DNA of 64,000 bases from Enemella evansiae. Its GTDB lineage: Bacteria; Pseudomonadota; Alphaproteobacteria; Rhodobacterales; Rhodobacteraceae. The position numbers and the translations under genes are program-made. The stretch's first letter is position 1; every line of letters begins with the position of its first letter. Under the pieces are notes generated by a model. That model saw only the letters and a list, made by a program, of their open reading frames with translations, was not told the DNA's origin and searched no databases. Where the stretch lies: NCBI GenBank assembly GCA_017255395.1, contig JAFKDC010000019.1, positions 1 through 64,000 on the forward strand. Direction: 5' to 3'. Below are positions 1 through 64,000 of the stretch, piece after piece.

Positions 1-123
1 GCTCGTCGGCTCAAAACACTCAGCGGACTCACGCCCTACGAATACATCTGCAAAATCTGGACTTCAGAGCCGAACAGCTTCATCGTCGATCCGATCCACC
101 AGATGCCGGGACTGAACACCTAG
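1..123 (+). mobile_element. IS481-type transposase, 3' end only
   Basis: Frame 1 is open from the window edge to a TAG at 121-123 and gives 40 residues, including TPYEYICKIWTSEP and DPIHQMPGLNT. This matches the usual C-terminal tail of IS481/IS3-like DDE transposases common in alphaproteobacteria. The N-terminal and catalytic parts lie outside the window, so it cannot be judged whether the element is intact. No clear terminal inverted repeat was identified downstream of the stop. Confidence 0.75.
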
Positions 124-533
124 AGCCGCAGAACCCCAATCCCCGCGGCTACCGCGAAGGCGAGGTGCAGGAAGAGCTGAAGCGTCAGCCGACCGTTGTC
201 GATGCAGAGGTTCTGGAAGACCGGAATTGGCTTGAACCAGGGCTCTTTGAAGCCCTTCTCTCGACAGCGGCTGACGATACAGCGGCGAGGTGACTTCGCC
301 TCGAAACCTTCGCGAGTCGGCTAGGGGCTGCGTGATGCGCACGTGTGGACCTCAGCCGGAAACGCCGCTGCTCCCGGCCCAGAGCCGACATTCGTGCCAG
401 GCACAGCGGATGGCCGGTCCCAGCCATTGCTGCGCGTTTGAGCGAGCCACGGCGCAGAAACAAAATTGGTATGACGTGAAAGGTCAGTGTGTCTTGAGAG
501 CGGAAGTGCGCCTCAAAGGCCCTCAAAGTAACC
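124..533. other. Gap after the transposase, no gene seen
   Basis: About 410 bases with no reading frame that looks coding. The minus strand around 290-480 reads like fragments of short conserved stretches often seen next to insertion sequences (for example RMSALGREQ), which suggests decayed mobile-element flank rather than a gene. Confidence 0.4.
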
Positions 534-785
534 TCAAGCCCCGCGTGTGAGGACAAAACCGGCAGAGAGGGCTGCGACAAGGAACGCATGTCGAGCGTCC
601 TCTACGGGTCTCATGCAGTCCATCGCTTCATCAATTCTTGTCAGTGCTGTCTGTCGCGCCGCATCCGTGACCGGCCATTTCCGCCGCAGCCAATATCGTA
701 CCTTTTCGATAGTGCTGAACTGTTCGATTGTGCCGTTCTGCGGCTGGTGAAGGGCGACAGGTGCGCCCCATTGAATTTCCATCAT
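534..785 (-). CDS. DUF982 family protein
   Basis: Small protein of 83 residues. The layout is that of DUF982 proteins of Rhizobiales and Rhodobacterales: an N-terminal strand region with VALHQPQNGT, the WLRRKWPV motif near residue 35, an acidic helix with a Cys (DEAMDCMRPVEDAR), and the final helix AFLVAALSAGF. The family has no established function and is often found on plasmids and in accessory regions, which fits the adjacent transposase remnant. The ATG at 785 was chosen over an upstream TTG; an AAGG lies about 15 bases upstream, so the start is not certain (782 is also possible). Confidence 0.7.
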   Translation of the reverse strand: MMEIQWGAPVALHQPQNGTIEQFSTIEKVRYWLRRKWPVTDAARQTALTRIDEAMDCMRPVEDARHAFLVAALSAGFVLTRGA

Positions 786-940
786 GTGCAATTGTGCCTT
801 TGTGGTTTGCGCAATCCCCTGACCGCCGCCAAGTTCTGACGACCGGCGCGTGGCTCTTTCGTGAGGGGACTGTTGAATATTATGCGGACAGCATCCGGCC
901 TCATGGGCCGGATTGACCGGGGATCATGAAATCCGGACTG

Positions 941-1105
941 TCAGTCCGCTGTGTCGTCGGGTTTTGTCACCGGCGGCGTATCGGTTTTTGAAGCCTGAGC
1001 CTGGGGTTTTATGCTGCCGAAATTCCGGGAAAACGGACGTTTCTTGGCAGGTGTGCTCAGAAATTCCTTGAGGTCCAGTTGCTTCTTCGGAACGGAATAA
1101 CCCAT
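941..1105 (-). CDS. Hypothetical small protein, 54 residues
   Basis: Short protein starting MGYSVPKKQLDLKEF, with a basic, Ser/Pro/Thr-rich body (KKRPFSRNFGS) and an Asp-rich end. The start is well supported: a GAGGAGA ribosome-binding site sits about 6 bases upstream of the ATG at 1105. It lies downstream of the cold-shock gene pair and may be co-transcribed with it (97-base gap). No family was recognised and no membrane segment is seen; it looks disordered. Confidence 0.5.
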   Translation of the reverse strand: MGYSVPKKQLDLKEFLSTPAKKRPFSRNFGSIKPQAQASKTDTPPVTKPDDTAD

Positions 1106-1202
1106 TTGTATCTCCTCATGTCGATGCAGGTTGCCCGCACGGGGACATTTGGAAAATGCTGTACGGGTCAGGATCGTCGCACAGCCTGTGGGGCCGACGC
1201 TC

Positions 1203-1442
1203 TCAGTTCTGGCCGGTGCCGTCGCGCGCTTCTCGGGCAGCCTTGAGTTGAGCCGTCTTGTCAGCGTGCGCTTTGGCCTCTTCGTCGAGAACGCGCTTGG
1301 CGTTCGCGGTCGTCTTGTCGATCTGTGTGACCGGCTCAGCAGTCTTTGCTTTGGAGGCGGAAACGCTGGGCGCCAGAGGCTTCCCACCGTTCCCTTCCTG
1401 AGCCGGAACTCCTGCGAGCAGGTCTTCCAGCGTTGGCTTCAT
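1203..1442 (-). CDS. Hypothetical protein coupled to cold-shock gene
   Basis: A 79-residue, Ala/Lys-rich, probably helical or disordered protein beginning MKPTLEDLLAGVPAQ. Its ATG overlaps the stop codon of the upstream cold-shock gene (ATGA at 1439-1442), so translation is probably coupled. The N-terminal LEDLL motif followed by a charged Ala-rich tail resembles small partners that sit behind csp genes in related bacteria, but no biochemical role is known. There is no signal peptide or membrane helix. Confidence 0.6.
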   Translation of the reverse strand: MKPTLEDLLAGVPAQEGNGGKPLAPSVSASKAKTAEPVTQIDKTTANAKRVLDEEAKAHADKTAQLKAAREARDGTGQN

Positions 1443-1645
1443 GCGAGCGCCAGATTGGTAGCGGATTCACGACCGTCACGGCCGGACTCGATGTCGAACG
1501 TCACGGCCTGGCCGTCATCGAGGCGACTGATGCCGGCCCGCTCGACAGCAGAAATGTGCAGGAAGATGTCCTTGCTGCCCTGTTCCGGCTGAATGAAGCC
1601 GAAGCCCTTAGTGTTGTTGAACCATTTCACGGTGCCATTGGCCAT
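1439..1645 (-). CDS. Cold-shock domain protein (CspA family)
   Basis: A 68-residue single cold-shock domain, the usual length for the family. Both nucleic-acid-binding motifs are visible: RNP1-type KGFGFI within GTVKWFNNTKGFGFI (residues 4-18) and RNP2-type DIFLHIS (residues 26-32). Such proteins bind single-stranded RNA and DNA and act as RNA chaperones in the cytoplasm. A reasonable ribosome-binding region (TAGGAGAC) precedes the ATG at 1645. It is the first gene of a two- or three-gene unit, and the roughly 190-base upstream gap probably holds its promoter and a 5' leader. Confidence 0.92.
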   Translation of the reverse strand: MANGTVKWFNNTKGFGFIQPEQGSKDIFLHISAVERAGISRLDDGQAVTFDIESGRDGRESATNLALA

Positions 1646-1834
1646 ATCCGTGGTCTCCTATTGAAATGCTGCCCGCAGGATCGCGGCAGCCCGGCAAAGT
1701 CGATCCAAGTCGATCAACCGGAACCGGGGTCAGCGGCGACAGCATTCGAAGAGAAGAAACGTTAGCCGTAAATACATGGGGTGTCTGCGTGCAAAGCGCA
1801 AGGTCGCTTTGGGGTAAACAAAGAAAGATATGCC

Positions 1835-2770
1835 TCAGGCCTCTGGCGAAATGCGACCCTGAAGCAGGACGCTTCCGTGGCGCAGGTTCTCTGTCGAGCT
1901 GCCCGCATCCCTGCGCACCTTGACGGTGACGTCGAGTCCAAGGAAATCCGTATTTGTCCCGTGAAAGCTGCCCGATACCGGCGAAATCTGATGGATGTTG
2001 CGCGCTACCGCCACCGCGATCAGGTTGGCAGGGCCGACAGATCTGTTCGTTGGGTCAAAGGCTATCCATCCCGCGCCGGGGACAAAGACTTCGACCCAGG
2101 CATGGGTGGCGCCTGCATCGGCTATGCCAACACTCTCGCCGGAAGGGTTGTACAGATAGCCCGAAACCAACCGTGCGCCGAAGCCCAGAGTGCGGACCGC
2201 CTCCGCAAAGAGCACGGCGAAATCCCTGCAGGTCCCCCATCCCCGGTCTAGGGTTGCGAGCGGCCCCTGCGTGCCCTCTGTGGCACGACCTTGATAGTAG
2301 GTCTGCGCGGTGATGGCTTTGCTGATGTCCTTCAGCAGCGCCAGCGTATCGATGGGCCGCGACGCGATCAGGGACTCGACCCAGCCGATCAGGCGCTTTG
2401 CCTGGTCAAAATACTGAGGCTGAGCGAGCGTCCCGAGGTCCGTCAGTTCGTCCAGGGAATAGGTAAAGGGAAACTGTGAAGCTGAGGCCGTGATCGGGAA
2501 AACCGGCCAGGCGGGCGCGTGCAGGTCGACCACCATGCGGGCCGTGATGTCGAGTTCCCGCGCAGGTGCCGGGAAAAGCGCAGAGGCAACAGCATTGCCT
2601 GCCACATCTTCCGACCAACCAAGGACGGGTGTCGGCCAGACTTCGAGGTCGAAAGATACGAGGCTCAGATCGCGGTTCTCACGCGGGCGCAACATCAATT
2701 GATGCGGACCCAAGGCGATGTCACGGCGAAATGAGTAGCGCGTCTTGTGGGTGATCGACAGACGAGTCAT
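1835..2770 (-). CDS. Transglutaminase-like protein (Cys protease fold)
   Basis: A 311-residue protein with the bacterial transglutaminase N-terminal beta domain (residues 1-85) followed by a transglutaminase core. The catalytic triad is complete: Cys181 in GWGTCRDFA, His223 in ATHAWVEV and Asp239 in WIAFDPTN. Members of this cytoplasmic family probably act as peptidases or amidases; the substrate is unknown. The open frame extends 64 codons upstream, but that part is basic and not family-like, so the ATG at 2770 (MTRLSITHKTRYSF) is preferred. It is the last gene of a minus-strand cluster that contains a second transglutaminase-like gene at 3424-4248. Confidence 0.85.
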   Translation of the reverse strand: MTRLSITHKTRYSFRRDIALGPHQLMLRPRENRDLSLVSFDLEVWPTPVLGWSEDVAGNAVASALFPAPARELDITARMVVDLHAPAWPVFPITASASQFPFTYSLDELTDLGTLAQPQYFDQAKRLIGWVESLIASRPIDTLALLKDISKAITAQTYYQGRATEGTQGPLATLDRGWGTCRDFAVLFAEAVRTLGFGARLVSGYLYNPSGESVGIADAGATHAWVEVFVPGAGWIAFDPTNRSVGPANLIAVAVARNIHQISPVSGSFHGTNTDFLGLDVTVKVRRDAGSSTENLRHGSVLLQGRISPEA

Positions 2771-2777
2771 GGGCGGG

Positions 2778-2993
2778 CTATGAAGACTGACCGCCACGGC
2801 GGCGCCCTGTCGAGACGCCTTCTGGCGCCGCGCCGCGCCAGGCTTTCGATCCCTTACAGCGCGGGCAGATACGCTCGCCAAAGCCGGCGCTGGGAAATGG
2901 CTTGCGGCAGCGCAGACAGGCGCGATCAGCTGCGACATCCGCCTTTGCGCGCGAGGTCGCATGCTTCTGTGGCACGTCCAAGACGTTGCTCAT
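2778..2993 (-). CDS. Small zinc-ribbon-like protein
   Basis: A 71-residue protein with two Cys pairs, CLRC (Cys26, Cys29) and CPRC (Cys43, Cys46), separated by 13 residues. This is the geometry of a zinc ribbon. The motif ERICPRCKGSKAWR resembles uncharacterised small proteins of Rhodobacteraceae. Its ATG overlaps the stop of the upstream gene (ATGA at 2990-2993), which explains the lack of a good ribosome-binding site and implies coupling. It lies 7 bases upstream of the first transglutaminase gene. Its role is unknown; a nucleic-acid or protein-binding adaptor is possible. Confidence 0.65.
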   Translation of the reverse strand: MSNVLDVPQKHATSRAKADVAADRACLRCRKPFPSAGFGERICPRCKGSKAWRGAAPEGVSTGRRRGGQSS

Positions 2994-3280
2994 TCGCCGA
3001 TCCCCGGACGCGGACTTCCCGGACGGGGGCCGGGCCCATTTGGAACCGGCACGCATTGCGGGATGGTCTGCAGCCTTTGGGTCGCGCAGGGTCGGTAGAG
3101 GTGCTTGACCTCGATTTCCGAAACGCCGTCCGCCATCATGACGAGGCGGATCATCGGGTCGGCCAGCATATGATCGAGAAAAGCGACAGGCTGGAAACCG
3201 CCAGTGCCGACGCTTTCACCGAAGCCGGGAAGATCGAAGGGGTTGTCAAAGACGAAGAACGGGGTGGTCGGTCGAGTCAT
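2990..3280 (-). CDS. Hypothetical protein between two transglutaminase genes
   Basis: A 96-residue protein starting MTRPTTPFFVFDNPFD. The start at 3280 has a clear AAGGAG about 9 bases upstream. The sequence is rich in Phe and Pro near the N-terminus and ends in a Gly/Pro-rich tail. No family, signal peptide or membrane helix was recognised. The four-base overlap with the downstream zinc-ribbon gene marks the two as a co-translated pair. Confidence 0.6.
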   Translation of the reverse strand: MTRPTTPFFVFDNPFDLPGFGESVGTGGFQPVAFLDHMLADPMIRLVMMADGVSEIEVKHLYRPCATQRLQTIPQCVPVPNGPGPRPGSPRPGIGE

Positions 3281-3423
3281 GGAAACACTCCTTGATTTCT
3301 GAGAAGACACGCGCGTCACGCGCCTGTCCCATTGGACAGACTGTTGCCTGTTGTGAAGGGTCTCGAAGGGGGCGTCGTGTGGCGTATATTGCTCCCGTGC
3401 CGCCCCGGTCTGTCTTCTGGTCC

Positions 3424-4248
3424 TCACGCCCGGTTGCCCCCACGCATTTTACGAATGTCGCGGGTCCAGACCTCGAAACCCGACAACGTCCCTGGCCCAA
3501 AGATCTGCGTAAGAGGCACGTCGGCAGCGTCGCGCCCGCGCGCGACAAGAATACGTCCGATGCGGCGCTTGTTGTTGCGCGGATCAAAAACCCACCACTG
3601 GCCGTCGAGAAACACCTCCATCCAAGCTGCGAAATCATCGTCCGCATGGGGCAAAGGCTCGCCGATCTCGCTTATGTATCCGGTGCAGTAACGCGCCGGG
3701 ATGTTCATGCACCGAGAAAAGGCAATGGCCAGATGGGTGAAGTCGCGACATACACCGTAGCCGCCCGCAAGTGTCTGGGCCGCCGTTCGGGTGGAATCGG
3801 CCCGCATGTAGTCGAAGGTGATAGTGTTGTGGACGTAGTCGCAGATCGCCTGTACGCGCGCCCATCCGGGCGCAGTACTTTCAAACAGCGCCCACGCCCT
3901 TTCCGACAATAGGTCTGTATCGCAATACCGGCTGCCCAATAGAAAGACGAGCGTCTCGAAGGGCAGGTCCTGCACCGCATGCTGTCCGGCATCCGGCTGG
4001 TAGGGGTCCGGGAGACCCCTGTCGCGAAAGATACCATCAGTCGTCAACGTGAACTCGCCTGCGGGAGCCACCAGCCGCGTACACCAGTTTCCGAACCCGT
4101 CACGGTAGCTTTCCAGTGGCACGCTTGGTTCGGTCACAAGGTAATCCGCCCGTTCAAGGTCGCCGAAACGCGAATAATGCACGTTCAGGATCGCGATCAT
4201 CGGGGACGGCTGGGTCAAGGTATGACTGATGCGGCAGCCGATATGCAT
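3424..4248 (-). CDS. Transglutaminase-like protein, second paralogue
   Basis: A 274-residue protein of the second common bacterial transglutaminase-like group, with an N-terminal beta domain (MIAILNVHYSR near residues 17-27) and a core with nucleophile Cys167 in GGYGVCRDFTHLA and Asp222 in WWVFDPRNN. The position normally held by the catalytic His reads DFAAWMEVF (Ala207), so the triad looks incomplete unless His201 substitutes. The end RGRDAADVPLTQIFGP is typical of the group. ATG 4248 was chosen; an upstream in-frame ATG at 4317 would add 23 poorly conserved residues. It leads a minus-strand cluster with the small genes and the other transglutaminase downstream. Confidence 0.82.
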   Translation of the reverse strand: MHIGCRISHTLTQPSPMIAILNVHYSRFGDLERADYLVTEPSVPLESYRDGFGNWCTRLVAPAGEFTLTTDGIFRDRGLPDPYQPDAGQHAVQDLPFETLVFLLGSRYCDTDLLSERAWALFESTAPGWARVQAICDYVHNTITFDYMRADSTRTAAQTLAGGYGVCRDFTHLAIAFSRCMNIPARYCTGYISEIGEPLPHADDDFAAWMEVFLDGQWWVFDPRNNKRRIGRILVARGRDAADVPLTQIFGPGTLSGFEVWTRDIRKMRGGNRA

Positions 4249-4628
4249 CCGCAGTCTGTGCCTGTCAGTGTCGGCCGGTCTCGGGCGTTGGTCATTACTC
4301 AAGTGCGCAAACTCCATTGTGCTGGGTAACCCCCATGTCGCCGCGCCATCGCTTCCCGGCTCGGTCGAGATCTGTTTCCTCGGGCGGAATGACCGCGTAT
4401 CGCCCATGCTGGGCAGACCCGGTTCGTCCTGTAAGACTGGCCTATGCCAGGGTCATCGGCAGAAAGCGCAAGGGCCCTCTGTCGGCGACAAGCCCGGCCT
4501 TCAGGTCCAGCCGTAGTGGTGGGCCATTGCATGGGCCGGAGCCGGGCCGCTGCCATCCTGTGAAAATTCAGGGCCCGGCAGAAAGACGGCGGCGACCGTC
4601 CGCCAAGACACACGGTCCAAGCCGCGCC

Positions 4629-5006
4629 TCATCCCTCATCGACCTCGCTGGGAATGGGCGCGTCCAAATCAATGGCGGCGAGGCAAGCCTGCGCGATATC
4701 GCGATCAGGCCCATCAGCGCCGGGTACGGTGGCCCAGCCTGCATCCACAAGCGCGTCGCGCTTTTGGTAGCGCGAAGCGGCGCGGATGGTCTCGAGCTTG
4801 GCCAAGCGTTGTGGATCGCTGCGCGCCATTTCGAGACAGACCGGCACCATCGCAGTGGTCAGGGTTTCATGGGACAGGTCCTTGGCCCTGTCCTGTGCTG
4901 TGCCGCCAGTCACCCAGCCACCCCAGGAAAAACCGACAACGGCGAGGGCTGCGGCGCCAAGCAGGGCACCATAGACACTCGGCTTGAGCCATTCGGGAAT
5001 GGTCAT
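4629..5006 (-). CDS. Membrane-anchored hypothetical protein
   Basis: A 125-residue protein with a short N-terminal segment (MTIPEWLKPSVYG) and one hydrophobic helix at about residues 12-32 containing GFSWGGWVTGG, followed by a soluble helical domain with two Cys (VCLEMARSD and AQACLAAI). Similar single-pass proteins are widespread and uncharacterised in alphaproteobacteria; a periplasmic soluble domain is likely. A GGGAGGA ribosome-binding site lies 7 bases before the ATG at 5006, which fixes the start against the longer frame. Confidence 0.7.
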   Translation of the reverse strand: MTIPEWLKPSVYGALLGAAALAVVGFSWGGWVTGGTAQDRAKDLSHETLTTAMVPVCLEMARSDPQRLAKLETIRAASRYQKRDALVDAGWATVPGADGPDRDIAQACLAAIDLDAPIPSEVDEG

Positions 5007-5595
5007 CTGAAATCCTCCCGCGGAGAAAGCGCCGCGTCGCTTTGTGATGTCGTGACAGATCATCAAACGACGTCCACGCGCGCTCTCGCACGGTATTCGT
5101 GTGACGCACGTCTGGAGGCCGGAATACGACTCGATCCTGGGTATCCAAGATCCTCAACATACGCATAGATGTCATGAGAACTGCGCCGCGCACTGCGGCA
5201 AAGCCTTTTTGGCTCATTCCGATATAAGGCATTTCTTCACATAAAACAAGCCTTGGCACAGTGTTCGAAAACCAAATACTGGCTGCACTGCTTTGGCTGG
5301 GTTGCCAGACGCATCTGGTTTGATTGCTCAGTATCGGCTTGTACCGTGGGCGCGCTTCGCTTGCGTCGCGTCCGGTGCGACCGGAGGGCAACTCCCCAGA
5401 TGCAAAGGGACCTTCGTCGCCAGCGCAGCGACGGTCGGCTCTCCGCCCTTCGAGCCGGGCAGATCATCAGTCAGCGCCGGGCGTGAGCGGTGACTATGGC
5501 CCCTCGAAGCAAACCATGCGCTCCCAAGAGCGATGACGCTTCGTGTATTCGTATCTGGTGTTGAGCCCAGTACCCCAGGGAGGCCTCGGGAGGCG
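5007..5595. other. Gap of about 590 bases, no gene seen
   Basis: No reading frame here has a convincing start, codon pattern or recognisable product. The sequence is less GC-rich than the housekeeping regions, in keeping with an accessory or decayed stretch. The promoter of the gene ending at 4629 probably lies just above 5020. Confidence 0.4.
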
Positions 5596-5844
5596 TCACT
5601 CAGGTCTGATCTCGCGCTGATGGCGAGCAAGAAGCGTGACCAGTCTTCGGCCGGAAATCACCTTCTGGCGCTTGAGGTGGATGAGGCCCCTTTCAACCGG
5701 GTCGAGGTCAACGTCGTCTCCACAGACGCGAGCGATGGCGTCGGCGTAGGCATCTGTTGCTGTGACGGGCACCTGACAATTTCTCCAACGCTGATATCGG
5801 TTCAGTATCGTAGCGACAGCTTGCGTTGACTTCATGGTCTTCAT
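5596..5844 (-). CDS. Hypothetical protein, 82 residues
   Basis: An isolated frame starting MKTMKSTQAVATILNRYQ with a plausible soluble helical make-up: an acidic central part (VCGDDVDLDPVERG) and a basic C-terminus (LKRQKVISGRRLVTLLARHQ). No family was recognised and the ribosome-binding site is weak. An alternative ATG lies at 5835. It may be a real small gene of the accessory region or a remnant; confidence is low because nothing outside the frame supports it. Confidence 0.3.
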   Translation of the reverse strand: MKTMKSTQAVATILNRYQRWRNCQVPVTATDAYADAIARVCGDDVDLDPVERGLIHLKRQKVISGRRLVTLLARHQREIRPE

Positions 5845-6352
5845 CGGAGTTCCCACCGCTTCCAAGCGACCTCGTGTCCAGGGTCTCACTATCGCAAGCC
5901 AGCCCCACTGCGCCATGCTCAGGCTCATACGGGGAGAACACAACGGCATTCCGCCTGATCCTCTCCATACGCAAAAGGCGCCGGAGCATTAGCGCCAACG
6001 CTTCTATCACCGTCTTTCAGAGAGCAGCCCAGAGACACCAGGCGGTACGTTTCGCCCCTGACACCCCTTGCGCAGACTTATGCTTCCGTTTGCGCATTCA
6101 TCTGCTTTCTCTGACTGCGCCTCGCCGAAGCGATCGGCCTCTCATTTCAGTGGCTTCAACAAGCGCAGCATGCGCACCGTCCAAGCCAGCCCATGCGAGA
6201 GCCGATGGTCGGTCGAAACGTCTCACTGGACCAGATGCCGAAAGCAATAACCGCGAAGCCGACTGAAACCGGGTACATCCACGCCCTTCAAAATAGACCT
6301 CGGCCGGATCATGTGGCCCATTCGGCCGCAACTTGATCCCGATTTACACCCG
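5845..6352. other. Gap of about 510 bases, no gene seen
   Basis: Nothing recognisable on either strand. It marks the right edge of the gene-poor region; from 6353 onward the genes are conserved chromosomal types. Confidence 0.4.
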
Positions 6353-6718
6353 TCAGTGGGTCCAGACAGAGCGCCGGTCCACGGCAAAGTTCTCGGCGTA
6401 GCCACGGGCACGGATGTTGGGCTTGCGGGTCTTTGGCTCCAGCACCTGTGCGTCGATGCCGTTGTCCTTGGCATAGGCCAGCGCCGCCTCGCGGCTGTCG
6501 AAGCGTAGCCGGACCTGGGCCTGGGTGTCGTCGGACGAGGTCCAGCCCATCAGCGGGTCGACCGACCGCGCGCTGGCGGGCGTGTATTCCAAAATCCAGT
6601 GCTTCGTCTTGCCCTGACCGGATGACATGGCGGTGCGGGCTGGCTTGTAGATGCGTGCTGGCAAGGCTCGGTCTCCCTTGAACGGGGCATTTATCGGAGA
6701 TTCCCGCAGGATACGCAA
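6353..6718 (-). CDS. NDUFS4-like complex I accessory subunit
   Basis: A 121-residue protein of the ETC complex I subunit family (NDUFS4/18 kDa type), an accessory subunit of NADH:ubiquinone oxidoreductase on the cytoplasmic face in alphaproteobacteria. Recognisable blocks are [59 protein letters not shown] and the end [11 protein letters not shown]. Homologues usually begin close to the ARIYKPA motif, so the first roughly 20 residues from the ATG at 6718 are less certain; a start nearer residue 20 is possible. As in other members of the class it stands apart from the nuo operon. Confidence 0.88.
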
Positions 6719-7313
6719 CGGGAGACCGCGCGCCGGATGCTGCGAATTTTCGGCGCAGGCGCGTGGACCGGGTGCAAGCAGCCGCGCGTCGGGTCCAACC
6801 GCGGGAGCGAGGGGTGGGTACTTGCGATCCGAACACGACGCTCAGGCTGCTTGCGACGCCAAAGCTACAGGCCAATTACGTCTTTTACCAAGCCAAAAAC
6901 AGGGGCCCGCAGGTGCGACACCGAGACGTGATTTTCTCAAAAGGGGCTTCGCGCCCCGGCTTTTCCGGGCTGCAAGCGCCTGTTCAGGACAACCCCCTGC
7001 GAAAATGATAATCCGTCATTCCAACCTCTTGCATCCCAAACACGACGTCGACGGGCAGAACGCCCACCGCTGTTGGGCCCACGGCGCGCCACCGCTTCGG
7101 TCAGCCCGACGCTCGGCATGGCCTTGGCTTCCACCATGTCATTGGACACACCGCCGGCCGCGCCCTCAGGGCTGCAACAAGGGCCGGGGCGCGGCGACCC
7201 CACGCCGCCGGGTCGCGACATCCTGTCAAGATTCGTCAGCAAATGCCCCTGCGGGCCCTGCACCCCTTGCATCCCCGGCCGCGCGCGACATCTTGGGGGC
7301 AAGGAGTCGCCCC
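6719..7313. other. Gap upstream of uvrB
   Basis: About 595 bases between divergent genes with no convincing coding frame; the uvrB frame stays open upstream but has no family similarity there. A small hairpin (GGGGC and GCCCC arms around 6943-6957) is the only structure noticed. Promoters for uvrB and the NDUFS4-like gene must lie here; no clear LexA box was identified by eye. Confidence 0.4.
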
Positions 7314-9509
7314 ATGCACAACAATTCCCCCGAACAGATGCCGGTCCTGCACGCCCCCGCGCCGGATGTCCGCACGCGCGAGAAACTGGAGGGCGGCAAG
7401 CGCTTCCGGATGCAAACGGAATTCGCCCCGGCAGGCGACCAGCCCACCGCCATCGTGGAACTGTCGCGGGGCGTGAAGGACGGCGAGCGCGATCAGGTGC
7501 TCTTGGGCGCCACCGGCACGGGCAAGACCTTCACCATGGCCAAGGTGATCGAGGAAACCCAGCGCCCGGCCATCATCCTTGCCCCCAACAAGACGCTGGC
7601 CGCTCAGCTCTACGGCGAATTCAAGGGCTTCTTCCCCGACAACGCGGTGGAGTACTTCGTCAGCTACTACGACTACTACCAGCCCGAGGCCTATGTGCCG
7701 CGCTCGGACACCTATATCGAGAAGGAAAGCCAGATCAACGAACAGATCGACCGGATGCGCCACTCGGCCACCCGGGCGCTTCTGGAACGGGACGACGTCA
7801 TCATCGTGGCCTCGGTGTCCTGCATCTACGGCATCGGTAGCGTCGAGACCTACGGCGCCATGACGCAGGACCTGCATGTCGGACAGGAATACGATCAGCG
7901 CAAGGTCATGGCCGACCTCGTCGCCCAGCAGTACCGGCGCAACGATCAGGGCTTTGCGCGCGGCTCTTTCCGGGTGCGCGGCGACGTGCTGGAGATCTGG
8001 CCCGCCCACCTCGAAGACCGCGCGTGGCGCCTGTCCTTCTTCGGCGAGGAACTGGAATCGCTGACCGAATTCGACCCGCTCACCGGCAGCAAGACCGACG
8101 ATTTCGAGCGCATCCGCGTCTACGCCAACTCGCACTACGTCACGCCCCGCCCGACGATGCAGCAGGCCATGATCGGTATCAAGAAAGAGCTGCGCCAGCG
8201 GCTCGACATCCTCGTCGGCGAGGGCAAGCTGCTGGAGGCGCAGCGGCTGGAACAGCGCACCAACTTCGACCTCGAGATGCTCGAGGCGACCGGCGTCTGC
8301 AACGGGATCGAGAACTACTCGCGCTACCTGACGGGCCGCGCGCCGGGCGAACCGCCCCCCACCCTCTTCGAGTTCATCCCCGACAATGCCATCGTCTTCG
8401 CGGATGAAAGCCACGTCTCGGTGCCGCAGATCGGCGGCATGTACCGGGGCGACTACCGGCGCAAGTTCACGCTGGCCGAGCACGGCTTCCGCCTACCGTC
8501 GTGCATGGACAACAGGCCCCTCAAGTTCGAGGAATGGGACGCCATGCGCCCGCAATCCGTCTTCGTCTCCGCCACCCCCGCCGCGTGGGAAATGGAGCAG
8601 ACCGGCGGCGTCTTCACCGAACAGGTCATCCGCCCCACCGGCCTTCTCGACCCTCAGGTCGAGATCCGGCCCGTCGAGATGCAGGTCGACGACCTTCTGG
8701 ACGAGGTCCGCCGCGTCACCGCCGACGGCTTCCGCACGCTGTGCACGACCCTGACCAAGCGCATGGCGGAGGACCTGACCGAATACATGCACGAACAGGG
8801 CATCAAGGTGCGCTACATGCACTCGGACATCGACACGATCGAGCGTATCGAGATCCTGCGCGACCTGCGCCTTGGCGCCTTCGACGTGCTGATCGGCATC
8901 AACCTGCTGCGCGAGGGGCTCGACATCCCCGAATGCGGTCTGGTCGCCATTCTGGACGCCGACAAGGAAGGCTTCCTGCGGTCCGAGACCTCGCTGATCC
9001 AGACCATCGGCCGCGCCGCGCGCAACGCCGAGGGCCGCGTGATCATGTACGCCGACCGCATCACCGGCTCGATGGAGCGCGCGCTGGCCGAGACCGACCG
9101 CCGCCGCGCCAAGCAGATCGCCTACAACGAGGAACACGGCATCACGCCCGAGACGGTCAAGAAGAACGTCGACGACATTCTGGCCGGTCTTTACAAGGGC
9201 GACACCGATCAGAGCCGCGTGACGGCGACGATCGACAAGGGCCTCGCCGGGGGCAACCTGCAAGCGGTGCTGGACGGGTTGCGCGCCGACATGCGCAAGG
9301 CCGCCGAGAACCTCGAATTCGAAGAAGCCGCGCGCCTGCGCGACGAGGTCAAGCGGCTGGAGGCGGTGGACCTTGCGGTGTCGGACGATCCTCTGGCGCG
9401 TCAACAGGCCGTCGAGCGGGCCTCCGAGGCGGCGGTCAAGGCAAAGGGGCGGTCCACCGCTGGCAAGCCGGGGCAGCGCGGCGGCAATGTAAAGCGGCGG
9501 GGACGATAA
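7314..9509 (+). CDS. uvrB: Excinuclease ABC subunit B
   Basis: A 731-residue UvrB, the DNA-damage-verifying helicase-like subunit of nucleotide excision repair that receives DNA from UvrA and recruits UvrC. Visible elements are the Walker A motif GATGTGKT (residues 65-72), the beta-hairpin tip [12 protein letters not shown], the DEAD-type box FADESHV, the helicase motif TIGRAARN and the C-terminal UVR domain ([16 protein letters not shown]). The frame is open for 221 codons upstream, but the ATG at 7314 has an AAGGAG 7 bases before it. Length is slightly above the usual 670-700 because of a short N-terminal leader and a Lys/Gly-rich tail. It is monocistronic here. Confidence 0.98.
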
Positions 9510-9889
9510 TCCTTCCGCCTGCACATGGACCGTCGCGGGGCCCCGACCAGCGCTGTGCCCGAAGGGGTGTTCGGGCGCAGGGGCCGCAAGAAGCCGGAGA
9601 TTGCGAAAGGCAGGCGAAAGAGCTCCACGCCAAGGTCGCGGGGGAAGAGCGCGATCGCCATGCGTTCGTGAAAGCGGTCGCACGAGGCAGCCAGTTCTTT
9701 ATGAAAGGCGGGTGGGGCGGCTTCATTGATCCCAACGACCGAGGACACAGACTGCCTTTCGGTCCGGTGAGCCAGGGGGCATACAATCCGACAGCCCGTT
9801 GTCTGCGCCGGACATCCTGACGACGATACGCTTCCCGCTTTCACCAATTGGACCTGTCTGACTGGCTTCTGTGACGCCTTCTTGCCGAT
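9510..9889. other. Gap between uvrB and hemerythrin gene
   Basis: About 380 bases without a supported gene. A 7-bp hairpin at 9557-9576 (GCCCGAA and TTCGGGC arms, 6-base loop) follows uvrB but has no T run. The minus strand around 9590-9760 contains a protein-like stretch (AASCDRFHERMAIALFPRD) with no start, ribosome-binding site or known family, possibly a decayed gene. Confidence 0.35.
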
Positions 9890-10444
9890 CTAGCCGTTCA
9901 GCCCCTCGGAACCGTCACGCAGGATAACCGGAACGATCAGGTCCTCCTCGTCCTCCAGATGGCGATTCAGGAAGCCCTCGAACGACAGCACCTCCTCGCG
10001 GAAGGCACCGGCTTCGGTCTTGGCTTGCAGGACGCCGTTGGCAGAGCGCGTGAACCGCTCCAGCAGCCCGTCCAACGCGTGATGGTCGCGGTCGAGTATC
10101 TCGAACCCGCGTTCCAGCCTCGTCTCGCGTTTCACCAGCACGGGAAAATAGTGCATGTCCTCGATCTGGTGGTGGCCGTGCAGTTGCTGCACCAGCATCC
10201 CGCCGTATCGCGACAGGCGCCCCTGCATGGCCTGCGGGTCGAGCCGCCCGTCCACCGCCTGCTCGGCATCGCTGCGCAGCAGCTCGCAGAGGCGGCGAAA
10301 CATCATGTGCCGGTCCAGCCAGAACTCTACCAGCCCGGCAAAATTCGCATGCGCCTGCCAGCCCGTGCGCGGGTAGTCGGCCAGAAGGGTGCGCAGCGCC
10401 TCGGGAAGGCCCTCGCGGCTGAGAAGGTCAAGATCGTCGGTCAT
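9890..10444 (-). CDS. Hemerythrin HHE domain protein
   Basis: A 184-residue cytoplasmic protein with a four-helix hemerythrin-like metal-binding domain. The expected His and acidic ligands are spread in order: FWLDRHMMF, HGHHQIEDMHYFP, LDRDHHALD and FLNRHLEDEEDLIVP. Such proteins bind a di-iron centre and serve in oxygen, nitric oxide or iron sensing or storage; the specific role cannot be told from the sequence. It is monocistronic and transcribed towards uvrB. Confidence 0.88.
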   Translation of the reverse strand: MTDDLDLLSREGLPEALRTLLADYPRTGWQAHANFAGLVEFWLDRHMMFRRLCELLRSDAEQAVDGRLDPQAMQGRLSRYGGMLVQQLHGHHQIEDMHYFPVLVKRETRLERGFEILDRDHHALDGLLERFTRSANGVLQAKTEAGAFREEVLSFEGFLNRHLEDEEDLIVPVILRDGSEGLNG

Positions 10445-10807
10445 GGCGCAAAGGTGGACAGGGCGCGGATGAAGTCAACGCCGCCCGCGCACAGGCCCTT
10501 GCGGCTGGCGCACAGAGATCGGGGCCTTGGCGGCGTCCCTGCGGACAGCGACATGGACAAAGCCAGTCGAATGCGCCGGATATTCTCCTTTCGGACAGGC
10601 GGTCCTGCGCCTTAGAGAGGCACCGCCACAGAAGAATGGCCACAGTCTGACCACATTTCGCGGCTACCCAAGGGGTCAGCGACAGAATGCGCCGCAACGG
10701 TCCAAGTACCGCCAGAAGGCCGGAGCACCGGACCCGAGACAGCCATGTGCGTGGCCCTCCCGGGTCGCGCCGGGCCTGGCCCCGCCTCAGACCGTGAGGA
10801 TCGACGA
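10445..10807. other. Gap between divergent genes
   Basis: About 360 bases between the divergent hemerythrin and CtrA-like regulator genes. No coding frame is supported; promoters for both are expected here. The regulator has a GAGG about 8 bases before its ATG. Confidence 0.4.
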
Positions 10808-11497
10808 ATGCGCTACCTGATCGCAGAAACCGACTGGCCCCTTATGAGCCTCGCCGCCGAGATCGTCGGCACCGGCACCCTGCTGACGCGGACCGACCGG
10901 ATCGAAGACATTCCGCATTTCCTCGGCCTTGGCGGGGTCGACCTGCTGATCCTTGGCGCCGACCAGCTCGGGCCCCATGGCCTCTCGCTGCCCGTCCTGC
11001 GGCGCGCGGCGGCTGGCATACCCATCGTCCTGATCGCGCGCAAGGCCGCTGCCGCGCAGGTCGCCCTGTGGCTGGAGGCCGGAGCCGACACCGTCATCGC
11101 CACCGACCGGCCCCTCGAAGAGGCGGTGGTCACGCTCGAAGCGGTGGCGCGGCGCGCCCATGGCTTGCCGCTGCCGCAGATCGACTACGGCGCCCTGCGG
11201 CTCGACCTGAACCGGCGTCAGGCCTATGTGCTTGGCTGCCCGATGAAGCTGAGCCCGAAGTTGTACGAACTGCTGGAGTATATCGCCCTGCGTCCCGGCA
11301 GGCTTGTGACCCGCCCCGCGCTGCTGAGCCATATCTACGGGCTGGAGGACGAGCCCGATCCGCGGGTCTTCGACGTCTATATCTGCAACCTGCGCGCCTG
11401 TCTGGCCGCCGTGGCCGACTGCGTGGACATCGAAACGGTGCGCGGCGCCGGGTTCCGCCTTGCCGTCCGCCGTCAGGACGCGGTCATCGCGGCCTGA
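10808..11497 (+). CDS. CtrA-like regulator with degenerate receiver
   Basis: A 229-residue protein with a receiver-like N-terminal domain (1-115) and an OmpR-type winged helix (126-222). The C-terminal domain closely follows CtrA: the stretches LSHIYGLEDEPDPRVFDVYI and ETVRGAGFRL correspond to CtrA's NHLYGGMDEPELKIIDVFI and ETVWGRGY. In the receiver, the strand that should end in the phosphorylated Asp reads VDLLILGADQL, so Gly50 replaces it, and the conserved Lys-Pro after strand 5 is absent (ATDRPLEE). It is probably a DNA-binding protein not controlled by phosphorylation. The start at 10808 is preferred over the longer frame. It is alone, with no kinase nearby. Confidence 0.85.
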   Translation: MRYLIAETDWPLMSLAAEIVGTGTLLTRTDRIEDIPHFLGLGGVDLLILGADQLGPHGLSLPVLRRAAAGIPIVLIARKAAAAQVALWLEAGADTVIATDRPLEEAVVTLEAVARRAHGLPLPQIDYGALRLDLNRRQAYVLGCPMKLSPKLYELLEYIALRPGRLVTRPALLSHIYGLEDEPDPRVFDVYICNLRACLAAVADCVDIETVRGAGFRLAVRRQDAVIAA

Positions 11498-11527
11498 CCG
11501 CCTGTCGACGGGGCACCCGCCCGGACG

Positions 11528-11845
11528 TCAGAAGGTCGCCGCCACGTCGTAGAGCACCGGCTCGAAGCTGCGGCACAGGGTATTGAGCCGCCGGTTGGTC
11601 TCTCGCATCCGGTCGGATCGCAGCATGGCAAGGAAATCCTCGCGCCTCTCCCATTGGGAATAATTGGCGATCCGGGTCTGGGCGTCGTTCACATGCAGAC
11701 CCGCCGCGATAAAGCCGGGCTGCTGCGAGATGAAGCCCGAATAGGCCTCTTGCAGGGCCTCCAGCAGGTCCTGGCAATTGCCGGGGCTTGTCTCGAAGGT
11801 GGTCAGGACGGTCTGGTGGCTGCTCTGGGCTGAAATCTTTGGCAT
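11528..11845 (-). CDS. Antibiotic biosynthesis monooxygenase (ABM) domain protein
   Basis: A 105-residue ferredoxin-like alpha/beta barrel of the ABM family: TVLTTFETSPGNCQDLLEAL (strand and helix), PGFIAAGLHV, and YSQWERREDFLAML, which carries the usual Trp in a strand. Members form dimers; some oxidise quinones or haem, many are uncharacterised. It lies convergent to the CtrA-like gene with 30 bases between stop codons. A GAGGAG lies a few bases before the ATG at 11845. Confidence 0.85.
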   Translation of the reverse strand: MPKISAQSSHQTVLTTFETSPGNCQDLLEALQEAYSGFISQQPGFIAAGLHVNDAQTRIANYSQWERREDFLAMLRSDRMRETNRRLNTLCRSFEPVLYDVAATF

Positions 11846-12039
11846 GGTGGCTCCTCCTTAGCCCAGATTGCCACGAAACGCGGGCGTGTCCAAACCTCCG
11901 CGCCTGCGGGGCGCCGTCGGCCCCGCCGGGCGGATTGCCTTGACAGGGGACCGCAGCGGAGGCCAAACAGGACGAAACCAAAAATGGTAGCCGGCGCAAC
12001 AATGTCGCCGGGGCGAGCAGCGCAGCACACAGGACCGAC

Positions 12040-12747
12040 ATGACCAGCACCAATCGAATCGAGGAGTCCCTTCGCGAGTCGATCATCTCGCGTCCGGACA
12101 TGATTCTGGACGACAAGGACCTGATGCAGGCGCTGATCTCGGCCAACGAGCGTGCCATGGGCGGCAATATCGTCGACCTGCGCGGCATCGCGATGGAGCG
12201 ACTGGAAACCCGGCTCGACCGGCTGGAGGACACGCACCGCTCGGTCATCGCCGCCGCCTACGAGAACCTTGCCGGAACCAACCAGATCCACCGCGCCGTG
12301 CTGCGCATGCTGGACCCGCTGGAGTTCGAGCCTTTCCTCAGGGACCTTGGCGGCGAGGTCGCGCAGATCCTGCGCGTCGACCGCATCCGCCTTGTGCTGG
12401 AAACCGCGCAGGAGGGCAACGACACCGTGGTCGACCGCCTCGGCGAGGTGCTGACCGTGGCCGCACCGGGCTTTGCCGACCGCTTCGTGTCCGAGGGCCG
12501 CTCGGCTCCGGTTCGGACGGTCACGCTGCGGCAGGTCGAACGCGGCGACCCCCGCATCTACGGCGAGGACGGCAGCTGGATTCGCTCCGAGGCCTGCCTG
12601 AAGCTGGACTTCGGCCCGGGCCGCCTGCCCGGCCTGCTGGTACTGGGCTCGGAAGACCCGCACCAGTTCACGCCGCAGCAGGGCACCGACCTGCTGGCCT
12701 TCTTCGCCGGTGTCTTCGAGCGCGCCATGCGCCGCTGGCTTGGCTGA
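12040..12747 (+). CDS. DUF484 family protein
   Basis: A 235-residue protein of the DUF484 family: N-terminal helix with RPDMILDDKDLMQALI, a coiled-coil-prone segment (MERLETRLDRLEDTH) and a GAF-like C-terminal domain (residues 90-230). The function is unknown, but the gene sits directly before xerC in many proteobacteria, as here (84 bases apart), so the pair is likely co-transcribed and a link to chromosome segregation is often presumed. This is inference from gene order. Confidence 0.9.
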   Translation: MTSTNRIEESLRESIISRPDMILDDKDLMQALISANERAMGGNIVDLRGIAMERLETRLDRLEDTHRSVIAAAYENLAGTNQIHRAVLRMLDPLEFEPFLRDLGGEVAQILRVDRIRLVLETAQEGNDTVVDRLGEVLTVAAPGFADRFVSEGRSAPVRTVTLRQVERGDPRIYGEDGSWIRSEACLKLDFGPGRLPGLLVLGSEDPHQFTPQQGTDLLAFFAGVFERAMRRWLG

Positions 12748-12831
12748 CACGCACGACCCGGGCGCGCCCCTGCCCCGCGCCCGGTTTCGGGGGACCCGCT
12801 CTGGACCGCGCCGCGCGCGAAGGACCCTGCC

Positions 12832-13755
12832 ATGACCCTGACCATTTCCCCCGCCGCCCGTGACGCCCTGTCCGGCTGGCTCGACGCCCAGAAGGCGCTC
12901 AAGAACGCATCCGCCAACACGCTGGAGGCCTATCGCGCCGACGCGGTGGACTTCGTCACCTTCCTGACCGCCCATCACGCCGAACCGCAGGGGCTGGCGC
13001 CGCTGGCGCGCGTCACCACCCCGGACATGCGGGCCTGGATGGCGCATCTGCGCCGCGAGGGGCTGGCGGCCCGGTCGGTCGCGCGCAAGCTGTCGGCGGT
13101 GAAGAGCTTCTACCGCTGGCTGGCGCAGCGCGAGGGATTCGAGCCGACGGCGGTGCTGTCCGCCCGCGCACCGAAGTTCCAGAAGAAACTGCCCCGCCCG
13201 CTGACAGAGGACGCCGCCCGCGCGATGATCGAAACCGTCGGAATGCAGTCGCAGACAACCTGGCAAAGCGCGCGCGACATGGCGGTGGTGACCCTGCTTT
13301 ACGGCTGCGGACTGCGGATCTCCGAGGCGCTGGGGCTGACCGGGCGCGACCTGCCGCTGGGCGAGTCGCTGCGCATCCTCGGCAAGGGCCGCAAAGAGCG
13401 CATCGTGCCGGTCCTGCCGGTGGCGCGGCGCGCGGTGGACAGCTATCTGACCCTGTGTCCCTATCCCGTGGAGCCGGACGCGGCGGTGTTTCGGGGCGCG
13501 CGCGGCGGGCCGCTGAACCCGCGCCTGATCGCCAAGGTGACGGAACAGGCCCGCATGCAGCTTGGCCTGCCCGCCACCGCGACGCCGCACGCCATGCGTC
13601 ACAGCTTTGCCACGCATCTGCTGGGCGCGGGCGGCGACCTGCGCGCCATTCAGGAACTGCTGGGCCATGCCTCGTTGTCCACGACGCAGGCCTATACGGC
13701 GGTCGACGAGGTCCACCTGATGAAGGTCTACGAGGCGACGCACCCCAAGGCGTGA
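12832..13755 (+). CDS. xerC: Tyrosine recombinase XerC
   Basis: A 307-residue site-specific recombinase with the N-terminal SAM-like DNA-binding domain (10-110) and the catalytic domain. All catalytic residues are present: Arg162 in CGLRISEAL, Lys185 in GKGRK, His253 and Arg256 in HAMRHSFATH, His279 in LLGHASL and nucleophile Tyr288 in TTQAYT. XerC acts with XerD at dif to resolve chromosome dimers at division. The DUF484 neighbour and normal length support XerC rather than a mobile-element integrase. Confidence 0.95.
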   Translation: MTLTISPAARDALSGWLDAQKALKNASANTLEAYRADAVDFVTFLTAHHAEPQGLAPLARVTTPDMRAWMAHLRREGLAARSVARKLSAVKSFYRWLAQREGFEPTAVLSARAPKFQKKLPRPLTEDAARAMIETVGMQSQTTWQSARDMAVVTLLYGCGLRISEALGLTGRDLPLGESLRILGKGRKERIVPVLPVARRAVDSYLTLCPYPVEPDAAVFRGARGGPLNPRLIAKVTEQARMQLGLPATATPHAMRHSFATHLLGAGGDLRAIQELLGHASLSTTQAYTAVDEVHLMKVYEATHPKA

Positions 13756-14022
13756 GCCTTCCGCGCGGCGCGAAGCCGGACTGCCGCTTCGGCCAAGCGA
13801 CGTAAACCCTGCGGTCGCGCCCCGGCCCCACCCGCGCCGCCGACCCCTGGACCTTGCCGGCCCCCGGCATGGGCCGGTACCGGAGGCGCCGGCCTTTCTC
13901 TGGTCACTTCTGCCCCAGGACGCCTGCCTCCCCGCCGCGGCGCGCACCCCTTTCGCCGCCCCTTGACGCGCACCCGCCCCCGTCCGACTGTGCGCGCGCC
14001 AAAGCCCGAAAGGAAACGGCCC

Positions 14023-14628
14023 ATGAAACTGCTGCAATCCGACGCATCGCCCTTTGTCCGCAAGGTCCGCGTGACCCTGCACGAGACCGGGCAGCAGGAC
14101 GATGTCGAGATGGTCAAGGTGACCACGACGGCGCTGAACTCGGACCCGCGCGTGCTGGCCGCCAATCCCACCGGCCGCATCCCCGCGCTGGAGCGGGACG
14201 ACGGCCCGACGCTGTATGACAGCCGGGTGATCTGCCGCTTTCTCGACGACCGGGCCGGGGCGAACCTCTACCCCGCCTCGCGGCTCTGGGACGTGCTGAC
14301 ACTGGAAGCCACCGGCGACGGCATCATGGATTCGACCGTCGCCATGTCCTACGAGATGCGCCTGCGCCCGCAGGAAAAGCAGTTCGAGGACTGGATCAAG
14401 GCGCAATGGGCCAAGGCCGACCGCACCATGGGCGCGCTGGAGGCCATGTGGATGGGCGTTCTGTCCGGGCCGGTGACCATGGGGCATATCTCGGTCGGCT
14501 GTGCGCTGGCCTATATCGACTTCCGCCACGGCGCCCGGGACTGGCGCGCCAAACACGCCACGCTGGCCAAGTGGTTCGAAGGCTTCAACGCCCGCCCCTC
14601 GATGGTCGCGACCGCGCCGCAGGGCTGA
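14023..14628 (+). CDS. Glutathione S-transferase family protein
   Basis: A 201-residue GST with a thioredoxin-like N-terminal domain (MKLLQSDASPFVRKVRVTLHE, with Ser9 and Ser at the usual active-site turn; NPTGRIPALE with the cis-Pro; YDSRVICRFLDD contacting glutathione) and a helical C-terminal domain from about residue 90. Enzymes of this shape conjugate or reduce substrates with glutathione in the cytoplasm; the substrate is unknown. An AAAGGAAA precedes the ATG at 14023, which rules out the longer frame. Confidence 0.9.
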   Translation: MKLLQSDASPFVRKVRVTLHETGQQDDVEMVKVTTTALNSDPRVLAANPTGRIPALERDDGPTLYDSRVICRFLDDRAGANLYPASRLWDVLTLEATGDGIMDSTVAMSYEMRLRPQEKQFEDWIKAQWAKADRTMGALEAMWMGVLSGPVTMGHISVGCALAYIDFRHGARDWRAKHATLAKWFEGFNARPSMVATAPQG

Positions 14629-14816
14629 CAATAGCGGGTGGGCCGCAAACCCACCCTGCCGCAGGGCGGTATGGGTCGCGCCCGCGGGACGGGCGCCGCC
14701 TCTTGCTTACGATACCGATGTGGGGGTTTGCTCGTCGGTCTGCGCCGGAGAAGCCAAGGCACAGGCCGGAACAGCAGTGAGCCCAGACGCAGGGCGGGCT
14801 TGGCCGCCCCGCCCGG

Positions 14817-15464
14817 TCAGAAGTTCAGCGACAGGCCGAAGTTGACCGCGTTGGTCTTGATGTCGGTTTTCAAAGAGCCGCCGCCGTCCAGATCCGCCTC
14901 GTTCCACGAATAGGTAAACTGGTATTCGCCGAAAACCGAGAAGCGGTCGTTGATCGGATAGCTAACACCCGCCGTGGCGCGCGCCGCCGGTCCGGTGACC
15001 TGATAGCCGAAGGTCTTGCCGTTCGGATGCTCCACGTCCACATGCGGCATGGCGAAACCGATGCCGCCGCCGACATAGGGCGTCGCGGCGCCCCACTGGT
15101 TCGGCCAGCGGCGCATCACGTTGGCGGTGATGATATTGTGGCCGTCCGTGAATTCCATCGCCGAGAAGCCCAGAGCCTCGCGGTCGCCCTTGTCGGCATA
15201 GACCTTGGCATGGGTGAACTCGATCCCGAAGCCAAGGGTCTCGCTCCGCCACCAGGTGCCGCGCACGCCGTAGTAGGGCGGCATCTCGAAGGAATTGCCT
15301 TCCCAGCCGATCAGCGCATTGTAGTCGCCGCCGCCCGGCAAGGTGCCGGTGGCGCGACTGTGCGGCGAGGTCTGCCAGCCGGAATAGAACGACAGTTCCA
15401 TCTCCGCCGCCGCGGGGGCGGCGCAGGCAGCGACGAGCGCCGAAGTCAGAATCAATTTGCGCAT
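14817..15464 (-). CDS. Outer-membrane beta-barrel protein, lipid A oxidase-like
   Basis: A 215-residue exported protein. A signal peptide ([20 protein letters not shown]) is followed by alternating-strand barrel sequence ending in Phe ([11 protein letters not shown]), the classic outer-membrane C-terminus. The blocks [20 protein letters not shown] and [14 protein letters not shown] match proteins annotated as lipid A oxidase (LpxQ-like, converting lipid A glucosamine to aminogluconate) in alphaproteobacteria. Enzymatic activity in this genus is not established. A GGAG lies about 9 bases upstream of the ATG at 15464. It is divergent from the pet operon. Confidence 0.8.
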
Positions 15465-15682
15465 GAAGGGCGCTCCAGTGAGTGTCACGCGGACATAATC
15501 ACTCGCATAGGGGTGTTTCAACCGCGACACATCCGCGCTGCGCCCAAAGCGAGGCTTTTGTGTTCTTTACCACATACAAGCGTGCCGTTACACACCGGCA
15601 CCGGAACGGGTCGCAGAATCTCTCTGCGGCTACAGGTTTTGTTGTGGGTCTCACGCGCCCCAAGAAAAACGGAGAGAACCTC

Positions 15683-16282
15683 GTGTCAAACGCAGATACC
15701 CACGAAGGCACCCGTAGGGACTTCCTCTACTATGCCGCCGCAGGCGCCGGGGCAGTCGCCACGGGCGCGGCGGTCTGGCCGCTCGTCAACCAGATGAACC
15801 CCTCGGCCGACGTGCGCGCCCTGTCGACGATCCGCGTCGACGTCTCGGGCATCGGCGAAGGCACGCAGCTGACGGTCAAGTGGCTGGGCAAGCCGGTCTT
15901 CATCCGCCTTCGCACCCCTGAGGAAATCGAGGCCGCCAAGGGCGTCGAGATGTCCGATCTGGTCGATACAGATGCCCGCAACGCCAACATTCCCGCGGGC
16001 TCTGACGCCTCGGACGCGAACCGCGGCCTGCTGCCGCCGGGCGCAGAGCCGGGCACCGACAGCCCCTGGCTGGTCATGATGGGCGTCTGCACCCACCTTG
16101 GCTGCGTGCCGATCGGCAATGCCGGCGACTTCGCGCTGGACAGCGGCCAGGGCGGCTGGTTCTGCCCCTGCCACGGCTCGCACTACGACACCGCTGGCCG
16201 CATCCGTCGCGGACCCGCGCCGCAGAACCTGCCGGTTCCGCCGGCCGAGTTCCTCGACGATACGACCATCCTTCTGGGTTAA
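15683..16282 (+). CDS. petA: Ubiquinol-cytochrome c reductase Rieske iron-sulfur subunit
   Basis: A 199-residue Rieske protein of the cytochrome bc1 complex, carrying electrons from ubiquinol to cytochrome c1 on the periplasmic side. The N-terminus has a twin-arginine signal-anchor ([15 protein letters not shown], residues 11-25) that remains as a membrane anchor. The 2Fe-2S ligands are Cys136 and His138 (CTHLGC) and Cys161 and His164 (CPCHGSH), with Cys141 and Cys163 placed for the disulfide. The start is a GTG at 15683 with GGAGAG 6 bases upstream; longer in-frame starts would place extra sequence before the Tat motif. First gene of petABC. Confidence 0.97.
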
Positions 16283-16294
16283 GGAGCGCGCACA

Positions 16295-17635
16295 ATGGCC
16301 GGTATTCCGCACGATCATTACGAACCGAAGTCGGGCATCGAGAAGTGGGTGCACACCCGCCTTCCGGTGGTCGGTCTTCTCTATGACACCATCATGATCC
16401 CCACACCCAAGAACCTGAACTGGATGTGGATCTGGGGCATCATCCTGACCTTCTGCCTTGCCCTGCAGATCATCACCGGGATCATTCTCGTGATGCACTA
16501 CACGCCGCATGTGGATCTGGCCTTCGCCTCGATCGAACACATCATGCGCAATGTGAACGGGGGGCACTTCATCCGCTACCTGCACATGAACGGCGCCTCG
16601 CTGTTCTTCGTCGCGGTCTACGCGCATATCTTCCGCGGCCTCTACTACGGCTCGTACAAGGCCCCGCGCGAGATCACGTGGATCATCGGCATGCTGATCT
16701 ACCTCTGCATGATGGGCACCGCCTTCATGGGCTACGTTCTGCCCTGGGGTCAGATGTCCTTCTGGGGCGCGACCGTGATCACCGGCCTGTTCGGCGCCAT
16801 CCCCCTGATCGGCGAGCCGATCCAGACCTGGCTGCTGGGCGGACCCGCCGTGGACAACGCCACGCTGAACCGCTTCTTCTCGCTGCACTACCTGCTGCCC
16901 TTCGTGATCGCGGCGCTGGTCGCCGTGCACATCTGGGCCTTCCACACCACGGGCAACAACAACCCGACCGGTGTCGAAGTGCGCCGCGGCTCGAAGGCCG
17001 AGGCCGAGAAGGACACCGTTCCGTTCTGGCCCTACTACGTGATCAAGGACCTCTTCGCCCTTGCGGTGATCCTTGCCGTCTTCTTCGCCATCGTGGGCTT
17101 CATGCCGAACTACCTGGGCCACCCCGACAACTACATCGAGGCGAACCCGCTGGTGACCCCCGCGCACATCGTGCCGGAATGGTACTTCCTGCCCTTCTAC
17201 GCCATCCTGCGCGCCTTCACCGGTGACGTCTGGGTCGTGCAGATCGCGTCCTTCGTGACCGGCGGCATCATCGACGCCAAGTTCTTCGGCGTGCTGGCGA
17301 TGTTCGGTGCGATCGCGGTCATGGCGCTGGCGCCCTGGCTGGATACCTCCTCGGTGCGTTCGGGCCGGTATCGTCCGATGTTCAAGTGGTGGTTCTGGCT
17401 GCTGGTCATCGACTTCTTCGCGCTGATGTGGCTGGGTGCCATGCCCGCGGAAGAGCCCTATGCGACCTTCTCGCTGATCGCCTCGGCCTATTGGTTCGCC
17501 TACTTCCTGGTGATCCTGCCGCTGCTTGGCGTGATCGAGAAACCGCTGGCCCAGCCCGACACCATCGAGGCCGACTTCGACGCGCATTACGCGAAGTCCG
17601 GCGGCACCAAGACCGCCGTCAACCCGGCCGAGTAA
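16295..17635 (+). CDS. petB: Cytochrome b of the bc1 complex
   Basis: A 446-residue integral membrane cytochrome b with eight predicted helices, binding haems bL and bH and forming the Qo and Qi sites. Recognisable elements are [10 protein letters not shown], the helix ligands around YLHMNGAS and [11 protein letters not shown], the Qo-site motif PEWYF (in [13 protein letters not shown]) and [14 protein letters not shown]. The C-terminal extension beyond helix VIII (to NPAE) is usual for Rhodobacteraceae. It starts 12 bases after petA with an AAGGAG about 8 bases upstream. Confidence 0.98.
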
Positions 17636-17653
17636 GAGAAAGGACCGTTTGAG

Positions 17654-18430
17654 ATGTTCAGGAAACTCACCCTCTCGGCCCTGACGGCCCTTGGCCTTTC
17701 CACCGGCGGCGCCTTTGCCGCCGGAGCGGAAGGCCACATCGAGGACTTCGCCTTCTCGTTCGAAGGCCCCTTCGGCACCTACGACCAGATGCAGCTGCAA
17801 CGCGGTCTCAAGGTCTACACCGAGGTCTGCTCGGCCTGCCACGGCCTGAAATACGTGCCCCTGCGCGACCTCGAAGCGCTGGGTTACAACGAAGAGCAGG
17901 TCATCGCCTACGCCAGCCAGTTCGAAGTCTTCGACGACGAGCTGGACGATTTCCGCACGGCGGTTCCGACCGACCACTTCCCGGAAAACAACGGCGTCGG
18001 CGCACCGGACCTGTCGATGATGGCCAAGGCGCGTGCGGGCTTCCACGGCCCCTACGGCACCGGCCTCAGCCAGCTGTTCAACGGCATGGGCGGCGCGGAA
18101 TACATCGCCTCGCTGCTGACCGGCTACACCGGCGAGACCAAGACCGAGGCAGGCGCAACCCTGTACGAGAACACCGCCTTCCCGGGCGGCTGGATCTCGA
18201 TGGCGCCGCCGCTGGCAGGCGAGGACGTCGACTTTGACGACGGCCACTCCAACGACCTGCACCACGAGTCCGCCGACCTTGCGGCCTTCCTGATGTGGAC
18301 CGCGGAACCCAAGATGATGGAGCGCAAGCAGGCCGGTTTCGTCGGCGTGTTCTTCCTCGTCGTCCTGTCGGTGCTGCTGTACCTCGTCAACAAGCGCCTC
18401 TGGTATCCGATCAAGCATCGCGAGCACTAA
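17654..18430 (+). CDS. petC: Cytochrome c1 of the bc1 complex
   Basis: A 258-residue periplasmic cytochrome c1. It has a cleavable signal peptide (residues 1-22, ending GGAFA), the haem c motif CSACH (59-63), and a single C-terminal membrane anchor ([18 protein letters not shown]) followed by a positive tail. It passes electrons from the Rieske centre to cytochrome c2 or cy. It lies 18 bases after petB and ends the operon 21 bases before a strong terminator. Confidence 0.97.
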
Positions 18431-18451
18431 AGTCCGCTGCTTCGAAACAGG

Positions 18452-18480
18452 AAAAGCCCCGCCAATCCGGCGGGGCTTTT
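18452..18480. terminator. Bidirectional terminator between petC and thiQ
   Basis: Perfect 12-bp stem: AAAAGCCCCGCC (18452-18463), loop AATCC, GGCGGGGCTTTT (18469-18480). The A and T runs at the two ends let it work for petABC on the plus strand and, being 283 bases beyond the thiQ stop, for thiBPQ on the minus strand. Confidence 0.93.
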
Positions 18481-18762
18481 TCGTGTTCGGGCCTGTTGGG
18501 GGCGTGCCGGATGGGTCCTGCCCTGCGGCATCTGGCGGTCCGGCCTCGCTGGTCCTTCCCTGCTGGTCGGACCCTGCCTCTCTCACCCTGCCGGTCGGGC
18601 CGCGCCGGCCCTGCCCCCCTTGCCGGTCACTCTGCTGGGCGGCTTCTCCCGGACGTCAGGACCTGCCGGTCGGGCCTGTCGGCCCCGCCCCGTTGAGCGG
18701 CCCCTGCCGCTCTCCTCATGCCCGCCGCCCCAGCCCCCTGCCGGACAAAACGCAATGGCCGA

Positions 18763-19461
18763 CTACTGACCCAGATAAGCGCGGAAGGCCTCTGGCGGGT
18801 CATCGAAGAAGGCCCCGGTCTTCACGGGCGGATGCGCCCTGCCCCCGGCCACCAGAACCACCTCGCGGGCGAAGGCCCGGGCGTCCTCCGGGTCATGCGT
18901 CACCATCAGGGTCAGCGCGCCCAAAGCCTCGGCCACCTCCTGCACCAGCACCAGCATCTCGCGCTTCATCCCCGGCCCCAGCGCCGCGAAAGGCTCGTCC
19001 AGCAGCAGAACGGGGCGCGCCATCAACGACACCCGCGCCAGCGCAGCGCGGCTTTGCTGGCCGCCGGACAGCGTGCCCGGCAAGCGGTCGGCCATGCCCT
19101 CCAGCCCGACCCGCGCCAAGGCCCCGGTCACGCGCTCGCGTTCTTCGGCGCCGGGACGGCGGCCATCGGGGCGCAGCGCCAGCGTCAGGTTGCGCATCAG
19201 GTCGAGGTGGGGAAAGAGGTTGCCGTCCTGAAACAGGATCGAGACCGGGCGCGCCTCGGGTGGGGTGCGGGTCAGGTCCCGGCCCTCCCATATCATGCGC
19301 CCCGACACTGGCGCCCGGAACCCGGCGATCCCATCCAGCAGCGTCGACTTGCCCGCGCCAGACGGCCCCAGCACGGCCACGCGCGCCCCGGGGGCCAGCG
19401 CCAGATCCGCGCTCAGGTCGCCCCGGTCCATGGGCAGGCGGATGTCCTCAAGTCTTAGCAC
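18763..19461 (-). CDS. thiQ: Thiamine ABC transporter ATP-binding protein
   Basis: A 232-residue ABC ATPase. Walker A is GPSGAGKST (32-40), the signature is LSGGQQSRAALAR, Walker B is VLLLDEPF and the switch His is in VTHDPED. It powers uptake of thiamine or its phosphates together with ThiP and ThiB. The start overlaps the end of thiP by 14 bases, so the three genes form one operon, placed under a TPP riboswitch upstream of thiB. It is the last gene. Confidence 0.94.
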   Translation of the reverse strand: MLRLEDIRLPMDRGDLSADLALAPGARVAVLGPSGAGKSTLLDGIAGFRAPVSGRMIWEGRDLTRTPPEARPVSILFQDGNLFPHLDLMRNLTLALRPDGRRPGAEERERVTGALARVGLEGMADRLPGTLSGGQQSRAALARVSLMARPVLLLDEPFAALGPGMKREMLVLVQEVAEALGALTLMVTHDPEDARAFAREVVLVAGGRAHPPVKTGAFFDDPPEAFRAYLGQ

Positions 19462-20962
19462 CGACGCGCCCTCCCCTGTCGAATATCCAGAACAGCCCGA
19501 GGCTGAACATCAGCAGCAGCAGCGCCGCGCCTGCCGCCGCCTCCATCCGGTACGATCCCATCAGCCGGTAGACCTGCAAGGGCAGCGTCGCCCGGTCCGG
19601 GTCCGCGAACAGCGCGATCACCCCAAGGTCGCCCATGGCCAGCGCTGCCGTCAGCCCGGCGGCGAAGCCCAGCGGGCGGCGCAGGCGGGGAAGCCAGACC
19701 AGCCGCAACCACGCCAGCGGCGTCATCCGCAGGCTCGCCCGAAGGCGTCCGTAGTCGCGCACCACCGCCTCGGCCTCTGGCGTCAGGATGCGCAGCGCGA
19801 AGGGCAGCGCAATCAGCGCGTTGATCAGCCCCGTGACGGGCAGCGCCATGGAGAAGGGGTTGACGTAGGGCCGCAGCATCAGGAAGAGCCCGGTGCCCAG
19901 CACCAACGGCGATATGGCGATGGACATCAGCGCCCACAACTCGCCCCGGCGCGTCGCCAGCGGCAAGGCCCAGAGCAGGCACAGCCCAGTCGATCCCAGC
20001 GCCAGCATCAGCGAATGCCCCGCCGCGCGCCATGTGTCGGGGCCAAGCTGCGCCAGCCCCGGCAGGCCGCGCAACACGACCGAGGCCAGCGGCACCAGCA
20101 GGAAGGCCGCCGCAAGGATCAGCCAGCCCGCGTCCCACGCGCGAGTGCCGAGGCCCCCAGCCGACAGCGGCAGGGGCCGGTCCAGCCCGGTGCCGAAGCC
20201 TGCCACCCGGCTCGCCTTCAGCGCCAGCACGCCCGCGCCCAGCCCCAGCGCCAGTTGCACCAATGCCAGCGCCGCCGCGCGCCCAAGGTCGAAGTCGAAG
20301 CGCATGGACTGGTAGATCGCCAGTTCCACGGTGGTGGCGCGCGGCCCGCCGCCCAGCGTCAGCGCCACGGCGAAGGAGGTCAGGCAAATCACGAAGATCA
20401 CCGCGAAGGCCCCCGGCGCCACGCGGCGGATCATCGGCCAGTCCAGCACCCGAACCCGTGCGCGAGGGCCAAGGCCCAGCGAGGCGGCCAGCCGGAACCG
20501 CTCTGACGGGATTGCCAGCCAGCCCTGCAACAGCATGCGCGTCGCCAGCGGCAGGTTGAAGAAGACATGTGCCAGAACAACGCCATGCAGCCCGTAGACG
20601 TCGAAGACCGGCAGGCCGAAGGCCGAAAGGATGCCGTTGACCAGCCCGTTGCGCCCGAAGACCGCGATCAGCCCCATGACCGCGACGATCACCGGCAGGA
20701 TGAAGGGCGCGCCCATCAGCGCCACCAGCAGCCCGCGACCCCAAAAGCGCTGGCGGGCAAAGGCCTTGGCCACCGGCACCGCCAGCGCGACCGAGACCCC
20801 GGCGGAAAGCACCGCCTGCACCAGCGTGAAGCGCAGCGCCAGCCAGTCGCCGGGGCCAAGCGCGCCCAGCCCCCCGGCGCGCCAAAGCACCAGCGCGATC
20901 GGCCCCAGCGTCAGTGCCGCAAGGGCCGCGCCCGCGACTACTGCGACAGACCGGCGCGCCAT
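19448..20962 (-). CDS. thiP: Thiamine ABC transporter permease
   Basis: A 504-residue fused permease with two related halves, each carrying a binding-protein-dependent transport domain. The EAA-type loops that contact the ATPase can be seen at LAASLGLGPRARVRVLDWP in the first half and LRASLRMTPLAWLRLVWLP in the second. About twelve hydrophobic helices are visible. The ATG at 20962 lies inside the 3' end of thiB (25-base overlap), the usual arrangement in thiBPQ operons; the frame continues upstream but antisense-like sequence there has no transporter character. Confidence 0.93.
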   Translation of the reverse strand: MARRSVAVVAGAALAALTLGPIALVLWRAGGLGALGPGDWLALRFTLVQAVLSAGVSVALAVPVAKAFARQRFWGRGLLVALMGAPFILPVIVAVMGLIAVFGRNGLVNGILSAFGLPVFDVYGLHGVVLAHVFFNLPLATRMLLQGWLAIPSERFRLAASLGLGPRARVRVLDWPMIRRVAPGAFAVIFVICLTSFAVALTLGGGPRATTVELAIYQSMRFDFDLGRAAALALVQLALGLGAGVLALKASRVAGFGTGLDRPLPLSAGGLGTRAWDAGWLILAAAFLLVPLASVVLRGLPGLAQLGPDTWRAAGHSLMLALGSTGLCLLWALPLATRRGELWALMSIAISPLVLGTGLFLMLRPYVNPFSMALPVTGLINALIALPFALRILTPEAEAVVRDYGRLRASLRMTPLAWLRLVWLPRLRRPLGFAAGLTAALAMGDLGVIALFADPDRATLPLQVYRLMGSYRMEAAAGAALLLLMFSLGLFWIFDRGGRVGAKT

Positions 20963-21915
20963 GCCTCGATGGCCTCGTCCCGCAGATCCGCCGCCTCGTC
21001 CTCGGAATAGAACAGCACCTTCTCCGGTAGGTCGAGTTGCTGGAAGCCCTCGGGCCACTTCTCCTTGGGCAGGGCTGCGGGGATCGACCAGTTGCCGGTG
21101 GCGATCATCGACTGGAAGTCCTCGGTCAGGATGAAGTCCATGAACTGCTGCGCCAGTTCGGGCTGGTCGGTGCCCGCGAGTTTGGCGGCCAGCTCGACCA
21201 TGAAGTAGTGGCCTTCGGGGAAGATCGCCGCCTTCTTGGTCGTGTCCTCCTCGGCGATGATGTGGTAGGCGGGCGAGGTCGTGTAGGACAACACCATATC
21301 CGCCTCGCCGTCGGTGAACAGGCCGTAACTTTCCGACCAGCCCTTTGTCACCGTGACGATCTTCGGCGCCAGTTTTTCCCAAGCGGCCTGCGCCCCGTCG
21401 CCGTAGACCGACTGCACCCAGAGTACCAGCGCAAGGCCAGAGATCGAGGTGCGCGGGTCCTGGATCACCAGCCGCAGGTCGTCGGGTGCGTCCAGAAGCG
21501 CGTCGAAAGAGGCGGGCGGCTCGGTCAGTTCGGTGTTGTAGACAAAAGCCGTGTGGCCGTAGTTGAACGGCAGGAACACGTCGTCGGTCCAGTCGATGGG
21601 CAGCGTCAGGGCCGAAAGGTCCACCCCGTGCGGCGCGAAGAGGCCGCTCTCGCGGGCCTGCTTGGTCACGTCGGTGTTGAGGCCAAAGACCACGTCCGCC
21701 TCTGTCCGCTCGCCCTCCAGCATCAGGCGGGGCAGCAGGTCGCCGGGCTTGAATTGCAGGTCGCAGTCGCATTGCGCCTCGAAGAGTTCCTCGATGCGCG
21801 GGCCGGGGCCCCATTCCGACACGACGTAGTCGCCCGCGTAGACGGTCAGGACGCTGTCCTGCGCCAGCGCGCCGGTGGTAAGGAACAGTCCCGCGGCAAA
21901 TATCGGTGCCTTCAT
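20938..21915 (-). CDS. thiB: Thiamine-binding periplasmic protein
   Basis: A 325-residue substrate-binding protein with a signal peptide (cleavage near GALAQ, residue 19) and the features of ThiB: the YAGDYVVSEWGPGP strand at the N-terminus, LPFNYGHTAFVYN in the hinge region and SPAYHI followed by acidic residues. It binds thiamine, TMP or TPP in the periplasm and delivers it to ThiPQ. It is the first gene of the operon, about 60 bases after a TPP riboswitch. Confidence 0.94.
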   Translation of the reverse strand: MKAPIFAAGLFLTTGALAQDSVLTVYAGDYVVSEWGPGPRIEELFEAQCDCDLQFKPGDLLPRLMLEGERTEADVVFGLNTDVTKQARESGLFAPHGVDLSALTLPIDWTDDVFLPFNYGHTAFVYNTELTEPPASFDALLDAPDDLRLVIQDPRTSISGLALVLWVQSVYGDGAQAAWEKLAPKIVTVTKGWSESYGLFTDGEADMVLSYTTSPAYHIIAEEDTTKKAAIFPEGHYFMVELAAKLAGTDQPELAQQFMDFILTEDFQSMIATGNWSIPAALPKEKWPEGFQQLDLPEKVLFYSEDEAADLRDEAIEAWRAGLSQ

Positions 21916-21973
21916 GGCATCCTCCAGATTTGCGGCGAGAGGGATCAGCTTGGCCGCTGTCGCGCGGCCCTCA

Positions 21974-22113
21974 CCTTCCCTCCGCCGGTGTTAACCGGTT
22001 CAGGTTCAACGGGTTGATGCGCTTACGCAAATCTCAGACAGGTCTCGCATGGCCCGACCGGCGGACCACGGTCCGACCGGACGGGGCAGGCACCCTGCCA
22101 CCCCGAGGTACGG
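21974..22113 (-). promoter_or_regulatory. TPP riboswitch (THI element) for thiBPQ
   Basis: Read on the minus strand, the conserved blocks occur in order: CGGGGTG (about 22100-22106), CTGAGA (22032-22037), CCCGTTGAACCTGA (about 22001-22014) and GGTTAACACCGGCG-AGGGAA (about 21976-21997). These are the pyrimidine- and pyrophosphate-sensor arms of the thiamine pyrophosphate aptamer. The distance between GGGGTG and CTGAGA is about 65 bases, so the P3 arm is extended by a GC-rich stem. Binding of TPP should lower thiBPQ expression; given the roughly 60-base spacing to thiB, by blocking initiation or by early termination. Confidence 0.92.
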
Positions 22114-22205
22114 CGAAGGCTAACGCCCGCCCGCGCGGCCTACAAGGCGAAACCTCTTGAGAGCGCGCCGCCCCTGCCCTAGGACACCGCCCAAAGGAGA
22201 CCGCC

Positions 22206-23306
22206 ATGAGCCTGAACACCTTCGGACATCTGTTTCGCGTCACCACATGGGGCGAAAGCCACGGTCCCGCGCTGGGGGCGACGGTGGACGGCGTGCCGCC
22301 GGGCGTGGCGATCGACGAGGCCGCGATCCAGCAGTGGCTGGACAAGCGCAAGCCAGGACAGAACAAGTTCACCACGCAGCGGCGGGAGCCGGACGCGGTG
22401 AAGATCCTGTCGGGCGTGTTCGAGGGGCGGACCACCGGCACCTCGGTTCAGCTGATGATCGAGAACACCGACCAGCGGTCAAAGGACTATGGCGACATCG
22501 CGCAGAAGTTCCGGCCCGGCCATGCGGACATCACCTATTTCCAGAAATACGGGCTGCGCGATTATCGCGGCGGCGGGCGCTCTTCGGCGCGTGAGACGGC
22601 GGCGCGGGTCGCCGCGGGCGGACTTGCCCGGGCGGCGCTGGCGCATCTGGCGCCCGGGATCGAGGTGCAGGGCTACATGGTGCAGATGGGGCCCAAGGGC
22701 ATCGACCGCAGCCGGTTTGACCGGGCGCATATCGACCAGAACCCCTTCTGGACACCGGATGCCGTGGCCGCCGGGGAATGGGCCGAGTATCTCGACCAGT
22801 TGCGCAAGGACGGCAACTCTGTCGGCGCTATCATCGAGGTCGTTGCGCGGGGCGTGCCTGCGGGTCTGGGCGCGCCGGTCTACGGCAAGCTGGACACCGA
22901 CATTGCCGCTGCGATGATGTCGATCAACGCGGTCAAGGCGGTGGAGATCGGCGACGGCTTCGCTTCGGCCACCCTGACGGGGGTCGAGAACGCCGACGAG
23001 ATCCGCATGGGCCCCGATGGCCCGGTCTACAGCTCGAACCACGCGGGCGGCATCCTTGGCGGCATTTCGACCGGGCAGGAGATCGTCTGCCGCTTCGCGG
23101 TCAAGCCGACCTCGTCGATCCTGACGCCGCGCAAGACCATCACCGTGACGGGCGAAGAGACAGAGATCGTCACCAAGGGCCGCCACGATCCCTGCGTCGG
23201 CATCCGCGCCGTCCCGGTCGGAGAGGCGATGATGGCCTGTGTGATCCTTGACCACCTGCTGCTGCACCGTGGTCAGGTCGGCGATGCAGGCGGCGTGATT
23301 GGCTGA
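22206..23306 (+). CDS. aroC: Chorismate synthase
   Basis: A 366-residue AroC, which eliminates phosphate from EPSP to give chorismate using reduced FMN, the last common step of aromatic amino acid synthesis. Family signatures are GESHGPALG near the N-terminus, [17 protein letters not shown] in the middle and the [14 protein letters not shown] block in the C-terminal third. The length is standard. An AAAGGAG lies 6 bases before the ATG. It is monocistronic, diverging from the riboswitch-controlled thi operon. Confidence 0.97.
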
Positions 23307-23436
23307 CGCGCCGGGCCTTCTGCAAAAGCACATGCCCCCTTCGGCCCCTTCCGAACCCTCGGGGCGCTGCCTGTGTTCGCGTCAACCCGGAGCCTTTAAC
23401 ACCACCGGGCCAGCCGCTGGCGGCAGGACGGCTGCG

Positions 23437-25368
23437 CTAGAACTCGTCCCAGACCGGCCCGTCCTGCCCCACCGCCCGCCGCGGCCTCGGCGGATCGGGC
23501 GGCCCTGCCTCGGGCCATGCCGTGCCGGACAGCGTCGCCTCCGCGATCTGCATCGGTTCAGGGGCGGGCTCCTCGCCTTCCCAACTGCCATGCAAGAGCC
23601 TGCCGCGCTCGACCGCCGGGTCGGTTTCGGCGGTCAGGCTGCGACCAGCGCCGAAGGCGGCCAGAAGGTCCGTCAGGCGGGTCGCCTCGGCGCTGAGCTG
23701 CCGGCTTGACGTGCTGGCCTGCGTGACCATCGCCGCGTTCTGCTGGGTGACCTTGTCCAGTTCCGCCACCCCGACGTTGATTTCCCTGACCCCGGCGGCC
23801 TGATCCAGCGCCGATGCGGCGATGTCAGAGACCATTTCGGACACGCCGCTGACGCTTTCGACGATGGCGCTCAACCGTTCCCCGGTTTGCCTGACAAGGT
23901 CCTCGCCGTCCTCAACCTGCCGCGTGCTGCCGTAGACAAGGTCCTTGATCTCAGTCGCGGAGGCGGCGGCCCGTTGCGCCAGCCCCCGCACCTCCGAGGC
24001 GACAACCGCGAAGCCCTTGCCGGATTCACCCGCGCGCGCTGCCTCTACCCCCGCATTGAGCGCCAGCAGGTTGGTCTGGAAGGCGATGTCGTCGATGACG
24101 TCGATGATCTGGGTGATCTGCTCGGAGCTTTTCGCGATAGAGGCCATGGCCGAAGTCGCCCGCTCCATGATCTCGCGCCCCTCTTCGGCGCGGCGACGCC
24201 CGTCGGAAACCGCCTCGTCCGCGGATTTCGCCCGCGCCGCCGCTGCCTGCACGCTTTCGGACAGCTCGTCCAGCGCGGCGGCGGATTGCTCCAGCGTCGC
24301 GGCCTGTGTCTCGGCACGGCGCGACATGTCGGATGCCATGCCGGACAGGTCTGCGGCGCTGGTCTCGACCGTCTCGGCACTGCCGCGCAACGAGGACACG
24401 AGGCCCTGAAGCGCCTCTGCCAGCGCGTTGAAATCATGGCAGAGCTTTGCATAGCTCTCGCCCAGCTCCCCCCAGTCCCCCACCTTGATGCGGTGCGAAA
24501 GATCGCCGGATTTCAGCTGGCTCATGGCCAGCCCGAGGGCCTGGAAGAGATCGACCCGCAGGCTGTTTTCCCGTTTCGCGCGGGCCTCTGCCGCGTCGGC
24601 GGCGGCAAGCTGATCGCGCAGCGCCGCAACCCGGCTGGCGATCTGGCCGACCTCGTCGCGCCGTTGCGTGCCGGTGATCTCGACGGCGAAATCCCGCTCC
24701 GCCAGCCGCGACACGGCCTCCGCGACAGCGCGGACCGGACGCGACAGCAGGCGCCCCGCGACATAGGCCAGCCCCAGCGCCAGAAGGATCGAGCCGATGT
24801 AGACGCCCCCGAGGATCAGGTCTGCCCGCTGGCCCTTGGCCTGCGCCTGGGCTGTGGCCGTTTCGGCGCGCGCGCGCAGGCGGGCGCCGAGATCGGTGAT
24901 CTTGTGGCGGGTCTTGGCCAGCGCCGGCAGGAAGGCGTTCCGGATCGACTGGTATTGCCCGAAGAGCGCCTCGCTGTGGGCATTGTCGTAATGCTGTTCC
25001 AGATCCCGCAGCGGCGGCGCCAGGCTGGCCAGTTCCACGCGCAGTGCGGCCCGGGCGCGATCCGACTGGCCATCAAAGACCGCCGCGCCGCTGTCCAGCG
25101 CCCCCAGCGCCGAGGCCAGCTTTGCTTCGAACCCCTGCCACTCAGCCTCGTCGCCCAGGGCGAAAAGCAGCAGGTGGGTTTCGGCTGCATTGAGATCCTG
25201 GATCACCGCCATCAGCTGCGCGTTTTCCGCGCTGGTCGCCGCCTGAAGCGCATAGCTGGCGGCAAGGTCGCGTTTCACCAGCCAGGATGTTATGCCCGTG
25301 ACAGCCAGTGCCGCAACGAATACCCCCGCCAGAAAGAAAACCTGCGCCCGGATGGAAAACCTGCTCAT
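23437..25368 (-). CDS. Methyl-accepting chemotaxis protein with CheR/CheB tether
   Basis: A 643-residue chemoreceptor. An N-terminal helix ([20 protein letters not shown]) and a second near residue 195 ([20 protein letters not shown]) flank a helical periplasmic domain of about 155 residues; HAMP segments follow. The signalling hairpin tip is [20 protein letters not shown]. The C-terminus ends PVWDEF, matching the xWxxF pentapeptide that tethers CheR and CheB. The ligand is unknown. ATG 25368 has GAGG about 8 bases upstream; two earlier in-frame starts add up to 10 residues. No other che genes are nearby. Confidence 0.93.
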
Positions 25369-25471
25369 CTCGACCTCGATCATCCGGGGCCGGACCACGC
25401 GCCCGACCCTTCGGGGTCAGGAAATACGCAGAGCAGGTAAACAAACCCTACCGAAGCAGGGTCACAAATGC

Positions 25472-26374
25472 CTAAGGGTTTCCGACAGTTTTAGGCGCTG
25501 TCACGGGAACCTTGGCCAGTTGCACCGCAAGGATGCCCGCCGCGATGACCGCAACGCCCAGGGCATCCCATGCGTGCAGCTTCTCGCCCAGCAGCAGCGC
25601 CGCGATGGCCACCCCGAAGAAGGGGTTGAGGAAATGGAAAGTCGCGGCGCGCACCGCGCCGATGCGGTCGATCAGCATCACCCAGACCAGGGTTGCCGCC
25701 AGCCCCGGCACCAGCGTGGTATAGAGGAAGGCCAGAACCAGCTCGACCGACCACAGGATCTCGGGCTGGTGCGGCACCTCCAGCGCCAGCGCAAAGGGCC
25801 AGAGCGCGGCGGAGCCGATCAGCATCTGCAACCCCACCACCATCATGAAGTTCCCGCCAGAGGTCGCGCCCCGCAGCGACAGCGTCGCCACCGCCAGGGC
25901 GATGACGCCGATGGTACAGAACAGCACGCCCAGCGGGTCCATGCCGCCGCCGAACCGGGTGCCCATGATGATCGCCACCCCCACGACCCCCGCCAGAAGG
26001 CCCGCCATGGCCACGGGCTTCAGCGGCTCGCGCAGCACCAGCCAGCCCGCCAGCGCCACCACCAGCGGCATGGTCGAGGCGATGATGGCGGCCAGCGAGG
26101 CCTCGACCCATTGCATGGCGACGAAGTTGAAGCCGAGGTATAGCGCATTCTGGCAGATGCCGAAGAGGATCGTCGCCCGCCACTGGCCGCGCGTCAGGCG
26201 CCATGTCTGGCCCATTGCCCTTGCGAGGGCGACGGCGATCAGCCCCGAGATCAGGAAGCGCAGGGCCAGCGACCCCAGGGGCGGCGCGGCGGCGACGATG
26301 ATCCGCGCCGAGGTAAATGCCGAAGACCACATGGCCGCGAAGGCCAGCCCCATCAAGATCGCGCGCATATCCAT
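25472..26374 (-). CDS. DMT superfamily (EamA) transporter
   Basis: A 300-residue inner-membrane protein with ten hydrophobic helices in two EamA repeats, the layout of drug/metabolite exporters. Typical motifs are MWSSAFTSARI in helix 1 and LREPLKPVAMAGLLAGVVGV between helices 4 and 5. It probably exports an amino acid or other small metabolite; the substrate cannot be inferred. A second unrelated EamA protein lies at 32356-33270. Confidence 0.9.
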   Translation of the reverse strand: MDMRAILMGLAFAAMWSSAFTSARIIVAAAPPLGSLALRFLISGLIAVALARAMGQTWRLTRGQWRATILFGICQNALYLGFNFVAMQWVEASLAAIIASTMPLVVALAGWLVLREPLKPVAMAGLLAGVVGVAIIMGTRFGGGMDPLGVLFCTIGVIALAVATLSLRGATSGGNFMMVVGLQMLIGSAALWPFALALEVPHQPEILWSVELVLAFLYTTLVPGLAATLVWVMLIDRIGAVRAATFHFLNPFFGVAIAALLLGEKLHAWDALGVAVIAAGILAVQLAKVPVTAPKTVGNP

Positions 26375-26443
26375 GCCAAAGGCATATTTTCAAACGGCGC
26401 CGGACGAAAGCGCGTTTTTCAGGGCCGTCCTGCGCCCACAGGC

Positions 26444-26478
26444 AAAAATGCCCCGCCTGCGACCAGCGCAGACGGGGC
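26444..26478 (-). terminator. Terminator downstream of ccrM
   Basis: On the minus strand a 12-bp stem with one mismatch (arms 26467-26478 and 26450-26461, loop of 5) is followed by ATTTTTGCC. It lies 84 bases past the ccrM stop and separates it from the DMT gene. Confidence 0.85.
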
Positions 26479-26561
26479 CAGTAGGGTGCCCGCGGCATAA
26501 GCCTGCAAGGGCACCGGCGGTGTCCGTTCAGGAACGTTGTAGTGGGTCGCGGGAGGCGCGC

Positions 26562-27748
<1,187 letters not shown>

Positions 27749-27750
<2 letters not shown>

Positions 27751-28378
27751 AGTCACTTGCGCTTTCAGCTTGCCACAAGATATCGCGCACCGGGCGGAAC
27801 GAACGTCTATGGAAGGGGGTCACCCCCAGATCTCGGAGGGCAGATTTGTGACACTTTGTCGGATATCCGGCGTTCGTCTCCCAACCATATCCCGGCCACT
27901 GTGTCGCCGCCTCCTGCATGACATCATCCCGCCAGATTTTTGCCACAATTGAGGCCGCCGCGATCGACGGGGACCGCCCGTCCCCGCCCACGACGGTTGT
28001 CGCCGGGCAGCTCAGACCCTGCGGAATCCGGTTGCCGTCGATCAGCAGGTGGTCCGGGGCATGGGGAAGGCCCTCGACCGCGCGGCGCATCGCCAGAAGG
28101 CTGGCCTGAAGGATATTGAGCCGGTCGATTTCCTCGACCGAGGCGACGCCGACCGAAACCTCTGCCGACTGGTGCAGCAGCGGCGCAAGGAAGGCCCGGC
28201 GCCGGGCGGTCAGCTTCTTGGAGTCGTTCAGGCCCTCGGGGATCGACGCGCGGTTCAGCACCACCGCCGCAGCCACCACCGGCCCGGCCAGTGGCCCGCG
28301 CCCGACCTCGTCGACGCCTGCGACCCGCGTCGCGCCCTGCGCCCAAAGCGCCTCTTCCAGGTCCAGTCCCAGTGCCAT
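27749..28378 (-). CDS. rnhB: Ribonuclease HII
   Basis: A 209-residue RNase HII that cleaves RNA in RNA-DNA hybrids and removes single ribonucleotides. The active-site acidic residues are visible: Asp23 and Glu24 in [15 protein letters not shown], the Asp of LLIDGNR and the Asp of [13 protein letters not shown] 28378 gives the usual length; the frame is open for 47 further codons without family similarity. The genome-typical neighbour ccrM lies downstream on the same strand. Confidence 0.95.
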
Positions 28379-28434
28379 GCGGCGGTGAAACCGCAAAGCC
28401 CGCCGAGTCGCAAGGATTCGGTTGCCGGAATACG

Positions 28435-28746
28435 TCAGAGCAGGCCTTCGTCCTGCAATTGCCGCTGCACCAGCGACAGGATCGCCACATCCGCCGGGAC
28501 ATTGCGGGCGGTCAGCCACATGTCCAGACGCGCCTGCTCTTCCGGGGAGAGTTGCAGCAGGATCGCCCGGGTGCCGCCGGGCTGCACCGTCGTGTCCCAG
28601 CCCCGCCCCGCATCAAGCGCGCGCCGCAGGCTCTGGCGCAGCAGGTAGGCCAGCGGCAGATGCGCGGCGGTCGTCCGCACCAGTGCGCGGCGCATCGGTT
28701 CGGGGATGGCCAGCGTCAGGGCCTTTCTGGGGTCGCGTCGACTCAT
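28435..28746 (-). CDS. Hypothetical protein upstream of rnhB
   Basis: A 103-residue, Leu/Arg/Ala-rich helical protein. The start at 28746 has AGGA 7 bases upstream. The N-terminal [17 protein letters not shown] resembles a ribbon-helix-helix strand and helix, but this is weak. It lies 57 bases before rnhB and is likely co-transcribed with rnhB and ccrM. No transmembrane segment or signal peptide is seen. Confidence 0.55.
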
Positions 28747-29042
28747 GGGGGATCCTGACTGGAGTACGGCGGCATCCTACCGCGACCCTGCCCCGGGAAA
28801 CGACAGCAAAAGGCCCCGTGCCCGCGATGGTCCGCCTGTGAAACACCCGCAAGCGGTAGGCTGCTCTGCCTGAATTTGCCGAAAATCCGCCGCATCCCGG
28901 ACATGGCGCGGCGATAGCCTGCCCCTGTCGTTCCAAGAGGAGGCAGCCCGCCAAGAGCCATGACGCGACCACAGATGCGCTGCGCGCGATCTTTACCGAC
29001 GGGGCAGCAGCGCCGAAACCGCGCCCTGCCACGCAATCCGAG

Positions 29043-29441
29043 GTGCCCTCGCGCAAGACCGCCACGCGCCGCAAGGCCCGCTCGCGGCGCGCCAGGCTTC
29101 CGCTGGCCCTCGCCGCGCTCGCCGTGGGCGGGATCACGGGCAACAGCGCCTATGCACCGGCCCTGCGCGGGCTGGCCCGCATGGGGGTCATCGTCAAGCC
29201 GCTGTACTTCTGGAACCCGCTGGCACTGTTTGTCTTCGGCGTGGTCGTCTTCAGCCTTGCGATGGGCGGCACCGCGCTGGCCTGCCTGAGTCTTGGCGTC
29301 ATGCCGGCGCCGGTGCACGGAATGCTGAACGCCGGCCCCACAGCCTTCGCGCTTTTGATCGCTGGCATGTCGGTGGTCTTCACCGCCATTCACTGGCTGC
29401 GCGCAAGGGCCATCGGCCTGCCCCGCTGGCGCGACCTTTAG
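29043..29441 (+). CDS. Hypothetical membrane protein
   Basis: A 132-residue frame from a GTG, with a very basic N-terminus (RKTATRRKARSRRARL) and three hydrophobic helices (LPLALAALAVGG; PLALFVFGVVVFSLAMGG; AFALLIAGMSVVFTAIHWL). The true start is doubtful: the same frame remains open upstream to 28860, and the stretch just before (DATTDALRAIFTDGAAAPKP, from 28962) also reads like protein but has no usable start codon, while an AGGAGG and an ATG at 28960 sit in a different frame. A frameshift or an unusual start is possible. No family was recognised. Confidence 0.5.
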   Translation: MPSRKTATRRKARSRRARLPLALAALAVGGITGNSAYAPALRGLARMGVIVKPLYFWNPLALFVFGVVVFSLAMGGTALACLSLGVMPAPVHGMLNAGPTAFALLIAGMSVVFTAIHWLRARAIGLPRWRDL

Positions 29442-29464
29442 GCGGCCGCGCCCCGGCAGTCCGG

Positions 29465-29722
29465 TCAGGCCTGCGGCGGGTGCCCCTTCAAGGCCCACAG
29501 TTCTTCGTTCACCGGCAGGTTCAGCGCGGTGGCGAAACCTGCCTCGTCCAAGGCAAGGATGGCGAGGACATCGCCAATGCCCCGCGGCTCTGCCAGACGG
29601 CCCGGCGGAATGCCTGCGACAAAGGTCGCGGTCCTGGCGTCATTACCCTGAACGCCATCGCCCATCTCGGTCCGGCTGAGGGCGCCCCCCCATCCCGGGA
29701 TGCCGCCAAACGCCGGCGCCAT
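29465..29722 (-). pseudogene. Remnant of a short-chain dehydrogenase, C-terminal part
   Basis: The frame encodes only the C-terminal end of an SDR: GIPPGRLAEPRGIGDVLAIL and DEAGFATALNLPV correspond to the familiar 'P.GR.G.PEDIA..V.FLASD.AGF.TG..L.VDGG' region. The Rossmann fold with GxxxGxG and the YxxxK catalytic motif are missing, and the remnant ends at the groEL terminator. It is best read as a decayed gene. The first 25 or so residues of the frame have no SDR similarity. Confidence 0.6.
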
Positions 29723-29736
29723 AGCCCCGAACGTAA

Positions 29737-29761
29737 CAAAGGCGCCCCGGGGGCGCCTTTG
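29737..29761 (-). terminator. Terminator downstream of groEL
   Basis: An 11-bp perfect stem, CAAAGGCGCCC (29737-29747) and GGGCGCCTTTG (29751-29761), with loop CGG, 63 bases beyond the groEL stop. On the minus strand it is followed by a modest T-rich tail (TTACGTT). A second small hairpin (GTGGCT and AGCCAC arms near 29777-29794) lies between it and groEL. Confidence 0.75.
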
Positions 29762-29823
29762 CTTTGGTCTTCTGCGGCGTGGCTCGCAGGAGCCACCATC
29801 ACGCTTCCCAGAGGGAAGAGTGA

Positions 29824-31497
<1,674 letters not shown>

Positions 31498-31557
31498 TCA
31501 GGAACGGGCCGGTGCGCGGCCCCGGGACGTTGGGCGGGCCATCGGCCCACCACCCCC

Positions 31558-31845
31558 TCAGGCGATGACGCCGAGGATGTCGCTTTCCTTCATGATCAGC
31601 AGCTCTTCACCGTCGACGGTGACTTCGGTGCCGGACCACTTGCCGAAGAGGATCTTGTCGCCTTCGTTCACAGCCATCGCGATCAGTTCGCCGCTGTCCT
31701 TGCGTGCACCTTCGCCACACGCGACGACCACGCCTTCGGCAGGCTTTTCCTTGGCGCTGTCGGGGATGATGAGACCACCCTTGGTCTTGTCATCGGACTC
31801 GACGCGACGAACCAGCACGCGGTCATGAAGCGGTTTAAATGCCAT
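31558..31845 (-). CDS. groS: Co-chaperonin GroES (Hsp10)
   Basis: A 95-residue Gro[14 protein letters not shown] at the N-terminus, the mobile loop [16 protein letters not shown] that docks on GroEL, and the final strand ILGVIA. ATG 31845 is preferred over an upstream in-frame ATG because AAGGAG is about 9 bases away and the protein then starts at the conserved MAFKPLHDR. groEL follows after 90 bases. Confidence 0.98.
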
Positions 31846-31899
31846 CTCTGAGTTCTCCTTACTCAAAGTTTTCCATCGCCTCCCCTGTTGGGCGAGGCG

Positions 31900-31926
31900 T
31901 TAGCACTCACGATAGTCGAGTGCTAA
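31900..31926 (-). promoter_or_regulatory. CIRCE operator of groESL
   Basis: A perfect inverted repeat TTAGCACTC-N9-GAGTGCTAA, 54 bases upstream of the groES ATG. This is the HrcA-binding CIRCE element, so the operon should be repressed by HrcA and induced on heat shock. No hrcA gene is in the window. Confidence 0.97.
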
Positions 31927-32355
31927 CGGCCTGTAGCTAGGGATCTCGGCGAGTCGTGTCAACAGCGCGGCTTTGGAATTTTCGGGCCGGAGGATTGCCT
32001 CCGGCCCCGCACCGGGAACATGGGGCCGCCATGCACAGCACGCAACCGACACCGGGGATTGCCGCCGGTTCGTTGCCCAAGGGGCTGCGGTCGTATCGCG
32101 GCGCCTTCGACAGCCCCACCTTTCCCTTCGGGTGCCGGCAAAGGCCGCGACGCGCGGCGACGGGAAAGGCGAAAGGTGGTCGGCGCGCCATGCACGCAGC
32201 GCCCGCGCCGCGCCGGAGCACGGCCCCTGACCATCACCCCTGCAGTTTTCATGAAAATTCATGCGTCGATCATGCATTTTCCGCGTGCAATCCCGGCGCG
32301 ACTTTGGTTCCTTGCCCCATGACGCGATCTCGCGCCGCAATTACGGACCCCGTTC
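31927..32355. other. Gap between groES and the second DMT gene
   Basis: About 430 bases with no convincing gene on either strand. The only structure noticed is the inverted repeat CATGAA-AA-TTCATG at 32250-32263, about 90 bases before the transporter start, which could be an operator. Base composition drops just there (32240-32285), as expected for a promoter. Confidence 0.4.
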
Positions 32356-33270
32356 ATGCCTGTCCCCTCAGCGCCCTTCCGCTCGGCGCCCCCTTCGCCG
32401 CGTGTCGACAACCTGCGCGGAATCGTCCTGATGCTGCTGGGCTTCTTCTTCTTCGCCGCCTGCGACGCACAGGCAAAGGTCCTGACGGACACGCTGCATC
32501 CGGTGCAGATCGTCTGGTTCCGCATGATGGGCCTGTTCCTCGGCATTGTGGTCTTTCTCGGGCTGCGCGGGCTGCACCACCTGCGCAGCGCCCGGCCGAT
32601 GCTGCAGATCGGACGCGGCCTGACGGCGACCGTCTCGGCGATCTCCTTCATTATCGGGGTCAGCTACGTGCCGCTGGCCGATGCGGTGGCGGTGACCTTC
32701 ATCGCGCCCTTCCTCGTGACCATCTTCGGCGCGCTCTTCCTGCGCGAACCCGTCGGACCGCGGCGCTGGATCGCCGTGGCGGTGGGCTTTTGCGGCATGC
32801 TGATCGTGATCCGCCCCGGCATGGGCGTCTTTCATCCGGCGATCCTGTTCATCGTCGTCGCCGCCTTCATGTTCGCCTTCCGCCAAATCCTGTCGCGCTG
32901 GCTGTCGGGAGAGGACGGCATCGGCACGACCATCGCCTATACCTCTCTGACCGCGACCGTGGTCGCAACAGCCATGCTGCCTTTCGTCTGGGTCTGGCCC
33001 GCGGACGCCCGGTCATGGGCCATCGCGGCGGGGCTGGCCGCCACGGCGGGCCTGGGAGAGCTGCTGGTCATCCGCGCGCTGGCCATCGCGCAGGCGGTGG
33101 TTGTTGCGCCGATGCAGTATTCCATGATCCTCTGGGGCACTTTCTACGGCTATATCATCTTCGCCGACCTGCCGGACCAGTGGACGCTGACCGGCTGCGC
33201 GATCATCGTCGCGTCGGGGCTTTATACACTGCACCGCGAGCGGGTTGCCGCGAAACGCGCCGCCGCCTGA
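32356..33270 (+). CDS. DMT superfamily (EamA) transporter
   Basis: A 304-residue protein with ten hydrophobic helices in two EamA domains. Typical stretches are GIVLMLLGFFFFAACDAQAK (helix 1), VPLADAVAVTFIAPFLVTIF (helices 3 and 4) and VVVAPMQYSMILWGTFYGYI in the second repeat, the pattern of the RhaT/YdcZ-like exporter group common in Rhodobacteraceae. The substrate is unknown. It is a single gene, convergent with the DUF2161 gene. Confidence 0.9.
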   Translation: MPVPSAPFRSAPPSPRVDNLRGIVLMLLGFFFFAACDAQAKVLTDTLHPVQIVWFRMMGLFLGIVVFLGLRGLHHLRSARPMLQIGRGLTATVSAISFIIGVSYVPLADAVAVTFIAPFLVTIFGALFLREPVGPRRWIAVAVGFCGMLIVIRPGMGVFHPAILFIVVAAFMFAFRQILSRWLSGEDGIGTTIAYTSLTATVVATAMLPFVWVWPADARSWAIAAGLAATAGLGELLVIRALAIAQAVVVAPMQYSMILWGTFYGYIIFADLPDQWTLTGCAIIVASGLYTLHRERVAAKRAAA

Positions 33271-33310
33271 GCGGTCCCGGCCCCGCGCCCCTGCGGTGGC
33301 GGGCCGGGGT

Positions 33311-33982
33311 CTAATCCGTGCCCCAGCTGTAGGCCCAGTGCGCCAGCCCGCGGCTGCCCTCTTCGGTCAGGCTGTAGACCCCCTTGTCGACCTTCGCGAA
33401 CCAGCCATAGTGGTTGTCGCGCATGATCGTCGTCGCCTGCCTGACGCCGGTGGCCGCCACCACGTCGCGCCCCCGGCTCTGGCCGTGTTCGGCCAGATGC
33501 GCGGCGCAGGCAAGGCTGTCCTGCCGGTAGCCGGTGACGATCCCGTGCCGCGTGGCGCCGCCGTCGTTGGGATCGCCGCGCAGGCGGTCGAACTCGCGCA
33601 AGAGCCGCGCCTGCGCCCGCTTGTTCTTGCGCGGCGCGTAGGGGCCGGGGTCGCAATGCACCTCGACATGGCCATCCGCCCGCACGGTGATCAGGCCCAG
33701 CCCAAGCCGCCGACAGAGCGCCATGTTGTCCTTCACCGCCCGCGCCGCCTGTTTGCCGGTCGGGCGGCCCACGGCGATATAGACCGTGTCGGTCAGCGCC
33801 AGCCGCGCCACCGCCTGCGTGTAGACCGCCAGCGCGAAGCGCAGCTTCAGCTCCACGATCACCGGCGGCTCGTCGCCCCGGAGCGCCACCAGGTCGGCGG
33901 CGCCGACCTCTCCCTTGACGCGGTAGCCCTGCCCTTCCAGCAAGACCTTCACCGGCCCGTATAATTCGCTTTCCCGCCTCAT
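33311..33982 (-). CDS. DUF2161 protein with PD-(D/E)XK-like core
   Basis: A 223-residue protein of family DUF2161. The N-terminal half has the signature of a restriction-endonuclease-like fold: GAADLVALRGD (Asp) followed 10 residues later by VIVELKLRF (Glu-x-Lys), and a helix with YTQAVARLAL. The C-terminal part resembles a winged helix (RQATTIMRDNHYGWFAKVDKGVYSLTEEG region). It may act on nucleic acid; the biological role is unknown. ATG 33982 overlaps the putative upstream frame of the divergent GumN gene, so the two share an 80-base promoter region. Confidence 0.8.
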   Translation of the reverse strand: MRRESELYGPVKVLLEGQGYRVKGEVGAADLVALRGDEPPVIVELKLRFALAVYTQAVARLALTDTVYIAVGRPTGKQAARAVKDNMALCRRLGLGLITVRADGHVEVHCDPGPYAPRKNKRAQARLLREFDRLRGDPNDGGATRHGIVTGYRQDSLACAAHLAEHGQSRGRDVVAATGVRQATTIMRDNHYGWFAKVDKGVYSLTEEGSRGLAHWAYSWGTD

Positions 33983-34064
33983 GGCCGCCAACTTTGCCGC
34001 TGGGCTTGCCCTTGTCCAGAGCCCCCCTATCCTGACACCCGACCACAGCACCCGAGGACCGCCG

Positions 34065-35057
34065 ATGAACCGCCTTGCCGCCAGCCTTCTGGCCCTGCTC
34101 AGCCTGACCGCCCCCGCGCTTGCGGCCTGTTCCGGCACCGCGCTGACGGAAACCCTGACCGCCGAACAGCGCGCCGCGGTCGATGCCCGGCTGGCAGAGA
34201 CGCCCTATCCGCAGGGCAACCACTGGCGCGCGACCAGGGGCGACGCGGTGGTGCATCTGATCGGCACCATGCATCTGACCGACCCGCGCCTTGACGGCCC
34301 GGCCGGGCGCCTGCGCCCGGTGATCGAGGGCGCCGACCTGCTGCTGGTCGAGATGGCCAGCCCCGAGAAACAGGAGTTCGAGGCCGCGATGAAGGGCCGC
34401 CCGGAGATGGTCGTGCTGTCCGAAGGCAGCCTGCCCGACATGATGGCCGAGGCCGACTGGCAGGCGCTGTCCGCCGCGATGGAAACCCGGGGGCTGCCGC
34501 CCTTCGTGGGCGCCAGGATGCAGCCCTGGCTGATCTCGATGCTGATGGCGATCCCGCCCTGTCTCGATCCGGCCACCGCCACCGAGGACGGCATGGACGT
34601 CCGGCTGGAGTCCTTTGCCGTCGAGGCCGGCGTGCCGGTGCGCTCGCTGGAACCGTACGAGACCGCCTTCCGCATCTTCAACGAGACGCCGATGGCGGTT
34701 CAGCTGTCGATGGTGCGGTCGACCCTCGTCGGGCCGCAGGTGGCCGAGGATCTCTTCGAGACCATGATGCATGCCTATTTCACCGAGAACCACGCCGAGA
34801 TCTTCGTCGCGATCGAGGTTCTGACGCCCGAGATCTCGCCGCTCACCGAGACCGAGAACGATCAGGTCACTGCGATGATGCAGGACCGCCTGCTGGCAGA
34901 GCGCAACCACCGCTGGCTGCCAGTGATCCTTCAGGCCGTCGAGGACATGCAGGGCCCCGTGGTGGCGGCCTTCGGCGCCGGTCACCTGTCGGGCGAGGAA
35001 GGCGTGTTGCGCCTTTTGGAACGGGAGGGGTTCACGCTGGAACGGCAGGCCTTCTGA
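34065..35057 (+). CDS. TraB/GumN family protein
   Basis: A 330-residue exported protein. A signal peptide (residues 1-20, LSLTAPALAAC) may be lipid-modified at the Cys. The two motifs of the TraB/GumN (Tiki-like, EreA-related) metalloprotease-like superfamily are present: GTMHLTDPR near residue 67 and GAGHLSGEEG near the C-terminus. Proteins of this class are probably periplasmic peptidases; the substrate is unknown. ATG 34065 has GAGGA about 7 bases upstream and begins the signal peptide, so the 28-codon longer frame is rejected. Confidence 0.87.
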   Translation: MNRLAASLLALLSLTAPALAACSGTALTETLTAEQRAAVDARLAETPYPQGNHWRATRGDAVVHLIGTMHLTDPRLDGPAGRLRPVIEGADLLLVEMASPEKQEFEAAMKGRPEMVVLSEGSLPDMMAEADWQALSAAMETRGLPPFVGARMQPWLISMLMAIPPCLDPATATEDGMDVRLESFAVEAGVPVRSLEPYETAFRIFNETPMAVQLSMVRSTLVGPQVAEDLFETMMHAYFTENHAEIFVAIEVLTPEISPLTETENDQVTAMMQDRLLAERNHRWLPVILQAVEDMQGPVVAAFGAGHLSGEEGVLRLLEREGFTLERQAF

Positions 35058-35264
35058 GAGCGCCCCCTTCCCGGAGGCGGCGTCTGTCCCCGGTGGCAGC
35101 GCGAGTTTGTCGGGTTGAGTTGACCGGCCGAGCCCCGGCAGGCTGCGCCGCGACCTACCTGCAAAAGAAGTGCCGAGGGGGGGGTGCGCGTAATACGCAT
35201 ATCCCACCACCCCCTTGGCGATCCCGGGACAGTCCCGTCAAGACGGCCTCAGCGAGCCCCCTGA

Positions 35265-35280
35265 GACGCCTTGAGGCGTC
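35265..35280. terminator. Possible terminator between gumN-like and dctD-like genes
   Basis: A 6-bp hairpin GACGCC-TTGA-GGCGTC sits 50 bases past the dctD-like stop on the minus strand. It lacks a T run, so it is weak. A G-rich/C-rich stretch at 35174-35215 could also pair and serve the plus-strand gene. This 270-base gap holds no gene. Confidence 0.3.
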
Positions 35281-35329
35281 CCGCTTCGCCCCCTGACACC
35301 GACACTCTGCCAAGCCTGCGCCGCGCCTT

Positions 35330-36640
35330 CTACCGCTTGCGGCCCGCCAGCAGCGGCAGCTTGGCGATCTTGTCGTTCAGCGTGCGCCGTGGCAGGCCGA
35401 GGATGCGGGCCGCCGCCTCTGTGTTGCCGTTGCACTGGTCCAGCACGCGGGCGATTTCCTGCGCCTCGAAATCCGCGACGAGGTCGCGCAGGGTCTGGCC
35501 GGTTCCACCCGTCAAACCGGCGGCCCGGCGCGTGTCCTTGCCCTTCAGGCCCAGCACGTGCCGGTCCGCCATGATCTTCAGCTCGTGCGCATTGCCGGGC
35601 CAGTGGTGCGCCTGAAGCGCCTTGCGGTCCTCGAAGGTGACCGCCGGCGCCTCTCGTCCGTGCCGCGCCGCCGCCGCCGACAGGAATTTCGCGAAGATCA
35701 GCGGCACGTCCGCGGGCACCTGCCGAAGGCTGGGCAGCGCAATCTCGTACCCGGCAATGCGGTAATACAGGTCTTCGCGAAAGCTGCCCTCGCCGATGAC
35801 GTCGCGCAGCGGTCGCGAGGCAGAGGCCACGACCCGGAACGCCAGCGCCCGCCCATCGCCTTCCGCCTGCCGGGTCTGGAGAATGCGCAGAAGCTTGGGT
35901 TGCAGCGTCGCGGACAGCGCGTCGATCTGGTCCAGGAACAGCGTGCCGCCGTCGGCGGCGGCGATCAGGCCGGGGTCCGCGCCCTCTGCCGCGCCGCGCG
36001 CATCGCCGAACAGCACCGCCTCGGCGCCGCTGTCGGGCAGGGTCGCGCAATTGACGACGACGAAGGGCCCCTCGGGGCGCGGGCCGCGATGGTGCAGCAG
36101 CCGCGCCGCCAGTTCCTTGCCGGTGCCGGTCTCGCCGGTCACGACCACGTCGATGTCCAGCGGGGCAATCTCGGCGAGGGTTGCGCGCAGGGCCGCCATG
36201 GTGCGGCTTTCGCCGATGAATTCGCCCTGCGCATCCAGCCGGTCCTGCAGGCGCGCCACCTCGGCCTTCAGGCGCCCGGTCTTCAGCGCCCGTTCGATGA
36301 CCATCAGGAGGTGCCCGGCGTCATAGGGCTTTTCAAGGAAATCCTCGGCGCCCTGCTGCATCGCGCGCACCGCCTGCGCCACGTCGCCGTGGCCGGTCAG
36401 CAGCACCACCGGCACGTCAAAGCCCGCCTCGGCCAGCGCCGTCAGCAGCCCGATCCCGTCCATCCCCGGCATCCGCAGGTCGGTCAGCACAAGATCCGGG
36501 GGCGCGGCCACGGCGGCCTCCAGCGCGGCCCGCGCCTCGGCGAAGCCCTCGGTGCGGTGACCCACGGCGCCGATCAGGTCGCACAGACCTTCAAGGTGGT
36601 CGGGGTCGTCGTCGACGACGAAGAGGCGCGCGCCGCTCAT
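35330..36640 (-). CDS. DctD-like response regulator, defective AAA+ motifs
   Basis: A 436-residue NtrC-family regulator: receiver with phospho-acceptor Asp54 (LVLTDLRMPGMDG) and Lys104, AAA+ domain with Walker A GETGTGK (169-175), and a Fis-type helix-turn-helix (NTEAAARILGLPRRTLNDKI). Two essential AAA+ motifs are changed: the sigma-54 contact loop GAFTGA reads GAAEGA (216-221), and Walker B reads LFLDQID (Asp237-Gln238) instead of Asp-Glu. It probably cannot open sigma-54 promoters in the normal way and may act as a simple repressor or activator. It follows the DctB-like kinase by 121 bases and likely regulates the TRAP transporter upstream. Confidence 0.88.
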   Translation of the reverse strand: MSGARLFVVDDDPDHLEGLCDLIGAVGHRTEGFAEARAALEAAVAAPPDLVLTDLRMPGMDGIGLLTALAEAGFDVPVVLLTGHGDVAQAVRAMQQGAEDFLEKPYDAGHLLMVIERALKTGRLKAEVARLQDRLDAQGEFIGESRTMAALRATLAEIAPLDIDVVVTGETGTGKELAARLLHHRGPRPEGPFVVVNCATLPDSGAEAVLFGDARGAAEGADPGLIAAADGGTLFLDQIDALSATLQPKLLRILQTRQAEGDGRALAFRVVASASRPLRDVIGEGSFREDLYYRIAGYEIALPSLRQVPADVPLIFAKFLSAAAARHGREAPAVTFEDRKALQAHHWPGNAHELKIMADRHVLGLKGKDTRRAAGLTGGTGQTLRDLVADFEAQEIARVLDQCNGNTEAAARILGLPRRTLNDKIAKLPLLAGRKR

Positions 36641-36761
36641 GCCCCGGTGCCCCGCGCCAGCGATCCGCGCCGCCCTGCCATAGACCCCGCATCACCGGCC
36701 TGCCCCGGGCGCCTGCCGCCGTGCTCCGCCCCGGTCCCGAGCCTCCGCCTGCCCTGCCCCG

Positions 36762-38534
36762 TCATTCCGCCGCCACCCGTTCACCGGCCATGGTGTCGAA
36801 GGTCAGCACCGCCCGCGTACCGCCGCCGGGGGCCTCGGACAGGGCCAGCCGCCCGCCGAATTCCTCGACGATGGTGCGCGAGATCGACAGGCCCAGACCA
36901 AGGCTCTCGCCGGTCTGCTTGGTGCTGAAGAAAGGTTCCGTCACCCGCGCCATCAGCGACGAGGGGATGCCCGGACCGTTGTCCACCACCGCGATTTGCA
37001 CCGAACCGCCGCTTGCCCGGCGCTCGACCCGCACGGCGGGCGCGGGGCGGTCCGCCACGGCGTCCAGCGCGTTCATCAGCAGGTTCACCAGAACCTGTTC
37101 CAGCCGCACCTCGCCCGCAAGGATCACCGGCCCGGGGCCCTGCGGCGCAAAGCCGATCGTCACACCGCAATCGCCCGCGCGCGGCCCGACCAGTTCCAGC
37201 GCCGAGCGCACCACCGTGTCCACCGCCACGGGCCGCCGCTCGCCGCCCTCCTTGCGCGAGAAGCTCTTGAGGTGGCGGATCGTCCGCAGCATCCGGCGGA
37301 TGTGGCTGCGCGCCTTCTCGATCCGCGAGACGGCGAAGTCGTCCGTCACCTTGCCCGACAACAGGGTGGCGGCCAGCGTCGCCTCCATCGCGGCCAGCGG
37401 CTGGCTGATCTCGTGCACGATGGCCGCCGACATGCGCCCCAGCGCCGCCATCTTCTCGGAATGCACAAGCGCGTCCTGCGTGGCGCGCAGGTCGTCCTCT
37501 GTGCGCTGGCGCTCCTCGATCTCGCGGGCCAGCGCCTGCGTCCGCTCGGCCACCCGCGCCTCGAGCAGGGCGCCCTGCCGCAGCCGCATGTCCACCAGCT
37601 GCCGCCGCTGCCACCATGTCTGCGCCAGCGCCCCCAGCGCCAGCGCCGAGATCAGCACCGCCGCCGCCACGCCCCATGCCAGCCGCAGCGCCGACACCAA
37701 CGACCCGCTGCCCAGCAGCACCCAGCCGTCGCCGGGCAGCGCCTGCCGCCTCAGCAGGCGGTCTTCGCCACCCGTCGTCATCACCGCCTGCCCCGCCTCG
37801 CTCAGCAGCGGCGCGCGGTCGGCCACCGGGATCGCCGCAAAGACCCGATGCGCGGCGATGGCGGCCCTTGCCGTCTCGTCCAGAGAGACAAGCGGGCGGT
37901 AGACCCAACGCGGCTGGCCCGACAGAATGATGACGCCGAAGCCGTCCGCGACGGTCAGCATCTCGCCCGCGTCGACCCATGTCTCTTGCAGCGGGCGCAG
38001 GTCGATCTTGACCACGGCCACCACCGGGCGCCCCGCGACCGTGGCCCGGGAGGCCATGAAATACCCCGGTTCGCCGGTCGTCACGCCGACAGCGTAGAAC
38101 CGCCCGGAGCCGCCCGCCATGGCATCGGTGAAATAGGGGCGGAAGGCGTAGTTCTCGCCGACGAAGCTGGTGTCGTCGCGCCAGTTGCTGGATGCGATGG
38201 CGGTGCCGGTCTCGTCCAGCAGGTACAGCTCGTCCGCCCCGGACTGCCGGGCCGCCACTTCCAGCGCGCGGTTGGCGGTCGCGATGCGCCCGGCGCTTTG
38301 TGGATAGGTCACGGCGGCGCGGATGCGCGGATCTTCCAGCGCCACCAGCGGCAGGTAGCTGTAGCGCTCTATTTCTGCCTCCAGCGTGCGCGCGGTCAGC
38401 ACAAGCGCGCGGTCGACCCGCTCTGCCAGCCCGGCCTTGGCGACCTGCCACGCGGCCAGCCCCGCCCCGCCCGCCACCAGCACGGCGGCAAGAACGAGGC
38501 ATGGCCAGAAGGCCCGGTGGCGGCGCGCGGTCAT
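36762..38534 (-). CDS. DctB-like sensor histidine kinase
   Basis: A 590-residue membrane kinase. Helix 1 (residues 10-28) and helix 2 (near 290-312) flank a periplasmic dCache sensor with SSNWRDDTSFVGENYAFRPYF, typical of C4-dicarboxylate-type sensors. A coiled coil follows, then the H-box IVHEISQPLAAMEA, N-box LLMNALDAVAD, G1 box DNGPGIP and G2 SLGLGLSIS. It should phosphorylate the neighbouring response regulator in reply to a transported substrate. ATG 38534 lies 4 bases beyond the stop of the DUF1850 gene, so it belongs to the transporter operon. Confidence 0.9.
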   Translation of the reverse strand: MTARRHRAFWPCLVLAAVLVAGGAGLAAWQVAKAGLAERVDRALVLTARTLEAEIERYSYLPLVALEDPRIRAAVTYPQSAGRIATANRALEVAARQSGADELYLLDETGTAIASSNWRDDTSFVGENYAFRPYFTDAMAGGSGRFYAVGVTTGEPGYFMASRATVAGRPVVAVVKIDLRPLQETWVDAGEMLTVADGFGVIILSGQPRWVYRPLVSLDETARAAIAAHRVFAAIPVADRAPLLSEAGQAVMTTGGEDRLLRRQALPGDGWVLLGSGSLVSALRLAWGVAAAVLISALALGALAQTWWQRRQLVDMRLRQGALLEARVAERTQALAREIEERQRTEDDLRATQDALVHSEKMAALGRMSAAIVHEISQPLAAMEATLAATLLSGKVTDDFAVSRIEKARSHIRRMLRTIRHLKSFSRKEGGERRPVAVDTVVRSALELVGPRAGDCGVTIGFAPQGPGPVILAGEVRLEQVLVNLLMNALDAVADRPAPAVRVERRASGGSVQIAVVDNGPGIPSSLMARVTEPFFSTKQTGESLGLGLSISRTIVEEFGGRLALSEAPGGGTRAVLTFDTMAGERVAAE

Positions 38535-38538
38535 GGCC

Positions 38539-38931
38539 CTACTCTGCCACGGCTGTCGCCGCTGCGGAACTCCCCGCGTGCGCCGCGCAGGGCGCCAGCC
38601 GCAGGGGCGCGGCGCCCTCGGTGCCCAGCACCCGGCAGCTGCCCCCGGCGCAAAGCGTCCAGCCCGAGACTGTCGCGCCCGAGGCCGCCAGCACAAGCGC
38701 GGGCACGGTCACCCGGCCCTCCCAGACCCACCAGCCGTCCTTGAGGCGCGCGCCCTCGCCCGGCTCCATCCCGGCGCCCGATCCCTGCACCGCGCCCTCG
38801 ACCAGCCGCAGGGCGTTTTCCTCGACGGCCCATGTCTCGCGCCATGTCACCCGCTCGACCGAATGGGTCCAGGACAGGGTGAACTGCGGCGCCATGGCAA
38901 TCGCCACGGCGCCGAGGCAGAGCGCGCTCAT
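38539..38931 (-). CDS. DUF1850 protein of TAXI-TRAP operon
   Basis: A 130-residue protein. The N-terminal hydrophobic segment (MSALCLGAVAIAMA) is a likely signal or anchor, followed by FTLSWTHSVERVTWRETWAVE, the signature of DUF1850 (HS-E--W-E-W). Two Cys (TLCAGGSCR) could form a disulfide. These proteins occur almost only beside fused TRAP permeases of the TAXI type; their role is unknown, possibly assembly or coupling. Its ATG overlaps the permease stop (ATGA at 38928-38931). Confidence 0.9.
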   Translation of the reverse strand: MSALCLGAVAIAMAPQFTLSWTHSVERVTWRETWAVEENALRLVEGAVQGSGAGMEPGEGARLKDGWWVWEGRVTVPALVLAASGATVSGWTLCAGGSCRVLGTEGAAPLRLAPCAAHAGSSAAATAVAE

Positions 38932-41003
38932 GCCCGCGCCACCCGCTTTCCGGTCAGCCAGATCAGCCCCGCCGTGGCTGCGGCCAGCGCAAAGCCGATC
39001 TCGTCCGTCATCGGCACCGAGGCGATCAGGGTGAAGGCCGCGCCCATGGCCAGCAGCCGCAGCGGCCAGCCCAGCGGATGCCCGCACCAGCCGATCACCG
39101 CCACGCCCCAGAGCGCGATGGACACGACCGTCTTGAACACCACGTAGGCCACCGCCGGCCAGAAGCCGATGGCCTCGGCCAAGGGCCCGCCCGGTTGCAG
39201 CATCAGCACCGGCGTGTAGACCGCCATGAAGGGGATGACGAAGCCCGCCGCCGCGACCTTGATCGCCTCCATCGAGATGCGCAGCCCGTTCGCCTTGGCG
39301 ATGGGGGCGGCGGCAAAGCAGGCCAGCGCCACCGGCGGCGTCAGGTCCGCGAGGATGCCGAAGTAGAAGACGAACATGTGGCTGACGATCAGCGGCACGC
39401 CGAGGTCCAGCAGCGCCGGTCCCGCGATCGACGAGGTGATGATGTAGTTGGGGATCGTCGGGATCCCCATGCCGAGGAAGATGCAGGTGACCATGGTCAG
39501 CACCAGCGACAGGAAGAGGTTCTCCTGCCCGATGGCGACGATGAACTGGCCGAAGGTATTGGCCGCCCCGGTCAGCGTCATGGTCCCGATGATCACACCC
39601 ACCAGCGCGCAGGCCACACCCACCGGCAGCGCCGTGCGCGCGCCCTCTGCCAGACTGTCGCGGATCAGGCCCAGCGTCTGCCGCCCGCCCTTGGACAGGG
39701 CGCACCAGATCAGCAGCGCCGCGATGGCGGCGAACAGCACATCGGTCCCGAATTGAAGGAAGGCCGCCGTGACGAGGCCGAGCCCGATCCAGAAGACCGT
39801 CCGGAACACCATCGAGGGCAGGCCCAGCACGATGGTCCCGCCAAGGATCAAGAGCACCGTCAGGCCAAGACCCACGGTCCCGGCAAAAAGCGGCGTGTAG
39901 CCCCCGAACAGCAGGTAGATCAGCACCCCCAGCGGCACCAGCAGCATCCAGCCCTTGCGGATCGCGCCCAGCGGCGAGGGCAAGGTGTCCTTCGGCAGGC
40001 CGCTCAGCGCGTGCTTGCCCGCTTCCAGGTGCACGATCCAGAAGGCCGAGGCGAAGTAGAGGATCGCGGGCACCAGCGCCGCCTTGACGACCTCGACATA
40101 GGGCACGTCCAGCGTCTCGGCCATGATGAAGGCAACGGCGCCCATCACCGGGGGCATGATCTGCCCGCCCATCGAGGCGGTGCTCTCGACGCCGCCCGCA
40201 AAGGTCGCGCGGTAGCCAAAGCGCTTCATCAGCGGAATGGTGAACTGCCCGGTGGTGACGACATTGGCCACGCCCGAGCCGGAAATCGTGCCCATCAGCC
40301 CGGAAGAGACGACCGAGACCTTGGCCGCGCCGCCCTGCCGGTGCCCGAAGAGGCCCATGGAGACATCGGTGAACAGCTGGATCATCCCGGCGCGTTCGAG
40401 GAAGGAGCCGAAGAGGATGAAGAGGAAGATATAGGTCGAGGAGACATAGATCGGGATGCCGTAGATGCCCTCGGTCCCGTAGGCCATGTGGTCGATCACC
40501 TGGCTGAAATCGTAGCCGCGATGGTCCAGCGGATAGGGCAGATGCTGCCCGAAGAGACAATACAGCAGGAAGGCCCCCGCGATGATCGGCAGCGCGATGC
40601 CCATCATCCAGTAGGCGGCGGCGAAGACCGTCACCAGCGCCACAACACCCATGACGATATCCAGATCCGTGGGCCGCCCGGCGCGCAGGATCAGGTCCTT
40701 GTATTCGACCCACTGGTAGACCGCCACCAGCACCGCGGCGACCGCCAGCCCCCATGCCAGCGCCTTGACCGCAGGCCCGCGCGGTCGCGCGTATGCCATA
40801 AGCGGAAAGGTCAGCGCCATCAGAAACCCGACGTGGATGGCGCGCACGATCTGGCTGGCCATGTCGATCAGATGCGCGGCGGTGGCGATCTGAAACAGCG
40901 AGAAGACCACGGCCATCCAGAACAGGAACCGGCCCAGAAGCGCCTCGGGAAAACGCACACCATGGCTTTCCGCCGGTTCCGGCGGCGTGGCAATATCGGA
41001 CAT
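38928..41003 (-). CDS. TRAP transporter fused permease (TAXI type)
   Basis: A 691-residue integral membrane protein fusing the small (DctQ-like) and large (DctM-like) TRAP subunits, with about 17-18 hydrophobic helices. The family region around SGSGVANVVTTGQFTIPLMK and MGGQIMPPVMGAVAF is clear. It moves substrate in symport with ions using the TAXI binding protein encoded upstream; the substrate is unknown, though a dicarboxylate is suggested by the DctB-like sensor. AAGGAGA precedes the ATG at 41003. Confidence 0.94.
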   Translation of the reverse strand: MSDIATPPEPAESHGVRFPEALLGRFLFWMAVVFSLFQIATAAHLIDMASQIVRAIHVGFLMALTFPLMAYARPRGPAVKALAWGLAVAAVLVAVYQWVEYKDLILRAGRPTDLDIVMGVVALVTVFAAAYWMMGIALPIIAGAFLLYCLFGQHLPYPLDHRGYDFSQVIDHMAYGTEGIYGIPIYVSSTYIFLFILFGSFLERAGMIQLFTDVSMGLFGHRQGGAAKVSVVSSGLMGTISGSGVANVVTTGQFTIPLMKRFGYRATFAGGVESTASMGGQIMPPVMGAVAFIMAETLDVPYVEVVKAALVPAILYFASAFWIVHLEAGKHALSGLPKDTLPSPLGAIRKGWMLLVPLGVLIYLLFGGYTPLFAGTVGLGLTVLLILGGTIVLGLPSMVFRTVFWIGLGLVTAAFLQFGTDVLFAAIAALLIWCALSKGGRQTLGLIRDSLAEGARTALPVGVACALVGVIIGTMTLTGAANTFGQFIVAIGQENLFLSLVLTMVTCIFLGMGIPTIPNYIITSSIAGPALLDLGVPLIVSHMFVFYFGILADLTPPVALACFAAAPIAKANGLRISMEAIKVAAAGFVIPFMAVYTPVLMLQPGGPLAEAIGFWPAVAYVVFKTVVSIALWGVAVIGWCGHPLGWPLRLLAMGAAFTLIASVPMTDEIGFALAAATAGLIWLTGKRVARA

Positions 41004-41020
41004 ATCTGTCTCCTTGGAAC

Positions 41021-41056
41021 GCAAAAGCGCCGCGCCCCCGGTCGGGAGCGCGGCGC
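41021..41056 (-). terminator. Hairpin between TAXI binding protein and permease genes
   Basis: On the minus strand a 9-bp perfect stem (GCGCCGCGC at 41048-41056 and GCGCGGCGC at 41027-41035, loop of 12 that can pair further) is followed by TTTTGCG. It looks like an intrinsic terminator inside the operon, likely a partial stop that makes the binding protein more abundant than the permease; it could also protect the 3' end of that mRNA. Confidence 0.75.
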
Positions 41057-41069
41057 GATCCGGGCCGGA

Positions 41070-42026
41070 TCAGTCGATCAGCCCCTGCTCCTTGTAGAAG
41101 CGCTCGGCGCCCGGGTGCAGCGGGATCGGCATGCCGTCCAGCGCGCCCTCCAGCGTGATCTGCGCCGCCGCCTGATGCGAGGAGACCAGCGTCTCGAGGT
41201 TCTCGAAGAGCTGCTTGGTCATCTCGTAGGCCAGCTCGTCCGAGACGTCCGAATGCGTGATCAGGTAGTTCGAGATCGCCACCGTCGGCACGTCCGCATC
41301 CTGCCCGTCATAGGTGCCCGCCGGGATCACCGCCGCCTGGTAGGGCGCGCCCAGCGTCTCGGCGATGCTGGCCGGGATTTCCAGCACGGTGATGTCCACC
41401 GAGGTCGAGAGGTCGCGGATCGAGGCCACGCCCAGCCCCGCCGACTGCAGCGTCGCGTCAAGCTGGCGGTTCTTCATCAGTTCCACCGACTCGGCGAAGG
41501 GCAGGTATTCCGTCTTGCCGAGGTCGTCGTAGGACATCCCCGCCGCGCCCATGATCGCGCGCGCGTTCAGTTCCGTCCCCGAGGCGGGCGCGCCCACCGA
41601 CACCGCCTTGCCCGGCAGGTCGTTCAGCGAGGTCGCACCGGCTTCGGCCAGCGCCACGAGCTGCACGTAGTTCGGGTAGATCGCCGCGATCCCGCGCAGC
41701 TTGTCCAGCTTCTTGGGGAAGCCCGCCTCGGCATTGCCTTCCCAGGCCGCCGCGACGCTGTCGCCCAGCGAGAAGGCGATCTCGCCCCGGCCGTCCTGCA
41801 GCAGGTTGAGGTTCTCGACAGAGGCCTTGGTGGATTGCACCTGCGTGCGCACCTTGTCGATGTTCTCGGCGTAGATGTTCGACAGCCCGACGCCCAGCGG
41901 ATAGTAGACGCCCGAGGTGCCGCCGGTCAGCACGTTGACGAAGTTCTGCGCCTGCGCGCCGGTTGCGCCAAGGGCCACGACGGATGCCAGCAGAGCGCCG
42001 CGCAGGGCGGTGTTGAAATGGATCAT
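41070..42026 (-). CDS. TAXI family TRAP substrate-binding protein
   Basis: A 318-residue periplasmic receptor. The signal peptide is residues 1-26 (cleavage after GAQAQ region). The TAXI signatures are VLTGGTSGVYYPLGVGLS at the mature N-terminus and VQSTKASVENLNLLQDG. It captures substrate for the fused TRAP permease downstream. GGGAGG lies 7 bases before ATG 42026, so the 75 upstream codons are rejected. It is the first gene of the operon; the 210-base gap to folA holds divergent promoters. Confidence 0.93.
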   Translation of the reverse strand: MIHFNTALRGALLASVVALGATGAQAQNFVNVLTGGTSGVYYPLGVGLSNIYAENIDKVRTQVQSTKASVENLNLLQDGRGEIAFSLGDSVAAAWEGNAEAGFPKKLDKLRGIAAIYPNYVQLVALAEAGATSLNDLPGKAVSVGAPASGTELNARAIMGAAGMSYDDLGKTEYLPFAESVELMKNRQLDATLQSAGLGVASIRDLSTSVDITVLEIPASIAETLGAPYQAAVIPAGTYDGQDADVPTVAISNYLITHSDVSDELAYEMTKQLFENLETLVSSHQAAAQITLEGALDGMPIPLHPGAERFYKEQGLID

Positions 42027-42237
42027 GATATCCTCCCGTTGAGTGATCCGCCCCCTCCCGGGGCAATCGCCGCCATGCAAAGCGCGGCGCGGGCGGTTGC
42101 GCAAAGACAACCCGCCGGGGCGGCGAAATCGCCGGGCAATTGATTGCCACGAGCCGGGCAACACCTTGCGCGGCGCCTGCGTGACAAGGCGGAACGGGGC
42201 GGCTAAGCCTGTGCGTACCATTCTGCCGGAGGCCCCC

Positions 42238-42708
42238 ATGATCACCCTCATCGCCGCTCACGACCGCAACCGCGCCATTGGCAAGGACGGGGACATTCCC
42301 TGGCACATCCCCGAGGACCTCGCCATGTTCAAGCGCGAGACGCTGGGCGGCGCGCTGGTGATGGGCCGCCGGACCTGGGAGAGCCTGCCGGTGAAACCCC
42401 TGAAGAACCGCCTGAACATCGTGGTCTCGCGGGATACCTCGCTGACCGAGCATGTGGTGGGGTCGGTCGCAGAGGCCGTGGCCCTTGCGCAATCCGAGGG
42501 GTATTTCCGGATCTACGGCATCGGCGGGCAGAGCATCTACGAAGAGATGCTCCCCATGGCCCACCGCCTGCTGCTGACCGAGGTCGACACGGAGGCCGAG
42601 GGCGCGGATACGTGGTTCCCGGAGATTGGGGATGGGTGGGTAAAATGTACTGACTTCAAATGCAGCACAAAACACGCAGCAATCTTAGAGCACATAAGGA
42701 TTTCCTAA
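42238..42708 (+). CDS. folA: Dihydrofolate reductase with foreign-looking 3' end
   Basis: A 156-residue DHFR that reduces dihydrofolate with NADPH. The active-site acid is Asp in IPWHIPEDLAMFKRET, with MGRRTWESLP and YGIGGQSIYEEML for NADPH binding. Codon use is GC-rich up to about 42635 (GDGW), then switches abruptly to AT-rich for the last 23 codons, although the encoded tail (AILEHIRIS) still fits the family C-terminus. The gene therefore looks like a hybrid created by insertion or recombination at its 3' end, and the next gene has the same AT-rich make-up. GGAGG lies 6 bases before the ATG. Confidence 0.93.
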   Translation: MITLIAAHDRNRAIGKDGDIPWHIPEDLAMFKRETLGGALVMGRRTWESLPVKPLKNRLNIVVSRDTSLTEHVVGSVAEAVALAQSEGYFRIYGIGGQSIYEEMLPMAHRLLLTEVDTEAEGADTWFPEIGDGWVKCTDFKCSTKHAAILEHIRIS

Positions 42709-42718
42709 GGGGATTGCG

Positions 42719-43516
42719 ATGAAAACTACATTACTTGATCAAGGAAATTTCGCGCTTGGACTAGTGTGCGGCATCTGCCTGACATCAATCGCATTTTTAT
42801 TTTACGATTACTATGACATCATAGTATCGGACAAAACACTTCTCGGCGCTATCATCGGCGGAGGCATTGCAGGCTTAGCCTCACTTTGCACGGCCTTAGT
42901 AGCAGTTTACTTTAGCATAAAAGATTCTCAGGAAAAGAAAAAGCACGGACTTGCTTCTTCGGCGTTCTCTGCGTTTCAAAAATCCACTGAGCTTTTAGAC
43001 ACTATTACGAAGACGTACCATCACTTTTTCACCGCGGATGAAACTAGTATCGTTCGTGCTGGAAAAGATACTCTGATATGGAAGCCCTTACACGGCGTTC
43101 GGGATCGAGTTCAATTCTCAGAGTCCGAAAAATGTTTGGGGCTTCAAATTAAACGCGCAGATCTATTCAACATGATTCAAAGCCTTCAGCGCCTAGAGGA
43201 AAGCTTTAGCTTCCTGAGGCTTACCCATGACGAGCACTTCAGAAACTTCCAGTCAACGGTTCAGCCACAACTAAGATCCGATCTTGTAACTTGGAAAGGT
43301 TCCGGACCAGCAAAGATTGACAACACTCAGATGATAGAACTTTTGAGCGTTCAAGGCCTGTTGAAATCTTTCCTGCTTGATGCACAAAAGGAAGCAAAAA
43401 GGCTGCACGCTTTGCTTATAGAAATCCTCGAGCGAGAATTCGGAACTACCGTGAACTTTGAGCTTGTGAACGTTAAACCTAGTGCTCGTGACTACTTCGC
43501 CCCAGCGGGGCGCTAA
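42719..43516 (+). CDS. Orphan two-helix membrane protein in AT-rich insert
   Basis: A 265-residue protein of unknown family, 10 bases after folA, with AAGGGGA before its ATG. Two N-terminal membrane helices (about residues 11-30, LGLVCGICLTSIAFLFYDYY; and 41-66, AIIGGGIAGLASLCTALVAV) are followed by a cytoplasmic, helix-rich, possibly coiled-coil domain of about 195 residues (IQSLQRLEESFSFLRL; LLDAQKEAKRLHALLIEILE). Codon use is AT-rich (many AAA, ATT, TTT, TTA) unlike its neighbours, a sign of recent transfer. The layout recalls membrane-anchored effector or sensor proteins of defence islands, but no enzymatic motif is seen. Confidence 0.8.
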   Translation: MKTTLLDQGNFALGLVCGICLTSIAFLFYDYYDIIVSDKTLLGAIIGGGIAGLASLCTALVAVYFSIKDSQEKKKHGLASSAFSAFQKSTELLDTITKTYHHFFTADETSIVRAGKDTLIWKPLHGVRDRVQFSESEKCLGLQIKRADLFNMIQSLQRLEESFSFLRLTHDEHFRNFQSTVQPQLRSDLVTWKGSGPAKIDNTQMIELLSVQGLLKSFLLDAQKEAKRLHALLIEILEREFGTTVNFELVNVKPSARDYFAPAGR

Positions 43517-43567
43517 AGATCGAACAGATATAAGTCGGCATTTGAGACCCCAAGTAAGTTACGTTTG

Positions 43568-43698
43568 CCAGCGCCGACCCGCGGGGTGGCGCTTCCACCG
43601 GGTTCGGCATGGCAGTTTATCCCGGCCAAGCCCGTGTGCCCTCACCGGATCACCCGGACCTCACCAAAGCGCCGCCCCGGGGGGCGGGTCGGCGCTGG
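43568..43698. repeat. Inverted-repeat element before parE
   Basis: Perfect 15-bp arms CCAGCGCCGACCCGC (43568-43582) and GCGGGTCGGCGCTGG (43684-43698) bound a 131-bp unit, and the pairing continues inward (to about 43594 and 43666) with a small loop. Inside lies GGCAGTTTATCCCGGCCAAG (43611-43630), the core of a dispersed repeat found again near 58095 and 63145. It may be a MITE-like element or a long RNA hairpin. It sits in the 420-base gap between the AT-rich orphan gene and parE, which otherwise holds no gene. Confidence 0.7.
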
Positions 43699-43938
43699 CG
43701 CGGCGGCTTCGCCTTGTTCCGCGCCCGGTGACATAGATCGATGCTGCTTGGGTCATGGAACGGGCGGTATCTAAACGCGGCTCCCTCCCCTCCCGCGATG
43801 GGGTCGACGTGGCGGGAATGCTCTCCCTCCGCGAGGCCTCGCAGCCCCGCCGCGCGCCCCGTTTACCCCGGCTTCGCGCTCTGCCATACTCCGGGGCCAA
43901 CCAACCAGAACAAACCGAGCACGCCGAGGGACCCCGAT

Positions 43939-45897
<1,959 letters not shown>

Positions 45898-45937
45898 AAC
45901 CCTTGCCAAGGCCCGCGCACTCGGCAACTCTCGACCC

Positions 45938-46624
45938 ATGCGCGTGCTTGGCCTTCTGTGTCTTCTCTTGCTCGCCGCCTGCGGGCGGCCCCTGACCCCG
46001 TCAGAGACGGCTTACCTGAAAGCCATTCAGGGCGAGGCGCTGGACACCCGCAGGATGCGCATCACAAATGGGCATTTCGCCGGTGCCATCACCTACGAAA
46101 TCCCGGTGCGCCCCCGCGACACCTGCCAGGAACGGATCTGGCCTCCGATGACGCAGGCGCAGACGGTGACCGTCTCGCCCGCCGCGACGGTGCTGTTCGA
46201 TACGGTGCTGATGCGGAAGGACGTCTACCGGAAGGACTTCCTGAAAGGGTGGCCGGACCGGGTCGATCTTTTCGACGCCATGCTTCTGGCGCATGAGGCG
46301 ACGCATGTCTGGCAATGGCAGAACCGCCACAAGACCGGCTACACGCCACTGAAGGCCCTGAACGAGCATGTGACCAGCCGCGACCCCTACCTGTTCGATG
46401 CCGATCAGTCCCGGGATTTTCTCGAATTCGGGTATGAGCAACAGGGCAGCATCGTCGAGGAATATGTCTGCTGCCGCCTGCTCGATCCGAAGGCGCCCCG
46501 GACAGAGCGCCTTCGCCTGATGATCTCGGAACACATGCCAATCGGGCGGCTGGATCGGATCGTCGACCGCCCGATGATCCACGTCCCATGGGACGGGGTG
46601 CAGACCGAGGGCATCTGCCGCTAA
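45938..46624 (+). CDS. Lipoprotein with HExxH motif
   Basis: A 228-residue predicted lipoprotein: signal sequence with lipobox LLAAC (Cys15). The central LLAHEATHVWQWQNRH contains a zinc-metalloprotease-type HEATH (HExxH) motif, and a later Glu in SIVEEYVCC could be the third ligand. Similar hypothetical proteins are found in Rhodobacteraceae; peptidase activity is plausible but unproven. It lies 40 bases after parE on the same strand and is convergent with csbD (17 bases). Confidence 0.75.
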   Translation: MRVLGLLCLLLLAACGRPLTPSETAYLKAIQGEALDTRRMRITNGHFAGAITYEIPVRPRDTCQERIWPPMTQAQTVTVSPAATVLFDTVLMRKDVYRKDFLKGWPDRVDLFDAMLLAHEATHVWQWQNRHKTGYTPLKALNEHVTSRDPYLFDADQSRDFLEFGYEQQGSIVEEYVCCRLLDPKAPRTERLRLMISEHMPIGRLDRIVDRPMIHVPWDGVQTEGICR

Positions 46625-46641
46625 AACGCGTGGTTGACGCC

Positions 46642-46854
46642 TCAGACCGGATCGTCGTCCAGCTTGGTCTGCCAGCGCGACAGCTCGCGCTCGGCTTCTT
46701 CACGGGTGCGCCCGTATTTCTCTTGGATCAGGCCAAGCATCTGTTCACGCTCGCCCTTGGCCTCCTGAATTTCATTATCGGTCAGCTCACCCCACTCTTC
46801 GCGGGCCTTGCCCTTGAGTTGCGTCCATTTGCCTTGGATCTGGTCCCAGTTCAT
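46642..46854 (-). CDS. CsbD family stress protein
   Basis: A 70-residue hydrophilic protein with the CsbD signature MNWDQIQGKWTQLKGKAREEWG followed by GELTDNEI and a charged helix (read from the start; quoted in parts). CsbD-like proteins are general stress proteins of unknown mechanism. AAGGAG lies about 7 bases before the ATG at 46854. The much longer open frame upstream is not family-like. Confidence 0.93.
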   Translation of the reverse strand: MNWDQIQGKWTQLKGKAREEWGELTDNEIQEAKGEREQMLGLIQEKYGRTREEAERELSRWQTKLDDDPV

Positions 46855-47177
46855 CGCGAACTCCTTTTCGCATTCGGGTCTGCCCGGATAACCCCCGACC
46901 CCGCCCCGCGGTTCCCGCCCGCATGGAGCCTTGGCAAGGCTGCCCGGCCTTTGCCGAGGCAGTGAATCGCAAGCTGATCCTGGAAATTTCAGCATCCATG
47001 CCGGTCCGGCGGTTCGTCGCGGCGAACTGACGGGGCGCACCGACGCACAAAAGACGCGGCGGCCCTACCCCGCGATGTGGCGCCTGAAGCCCCGCGCCAT
47101 CAGCGGCCCCGCCACAAGGCGATGCCCCCGCCGCCAGAGACGGGCGCACAGACCCTCGGTGCCTCGGGCCGCGCGCG
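46855..47177. other. Gap between csbD and the 490-residue unknown gene
   Basis: About 320 bases with no supported gene. It holds the csbD promoter and the 3' end region of the minus-strand gene at 47178. No terminator was identified. Confidence 0.4.
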
Positions 47178-48650
47178 TCAGACCACCTGCGTCAGATGCG
47201 CGGTAGGCGATGTGCTCTCCTGCGGCCATGCCACCGGCTGGCCCTCGGCGCGCAGCTCGGCAAGGCCGCGCCCGAAGTGGCGCGGGTGGGCCTGTAGCAC
47301 AAGCGTGCGCCCGTCGAGATCGCGGAACGCCAGCCGGGCGCTGCGGTTGTCCCGCTCCATGGCCTCTCGCAGGACGCTCAGCGCAATGGCTTGCCCAAGG
47401 CGCAGGTCGGCAAAGGCCTCGGAAGGCAGGCAGGCGGCAGACATCACCCGCGCCCGGGCGATGTCGCGCATCAGCAGGTCGACCTCCTGCGCCGGGGCGG
47501 CGGCCCCGATCCGGTGCAGCGGCTGCGGCGCATGCCACAAAACCGCTTTCAGCAGCGTGCCCAGCGCGCCGGCCACGACCGCATGCGCGGCGGTGTCCGA
47601 GGGCGTATGCTCCAGGCTGCGCACGTCCGCCAGCGGCAGGAACAGCGCAAGCCCCCGCCGCCGCAGACCCCGACGCGCCGCATTGGCGCGGCTGACCCAG
47701 TGCAGCAGCCCCGGCGCGTGCTCGGCCAGCATCTCGGCGGCGGCGCGGTATTCCGCATGGGCCGGGGCGGCCTCCCGCTCTTCCCGGGTCAGCCACAGCG
47801 TCATGCGCGCCGCCGTTACCGCGGGCCGCGACAGCCGGTCCAGCCGCGCCGCCTGCTCTTGCGCCATGCGGCGGGCGTGGCGTTCCGCCTCTGCCATCAC
47901 CGCGAACAGGCGCGGCCCGGTCCAGAGGTCGCAGGCCGAGGGTGCAGAGACGGACAACGCCCCGCGCGCCAGCGCCGCCAGTGCCGCGTTGTGGAAGGGC
48001 CGCGCCGCCGGGATTCGGGGCAAGGCATCGGCCAGCGCCCCCGGCGTCTCCGGCACGGTCGGTTCGGGCGAAAGCCCCGGCACACGCAGCCCGGCGCCGC
48101 TTTGGCCCGCGCACCACGCAACCCAGTCCGACATCGGCGCGTCCCCGGCTGGCACCGCTTCGCACGGACCAAAGGCTCCGGCGTGGTCTTCGCGCCACAG
48201 GGCAGAGGCCCCTGTCTCGTCCCCCGACAGCGCTACGCCGCAGCGTTGCAACGTGCGCAGGGTCAACTGGCCATCGCCATTCCAGTGAAGGCTGCGGCGA
48301 TGGCCAGGATCACCCTCCGCCCCGGAGGACTGAGCGGAGGGTTCCATCGCCTCGGCCATCTGGCGGGCGTCGAACCAAGGAAGGTTCCGCAATTCGCAGA
48401 GAAGCTCGTGCAGAGTGAACCGGGTTCTGCGGTCGATCCGGGTTTCAAGGTGCGGATCGGCAAGGGCCTTGGCCGGATGATCGCGCAGCAGCGACAGCGC
48501 GAAGATCTCGGCCATCTCGCCAGCCAGTTCCACCGGCCCGGGGCGGTGCGGCGCAGGCGACCGCAGGGCACCGATGGTGCGCGGCGGGGCCCCGCCTCGG
48601 ATCACGGTCAGCGCGACCCGCTTCCCTGCTTTGGCCTTTTGTCCGACCAT
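47178..48650 (-). CDS. Unknown 490-residue protein beside subtilase gene
   Basis: A large Ala/Arg-rich protein without signal peptide, membrane helix or known domain. The N-terminus MVGQKAKAGKRVALTVIRGG is basic; the middle is rich in Leu/Ala helices; there are conserved-looking Trp/His points (LLHWVSRANAARRG; WHAPQPLHRIG). ATG 48650 is preferred to a TTG two codons upstream; the ribosome-binding site is unclear for both. It is divergent from the subtilase gene at 48942, sharing a 290-base promoter region, and lies in the same neighbourhood as a SARP regulator and a haloperoxidase-like gene. Confidence 0.7.
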   Translation of the reverse strand: MVGQKAKAGKRVALTVIRGGAPPRTIGALRSPAPHRPGPVELAGEMAEIFALSLLRDHPAKALADPHLETRIDRRTRFTLHELLCELRNLPWFDARQMAEAMEPSAQSSGAEGDPGHRRSLHWNGDGQLTLRTLQRCGVALSGDETGASALWREDHAGAFGPCEAVPAGDAPMSDWVAWCAGQSGAGLRVPGLSPEPTVPETPGALADALPRIPAARPFHNAALAALARGALSVSAPSACDLWTGPRLFAVMAEAERHARRMAQEQAARLDRLSRPAVTAARMTLWLTREEREAAPAHAEYRAAAEMLAEHAPGLLHWVSRANAARRGLRRRGLALFLPLADVRSLEHTPSDTAAHAVVAGALGTLLKAVLWHAPQPLHRIGAAAPAQEVDLLMRDIARARVMSAACLPSEAFADLRLGQAIALSVLREAMERDNRSARLAFRDLDGRTLVLQAHPRHFGRGLAELRAEGQPVAWPQESTSPTAHLTQVV

Positions 48651-48941
48651 CTCCAACCCCCGGTGGCTGATCGCGCCCTATGCGGCGCCGATTGACGAAA
48701 CGTTAACGGCACTCTGCCCCGGCTGCGTGATCGCTCCGCAATCGCTGTGCAAATTTCCCGTGAACAGGCCATGAAATTCACGCGCGATGCCGCGCCGGAG
48801 CCTGCCCGCTGCGTGAACGCAGCGCAATTTCCCCGCCGTTTTCGCAGCATCCGGGCTGTGCGCGACAGGGCGTCTTGACGCATGTCGGGCAAGCGCGTTC
48901 ACTTCACCCCGATCTTCGGGCGGTGAAAGGGAGCGCATAAC

Positions 48942-50999
48942 ATGCCAAGCGACTGGACGGACGCGCGGGACTGGACCGCCCGGGATGCCTATCTTGACTG
49001 GACCCGCCATCTAGCCTCCAGACGCGCGCCCCTGCATCCGGCCGATCCCGAACCGGCCCCGGCGCTGGAGCCGGTCTTCGTACGCCTTCTGGCGTCGGAC
49101 ACCGCATCGCGCCAGCGGCTGCTGGATCTGGTCCTTGCCCCCGCCTCGCCATTGTTCATGGATCCGCACGAAGAGGCCCGGTTGTCCGAGCGTCTGGCCG
49201 AAGGCGCGGCGGAGGGCCTGCCCGACGAATACGCCCTGTACCGCCGCTGGCGCACCCCCGACAGCGCCCATGCCGACCTCTTCGAGGTGCTCGACACCGG
49301 CATCGAAGTCAGCGCCACGCGTCGGCCCGCAGGCGGTGCGCCCGCCCTGCCCGTCGCCGAAGAGCTGCCCGAGGACACGCCTGTCGTCGCGCTGATCGAC
49401 GACGGCATCGGCTTCCTGAACGCCCGCTTCTGCACCGCCGGGCCAGATGGCCTTCGGACCCGGTTCCGCGGGCTCTGGCTGCAATCGCTGGAGCGGTTTT
49501 CGACCGACACCAAGCAGATCACCTGCGGTCAGGTTCTCGACCCCGCGGCGATAAACGCGCTGCTGAACAGCCGGGACGAACAGGGCAGCTATGCGGCGCT
49601 GAACGCCGGGCTCTACGGCCCGCAGACCCGCTGCGAGACGGCGCGTAACGCGACCCACGGCACCCATGTCCTTGACCTTGCGGCGGGGGCCGATCCGCTG
49701 GACGCCTCCGATCCGGTGCGGGGCTGGCCGCTGCTGGCGGTGCAACTGCCGCCCGAGGCGATCGACGACACCTCTGGCATCCGCTTCGAGAACTACATGG
49801 TGCAGGGCCTGCGCTGGATCTTGCGCCAGGCCCACGCGCTGGCCCCCACCGCGCCGGTGATCGTGAACCTCTCGCTGGGTGTGACCGCCGGCCCCAAGGA
49901 CGGCAGCCGCTTCGTCGAACACCAGATGGCCCGCGAGGCCGCCGAGTGGGAGCGGGTGAAGCGCCAGCCGGTGCGGCTGGTCTGGGCCTTCGGCAACACC
50001 TATCGCGGCAGTCAGGTGGCGCATCACGCCTTCCCGGCAGCGGCCGCGCAGAAGGACCGCGAGACGCAGATCGGCTGGCGCGCCCAGCCCGATGACGAGA
50101 CGGCGAATTACCTCGAAATCCGCACCCGCAACGCGGCCTCCACCGATATCGAGGTTTCGGTCTGTTGCCCCAATGGCGTGGAGTCGGGCTTTGCCGCGCT
50201 GGCCCCCGGGCAGGTCCGCACGCTGGAACGCAACGGCAAGGCGCTGGCCCGGCTGTACCATGTGCGCGAACGCCGCTTCGGCGGCGGCGTGGTCAGCCCC
50301 GCGCATTACGTTCTTGCGCTGGCGCCGACGCGCGGGCGCAAGGCGGCAGAGCCCCTCGCCGATCCCGGGCGCTGGACCCTGGGCCTGCGCTACGGCGGCG
50401 CGGCGGCGGCGCAGGTGGTGCTGCAGGTCCAGCGCGACGATGCCATGCGCGGCGCCATGGTGCAGGGCCGCCAGTCCTACCTCGACTGCGAGACAAGCGG
50501 TGTCTGGGATGCCGAAGAGATGGCCTATACCGGCTTCGCCGAGGGTGGCCCCGTCCGGCCCGAAGGCAGCCACAGCGCCGACGCGACGGTGTCGGCGCGC
50601 CAGATCTTCAGCTGCGGCGCGGTCCGTGTGTCCGGGCGGGTCGCGGCACGGCGCAGCGCCGAGAATTTCCGGCCCTCGCGCTACAGTGCCATGGGCGCCG
50701 CGTGGTCGGTGCCGGGGCCGACCGCCGCCACGGTGGCGGATACCGGATCGTTCCGGCCGGGCATCCGGGCCGCCGGGACGCTGTCGGGCACGGTGCGCAG
50801 CTTCAACGGCACCAGCGCGGCGGCGGGGCGGCTGACCCGCGCGCTTGGCATGTCGGCGGCGCGGATCGTGGAAAACGCCAGCAGGGCAGAGACGACCCCG
50901 CTGGACGACATTGCTGAGGATGCGGTGCCCATGGTCGCCACAGAAGAGGCGGACCATGCGCGGCTGGGCAAGGCGATTGTTCTGCCCGGCAAACGCTGA
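48942..50999 (+). CDS. S8 family (subtilisin-like) serine peptidase
   Basis: A 685-residue subtilase with a complete triad: Asp153 in VVALIDDGIGF, His in ATHGTHVLDLAAG and Ser in FNGTSAAAGRL. The oxyanion-region Asn is in NLSLGVTAGP. There is no signal peptide or propeptide-like start, so it is probably cytoplasmic or exported by an unknown route. The roughly 145-residue N-terminal domain and the beta-rich insert between His and Ser are not recognised. A GAAAGGGAG lies about 7 bases before the ATG. It is divergent from the 490-residue unknown gene; a shared function is suggested by context only. Confidence 0.88.
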   Translation: MPSDWTDARDWTARDAYLDWTRHLASRRAPLHPADPEPAPALEPVFVRLLASDTASRQRLLDLVLAPASPLFMDPHEEARLSERLAEGAAEGLPDEYALYRRWRTPDSAHADLFEVLDTGIEVSATRRPAGGAPALPVAEELPEDTPVVALIDDGIGFLNARFCTAGPDGLRTRFRGLWLQSLERFSTDTKQITCGQVLDPAAINALLNSRDEQGSYAALNAGLYGPQTRCETARNATHGTHVLDLAAGADPLDASDPVRGWPLLAVQLPPEAIDDTSGIRFENYMVQGLRWILRQAHALAPTAPVIVNLSLGVTAGPKDGSRFVEHQMAREAAEWERVKRQPVRLVWAFGNTYRGSQVAHHAFPAAAAQKDRETQIGWRAQPDDETANYLEIRTRNAASTDIEVSVCCPNGVESGFAALAPGQVRTLERNGKALARLYHVRERRFGGGVVSPAHYVLALAPTRGRKAAEPLADPGRWTLGLRYGGAAAAQVVLQVQRDDAMRGAMVQGRQSYLDCETSGVWDAEEMAYTGFAEGGPVRPEGSHSADATVSARQIFSCGAVRVSGRVAARRSAENFRPSRYSAMGAAWSVPGPTAATVADTGSFRPGIRAAGTLSGTVRSFNGTSAAAGRLTRALGMSAARIVENASRAETTPLDDIAEDAVPMVATEEADHARLGKAIVLPGKR

Positions 51000-51212
51000 G
51001 GCGACAGTGCCACGACGCGAAGGGGGGCGTCGGGGCGGCCCGGTACACCAGTGTCGCCCCGCGACCGGTCAGCGCAAAGCCCCCGGCGGGCATCCCGGCC
51101 TTCGAGACAACGCAACGGGAAAGGTCAGCCCCGCTCAGACCGCAGCGCAAAGCCCCCTCTCGTGCCGCAGCACCGGCGCGGACGGCTCCCCGGAACGAAA
51201 TGGCAGGCAAGC

Positions 51213-52820
51213 CTAAAGAAGCGCGCGGATCGGGTCCAGCAGGCCATTGTTGCGCAGGGTCCGGACCGGGTAGCTGTCGTCGTTCAGGATGCGGTCTATG
51301 GTAAAGCCCGGCTCTATCTTTGCCAGCTTCTGCGCAACCGCCTGCGCCTTGTCCAACTGGCCTTCCAGTGCGTAGAGCGCCAGCAGATGCCGGTGCGCGG
51401 GCCGCGACAGCGGAGCCGAGCGGGCCGCGGCCTCCCCGGCGGCGATGGCCTCTTGCGGGCGATTGCAGCCGATCGCGATGATGCAATGACCGGTGTCCCA
51501 GTAGTGCCGGAACGGCGAGGTCCGGGCGAGCAGGCAGGCCCGCCGCGAGGCATTGAAGGCGGCATCCAGATCACCCGCCAGCATCAGCCCCTCCGACAAG
51601 GACTTCCACGCGAAGGCATTGGCCGGGTTCCGTTCCACCGCCGACTGCGCGAGGTCGAGCACCCCGGCGCTGTCCCCCAGCGCGGTGCCGCGCACCTTCG
51701 AGATGATCGCGTGCACCAGCACGTTGTCCGGCGCCAGCTCCATCGCGCGGTAGTGCAGGTCCACCGCCTCTTCCATCAGCGCGGCCTGATCGCTTTCGGG
51801 CATCTCGATCATCTGGGTCAGGCGGATCATGCTGGCCCATGCGAGGTAGACGCCGTTCTCGTCGCGTTTGAAGGCCTGATCCATCAGCCCGTAGGCCTCG
51901 CGCAGGGCGTCCTGCTCGAAGCTGAACATCCGGTAGAGGCCCAGCCGCGACAACGCCGTCGACCGCGTTTCGGGGCGGTCCTTGTCCAGCACATGCGGCA
52001 GCTTGCCGATGATCTGGTCCGCCGCCTCGAAGACGGTGCGCGAAATCTCCAGCTCTCCGGTCAGGATGTCGGAAAGCTTGGGCATATGCTGAAGCTTGGA
52101 ATAGAGGATTCGCGCCGTGGGCTGGTGGATCGCCTTGATGAAGACCGAATGCTCGTTGCCGTTCTGCAAAAGCTGCGCGTTAACGACGATGTCGCTGACC
52201 TGCGCCTCGGGCGCCGGGAGGTCGTCGCTTTCGGCCTGCCGCCACGCGCGGACCTGCTCGGCGATGTTCTCGCCGATCTGGTTGGCCAGCACCTCGCCCA
52301 TCATGCGGTCGCGCGCGGGGCCGTCGGTCTCGACCCGGCAGTTGATCAGGATGCCACGCCCGCCCGAGGGCGCGGTGCGCGCGATCCGGGACTGAAGCTC
52401 GGCCCGTTCCAGCCGCAGCCAGTCCTCGAACTCGGGATCGCGCACGTCGATCCCCTGCAACAGCTCGATCCGGTCGTCGTCGGGCACCACCTCTTCGTGC
52501 AGGTCGACGCGCACCCGCGCCGGATCAAGCCAGACATCGGTCCGGTCCGCCTCCAGCACGCCCGAGGCCTCGCCAAGCGCCGCGCGCAGTTTCGACAGTG
52601 CCTGCCGCAAGTTCGCGCTGGCCTGTTCCGGGCCGAAGGTCGACCACAGCTTGTCTTCCAGCCAACGGCGCGGGCGGCTCATCTCGGGGCTGAGCGCCAG
52701 CATCGCCAGCAGCGCCTGGTTCTTGGCGCCCTTCAGGGCAAGCGTGGCCCCCTCCGCACTGCGCAAGCGCAGCGGACCCAGAACCTCGACCCGGATATGC
52801 CTCTTCATCTGGCCGTCCAT
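51213..52820 (-). CDS. SARP/AfsR-like regulator with TPR domain
   Basis: A 535-residue cytoplasmic regulator. The N-terminal OmpR/SARP-type winged helix (IRVEVLGPLRLRSAEGATLA to LRQALSKLRAALGE, residues about 8-75) is followed by a middle domain and a C-terminal TPR-like array (AWASMIRLTQM, NAFAWKSLSEGLMLAGDLDA, RPAHRHLLALYALEGQLDKA). Such proteins in alphaproteobacteria resemble the adenylate-cyclase-like and HilA-like TPR regulators. Starts at 52820 or 52808 are both possible. It is divergent from the haloperoxidase-like gene with a 156-base shared promoter region and probably controls it. Confidence 0.82.
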   Translation of the reverse strand: MDGQMKRHIRVEVLGPLRLRSAEGATLALKGAKNQALLAMLALSPEMSRPRRWLEDKLWSTFGPEQASANLRQALSKLRAALGEASGVLEADRTDVWLDPARVRVDLHEEVVPDDDRIELLQGIDVRDPEFEDWLRLERAELQSRIARTAPSGGRGILINCRVETDGPARDRMMGEVLANQIGENIAEQVRAWRQAESDDLPAPEAQVSDIVVNAQLLQNGNEHSVFIKAIHQPTARILYSKLQHMPKLSDILTGELEISRTVFEAADQIIGKLPHVLDKDRPETRSTALSRLGLYRMFSFEQDALREAYGLMDQAFKRDENGVYLAWASMIRLTQMIEMPESDQAALMEEAVDLHYRAMELAPDNVLVHAIISKVRGTALGDSAGVLDLAQSAVERNPANAFAWKSLSEGLMLAGDLDAAFNASRRACLLARTSPFRHYWDTGHCIIAIGCNRPQEAIAAGEAAARSAPLSRPAHRHLLALYALEGQLDKAQAVAQKLAKIEPGFTIDRILNDDSYPVRTLRNNGLLDPIRALL

Positions 52821-52976
52821 GCCCCGCACCGTACCCCCGGACGAAACGCTAGCACCGGTGCGACGCAACGGCAACGGACGTTAAAATTCCGTAAAACGCA
52901 GGCAGATGGCGTGAATAATCTTTGACGCCATGAAAACCGGCGAGGCACTGTCGGACAGGAATTTCGGAGGGACGTC

Positions 52977-54080
52977 ATGCCGGTCTTTGGCCTTTTCAAC
53001 TCGCAGAACAGCCAGAACTCGCAAAACAGTCAGAATTCGCAGAACAGCCAGAATTCTCAGAACTCGCAGAACAGTCAGGCAACCGAGAACTCGCAGGGCG
53101 GCCCGGACAGCGGGTTTTCCAGCGCCGCGCTGGCGGTGGCGCGGGACGGCACCATCGGTTTCTGGGACGGCAGCGCCGACCGCCAGCCGAAACAGGAGGG
53201 CCGGGACAGCTGGGCGGCGATGAAGGCCATGGCCACCGGGCCGCGGCGCAACCTGATGGATCAGGCCATCGGGGCGCTGTTCTCGGTCAGCGCGCCCGAA
53301 CCGGGCAGCGGCGCGGGCGAGGGCAGCGTGGCCATTCAGGGCAACCCCCTTGTGCGCCTGACAAAGCCCTCGAACGCCTTTCTGGCGGAAAAGCAGCTGC
53401 CGCACCTGCGCGGCTACGCCGATCTGCGCGCCGACCGCCTGCCCGAAATCATCATGCAGACCGGCGACATCCAGAGCTTCTTTGCGCTGGTGGGCTACAT
53501 GTCCCCCGAGGCGACCAAGTGGACGCTGGCCCTGAGCCAGGCGATGCTGCGGCTGTGTTCCATGCTGGAGATGCCGCTGAAGCACGGGTTCGACGTGGCG
53601 CGTCCGATTTCCATGTCCACCAAGGTCCAGCCGCTGATCCAGACCCCGGGTCACGGGGCATGGCCCTCGGGGCACGCCACAGAGGCCTTCGCGCTGGCGA
53701 CCCTGCTGACCCGGCTGTTTCACGACCGCGCCTTCGATCCGGTCGAGGATATCCGCAGCGGCGCGCCGCTGTATCGCCACGCCGAGCGCATCGCGATGAA
53801 CCGCACCGTGGCCGGGGTGCATTTCCCGACCGACAGCATGGCGGGCGCGGTGCTGGGGGTGACGGTGGCCGAAGCCTTCGTGAAACTGCTGGACGGCGCG
53901 GCGCAGGCCCCGTCACGGCATTTCAAGGGCGCCGCCTACGCGGGCGACTTCACTCTTGCGACGCTGACGGCCTCTCTGGCCGATCCGGCGGTGATCGAAA
54001 CCGGCAGCGCCGGGCTGTCCGGCGCGGCCCTGCCCGCGTGGCTGACCCGGATGTGGCGCGAGGCGGTCGAAGAGTGGTGA
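52977..54080 (+). CDS. Vanadium haloperoxidase/PAP2-type protein
   Basis: A 367-residue protein of the vanadium chloroperoxidase/acid phosphatase superfamily. All three vanadate or phosphate pocket motifs are present: Lys202-x6-Arg209-Pro (KHGFDVARP), PSGH at 230-233, and Arg276-x5-His282-x3-Asp286 (RTVAGVHFPTD). The N-terminus has an Asn-Ser-Gln tripeptide repeated nine times (residues 8-34) instead of a signal peptide. Whether it is a haloperoxidase or a phosphatase cannot be told from the motifs alone, but the long helical domain before the Lys motif favours haloperoxidase. GGAGG lies about 8 bases before the ATG. Confidence 0.85.
   Translation: MPVFGLFNSQNSQNSQNSQNSQNSQNSQNSQNSQATENSQGGPDSGFSSAALAVARDGTIGFWDGSADRQPKQEGRDSWAAMKAMATGPRRNLMDQAIGALFSVSAPEPGSGAGEGSVAIQGNPLVRLTKPSNAFLAEKQLPHLRGYADLRADRLPEIIMQTGDIQSFFALVGYMSPEATKWTLALSQAMLRLCSMLEMPLKHGFDVARPISMSTKVQPLIQTPGHGAWPSGHATEAFALATLLTRLFHDRAFDPVEDIRSGAPLYRHAERIAMNRTVAGVHFPTDSMAGAVLGVTVAEAFVKLLDGAAQAPSRHFKGAAYAGDFTLATLTASLADPAVIETGSAGLSGAALPAWLTRMWREAVEEW
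52998..53078 (+). repeat. In-frame Asn-Ser-Gln repeat, 9 units
   Basis: Eighty-one bases encode nine NSQ units; a tenth NSQ follows after ATE. The Ser codon mostly alternates between TCG and AGC/AGT, so the DNA repeat unit is 18 bases (two tripeptides). The resulting tail is Asn/Gln-rich and low-complexity, prone to self-association. Confidence 0.95.
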
Positions 54081-54339
54081 ACCGCCCGACCTGACACGGC
54101 GGGTGCGGCGAGGCCTTGGAACCGTCGCGCTGCGCCACCCCGGTGTCGTCTGCGGCATTTGGCTCGGTCATGGCAGTTAGGCAGTCTACAGGCCGCGGGT
54201 CGGACACGACGCGGTGGCGTAGCGCCTTGCCCCCGGTAGACGACAGCGGCCATGGCGCGTTCCGGTGGCGGCGCCGACCGCGCCCCGCCACACAGCACTG
54301 CCCCTTGCCACCGCGCCCGTCCGCCCCCACTTTGCGCCG

Positions 54340-55071
54340 ATGGACTGGCGCGATACCGGCATTCTTCTGACCACCCGCAAACATGGCGAGACCGCCCTGA
54401 TCCTCGACGTCTTCACGCCGGGGCACGGGCGCCAGACCGGCGTGCTGCGGGGCGGCGCATCGCGCAAGCGCGCGGCCTCGCTTCAGCCCGGGGCGCAGCT
54501 TGACGTCACCTGGCGCGCAAGGCTCGACGACCACATGGGCGCCTTCACCGCAGAGCCGCAGCGCTCTCGCATGGCCGCCGCGCTGGCCGACCGGCTGGCG
54601 CTGGCGGGGCTCTCAGCCGTGACCGCGCTTCTGGCCTACGCCCTGCCCGAACGCGAGGCTCATCCGACGCTTTACCGGCACAGCGAGCAATTGCTGGACC
54701 TGCTGGGCCAGCCCGCGCTCTGGCCGCTGGCCTACCTGCGCTGGGAAATGCGGCTTCTGGAAGAGATGGGCTTTGCGCTGGACCTGTCGTCCTGCGCCGT
54801 CACCGGCGCGACGGAAGGGCTGGTGCTTGTCTCGCCGCGCACCGGACGGGCCGTCACGCGCGAGGGCGCCGGGGACTGGGCCGACCGCCTGCTGCCCCTG
54901 CCGCCCGTGCTGCGTGGAGAGGGTACGGCACCGGATACCGAGATCGTCGAGGCGCTGATGGTGACAGGGCATTTCCTGACGGACCGACTGGCCGCCGAGA
55001 TCGCCGGCCGTCCCCTGCCCGCCGCGCGCGAAGCCCTTGTGGACCGCATTCGCGCCCGCGCCGGGGTCTGA
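54340..55071 (+). CDS. recO: DNA repair protein RecO
   Basis: A 243-residue RecO, which with RecR and RecF loads RecA onto gapped single-stranded DNA. The N-terminal OB fold starts [20 protein letters not shown] and the helical C-terminal domain contains [12 protein letters not shown] and [20 protein letters not shown]. The zinc-binding Cys cluster of some RecO proteins is reduced to a single Cys. ATG 54340 matches the family start. No operon partner is clear (the META lipoprotein is on the opposite strand). Confidence 0.93.
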
Positions 55072-55138
55072 GAAGCGCAGCCCCCGGCCTCGGCCATCAG
55101 GCCCGGGCAGCGCAACGGCACCGCCCACAGGCCCGGCC

Positions 55139-55519
55139 TTACTCCGCCGGAGCGGGGACGAAGACCATGCCGCCGCCTGCGCCGTCGCTCAGCACCAGTT
55201 TGCCGCCCTCTTCCACCGCCGAGGTCATGGCCTCCAGCCGCTCGAAGAAGCGCCCCTCGTCGCTCAGATCCGGGCAGGCCATCTGGGTCGACGCAATCGG
55301 CCCGAGGTCGAGCGCCGGAAGCGTCCCCTCCCGGCTGCCGAAAAAGCCGTTGCAGGGCGCCTTGCCGGAAATCCGACCGGGTTCCGACAGGTCCACCGTG
55401 GCGCGCGCCGCGAAGGCCTCGCCGTCCAGCGTTTCGATCTGCCAAAGCCCGGGGATCGTCTCGGGCTCCGCCCCGCATCCCGCGACCGCAAGGCCAGCGA
55501 CAAGAACCAGATACCGCAT
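55139..55519 (-). CDS. META-domain lipoprotein
   Basis: A 126-residue predicted lipoprotein with lipobox VAGC (Cys15) and one META/HslJ-like domain: IPGLWQIETLDGEAF, ISGKAPCNGFFGS and STQMACPDLSDEGRFFERL, the last two carrying the conserved Cys residues. Such domains occur in heat-shock and surface proteins; the role is unknown. GGAG lies 7 bases before ATG 55519. It is convergent with recO. Confidence 0.87.
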   Translation of the reverse strand: MRYLVLVAGLAVAGCGAEPETIPGLWQIETLDGEAFAARATVDLSEPGRISGKAPCNGFFGSREGTLPALDLGPIASTQMACPDLSDEGRFFERLEAMTSAVEEGGKLVLSDGAGGGMVFVPAPAE

Positions 55520-55636
55520 GTCATTCTCCAAATCTGCGTTTCCCTCTAGATGGGACTGCCTTTGACAGGCGCAACGCCGCCCGGCGGAAATCGGCGGACC
55601 TTCCCCCCCGGAGCGATCCGGGCTAAGTCATCCCGC

Positions 55637-56302
55637 ATGAAATGGAACCTGCCCAATATCCTCACGGTCCTGCGCCTGCTTGCCGCCCCCGGCGTCGCGG
55701 TGATGTTCCTGTATTTCAATCGTCCGCTGGCCGACTGGTTCGCCCTGCTGCTGTTTGTCACGGCCTCGCTGACGGACTGGATCGACGGCAAACTGGCGCG
55801 CGCCTGGAACCAGGAAACCAAGATCGGCACCATGCTGGACCCCATCGCCGACAAGGCCATGGTGGTGATCGCGCTGATGGTGATCGTCGGCTATTCCTCG
55901 ATGTCGCCCTGGCTGGTGCTGCCCGCCACCGTGATCCTGTTCCGCGAGGTCTTCGTCTCTGGCCTGCGCGAGTATCTGGGTGACACGGCAGGCACGCTGA
56001 AGGTCACCAAGCTGGCCAAGTGGAAAACCACCGCGCAGATGGTCGCCATCGCGACGCTCTTTGCGCAGGGCGTCTTCGAACACTACCTTGGCATGTCGAC
56101 TTTCGGCATGGATCAGGCCCTGTTCGAGCGCATCATGGCCGGAGAGGTGCCCGACGAGCTTGGCCTTGGGTGGAAGTACCGCGGCATGATCTGGTCCGGC
56201 CACGCGGGGCTGGTTCTGCTGTGGATCGCCGCCGCGCTGACGCTGATCACCGGCGGGGATTACTTCCGCAAGGCCCTGCCCTTTCTGAAGGAGGAGCGCT
56301 GA
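55637..56302 (+). CDS. pgsA: CDP-diacylglycerol-glycerol-3-phosphate phosphatidyltransferase
   Basis: A 221-residue inner-membrane enzyme of the CDP-alcohol phosphatidyltransferase family, making phosphatidylglycerol phosphate. The catalytic motif D-x2-DG-x2-AR-x8-G-x3-D-x3-D is complete (DWIDGKLAR, then GTMLDPIADK). Five to six hydrophobic helices are visible. It is translationally linked to moaD (TGATG overlap). The common alphaproteobacterial neighbour uvrC is absent upstream. Confidence 0.95.
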   Translation: MKWNLPNILTVLRLLAAPGVAVMFLYFNRPLADWFALLLFVTASLTDWIDGKLARAWNQETKIGTMLDPIADKAMVVIALMVIVGYSSMSPWLVLPATVILFREVFVSGLREYLGDTAGTLKVTKLAKWKTTAQMVAIATLFAQGVFEHYLGMSTFGMDQALFERIMAGEVPDELGLGWKYRGMIWSGHAGLVLLWIAAALTLITGGDYFRKALPFLKEER

Positions 56303-56547
56303 TGGACGTGCTGTATTTCGCCTGGGTCCGCGAGAGGATCGGGCTGGCAAAGGAACGCATCGACACCGAGGCGGCCACGGTCAGGGATCTGGTGGCCGAA
56401 CTGGTGGCCCGCGAAGAACGCTACGCCGCCGCCTTCGCCGATACCTCGGCCCTGCGCGTGGCGGTGGACCAGGAACTGACGGATTTCGATGCCCCGCTGA
56501 ACGGCGCCCGCGAAGTCGCCTTCTTCCCGCCGATGACCGGGGGCTGA
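56302..56547 (+). CDS. moaD: Molybdopterin synthase small subunit MoaD
   Basis: An 81-residue beta-grasp protein ending in PPMTGG; the C-terminal Gly-Gly is thiocarboxylated and donates sulfur to make molybdopterin. Its start overlaps the pgsA stop by one base and its stop lies just before moaE, so the three genes form one operon. GGAGGAG is present in the end of pgsA. Confidence 0.95.
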   Translation: MDVLYFAWVRERIGLAKERIDTEAATVRDLVAELVAREERYAAAFADTSALRVAVDQELTDFDAPLNGAREVAFFPPMTGG

Positions 56548-56548
56548 G

Positions 56549-56992
56549 ATGCGTGTGGTTGTGCAGGAGGCGCCCTTCGACTTCGGCGCAGAGGCTGCGG
56601 GCTTTGCCGCCGGGCGCACCGATATGGGCGCCATTGTGACCTTCACCGGCGTGGTGCGCGACACCGGGCAGGACGATCTGGACGTCATGGAGATCGAGCA
56701 TTACCCCGGCATGACCGAGAAGGCGCTGGAGGCCATCGCGGCAGAGGCCGTGGCGCGCTGGTCGCTGGGCGATGCGCTGGTGATCCACCGCTTCGGGCGC
56801 ATGGCACCGGGCGAGCAGATCATGATGGTCTCCACCGCCGCCCGGCACCGCAAGGACGCCTTCGAGGCCGCCGAGTACCTGATGGACTACCTGAAGTCCC
56901 GCGCCCCCTTCTGGAAGAAGGAACACGGGCGCGACGGCACCTCGTGGGTGGCGGCAAAGGACGAGGACGAAGAGGCGCTGACCCGCTGGTAA
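56549..56992 (+). CDS. moaE: Molybdopterin synthase large subunit MoaE
   Basis: A 147-residue MoaE that converts cyclic pyranopterin monophosphate to molybdopterin with MoaD. Family blocks are GAIVTFTGVVRD, EIEHYPGMTEKAL, IHRFGRMAPGE and the catalytic Lys region LKSRAPFWKKE. Start 1 base after the moaD stop. It supplies molybdenum cofactor for molybdoenzymes encoded elsewhere. Confidence 0.96.
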   Translation: MRVVVQEAPFDFGAEAAGFAAGRTDMGAIVTFTGVVRDTGQDDLDVMEIEHYPGMTEKALEAIAAEAVARWSLGDALVIHRFGRMAPGEQIMMVSTAARHRKDAFEAAEYLMDYLKSRAPFWKKEHGRDGTSWVAAKDEDEEALTRW

Positions 56993-57071
56993 CCCGGGGC
57001 GCGCCCCCGATCCCGCCTTTCCCAATCCCACCCGCTTTGGTAAAGATATCTGACCACAGCGAGGCCCGATT

Positions 57072-57836
57072 ATGCCCTTCGAAAAGGTCCAGCCCGAGAA
57101 ACTGTCGCTTGCCGTCGTCCGGCAGATCGAGCGGCTGATCCTGCGCGGCATCCTGCGCCCCGGCGAACGCCTGCCCTCGGAACGCGAATTGTCCGAGCGT
57201 CTTGGCGTCTCGCGCCCCTCGCTGCGCGAGGCGGTGGCCGACCTGTCCGAACGCGGCCTGCTGGAAACCCGCGCCGGCGCGGGCATTTTCGTGACCGAGG
57301 TGCTGGGCTCCGCCTTCTCCGCCACGCTGGTGCAGCTGTTCGCCAGCCACGACGAGGCGGTCTTCGACTACCTGTCCTTCCGGCGCGACATGGAGGGGCT
57401 GGCCGCCGAACGCGCCGCCGAGGCGGGCACGGAAAGCGACCTCAAGGTCATCGACACGCTCTTCACCCGGATGGAGGCCGCCCACGGCAAGCGCAACCCG
57501 GCGGAAGAGGCCCGGCTGGACGCGGACTTTCACCTTGCGATCATCGAGGCCAGCCACAACGTCATCATGCTGCACATGATGCGCTCGATGTACCAGCTGC
57601 TGCGCGAGGGCGTGTTCTACAACCGGCAGGTCATGTTCAAGCAACGCACCACGCGAGAGGCGCTTCTGGACCAGCACCGCAGCATCAACGCGGCCCTTCA
57701 GGGCCGCGACAGCGCCGCAGCCCGCGCCGCCGTCGAGAGCCATCTGAGCTTTGTCGAGGACGCGCTGTTTGCAGACCGTAAGGCGGACCGCAACGAGGCC
57801 ATCGCGCGCCAGAGGCTGATGCGGGACGGCGGCTGA
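57072..57836 (+). CDS. GntR family (FadR/FCD type) transcriptional regulator
   Basis: A 254-residue repressor. The GntR winged helix is at residues 10-75 (LPSERELSERLGVSRPSLREAV) and the FCD effector domain carries the metal-binding positions in DADFHLAIIEASHN, MLHMM and the later DQHRSINAAL and ESHL. The group includes PdhR, LldR and GlcC; which metabolite it senses is not evident. It stands alone. Its last 55 bases are followed by an imperfect duplicate (see repeat at 57797). Confidence 0.93.
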   Translation: MPFEKVQPEKLSLAVVRQIERLILRGILRPGERLPSERELSERLGVSRPSLREAVADLSERGLLETRAGAGIFVTEVLGSAFSATLVQLFASHDEAVFDYLSFRRDMEGLAAERAAEAGTESDLKVIDTLFTRMEAAHGKRNPAEEARLDADFHLAIIEASHNVIMLHMMRSMYQLLREGVFYNRQVMFKQRTTREALLDQHRSINAALQGRDSAAARAAVESHLSFVEDALFADRKADRNEAIARQRLMRDGG

Positions 57837-57925
57837 GGGTGTCCCGCTGGGGTCATCGCTCGTCAAGAGATTGATGCGGGAGGGCGGTTGAGGACGTCCC
57901 GCCGAAGCCATCGCAAGGCAGCGAA
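57797..57925 (+). repeat. 55-bp tandem duplication of the regulator gene's 3' end
   Basis: The end of the GntR-type gene (from about 57797, with GATGCGGGA at 57818 and the stop TGA) is repeated about 55 bases further on (GATGCGGGA at 57873, again followed by GGCGG-TTGAGG and a GTCCCGC), with a partial third copy (GCCATCGCAAGGCAG) to about 57925. The copies differ at roughly a fifth of positions. 55 is not a multiple of 3, so the extra copies are not coding. Confidence 0.75.
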
Positions 57926-58053
57926 GGATACGCGAGGAGGGGAAAGGCTGCGTCGCACCCGCCCCCTGCTGCTCCCCTGCCGCCTTTCGAGTGAGCCTTG
58001 GAGAGCATCCGTCCGTTCAAACCCTCGCCCCTTATCCAAAACGCGATGAGCCG

Positions 58054-58220
58054 CGCCATCGCGGGGCCGTGGTCCGGCGATCTTCGGTTTCTGGAAGGCA
58101 GTTTATCCCCGCCAAGTCCGTATGAACTCAGACAGGTCGCGCAGGCAGCAGCCAAATCGCCGGGCCCCGGGACGGCCCGTCATGTCGGAGACATGCCTCC
58201 GGCATGATGGCGCGGCGGCC
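58054..58220. repeat. Dispersed repeat, copy A
   Basis: Contains CCATCGCGGGGCCGTGGTCC, then GGCAGTTTATCCCCGCCAAG, GCCAAATCGCCGGG, GACGGCCCGTCATGTCG and CCTCCGGCATGATGGCGC in that order. The same blocks in the same order occur at 63108-63342, and the central block also at 43611. It includes the small palindrome CATGTC-GGA-GACATG. No protein is supported. Confidence 0.8.
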
Positions 58221-58282
58221 TGCGGCCTTGATTCCGCGCCGGGTGGGCGTGACGAAGGTTGGTTCTCAAAAGCGGTACAGGA

Positions 58283-58588
58283 CCTTGCCACCCGTTCCGA
58301 GAAGCCGGGGCCGCGACCGCCCTCATGTCCATGACACCCAGTGGCCGTCACGTCCGCTGCGCGGACATGACCTTGCCACATGCCGCGAAAAGACGGGGCT
58401 GCGACCGCCCACATGACCATGGCTCCGAGTGGCTGTCACGTCCGCTGCGCGGACATGACCTTGCCACATGCCGCGAAAAGACGGGGCTGCGACCGCCCAC
58501 ATGGCCATGGCTCCGAGTGGCTGTCACGTCCGCTGCGCGGACATGACCTTGCCACATGCCGCGAAAAGACGGGGCTTTTCGCGGCATG
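58283..58588. repeat. 88-bp tandem repeat array, about 3.5 units
   Basis: CCTTGCCAC recurs at 58283, 58371, 58459 and 58547, exactly 88 bases apart. The middle units are nearly identical; the first is diverged. Each unit contains the hairpin GTCCGC-TGC-GCGGAC. The last unit ends in a 14-bp perfect hairpin (58555-58568 with 58575-58588, loop ACGGGG) placed directly before the amtB terminator. The rest of the 811-base gap from 57837 to 58647 is filled by the other two repeats and holds no gene. Confidence 0.9.
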
Positions 58589-58614
58589 AAAAAACCCGGG
58601 CGCGAGCGCCCGGG
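58589..58614 (-). terminator. Terminator of the glnK-amtB operon
   Basis: On the minus strand an 8-bp GC stem (CCCGGGCG and CGCCCGGG, loop CTCG; 58595-58614) is followed by TTTTTT (58589-58594), 34 bases past the amtB stop. A standard intrinsic terminator. Confidence 0.93.
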
Positions 58615-58647
58615 CCAGTGGTCTCTGGACTGAGTGGAAGGAGAAAC

Positions 58648-60054
58648 TCAGCCCTTCGAGAATTCGGGATAGGCCTCCATCCCCAATTCGGCCATATCGA
58701 GGCCCATGATCTCTTCCTCTTCGGTGACCCGGATGCCGGTGACCGCCTTGAGGACCAGCCACAGGACCGCCGAGACCCCGAAGACGAAGACACCCACGAT
58801 GATGATCGAAATCAGCTGGCCGCCAAGGGTCGCACCCTCGGGATTGGCTTCGCTCTGCATGTTGGTCAGCAGCACGGCCAGCGTGCCCCAGATACCGGCA
58901 AAGAGGTGCACCGGGATGGCGCCGACCACGTCGTCGATCTTCAGCTTGTCAAGGAAGGGCACCGCGAAGACCACGATCACGCCGCCCACGGCACCGATCA
59001 GGGTGGCGGCGCCCAGCGTCGGGGTCAGCGGTTCGGCGGTGATCGAGACCAGACCGGCAAGGGCACCGTTCAGCACCATAGTCAGGTCGACCTTCTTGTA
59101 GAGCATCTGCGTCAGGATCAGCGCCGCGAACGCGCCACCGGCTGCCGCCATGTTGGTGTTGGCGAAGATACGGCTGATGTCGGCCACGTCACCCACCGAC
59201 CCCATGGCCAGCTGCGACGCGCCGTTGAAGCCGAACCAGCCCATCCACAGGATGAAGGTGCCCAGCGTCGCCAGCGGCAGGTTCGAGCCCATCATCGGGA
59301 TGACGCGACCGTCCTTGGCGTATTTGCCGATGCGCGGCCCAAGGATGAGGGCGCCCGCCAGAGCCGCCCAGCCACCGACCGAGTGCACGACCGTCGACCC
59401 GGCGAAGTCGAGGAAGCCGTACTGGCTGTCAAGGAACCCGCCGCCCCACTTCCACGAGGCCTGGATCGGGTAGATGATGCCGGTCAGGACAGCGGTGAAG
59501 ATCAGGAAGGGCCAGAGCTTGATGCGCTCGGCCAGCGTACCCGAGACGATCGAGGCGGTGGCCGCGCAGAACATCAGCTGGAAGAAGAAGTCCGAGCCGG
59601 TCGCGGCATAGCTGTAATCGTCCGCCGCATCGCGGGTCACACCCACGGCTTCCAGAACCGCGACGCCGAAGGCGCCGAGGTAGCCGCCGGTCTCATCGGT
59701 GCCGATGGACCAGCTGCCCAGCGGGTACATCACGTTGTAGCCGATCAGGTAGTACATGATCGCGGCGATCGCGAAGAGGCCCATGTTCTTGGTCAGCTGC
59801 ATGGTCACGTTCTTCGACCGCACGAGGCCCGCCTCGAGCATGGCAAAGCCCGCGGCCATGAAGAACACCAGGAAGCCGCCCATGAGGAACAGCAGCGAGT
59901 TGAAGATGAAGATCGAATCGGAAGAGGCATCGGTGCCGACAACCGGTCCGGCTTCGGCCACCGCTTCGGCGGCCTCGGCGGCCTCCTGCGCGAAGCCGAG
60001 GCCGGGCAGCGCGATCATCAGCGCAAGCGGAGCCAGGGTCTTGAGTTTGGTCAT
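58648..60054 (-). CDS. amtB: Ammonium transporter
   Basis: A 468-residue Amt protein with a signal peptide (cleaved near GFAQE, residue 23) and eleven membrane helices. The twin His of the pore are in STVVHSVGGWAAL and IPVHLFAGIWG; the Phe gate and Trp region lie in LMFCAATASIVSGT and MGWFGFNGAS. The Ala/Glu-rich start of the mature protein is common in Rhodobacteraceae. It moves ammonium into the cell under GlnK control; glnK is 30 bases upstream. The operon is expected to respond to nitrogen limitation. Confidence 0.96.
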   Translation of the reverse strand: MTKLKTLAPLALMIALPGLGFAQEAAEAAEAVAEAGPVVGTDASSDSIFIFNSLLFLMGGFLVFFMAAGFAMLEAGLVRSKNVTMQLTKNMGLFAIAAIMYYLIGYNVMYPLGSWSIGTDETGGYLGAFGVAVLEAVGVTRDAADDYSYAATGSDFFFQLMFCAATASIVSGTLAERIKLWPFLIFTAVLTGIIYPIQASWKWGGGFLDSQYGFLDFAGSTVVHSVGGWAALAGALILGPRIGKYAKDGRVIPMMGSNLPLATLGTFILWMGWFGFNGASQLAMGSVGDVADISRIFANTNMAAAGGAFAALILTQMLYKKVDLTMVLNGALAGLVSITAEPLTPTLGAATLIGAVGGVIVVFAVPFLDKLKIDDVVGAIPVHLFAGIWGTLAVLLTNMQSEANPEGATLGGQLISIIIVGVFVFGVSAVLWLVLKAVTGIRVTEEEEIMGLDMAELGMEAYPEFSKG

Positions 60055-60084
60055 GGTCGTTTCCTCGTGAAAATCTGGCGCGTC

Positions 60085-60423
60085 TTACAGCGCGTCTGCG
60101 TCGGTTTCGCCGGTGCGCACCCGCACGGCCTGCTGGACATCCAGCACAAAGATCTTGCCGTCACCGATCTTGCCGGTCTGGGCGGTCGACCGGATGGTTT
60201 CCACCACCTCATCGGTCATGGCCGACGAAACGACGATCTCCAGCTTGATTTTCGGTACGAAGTTCACGGCGTATTCGGCGCCGCGGTAGATTTCGGTGTG
60301 ACCGGACTGAGAGCCGAAGCCCTTGATCTCGGTCACCATCATGCCGCGCACGCCAATGCCGGTCAGAGCCTCGCGGACCTCTTCCAGCTTGAACGGCTTG
60401 ATCGTTGCAATGATCAGTTTCAC
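60085..60423 (-). CDS. glnK: PII signalling protein GlnK
   Basis: A 112-residue PII protein. It starts at a GTG (MKLIIATIKPFKLEEVREAL) with AAGGGGA about 7 bases upstream; longer starts add residues not found in the family. The T-loop carries the uridylylated Tyr51 in EIYRGAEYAV, and the B- and C-loops are present (TGKIGDGKIFV; VRVRTGE). Asn in VNFVPK and the amtB neighbour mark it as GlnK rather than GlnB. It binds ATP, ADP and 2-oxoglutarate and blocks AmtB when nitrogen is plentiful. Confidence 0.96.
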   Translation of the reverse strand: MKLIIATIKPFKLEEVREALTGIGVRGMMVTEIKGFGSQSGHTEIYRGAEYAVNFVPKIKLEIVVSSAMTDEVVETIRSTAQTGKIGDGKIFVLDVQQAVRVRTGETDADAL

Positions 60424-60675
60424 CTGTGTCCCCTTCAATCAGGCGGGGCGGACCCCGCAGTGGCACCGGCAGAGGAGCGCGCCACAGGGTCCAAAATGAA
60501 GAGCGGGCTTGAATATGCGGCTGCTGAAGAACACTGATCGCACAAAATTTATGCGCCAATACATTTGCGCCCAAAATTTAATCTGAAGTAAAACGATCCC
60601 CGGGCTTGCAGCCAGTCAACATTCCCCCCAATTGCGGGTAGAGTCCCGGGCAAACAAAACGGACGAGCAGCGCAG

Positions 60676-62871
60676 ATGACACCCAGGGGACGAAAGCCGT
60701 CGCGGCTTGTGGCCGACCGACGCTATTCCGCCGAAACCGGAAAACCCAAGAGCCCGAAGGGGAGCAAGCCCTCAGGCCGCAAGCCCTCAGGCCGCAAGCC
60801 CACGGGACGCAAACCGGCACGCAAACCCCGGGGCAACCGGCTGGTGCGGGCGATCACATGGCCCTTCCGCGCGCTCTGGGCCCTGATCTGGCGCGTCGCC
60901 CTGTTCACGACCGTGGTGCTGGCTTTGGTGATCGGCGCCTCTGTCTTCTACGTCTCGTCCACCCTGCCCGAGGTCGCGGCCCTGACCGACGGGCGCGCGC
61001 GCGGTTCCGTCACCCTGCTGGATCGCGACGGACGCGCCTTCGCGATGCGCGGCGACCAGTTCGGCGGCGTGGTCTCTGCCGACACCGTCTCTCAGCATCT
61101 GGTCAACGCGGTCATCGCCACCGAGGACAAGCGTTTCTACCGCCACCTCGGGGTCAGCCCGCGCGGCGTCGCCAGTGCCATCCGTATCAACCTCTCGGAA
61201 GGGCGCGGGCCGCTCTCGGGGCACGGCGGCTCCACCATCACACAGCAGGCGGCCAAGCTGATCTGCCTTGGCGTCGAATACGATCCCAGCGCCTGGGAGT
61301 CGGAGGCCGACTATATCGCCGACTGCCGTCGCGGGTCGCTGACGCGCAAGATCAAGGAAGCCGTCTACGCCATCGCGATGGAGACGAAGTACACCAAGTC
61401 CGAGATCCTGACGATCTACCTCAACCGCGCCTACATGGGCGGCGGCGCCTACGGGGCCGAAGCCGCGGCGCAGCGCTACTTCGCGAAACCGGCGTCCGAG
61501 CTGGACCCCGGTGAATCGGCCATGATCGCCGGGTTGCTCACCGCGCCCTCTTCGCTGGCCCCGACCGCGAACCTCGAACGCAGCCAGCGCCGCGCGGCCA
61601 CGGTTCTGCGCCTGATGGAGGAACAGGGCTACCTGACACCGGCAGAGGCGCAGCGCCATCAGGACAATCCCGCCACGATGCCGCCGGAGGCACAGGATAC
61701 CTCGGGCGGCTACTTTGCCGACTGGGTGATGCAGTCGGGGCCAGAGTTCTTCACCCGCAAAACAACCGACGACGTCATCATCGAAACGACGCTGGACCAG
61801 CACATCCAGAAGGCGGCGGCGCGCGCCGTGAACCAGATCTTCTCCGAGAAGGTGCGCGAAGGGTCAAAGGCCGAGGTCGCCGTGGTGGTCATGTCGGCGG
61901 ACGGCGCGGTGCGGGCGATGATCGGCGGGCGCGACACCGATGCCTCGGGCCTGTTCAATCGCGCCTTTCAGGCGGTGCGCCAGACCGGGTCGGCCTTCAA
62001 GCCCTTCGTCTACGCCACCGCGCTGGAACTGGGGCATTCGCCGCTCGATACCGTGGTGGACGAACCCTACTGCCTGAACATCCCCGGCTCGGGGCAATGG
62101 TGCCCCGAGAACTACTCGCGCAGGAACTACGGGCGCGTGACGCTGGTCGAGGCGCTGAAGCGGTCGCTGAACATTCCCACCATCAAGGTCTCGGAATCGG
62201 TCGGGCGCGATCTGGTGATCCGCGTGGCGCGCGACTTCGGCATCGTGCGCGAGCTGCATGACGTGCCCTCGATGGCGCTTGGCACCTCCGAGTCGACGCT
62301 GATCGAAATGACCGGCGCCTATGCGGGCATCCTGAACGGCGGGTCCTCGGTGACGCCCTACGGGCTGCGCCAGCTGCGGCTGAAGGGCGACTCGGAACCG
62401 CTGATGGGCACCGGCGGCGGCATCGGGGAACGGGTGATCCGCCCCGAGGCGGCGGCGCAGCTGATCTGGATGATGGAAAAGGTGGTGTCCGAAGGCACCG
62501 GCCGCCGCGCCAAGGTGCCCGGCTGGCAGGTTGCGGGCAAGACCGGCACAAGCCAGGAAGCGCGGGATGCGTGGTTCGTGGGCTTCACGGCGGATTACGT
62601 GACCGGCGTCTGGATGGGCTACGACGACAACACCTCGCTGACCGGCGTCACCGGCAGCGGCCTGCCCGCCGAGATCTTCCAGGCGGTGATGGCGGGCGTG
62701 CATGAGGGCGTCGACCCCAAGCCCCTGCCCGCGCAGGCGCCGCCGCAGCCGGAACCGCAATACGTCGAACCCGCGCCCCAGCCGCAACCCCAGCCGGTGC
62801 CGCAGCAGCAGCAACGCCGCCGGGAAAGCGTGCTGGAACAGGTGCTGCGTGACATCCTAGGCGGGGGCTGA
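60676..62871 (+). CDS. Class A penicillin-binding protein (PBP1A type)
   Basis: A 731-residue bifunctional peptidoglycan synthase. After a basic cytoplasmic N-terminus with KPSGRKPSGRKPTGRK repeats comes one membrane helix (ALFTTVVLALVIGASVFYV). The glycosyltransferase has the catalytic Glu in ATEDKRFYRHLG and GGSTITQQAAKL; the transpeptidase has the active-site Ser in TGSAFKPF, SLN in KRSLNIPT and KTGTS. The C-terminus is Pro/Gln-rich (PQPEPQYVEPAPQPQPQPVP), a likely flexible periplasmic tail. The Cys residues in ICLGVEYD and IADCRRG are unusual additions between motifs. It is monocistronic. Confidence 0.94.
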   Translation: MTPRGRKPSRLVADRRYSAETGKPKSPKGSKPSGRKPSGRKPTGRKPARKPRGNRLVRAITWPFRALWALIWRVALFTTVVLALVIGASVFYVSSTLPEVAALTDGRARGSVTLLDRDGRAFAMRGDQFGGVVSADTVSQHLVNAVIATEDKRFYRHLGVSPRGVASAIRINLSEGRGPLSGHGGSTITQQAAKLICLGVEYDPSAWESEADYIADCRRGSLTRKIKEAVYAIAMETKYTKSEILTIYLNRAYMGGGAYGAEAAAQRYFAKPASELDPGESAMIAGLLTAPSSLAPTANLERSQRRAATVLRLMEEQGYLTPAEAQRHQDNPATMPPEAQDTSGGYFADWVMQSGPEFFTRKTTDDVIIETTLDQHIQKAAARAVNQIFSEKVREGSKAEVAVVVMSADGAVRAMIGGRDTDASGLFNRAFQAVRQTGSAFKPFVYATALELGHSPLDTVVDEPYCLNIPGSGQWCPENYSRRNYGRVTLVEALKRSLNIPTIKVSESVGRDLVIRVARDFGIVRELHDVPSMALGTSESTLIEMTGAYAGILNGGSSVTPYGLRQLRLKGDSEPLMGTGGGIGERVIRPEAAAQLIWMMEKVVSEGTGRRAKVPGWQVAGKTGTSQEARDAWFVGFTADYVTGVWMGYDDNTSLTGVTGSGLPAEIFQAVMAGVHEGVDPKPLPAQAPPQPEPQYVEPAPQPQPQPVPQQQQRRRESVLEQVLRDILGGG

Positions 62872-63475
62872 GCGGGGCGACGGCGGGGGCTGCGACGCAT
62901 CGCCAAAGCACCATCGCGGTGACGCGGATCGCGCATCCCCACCTTCCCCGCGACAGTGCCGGGCCGGTAGCATAGCGGGCCGGTGGGGGCCGCGTTGCCC
63001 GGAGGCGGGGAGCGTCACACCGACCAAGCCGGACAGACTGCGCGACATCTCCCGATCAAAGGCATCCCTCGCAGGCAACCGGGGTGCACGCCCCGGCGAA
63101 AAAGCCACGCCATCGCAGGGCCGTGGTCCGGCGAACCGACATCTCTGGACGGCAGTTCATCCCGGCCAAGCTCGTCAAACCTATTTCAGGTCACGCCTGC
63201 ATCGGCCAAATCGCCGGGTCGTCGCACCGGAGGTGCGCAGTCTACATCCATACCGAAGGTGCGCAGTCTGCATCAGCCCGCCTTTGGCGGGACGGACGGC
63301 CCGTCATGTCGAAGACCTGCCTCCGGCATGATGGCGCAGCGGGCTTCACCCTTGCTTCCGCGTCTGGCGGTGGGTCAGAGCGCTGCGCGGATCGGGGCTG
63401 CCTCACGGCCCGAGGCTCCGCCCGTTCGCCCCTTGAACCTGCCCCCGGCAGGTCCACCGCTGCGCGGATCGGGGC
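62872..63475. repeat. Gap with dispersed repeat, copy B (63108-63342)
   Basis: The 600-base gap after the PBP gene has no supported gene. At 63108-63342 it holds a second copy of the repeat seen at 58054-58220: CCATCGCAGGGCCGTGGTCC, GGCAGTTCATCCCGGCCAAG, GCCAAATCGCCGGG, GACGGCCCGTCATGTCG and CCTCCGGCATGATGGCGC. It is interrupted by about 65 extra bases that contain a direct repeat GGTGCGCAGTCT (63232 and 63258, 26 bases apart). Confidence 0.8.
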
Positions 63476-64000
63476 TCACCCCGCTTTGCGCAGGTCTGCG
63501 ATCATGGCGTCGATGTCGCCGCGGCGGCGGTCCAGCATGGCGCCGATCTCGCTGCGTTCGGTCAGAAGCATGTTCACCCCCTCGACATACATGTTGAAGA
63601 AGCGGTTGTTCTCCGACACGTGGAAGGTCACCGTAAAGGGCGCCATGCTGCGCAGGAAAGCCGTCGACTTCACCTCGAAGCCGTTCTTGATCCGACCCAC
63701 CGACTGGACCTCCAGCCGGCCGCCCTCGAACTCGCGGAAGCGTTTGCCGTATTTGCGCGCAATGTAGCCGGTGAAGGCCTCGGTGAAGGCCTTCTTCTGC
63801 GCGCCCGAGGCGCGCCGCCCGTCGACGCCCATGGCATAGGCCGCAATCACCCGGGTATCGCCGTATTTCTTGAAGATGCGCTCGAACTCGCCGTACATCG
63901 CCCCCGGGGACCGGCCCGAGGCGATGACCCGGTTGATCTCGGAGACCATGCCCTCGATCAGGCCGCGCGCCTGCCCCTCGCTCAGCGCGAAACCGGGGCT
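63476..64000 (-). CDS. mlaC: MlaC-like phospholipid-binding protein, 5' end outside window
   Basis: The frame is open to the window edge, giving at least 174 residues of an MlaC/Ttg2D protein (toluene-tolerance family), the periplasmic carrier that moves phospholipids between the outer membrane MlaA complex and the inner membrane MlaFEDB transporter. Typical blocks are FERIFKKYGDTRVIAAYAMG, KKAFTEAFTGYIARKYGKRF and MYVEGVNMLLTERSEIGAML. The signal peptide should lie upstream of the visible part. Other mla genes are not in the window. Confidence 0.88.
   Translation of the reverse strand, partial: SPGFALSEGQARGLIEGMVSEINRVIASGRSPGAMYGEFERIFKKYGDTRVIAAYAMGVDGRRASGAQKKAFTEAFTGYIARKYGKRFREFEGGRLEVQSVGRIKNGFEVKSTAFLRSMAPFTVTFHVSENNRFFNMYVEGVNMLLTERSEIGAMLDRRRGDIDAMIADLRKAG

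Follow-up and report, generated by a model that had tools for sequence, protein, structure and literature searches.

The NtrC/DctD-type response regulator P0001, encoded by the last gene of a TAXI-TRAP transport operon, has probably departed from the sigma-54 system and become a non-hydrolysing, operator-binding protein that serves a sigma-70-type promoter. Five properties of the sequences compared point this way: motif losses in the protein, a kept ATP pocket and helix-turn-helix (HTH), a sigma-54 gene (rpoN) undetected in the host genome, a conserved operator, and an absent -24/-12 element. In the mechanism that we propose, the neighbouring histidine kinase presumably phosphorylates D54, and phosphorylated P0001 would bind two GGCA-N6-TGCC palindromes lying 22 bp apart on one face of the DNA. 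It would thereby control the TAXI-TRAP-DUF1850-kinase-regulator operon, most likely by activation rather than repression, from a promoter that uses the housekeeping sigma factor. ATP binding by the AAA+ domain would persist in support of assembly, hydrolysis and the loop that contacts sigma-54 having been lost. Activators of sigma-54 work by ATP-driven remodelling and those of sigma-70 by recruitment, which are different physics. A switch between the two is difficult to follow, since orthologous operons that show the states before and after it are seldom available. In the present case, one operon occurs in both regimes together with its regulator and operator sequence, so the loop, operator spacing, promoter, and catalytic Glu can each be swapped and tested, and both regimes and their intermediates are found in culturable alphaproteobacteria.

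The P0001 gene lies in the window, the whole 64,000-nt stretch of Enemella evansiae DNA that was analysed, and its open reading frame has an ATG start and encodes 436 amino acids. Pfam matches to Response_reg (residues 7 to 115), Sigma54_activat (142 to 300), AAA_lid_14 (309 to 363), and HTH_8 (388 to 428) all exceed their cut-offs and follow the REC, AAA+, and Fis-type HTH order of NtrC-family response regulators. A sequence-only reading of the window had described a GAAEGA loop and an Asp-Gln Walker B alongside an intact receiver Asp, Walker A, and Fis-type HTH, and all of these observations were borne out. The loop occupies residues 216 to 221 (LFGDAR-GAAEGA-DPG), the Walker B stretch is GGTLFLDQ (D237-Q238), the receiver Asp is D54 within LTDLRMPG, and Walker A is GETGTGKE (residues 169 to 176). 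Both the GAFTGA loop and the Walker B Asp-Glu that mark sigma-54-dependent bacterial enhancer-binding proteins are therefore missing. A third change, missed by that reading, is in sensor II, which is GNAHEL (H352) versus GNVREL. The same-genus orthologue (98% amino acid identity) has SAPEGA, DQ, and GNAHEL, and the nine aligned clade members share the Walker B Gln or His and H352; hence, the changes are not due to chance or sequencing error.

The description "DctD-like" holds only loosely, since the solved DctD receiver is one among several matches, the NCBIfam search returned no family over its cut-off among the best 25 of 107 rows, and the linked transporter is of the TAXI type. An AlphaFold model built from nine sequences (mean pLDDT, 79.5; pTM, 0.52) keeps the AAA+ fold, with confidence under 50 at loop residues 216 to 220. 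The nearest solved structures are Brucella NtrX, NtrC4, NtrC1, LuxO, and VpsR, and the nearest AAA+ domain structures are an NtrC1 Walker B mutant and PspF E108Q. With its loop lost and its fold and ATP pocket kept, P0001 would, by sequence and model, belong among the GAFTGA-less NtrC-family sigma-70 regulators. It closes a same-strand run formed by a TAXI solute-binding protein, a fused TRAP permease, a DUF1850 protein, a histidine kinase, and the regulator; the TAXI-TRAP identity of the neighbours, also part of the sequence-only reading, is confirmed by two NCBIfam families (Table 1). The match to a Cache domain in the kinase falls below the cut-off. The DUF1850 gene sits between the permease and kinase genes, and DUF1850 is also found in the operon of the annotated relatives L225, L227, L229, L230, and L236.

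Table 1. Features of the TAXI-TRAP operon and its regulator (window coordinates)
Feature	Position	Strand	Basis and remarks
Operator palindrome 1, CGCAAGGTGTTGCC	42157..42170	minus	Tandem scan; 22 bp upstream of palindrome 2
Operator palindrome 2, GGCAATCAATTGCC	42135..42148	minus	Tandem scan; resembles GG-N10-GC of -24/-12
CTTTG box, candidate part of -35 element (weak)	42102..42106	minus	Hexamer scan; 28 nt after second palindrome
TAXI solute-binding protein (TIGR02122), first operon gene	41070..42026	minus	NCBIfam over cut-off; start 42026
Fused TRAP permease (TIGR02123)	38928..41003	minus	NCBIfam over cut-off; start either 41003 or 41024
DUF1850 protein	38539..38931	minus	Pfam
Sensor histidine kinase, presumed P0001 partner	36762..38534	minus	HisKA and HATPase_c; start 38534 inferred from ORF
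P0001 response regulator: REC, AAA+ (degenerate sigma-54 interaction domain), Fis-type HTH	35330..36640	minus	ORF, Pfam, orthologue alignment
L1 loop GAAEGA replacing GAFTGA, residues 216-221	35978..35995	minus	Sequence, model (low model confidence)
Walker B Asp237-Gln238, catalytic Glu replaced	35927..35932	minus	Sequence, orthologue alignment
Altered sensor II stretch WPGNAHEL, residues 347-354	35579..35602	minus	Sequence; His352 in 9/9 aligned orthologues

The host genome (4.83 Mb, 93 contigs, 100% complete) was negative with both RpoN domain models searched (PF04552 and PF04963), and the controls (E. coli, B. subtilis, Caulobacter, and Bacteroides) were positive as expected. By this search rpoN is very likely absent, short of proof because the assembly is a draft of 93 contigs. 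Fourteen Sigma54_activat matches in the host correspond to nine distinct NtrC-family proteins, none with GAFTGA, once three matches whose reading frames looked Clp-like or MoxR-like were set aside. In a family survey of 295 genomes from 294 genera, 101 had an RpoN domain match at E values up to 0.001; leaving out nine weak PF04552 matches (eight under the cut-off and one of 41 residues), 92 carried a convincing domain. The strict DNA pattern FG[HY]xxGAFTG was present in 55 of the 295, and 53 of these were RpoN positive, so canonical activators track RpoN closely (Fisher P = 1e-30, uncorrected for relatedness). The two RpoN-negative genomes with the pattern are 76% and 73% complete, and 39 RpoN-positive genomes have no match to it. 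We also compiled a table of 98 DctD-like proteins, 94 from family genomes and named relatives and four paralogues from the host genome. GAFTGA or NAFTGA occurs in only 3, all from RpoN-positive genomes; the other loops are altered near full length in 47 (many GAFPGA) and short in 48. Loop loss as a mere consequence of rpoN loss was considered and is too simple, given that 38 of the 41 regulators from RpoN-positive genomes in this table also lack GAFTGA. A sigma-54-less rhodobacterial genome that still carries a GAFTGA-less protein, that of Jannaschia sp. CCS1, was described in 2011 (PMC3162934).

The putative operator (positions 42135 to 42170) consists of twin GGCA-N6-TGCC palindromes that precede the TAXI start by approximately 110 to 145 nt; palindrome 1 of the window has one imperfect arm (CGCA). 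Twin palindromes exactly 22 bp apart were found upstream of TAXI in 12 orthologous loci, where the summed best tandem score was 165 at 22 bp versus 122 to 139 at 30 other spacings (14 to 44). Because the consensus had been drawn from these 12 loci, it was tested on nine further sister-clade loci outside the consensus. They scored 118, compared with a mean of 90.9 and a maximum of 98 over 300 shuffle sets, and other spacings reached at most 104. The same pairs occur in five further plasmid loci. The 22-bp pair was the single best-scoring tandem in 11/12 and 7/9 loci, and the best at 22-bp spacing in 5/5; in L192, L211, and L212, the palindromes are weak or not the sole best score, and the site was placed by position, not by best score alone. 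The gene upstream of the operon varies among loci (a dihydrofolate reductase gene stands there in the window and the same-genus relative alone), which implies that the palindromes travel with the operon. In the host genome, the window's own site was the one match at ≤1 mismatch of 16. The conserved tandem thus lends sequence support to the earlier proposal that P0001 regulates its own TRAP operon. At ≤2 mismatches there were ten host matches, versus 3 for a reversed control; two of them (G000:C13:148784-148819 and C4:192860-192895) each lie ~3 kb or less from another NtrC-family gene, which could be chance. The loci L216, L218, L219, and L230, whose regulators are a subgroup with GVFAHD-like loops beside a different TAXI-TRAP set (TAXI about 40% identical), carry the same 22-bp twin palindromes.

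An orthologous operon in sigma-54 form was found on Rhizobiaceae plasmids, with TAXI 68 to 73% and the regulator 42 to 45% identical over local matches; of 245 plasmid records with a relative, 15 were fetched, plus one from another search. Seven of these operons (Sinorhizobium medicae, S. sojae, Ensifer adhaerens, Ciceribacter, Allorhizobium, Shinella, and Agrobacterium salinitolerans) encode a regulator with GAFTGA and Asp-Glu. They have the same palindromes at a spacing of 31 or 32 bp, and in 7/7 a strong -24/-12 element, TGGCC[CT]-N5-TTGC[TA], follows at a distance of 65 to 66 nt (measured from where palindrome 2 begins), scoring 12.5 to 14.0. By contrast, all 26 altered-loop loci (10 of the window's clade and 16 GAFPGA-type or similar) have the 22-bp spacing, and in 26/26, no -24/-12 score after the operator exceeded 12.0 anywhere or 9.0 at the offset seen in GAFTGA operons (Mann-Whitney P = 5e-5, uncorrected for relatedness). 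Two loci whose contig ends before the TAXI start (L214 and L217), five in which the upstream TAXI orthologue is absent or only a 22% relative (L220 to L224), one with a split regulator gene and an upstream region like that of L227 (L237), and three that have no TAXI (L238 to L240) were left out of these counts.

The sequence-only reading had named a functional -24/-12 promoter of the TAXI-TRAP operon, dependent on this protein and RpoN, as the observation that would overturn it, and had proposed a search upstream of position 42026; no -24/-12 element is present in the window sequence after the operator, where the best score was 10.0 versus 12.5 to 14.0 in the GAFTGA loci. A -24/-12 match at positions 42134 to 42149, TGGCAATCAATTGCCC, was rejected as the operator palindrome itself, as it has a partner 22 bp away and the same pair recurs in other loci. 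A scan for sigma-70 hexamers in 12 loci yielded nothing convincing (the best window pairs match 6/12 positions), and a candidate [CT]TTTG box is found 24 to 28 nt after the second palindrome in 6/9 clade loci. A tree built from 48 proteins groups the seven GAFTGA regulators of rhizobia in one clade (support, 100), next to which stands a 28-member clade (100) with the altered regulators; therefore, the promoter contrast, though perfect, may reflect a single historical switch. Rhizobia and Agrobacterium carry rpoN. Since the 26 altered-loop loci include an Agrobacterium tumefaciens plasmid, promoter type seems to be tied to the loop and not to the host. The proposed conversion to a sigma-54-independent regulator has thus gained sequence support beyond the two motifs, namely, the undetected RpoN, the lack of a -24/-12 element after the operator, and its constancy in the GAFTGA orthologous operons. 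The GAFPGA-type operons of L227 (Agrobacterium plasmid) and L229 (Gemmobacter) group together (100), their hosts belong to different orders, and an IS630 element lies near the L227 copy, which suggests transfer. In L237 (7136-8795, Rhizobium oryzihabitans plasmid), the annotation divides the regulator gene into two overlapping pieces and the kinase gene likewise into two; the control genes look broken or mis-sequenced.

Of ~150 matches listed, 30 were obtained as loci and 60 more were fetched. In the tree that goes with the table of DctD-like proteins, P0001 falls in a clade of nine (SH-aLRT, 99) in which Walker B is DQ in seven members and DH in two, the catalytic Glu is present in none, His replaces the sensor II Arg in 9/9, and the loop is degraded or deleted in 9/9, differently in each species. 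Walker A GETGTGKE, N197, D237, R288/D290/R294 (the RxDxxxR arginine finger motif, so named in PMC3419264), and the receiver D54 are invariant in all nine, and the HTH is invariant or nearly so. This residue pattern indicates that the ATP pocket is kept and that hydrolysis and the sigma-54 contact have probably been lost. A tenth member, on a Pseudosulfitobacter plasmid, has DQ and GNAHQL. The sister clade of 14 keeps Asp-Glu and has mostly GAFPGA loops. GAFTGA is taken to be the older state, given its presence in distant relatives (three RpoN-positive outgroup rows and three other plasmid relatives) and general knowledge of the family.

We consider it somewhat more likely than not that this one orthologous operon preserves a fixed-order path from a sigma-54 activator to a sigma-70 regulator, ending in a natural ATP-trap protein. 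In the first step, the loop Thr would have been lost (GAFPGA), the -24/-12 promoter replaced, and the twin operator tightened by about one helical turn, from 31 to 32 bp to 22 bp, with the ATPase residues still intact. In a later step, within the window's clade, the loop would have been deleted and the catalytic Glu replaced by Gln or His, leaving bound ATP with only a structural role. Action at sigma-70 promoters by a GAFTGA-less protein was itself already known; the interesting part is the graded series within one operon, through which the conversion can be traced stepwise.

Among the other explanations weighed, the most serious, though unlikely, is that P0001 acts as a repressor (or anti-activator) on a sigma-70 promoter of the TRAP operon. 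Stripped of sigma contact and ATP hydrolysis, P0001 would remain a plain DNA-binding response regulator, and GAFTGA-less relatives can repress, as PMC10274813 reports for Caulobacter NtrC at hvyA and sciP. However, the distance of the twin palindromes from the TAXI start is more usual for activators, they cover no evident promoter, and in the rhizobial sigma-54-type operon they have activator geometry. A P0001 that acts at sigma-70 promoters with other residues carrying on ATP hydrolysis, the arrangement proposed for Caulobacter NtrC, is improbable. P0001 keeps Walker A, D237, N197, and the RxDxxxR finger motif, and Walker A and Walker B mutants of Caulobacter NtrC are reported to fail to grow in defined medium (PMC10274813), but Gln or His stands in place of the catalytic Glu in 10/10 clade members. 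In PspF, the ATPase Vmax is 39.5 per min and falls to 0.07 per min with the E108Q change, about 1/500 of the original (PMC3419264).

Decay into a non-functional regulator would explain why the loop region appears unconstrained and varies within one genus (GAAEGA and SAPEGA), yet we consider it very improbable. The dN/dS ratio is far below 1 in REC, AAA+, and HTH alike (AAA+ dN 0.009 and dS 0.151 in the comparison with the same-genus species; 0.171 and 0.675 for Roseivivax isoporae), and by these substitution rates the AAA+ domain is under purifying selection. Moreover, Walker A, the arginine fingers, and the HTH are conserved across the nine orthologues, and the operator persists beside differing upstream genes. 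More improbable still is a residual sigma-54 link through a noncanonical loop, with an rpoN gene that either escaped the assembly or comes from a plasmid, like that of the sister species. In the same-genus genome G002, a separate 531-kb contig does encode an RpoN domain (124.8 bits), but that rpoN has a GAFTGA activator of its own no more than 20 kb away, and the G002 orthologue of P0001 has SAPEGA and DQ. Furthermore, both RpoN models were negative in a 100% complete host, and the operator is followed by no -24/-12 element. The G002 rpoN (L190, contig C5, 262000-281900) lies near frames that, by eye from their sequence starts, resemble a soluble diiron monooxygenase cluster, and the only GAFTGA pattern match of G002 is at the site of an AcoR-like protein (L190); this region looks like an acquired module carrying its own sigma factor.

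By analogy, our preferred reading of P0001 as a sigma-70 regulator most likely has it working like Rhodobacter capsulatus NtrC, that is, phosphorylated, ATP bound, and with sigma-70 polymerase. That protein, an NtrC-type response regulator without GAFTGA, is reported to use sigma-70 and to depend on ATP being bound, not hydrolysed (PMC10274813). Compared with R. capsulatus NtrC, known here by description and not by sequence, P0001 additionally lacks the catalytic Glu (DQ) and the Arg of sensor II, and it differs in its TAXI-TRAP operon, its GGCA-N6-TGCC operator, and an orthologous operon known in sigma-54 form. Caulobacter NtrC likewise has no GAFTGA and regulates sigma-70-type promoters; however, it needs its conserved Walker B for function, and the Caulobacter genome additionally has activators of sigma-54-dependent genes that carry GAFTGA (PMC10274813). 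GAFTGA loss alone thus does not imply dispensable hydrolysis. VpsR of Vibrio cholerae and HupR of R. capsulatus are family members with defective GAFTGA, HupR being sigma-70 dependent and VpsR argued not to be sigma-54 dependent (PMC3162934), but they have other targets, and the V. cholerae regulator is reported not to need ATP (PMC10274813). PspF E108Q (4qnr, ATP bound), which has the same Glu-to-Gln change as P0001, and the NtrC1 mutant (3m0e) are laboratory AAA+ forms with a disabled Walker B, engineered in sigma-54 activators. A further counterpart is the rhizobial TAXI-TRAP regulator (Sinorhizobium medicae, Ciceribacter, Shinella, and others), with an orthologous operon and the same palindromes but with GAFTGA and DE intact, sites 31 to 32 bp apart, and a -24/-12 element. 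Loss of GAFTGA as a mark of sigma-70 use and the preference for Thr-to-Pro replacement were described in 2011 (PMC3162934). In a literature search with most subscription papers outside its reach, nothing was found on the present operon, its operator, or a natural DQ/DH clade.

A public record annotates a member of the P0001 clade as a "sigma-54 dependent transcriptional regulator," which is contradicted by the present sequence evidence, and the same automatic annotation should be doubted for a large part of the Rhodobacteraceae proteins of this type. A separate DctD-like clade (L034, L035, L036, and L040), three of whose members come from RpoN-positive genomes, shows other Walker B losses (GE, DG, NE, and AG) and, in L040, a Lys-to-Arg change in Walker A; judged from these residues, it is a second, independent ATPase decay.

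Follow-up and report, generated by a model that had tools for sequence, protein, structure and literature searches.

A cassette slot at the 3' ends of folA and thyX in Rhodobacteraceae, best filed as an integrase-less defence hotspot

Some elements integrate at the 3' ends of genes (tRNA genes, guaA and similar) and restore them. The slot described here resembles these elements in that the end of a host gene is swapped for an end of matching length supplied by the insert. Unlike them, it shows no integrase, no direct repeats and no displaced native end, and its cargo measures about 1 kb. Integron cassettes (attI/attC) are likewise single-gene units with swappable cargo and a folded palindrome 3' of the cargo. 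In contrast to these, our slot has no RYYYAAC/GTTRRRY cores (0/29), no IntI nearby and no arrays; the orientation of its repeat varies, and in Mameliella the repeat stays while the cargo changes. The repeat itself shares with REP/REPIN sequences and their RAYT enzymes the dispersed intergenic location of palindromes near gene ends, but it comes without a Y1 transposase, is 130 nt long and has a one-sided bulge and a conserved GATAAA loop.

The closest described class are hotspots of horizontal gene transfer without an integrase. Half of the hotspots studied by Oliveira et al. 2017 (PMC5635113) have no mobile element and 27% lack any integrase or transposase. According to the same study, core genes flanking such hotspots show more recombination, swapping of content by homologous recombination is documented for hotspots without mobility genes, and radically novel mobile elements lacking an integrase would be very surprising. 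Our slot is alike in that accessory genes are exchanged rapidly between conserved flanks and mobility genes are not recognisable. It differs from the hotspots of PMC5635113 in usually holding one gene, in having a sharp edge inside a coding sequence, in the recurrent G-rich mark on the left and the structured repeat at many right edges, and in that cargo families recur at two host genes unrelated to each other. The core defence hotspots of Pseudomonas aeruginosa (PMC10250203) are similar as conserved chromosomal places with diverse anti-phage systems; in our case the cargo consists of single stand-alone genes that take the place of an essential gene's 3' end. A literature search returned no papers on a thyX or folA hotspot. 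We found high turnover between conserved flanks without mobility genes, and the slot, which in these marine bacteria is a general feature much wider than the single insert from which we started, is best filed as an integrase-less defence hotspot.

The window, i.e. the whole stretch of 64,000 nucleotides that was analysed (G000:C19:1-64000), belongs to a Rhodobacteraceae genome close to Mameliella. GC content in 200-bp windows is 0.65-0.68 up to position 42500, 0.42-0.465 over 42600-43499 and 0.665 from 43500. The step from 67% to about 44% is located at 42640, within folA, and the values rise again at about 43520. Aligned to the window, the congener G001 is 93% identical over 35710-42640, shows no similarity until 43845 and is then 94% identical into parE. 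Since G001 matches both flanks and is unrelated in between, the composition border at 42640 represents a true mosaic junction. Between the junctions G001 carries another folA tail. Behind this lie a gene with a transglycosylase domain (Pfam Transgly, 3e-34) and, encoded on the opposite strand, a small membrane protein. Both the GC windows and this alignment confirm the AT-rich stretch of about 42635-43520, starting inside folA, that the sequence-only reading had reported. Its statement that the insert provides the last roughly 23 codons of folA is also correct, as 22 codons and a stop follow position 42640 and G001 has a different tail there. The description of this tail as still family-like did not hold: scored against a profile of 51 native DHFR tails, the 22 residues reach -0.7 compared to a native median of 43.1, and 41 of 300 shuffled tails do equally well. 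The Pfam match to DHFR_1 (E 4e-45) spans folA residues 1-136 and leaves residues 137-156 of the tail outside. All features are listed in Table 1.

Table 1. Position of the features of the folA slot in the window.
Feature	Position	Strand	Basis
folA (whole)	42238-42708		ORF list
Host part of folA, dihydrofolate reductase codons 1-134	42238..42640	+	GC-rich; Pfam DHFR_1; 93-94% identical to G001; conserved with Mameliella
G-run-rich left edge GGGGATGGGTGGG	42627..42640	+	sequence; Mameliella counterpart GGGGAGGGGTGGCGGGAGGT; G4Hunter
Replacement folA 3' end, 22 AT-rich codons + stop	42641..42708	+	differs from congener tail; length constrained
Cargo gene, 265-aa protein, two membrane helices then all-helical soluble part	42719..43516	+	ORF; hydropathy; model
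Structured palindromic repeat, right edge of insert	43567..43699	-	16-nt perfect arms; covariance model; covariation
Companion hairpin H1 of repeat, GCGCGGCGGCTTCGCCTTGTTCCGCGC	43698..43725	-	sequence; similarity restarts at H1 in most Mameliella/Maliponia pairs
Conserved parE upstream region, G001 similarity restarts	43845..43938	.	alignment
parE, DNA topoisomerase IV subunit B, conserved right neighbour	43939..45897	+	ORF; alignment to G001; relatives

Seven folA loci were compared, those of G000 (the window genome), G001, four Mameliella and one Maliponia. The relatives were sampled with one genome per species and their names taken from GTDB (Mameliella sp. CS4, M. alba, Mameliella sp. MMSF_3455, M. 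sediminis, Maliponia aquimaris). In 19 of the 21 pairs similarity within folA ends at nt 402-416; the two exceptions each include G000 or G001, and here it runs on to 446 and 432. Mameliella and Maliponia have folA in common up to about GGGGAGGGGTGGCGGGAGGT, followed by an individual tail of 20-24 codons and an individual AT-rich gene: a DUF3800 protein, a 239-aa orphan, a 218-aa membrane protein, a GIY-YIG/DUF4357 protein and a YbjQ protein. As the left edge falls inside folA, each AT-rich segment provides the host gene with its final ~20 codons. The tails after the junction are 20-27 codons long at all seven loci, while random reading frames have a mean of 18 with a wide spread (p ~4e-7), indicating that a C-terminus of native length is kept. 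Likeness to a native tail is clear only for L027 (M. sediminis), weak for L024, L025 and L030, and absent for G000, G001 and L026. A hand-made strand pattern that fits 5/7 tails was set aside because it had been picked after inspection. On the other side of the cargo, similarity in most Mameliella/Maliponia pairs restarts 14-60 nt past the cargo stop, at a small hairpin that opens a longer palindromic repeat.

The expectation that different cargo would be found after the same folA junction was borne out in every close relative examined (G001, Mameliella, Maliponia). The alignments proposed for the junctions and an empty site gave a left edge at 42640 against G001, and in Antarctobacter and two MAGs (L028, L029, L032) only 110-245 bp, with no AT-rich cargo, separate folA from parE. 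The reverse picture, with the same AT-rich tail and gene in all relatives or with uniform composition, did not occur. A constant junction and an empty site in relatives would be expected of a site-specifically integrated element, and a near-constant junction in seven genomes and cargo-free sites in relatives are seen here. The cassette slot at the folA 3' end is securely established and the insert in the window is its current occupant. Four features go beyond the sequence-only reading: the structured repeat on the right, the G-rich end of the host gene, thyX as a second slot, and cargo common to folA and thyX.

The 265-aa cargo protein of the window was indeed found to be without a known family: profile searches (PADLOC, Pfam, PHROGs, NCBIfam) gave nothing significant and thus no defence family. 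Its two membrane helices, also noticed before, are supported by hydrophobic peaks at residues 9-31 and 40-68. An AlphaFold2 model built from two sequences has a pLDDT of 42, at which only “all helical” can be read, and the comparison with PDB sequences returned only coiled-coil-type matches (E>0.3). No relatives were found in plasmids, phages or viral contigs, and a phage or plasmid origin was dropped on these grounds. The alphaproteobacterial sample held no relatives beyond the family-level matches, a distant relative being located behind thyX in G124 (27% over 152 aa, E 2e-9). Pfam domains at folA include DUF3800, DUF6602, DUF4357, YbjQ and Transgly; those at thyX include AbiJ_NTD4, CAP12-PCTIR_TIR, TIR_2, RiboL-PSP-HEPN, RelA_SpoT, DUF4062 and a weak nSTAND1. 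PADLOC assigned 4 of 10 tested proteins at E<=1e-60 (PDC-S35, PDC-S32, PDC-S33, ThsB) and left the others, among them the 265-aa protein, without assignment. The suggestion of defence-like cargo thus fits the slot overall by Pfam and PADLOC, but finds no family match for the 265-aa protein itself. We infer that the cargo genes, including that of the 265-aa protein, are mostly small stand-alone phage-defence effectors.

Distant relatives of the 265-aa protein in G124 and G209 lie in AT-rich DNA directly behind a gene that we take from its sequence to be thyX (flavin-dependent thymidylate synthase), followed by the same repeat as in the window. A thyX gene is present in 197 of 249 genomes of the family, with no match in G000 and G001. 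The folA type of the window and thyX seldom occur in one genome, as is expected for thyA/folA versus thyX genomes; G078 and G264 seem to carry both. We took 60 regions downstream of thyX, 58 of which were readable and 57 classified. AT-rich cargo directly past the thyX stop was present at 23 loci by a strict GC rule and at about 28-29 of the 57 after inspection. AT-rich stretches are thus located behind about half of the thyX genes, compared to only 2% of 628 sampled genes. These observations show that the thyX 3' end is an equivalent slot in genomes without the window-type folA. Cargos are nearly all mutually unrelated, with only 2 homologous pairs among 29 cargo loci. Across all seven folA and ~29 thyX loci they measure ~0.7-1.9 kb and usually comprise one gene, mostly co-directional with the host gene and often overlapping its stop codon. 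Some cargo is nevertheless common to both slots: GIY-YIG/DUF4357 proteins (59% identity), L026 and L204 (39%) and the 265-aa family (27%). In G209 (L019, L020) the thyX cargo is split by an IS630-like element and its two parts are ~660 kb apart, probably due to an IS-mediated rearrangement.

Further relatives of the GIY-YIG/DUF4357 protein (L253-L280, mostly 32-42% identity) start at the stop codons of other genes in many genera and look partly vertical; judging from their C-terminal residues, the host genes are presumably moaC, hisD, ettA and a DUF4287 gene. In Antarctobacter heliothermus (L028 8609-9555) an AT-rich gene of 315 aa begins on the parE stop codon. The last codons of this parE use T/G third bases, and we regard it as a third candidate slot. 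In view of the GIY-YIG family behind moaC, hisD and ettA and the Antarctobacter cargo behind parE, folA and thyX are the richest sites seen and not the only ones.

The repeat at the right edge in the window is a long hairpin with 16-nt perfect arms, a one-sided C bulge and GATAAACTGC in the loop. It scores 109.9 bits with our covariance model R1, the highest value among 19 matches in the genome. The second-best copy (84.5 bits; L135 1-650, i.e. G000:C6:1-650) adjoins an AT-rich stretch of ~400 nt at the edge of a contig. The remaining copies, about 16, are located in GC-rich DNA away from AT-rich cargo. The AT-rich DNA of L135 has no clear ORF and an apparent IS end at the contig edge; it is perhaps a decayed cassette. 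A more diverged second copy in the window (58056-58186, minus strand) lies in GC-rich intergenic DNA without AT-rich cargo. An alignment of 31 copies, taken from many genomes, has both sides changed at 14 of 19 pairs and contains 73 compensatory cells compared to 27 for shuffled and 6-16 for slid alignments; the alignment was fitted to the structure, and within this limit the compensatory changes suggest that the folded or palindromic form is under selection. GC-rich inverted repeats within 300 nt of the cargo stop are found at 12 of 29 thyX loci versus 9 of 272 control windows (p=1e-8), and at 3 of 29 cargo-less thyX ends (p=0.015). Overall the repeat is present near the right edge in most folA loci and about half of the thyX loci. 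As it occurs in both orientations, is not recognisable in G001 and is missing from the other thyX loci, it constitutes a frequent rather than an invariant edge. A smaller palindrome, about GTCATGCCGGAGGCATGCCTCCGGCATGAC, is nested in larger copies in the one-sided bulge or nearby (L025 7243-7330, L135 ~640-670, window 58180-58215, L206, L213).

As for the identity of the repeat, a search of the window with Rfam matched only a TPP riboswitch (21960-22115, minus strand, 58.7 bits), which has an unusually long insert of 51 nt in one stem. The right-edge repeat is therefore not described in Rfam, and 5S rRNA, SRP RNA and tmRNA were dropped as candidates. A REP mobilised by RAYT was dropped as well, since G000, G001, G091 and G213 contain no RAYT (Y1) transposase.

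The left edge carries a mark of a different kind. Cargo-bearing thyX genes typically end in GAATGGCGGGAGTTTGAGGGGGTTATTGGG, and the G4Hunter score of the last 48 nt is 1.11 with cargo versus 0.55 in its absence (p=2e-6); further upstream the scores do not differ. G4Hunter also peaks at cargo-bearing folA ends. KOPS/dif and Chi-like sequences were considered as readings of this G-rich end. The 628 sampled genes have a mean end score of 0.02; only 4 reach at least 1.0, two of these being cargo-bearing folA or thyX. At thyX the pattern TGGCGGGAG is present in 21/23 cargo loci versus 12/35 others. Of 121 genomes, 22 contain the 20-nt motif TGGCGGGAGTTYNNGGGGGT, each as a single copy; this copy lies at the thyX end wherever coordinates could be compared, and a reversed control pattern had no match. 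The main third-base shift in the thyX end begins at the Arg codon of EWRE. Codons -23 and -14 differ too, which hints at shared ancestry. Ancestry is a confounder of the link between cargo and G-runs: the thyX tree offers only 3 supported independent contrasts, too few for the link to be significant once ancestry is taken into account. In Primorskyibacter flagellatus the end of folA (L033 6421-6470) has a G4Hunter score of 1.77 and a slight GC dip without clear cargo, which may have been lost.

No further trace was found of site-specific integration, which had been suggested as one possibility for the insert. The only ORF in 42641-43556 is that of the 265-aa protein and not an integrase. The nearest Phage_integrase match on the contig (13201-13710) lies more than 28 kb from folA; it is probably a core Xer gene, as it has a counterpart at similar distance in G001. 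No direct repeat of at least 10 nt flanks the insert and none is recurrent in 27 thyX loci; neither a direct nor an inverted repeat linking the left and right edges was found. The attC cores RYYYAAC/GTTRRRY are absent from all 29 thyX right edges and from window positions 43500-43900, and inspection by eye did not reveal a displaced native folA tail. The cargo of the seven folA and ~29 thyX loci contains no integrase or phage genes.

How the slot is filled can be explained in several ways. The reading we favour, for which our confidence is evenly balanced, is that contents are swapped by homologous recombination in the flanks, following insertions that are rare and biased, and that the cargos are mostly defence effectors. 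Contents would be exchanged mainly by homologous recombination in the conserved flanks after DNA transfer, the body of folA or thyX serving on one side and the repeat or the next gene on the other. The cargo would be transcribed behind an essential gene and be lost or replaced as phage pressure shifts; the 265-aa protein would then be a membrane effector with two helices, its cytosolic helical part acting as sensor. The common junction with differing tails and cargo, the restart of similarity at H1, the cargo behind about half of the thyX genes, the cargo families found in both slots, the defence matches, the G-rich gene ends and the palindromes at right edges speak for this reading. Excess divergence of folA beside the junction, which was not seen, would have been in favour of flanking recombination. 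A second step of entry is needed, since recombination in the flanks cannot make new cargo-gene junctions at nearly the same nucleotide and cannot transfer a cargo family between thyX and folA. This step may consist of rare insertions into new gene ends, with a preference for host genes that end in a G-run-rich stretch. The copies of the repeat away from AT-rich cargo, the lack of a recognisable repeat in G001 and roughly half of the thyX cargo loci, the ancestry behind the link between cargo and G-runs, and the GIY-YIG family behind moaC, hisD and ettA weigh against the favoured reading as well. The same observations could alternatively be accounted for by a trans-acting site-specific recombinase with integron-like logic, which puts cassettes of one gene each into the 3' ends of folA and thyX, rich in G-runs, and uses the repeat as folded partner site or cassette end. 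We regard this as possible but tentative. A recombinase reading the G-rich end would explain why independent cargos join folA and thyX at nearly the same base, and the almost constant left edge in the folA pairs, the single occurrence of TGGCGGGAGTTYNNGGGGGT at the thyX end, the enrichment of TGGCGGGAG at cargo loci, the third-base shift from the EWRE Arg codon, the cargo families common to two unrelated host genes and the strongly covarying repeat close to the cargo end are all in line with it. However, no repeat links the two edges, attC-like cores and integrases are missing from edges and inserts and no candidate enzyme was found, the repeat stands in both orientations relative to the cargo and is absent from about half of the thyX loci, and the thyX target occurs in no viral contig. 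In its full form, a novel mobile cassette system in which a putative recombinase moves single defence genes in trans between both gene ends with the covarying palindrome as partner site, this proposal appears rather doubtful to us. If true, it would mean integron-like exchange without integron parts, linking two alternative genes of the thymidylate pathway.

Two further explanations have to be weighed against flanking recombination with rare entry. Foreign genes might simply pile up as last genes of operons by illegitimate recombination, with palindrome and G-rich end being incidental and serving transcription or translation (terminator, coupling). The mostly co-directional cargo that often overlaps the host stop, the GIY-YIG relatives behind moaC, hisD and ettA and the copies of the repeat in other intergenic regions are compatible with this, yet a pile-up of this kind is improbable given the contrast between thyX and the 628 sampled genes, the nearly identical left edge in seven genomes and the length-matched replacement tails. 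It is very improbable, in our view, that an integrative element or prophage once entered at the folA 3' end, lost its integrase and left the insert behind as a remnant. The replaced gene tail and sharp composition border usual for such elements are seen here, but the folA and thyX loci uniformly hold short cargo without integrase or phage genes, neither target nor relatives appear in viral contigs, phages or plasmids, there is no att duplication, and repeated independent decay to single genes is unlikely.

With usually one gene, a sharp left edge and an often marked right edge, the slot is about as simple as an integrase-less hotspot gets. One bacterial family provides dozens of natural examples, in each of which the tail of an essential host gene records the event, and how genes enter such hotspots becomes testable here. 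Many cargos at thyX and folA have no clear match in Pfam or PADLOC; as those with a match fall largely in known or candidate defence families, the slot points to new defence genes.
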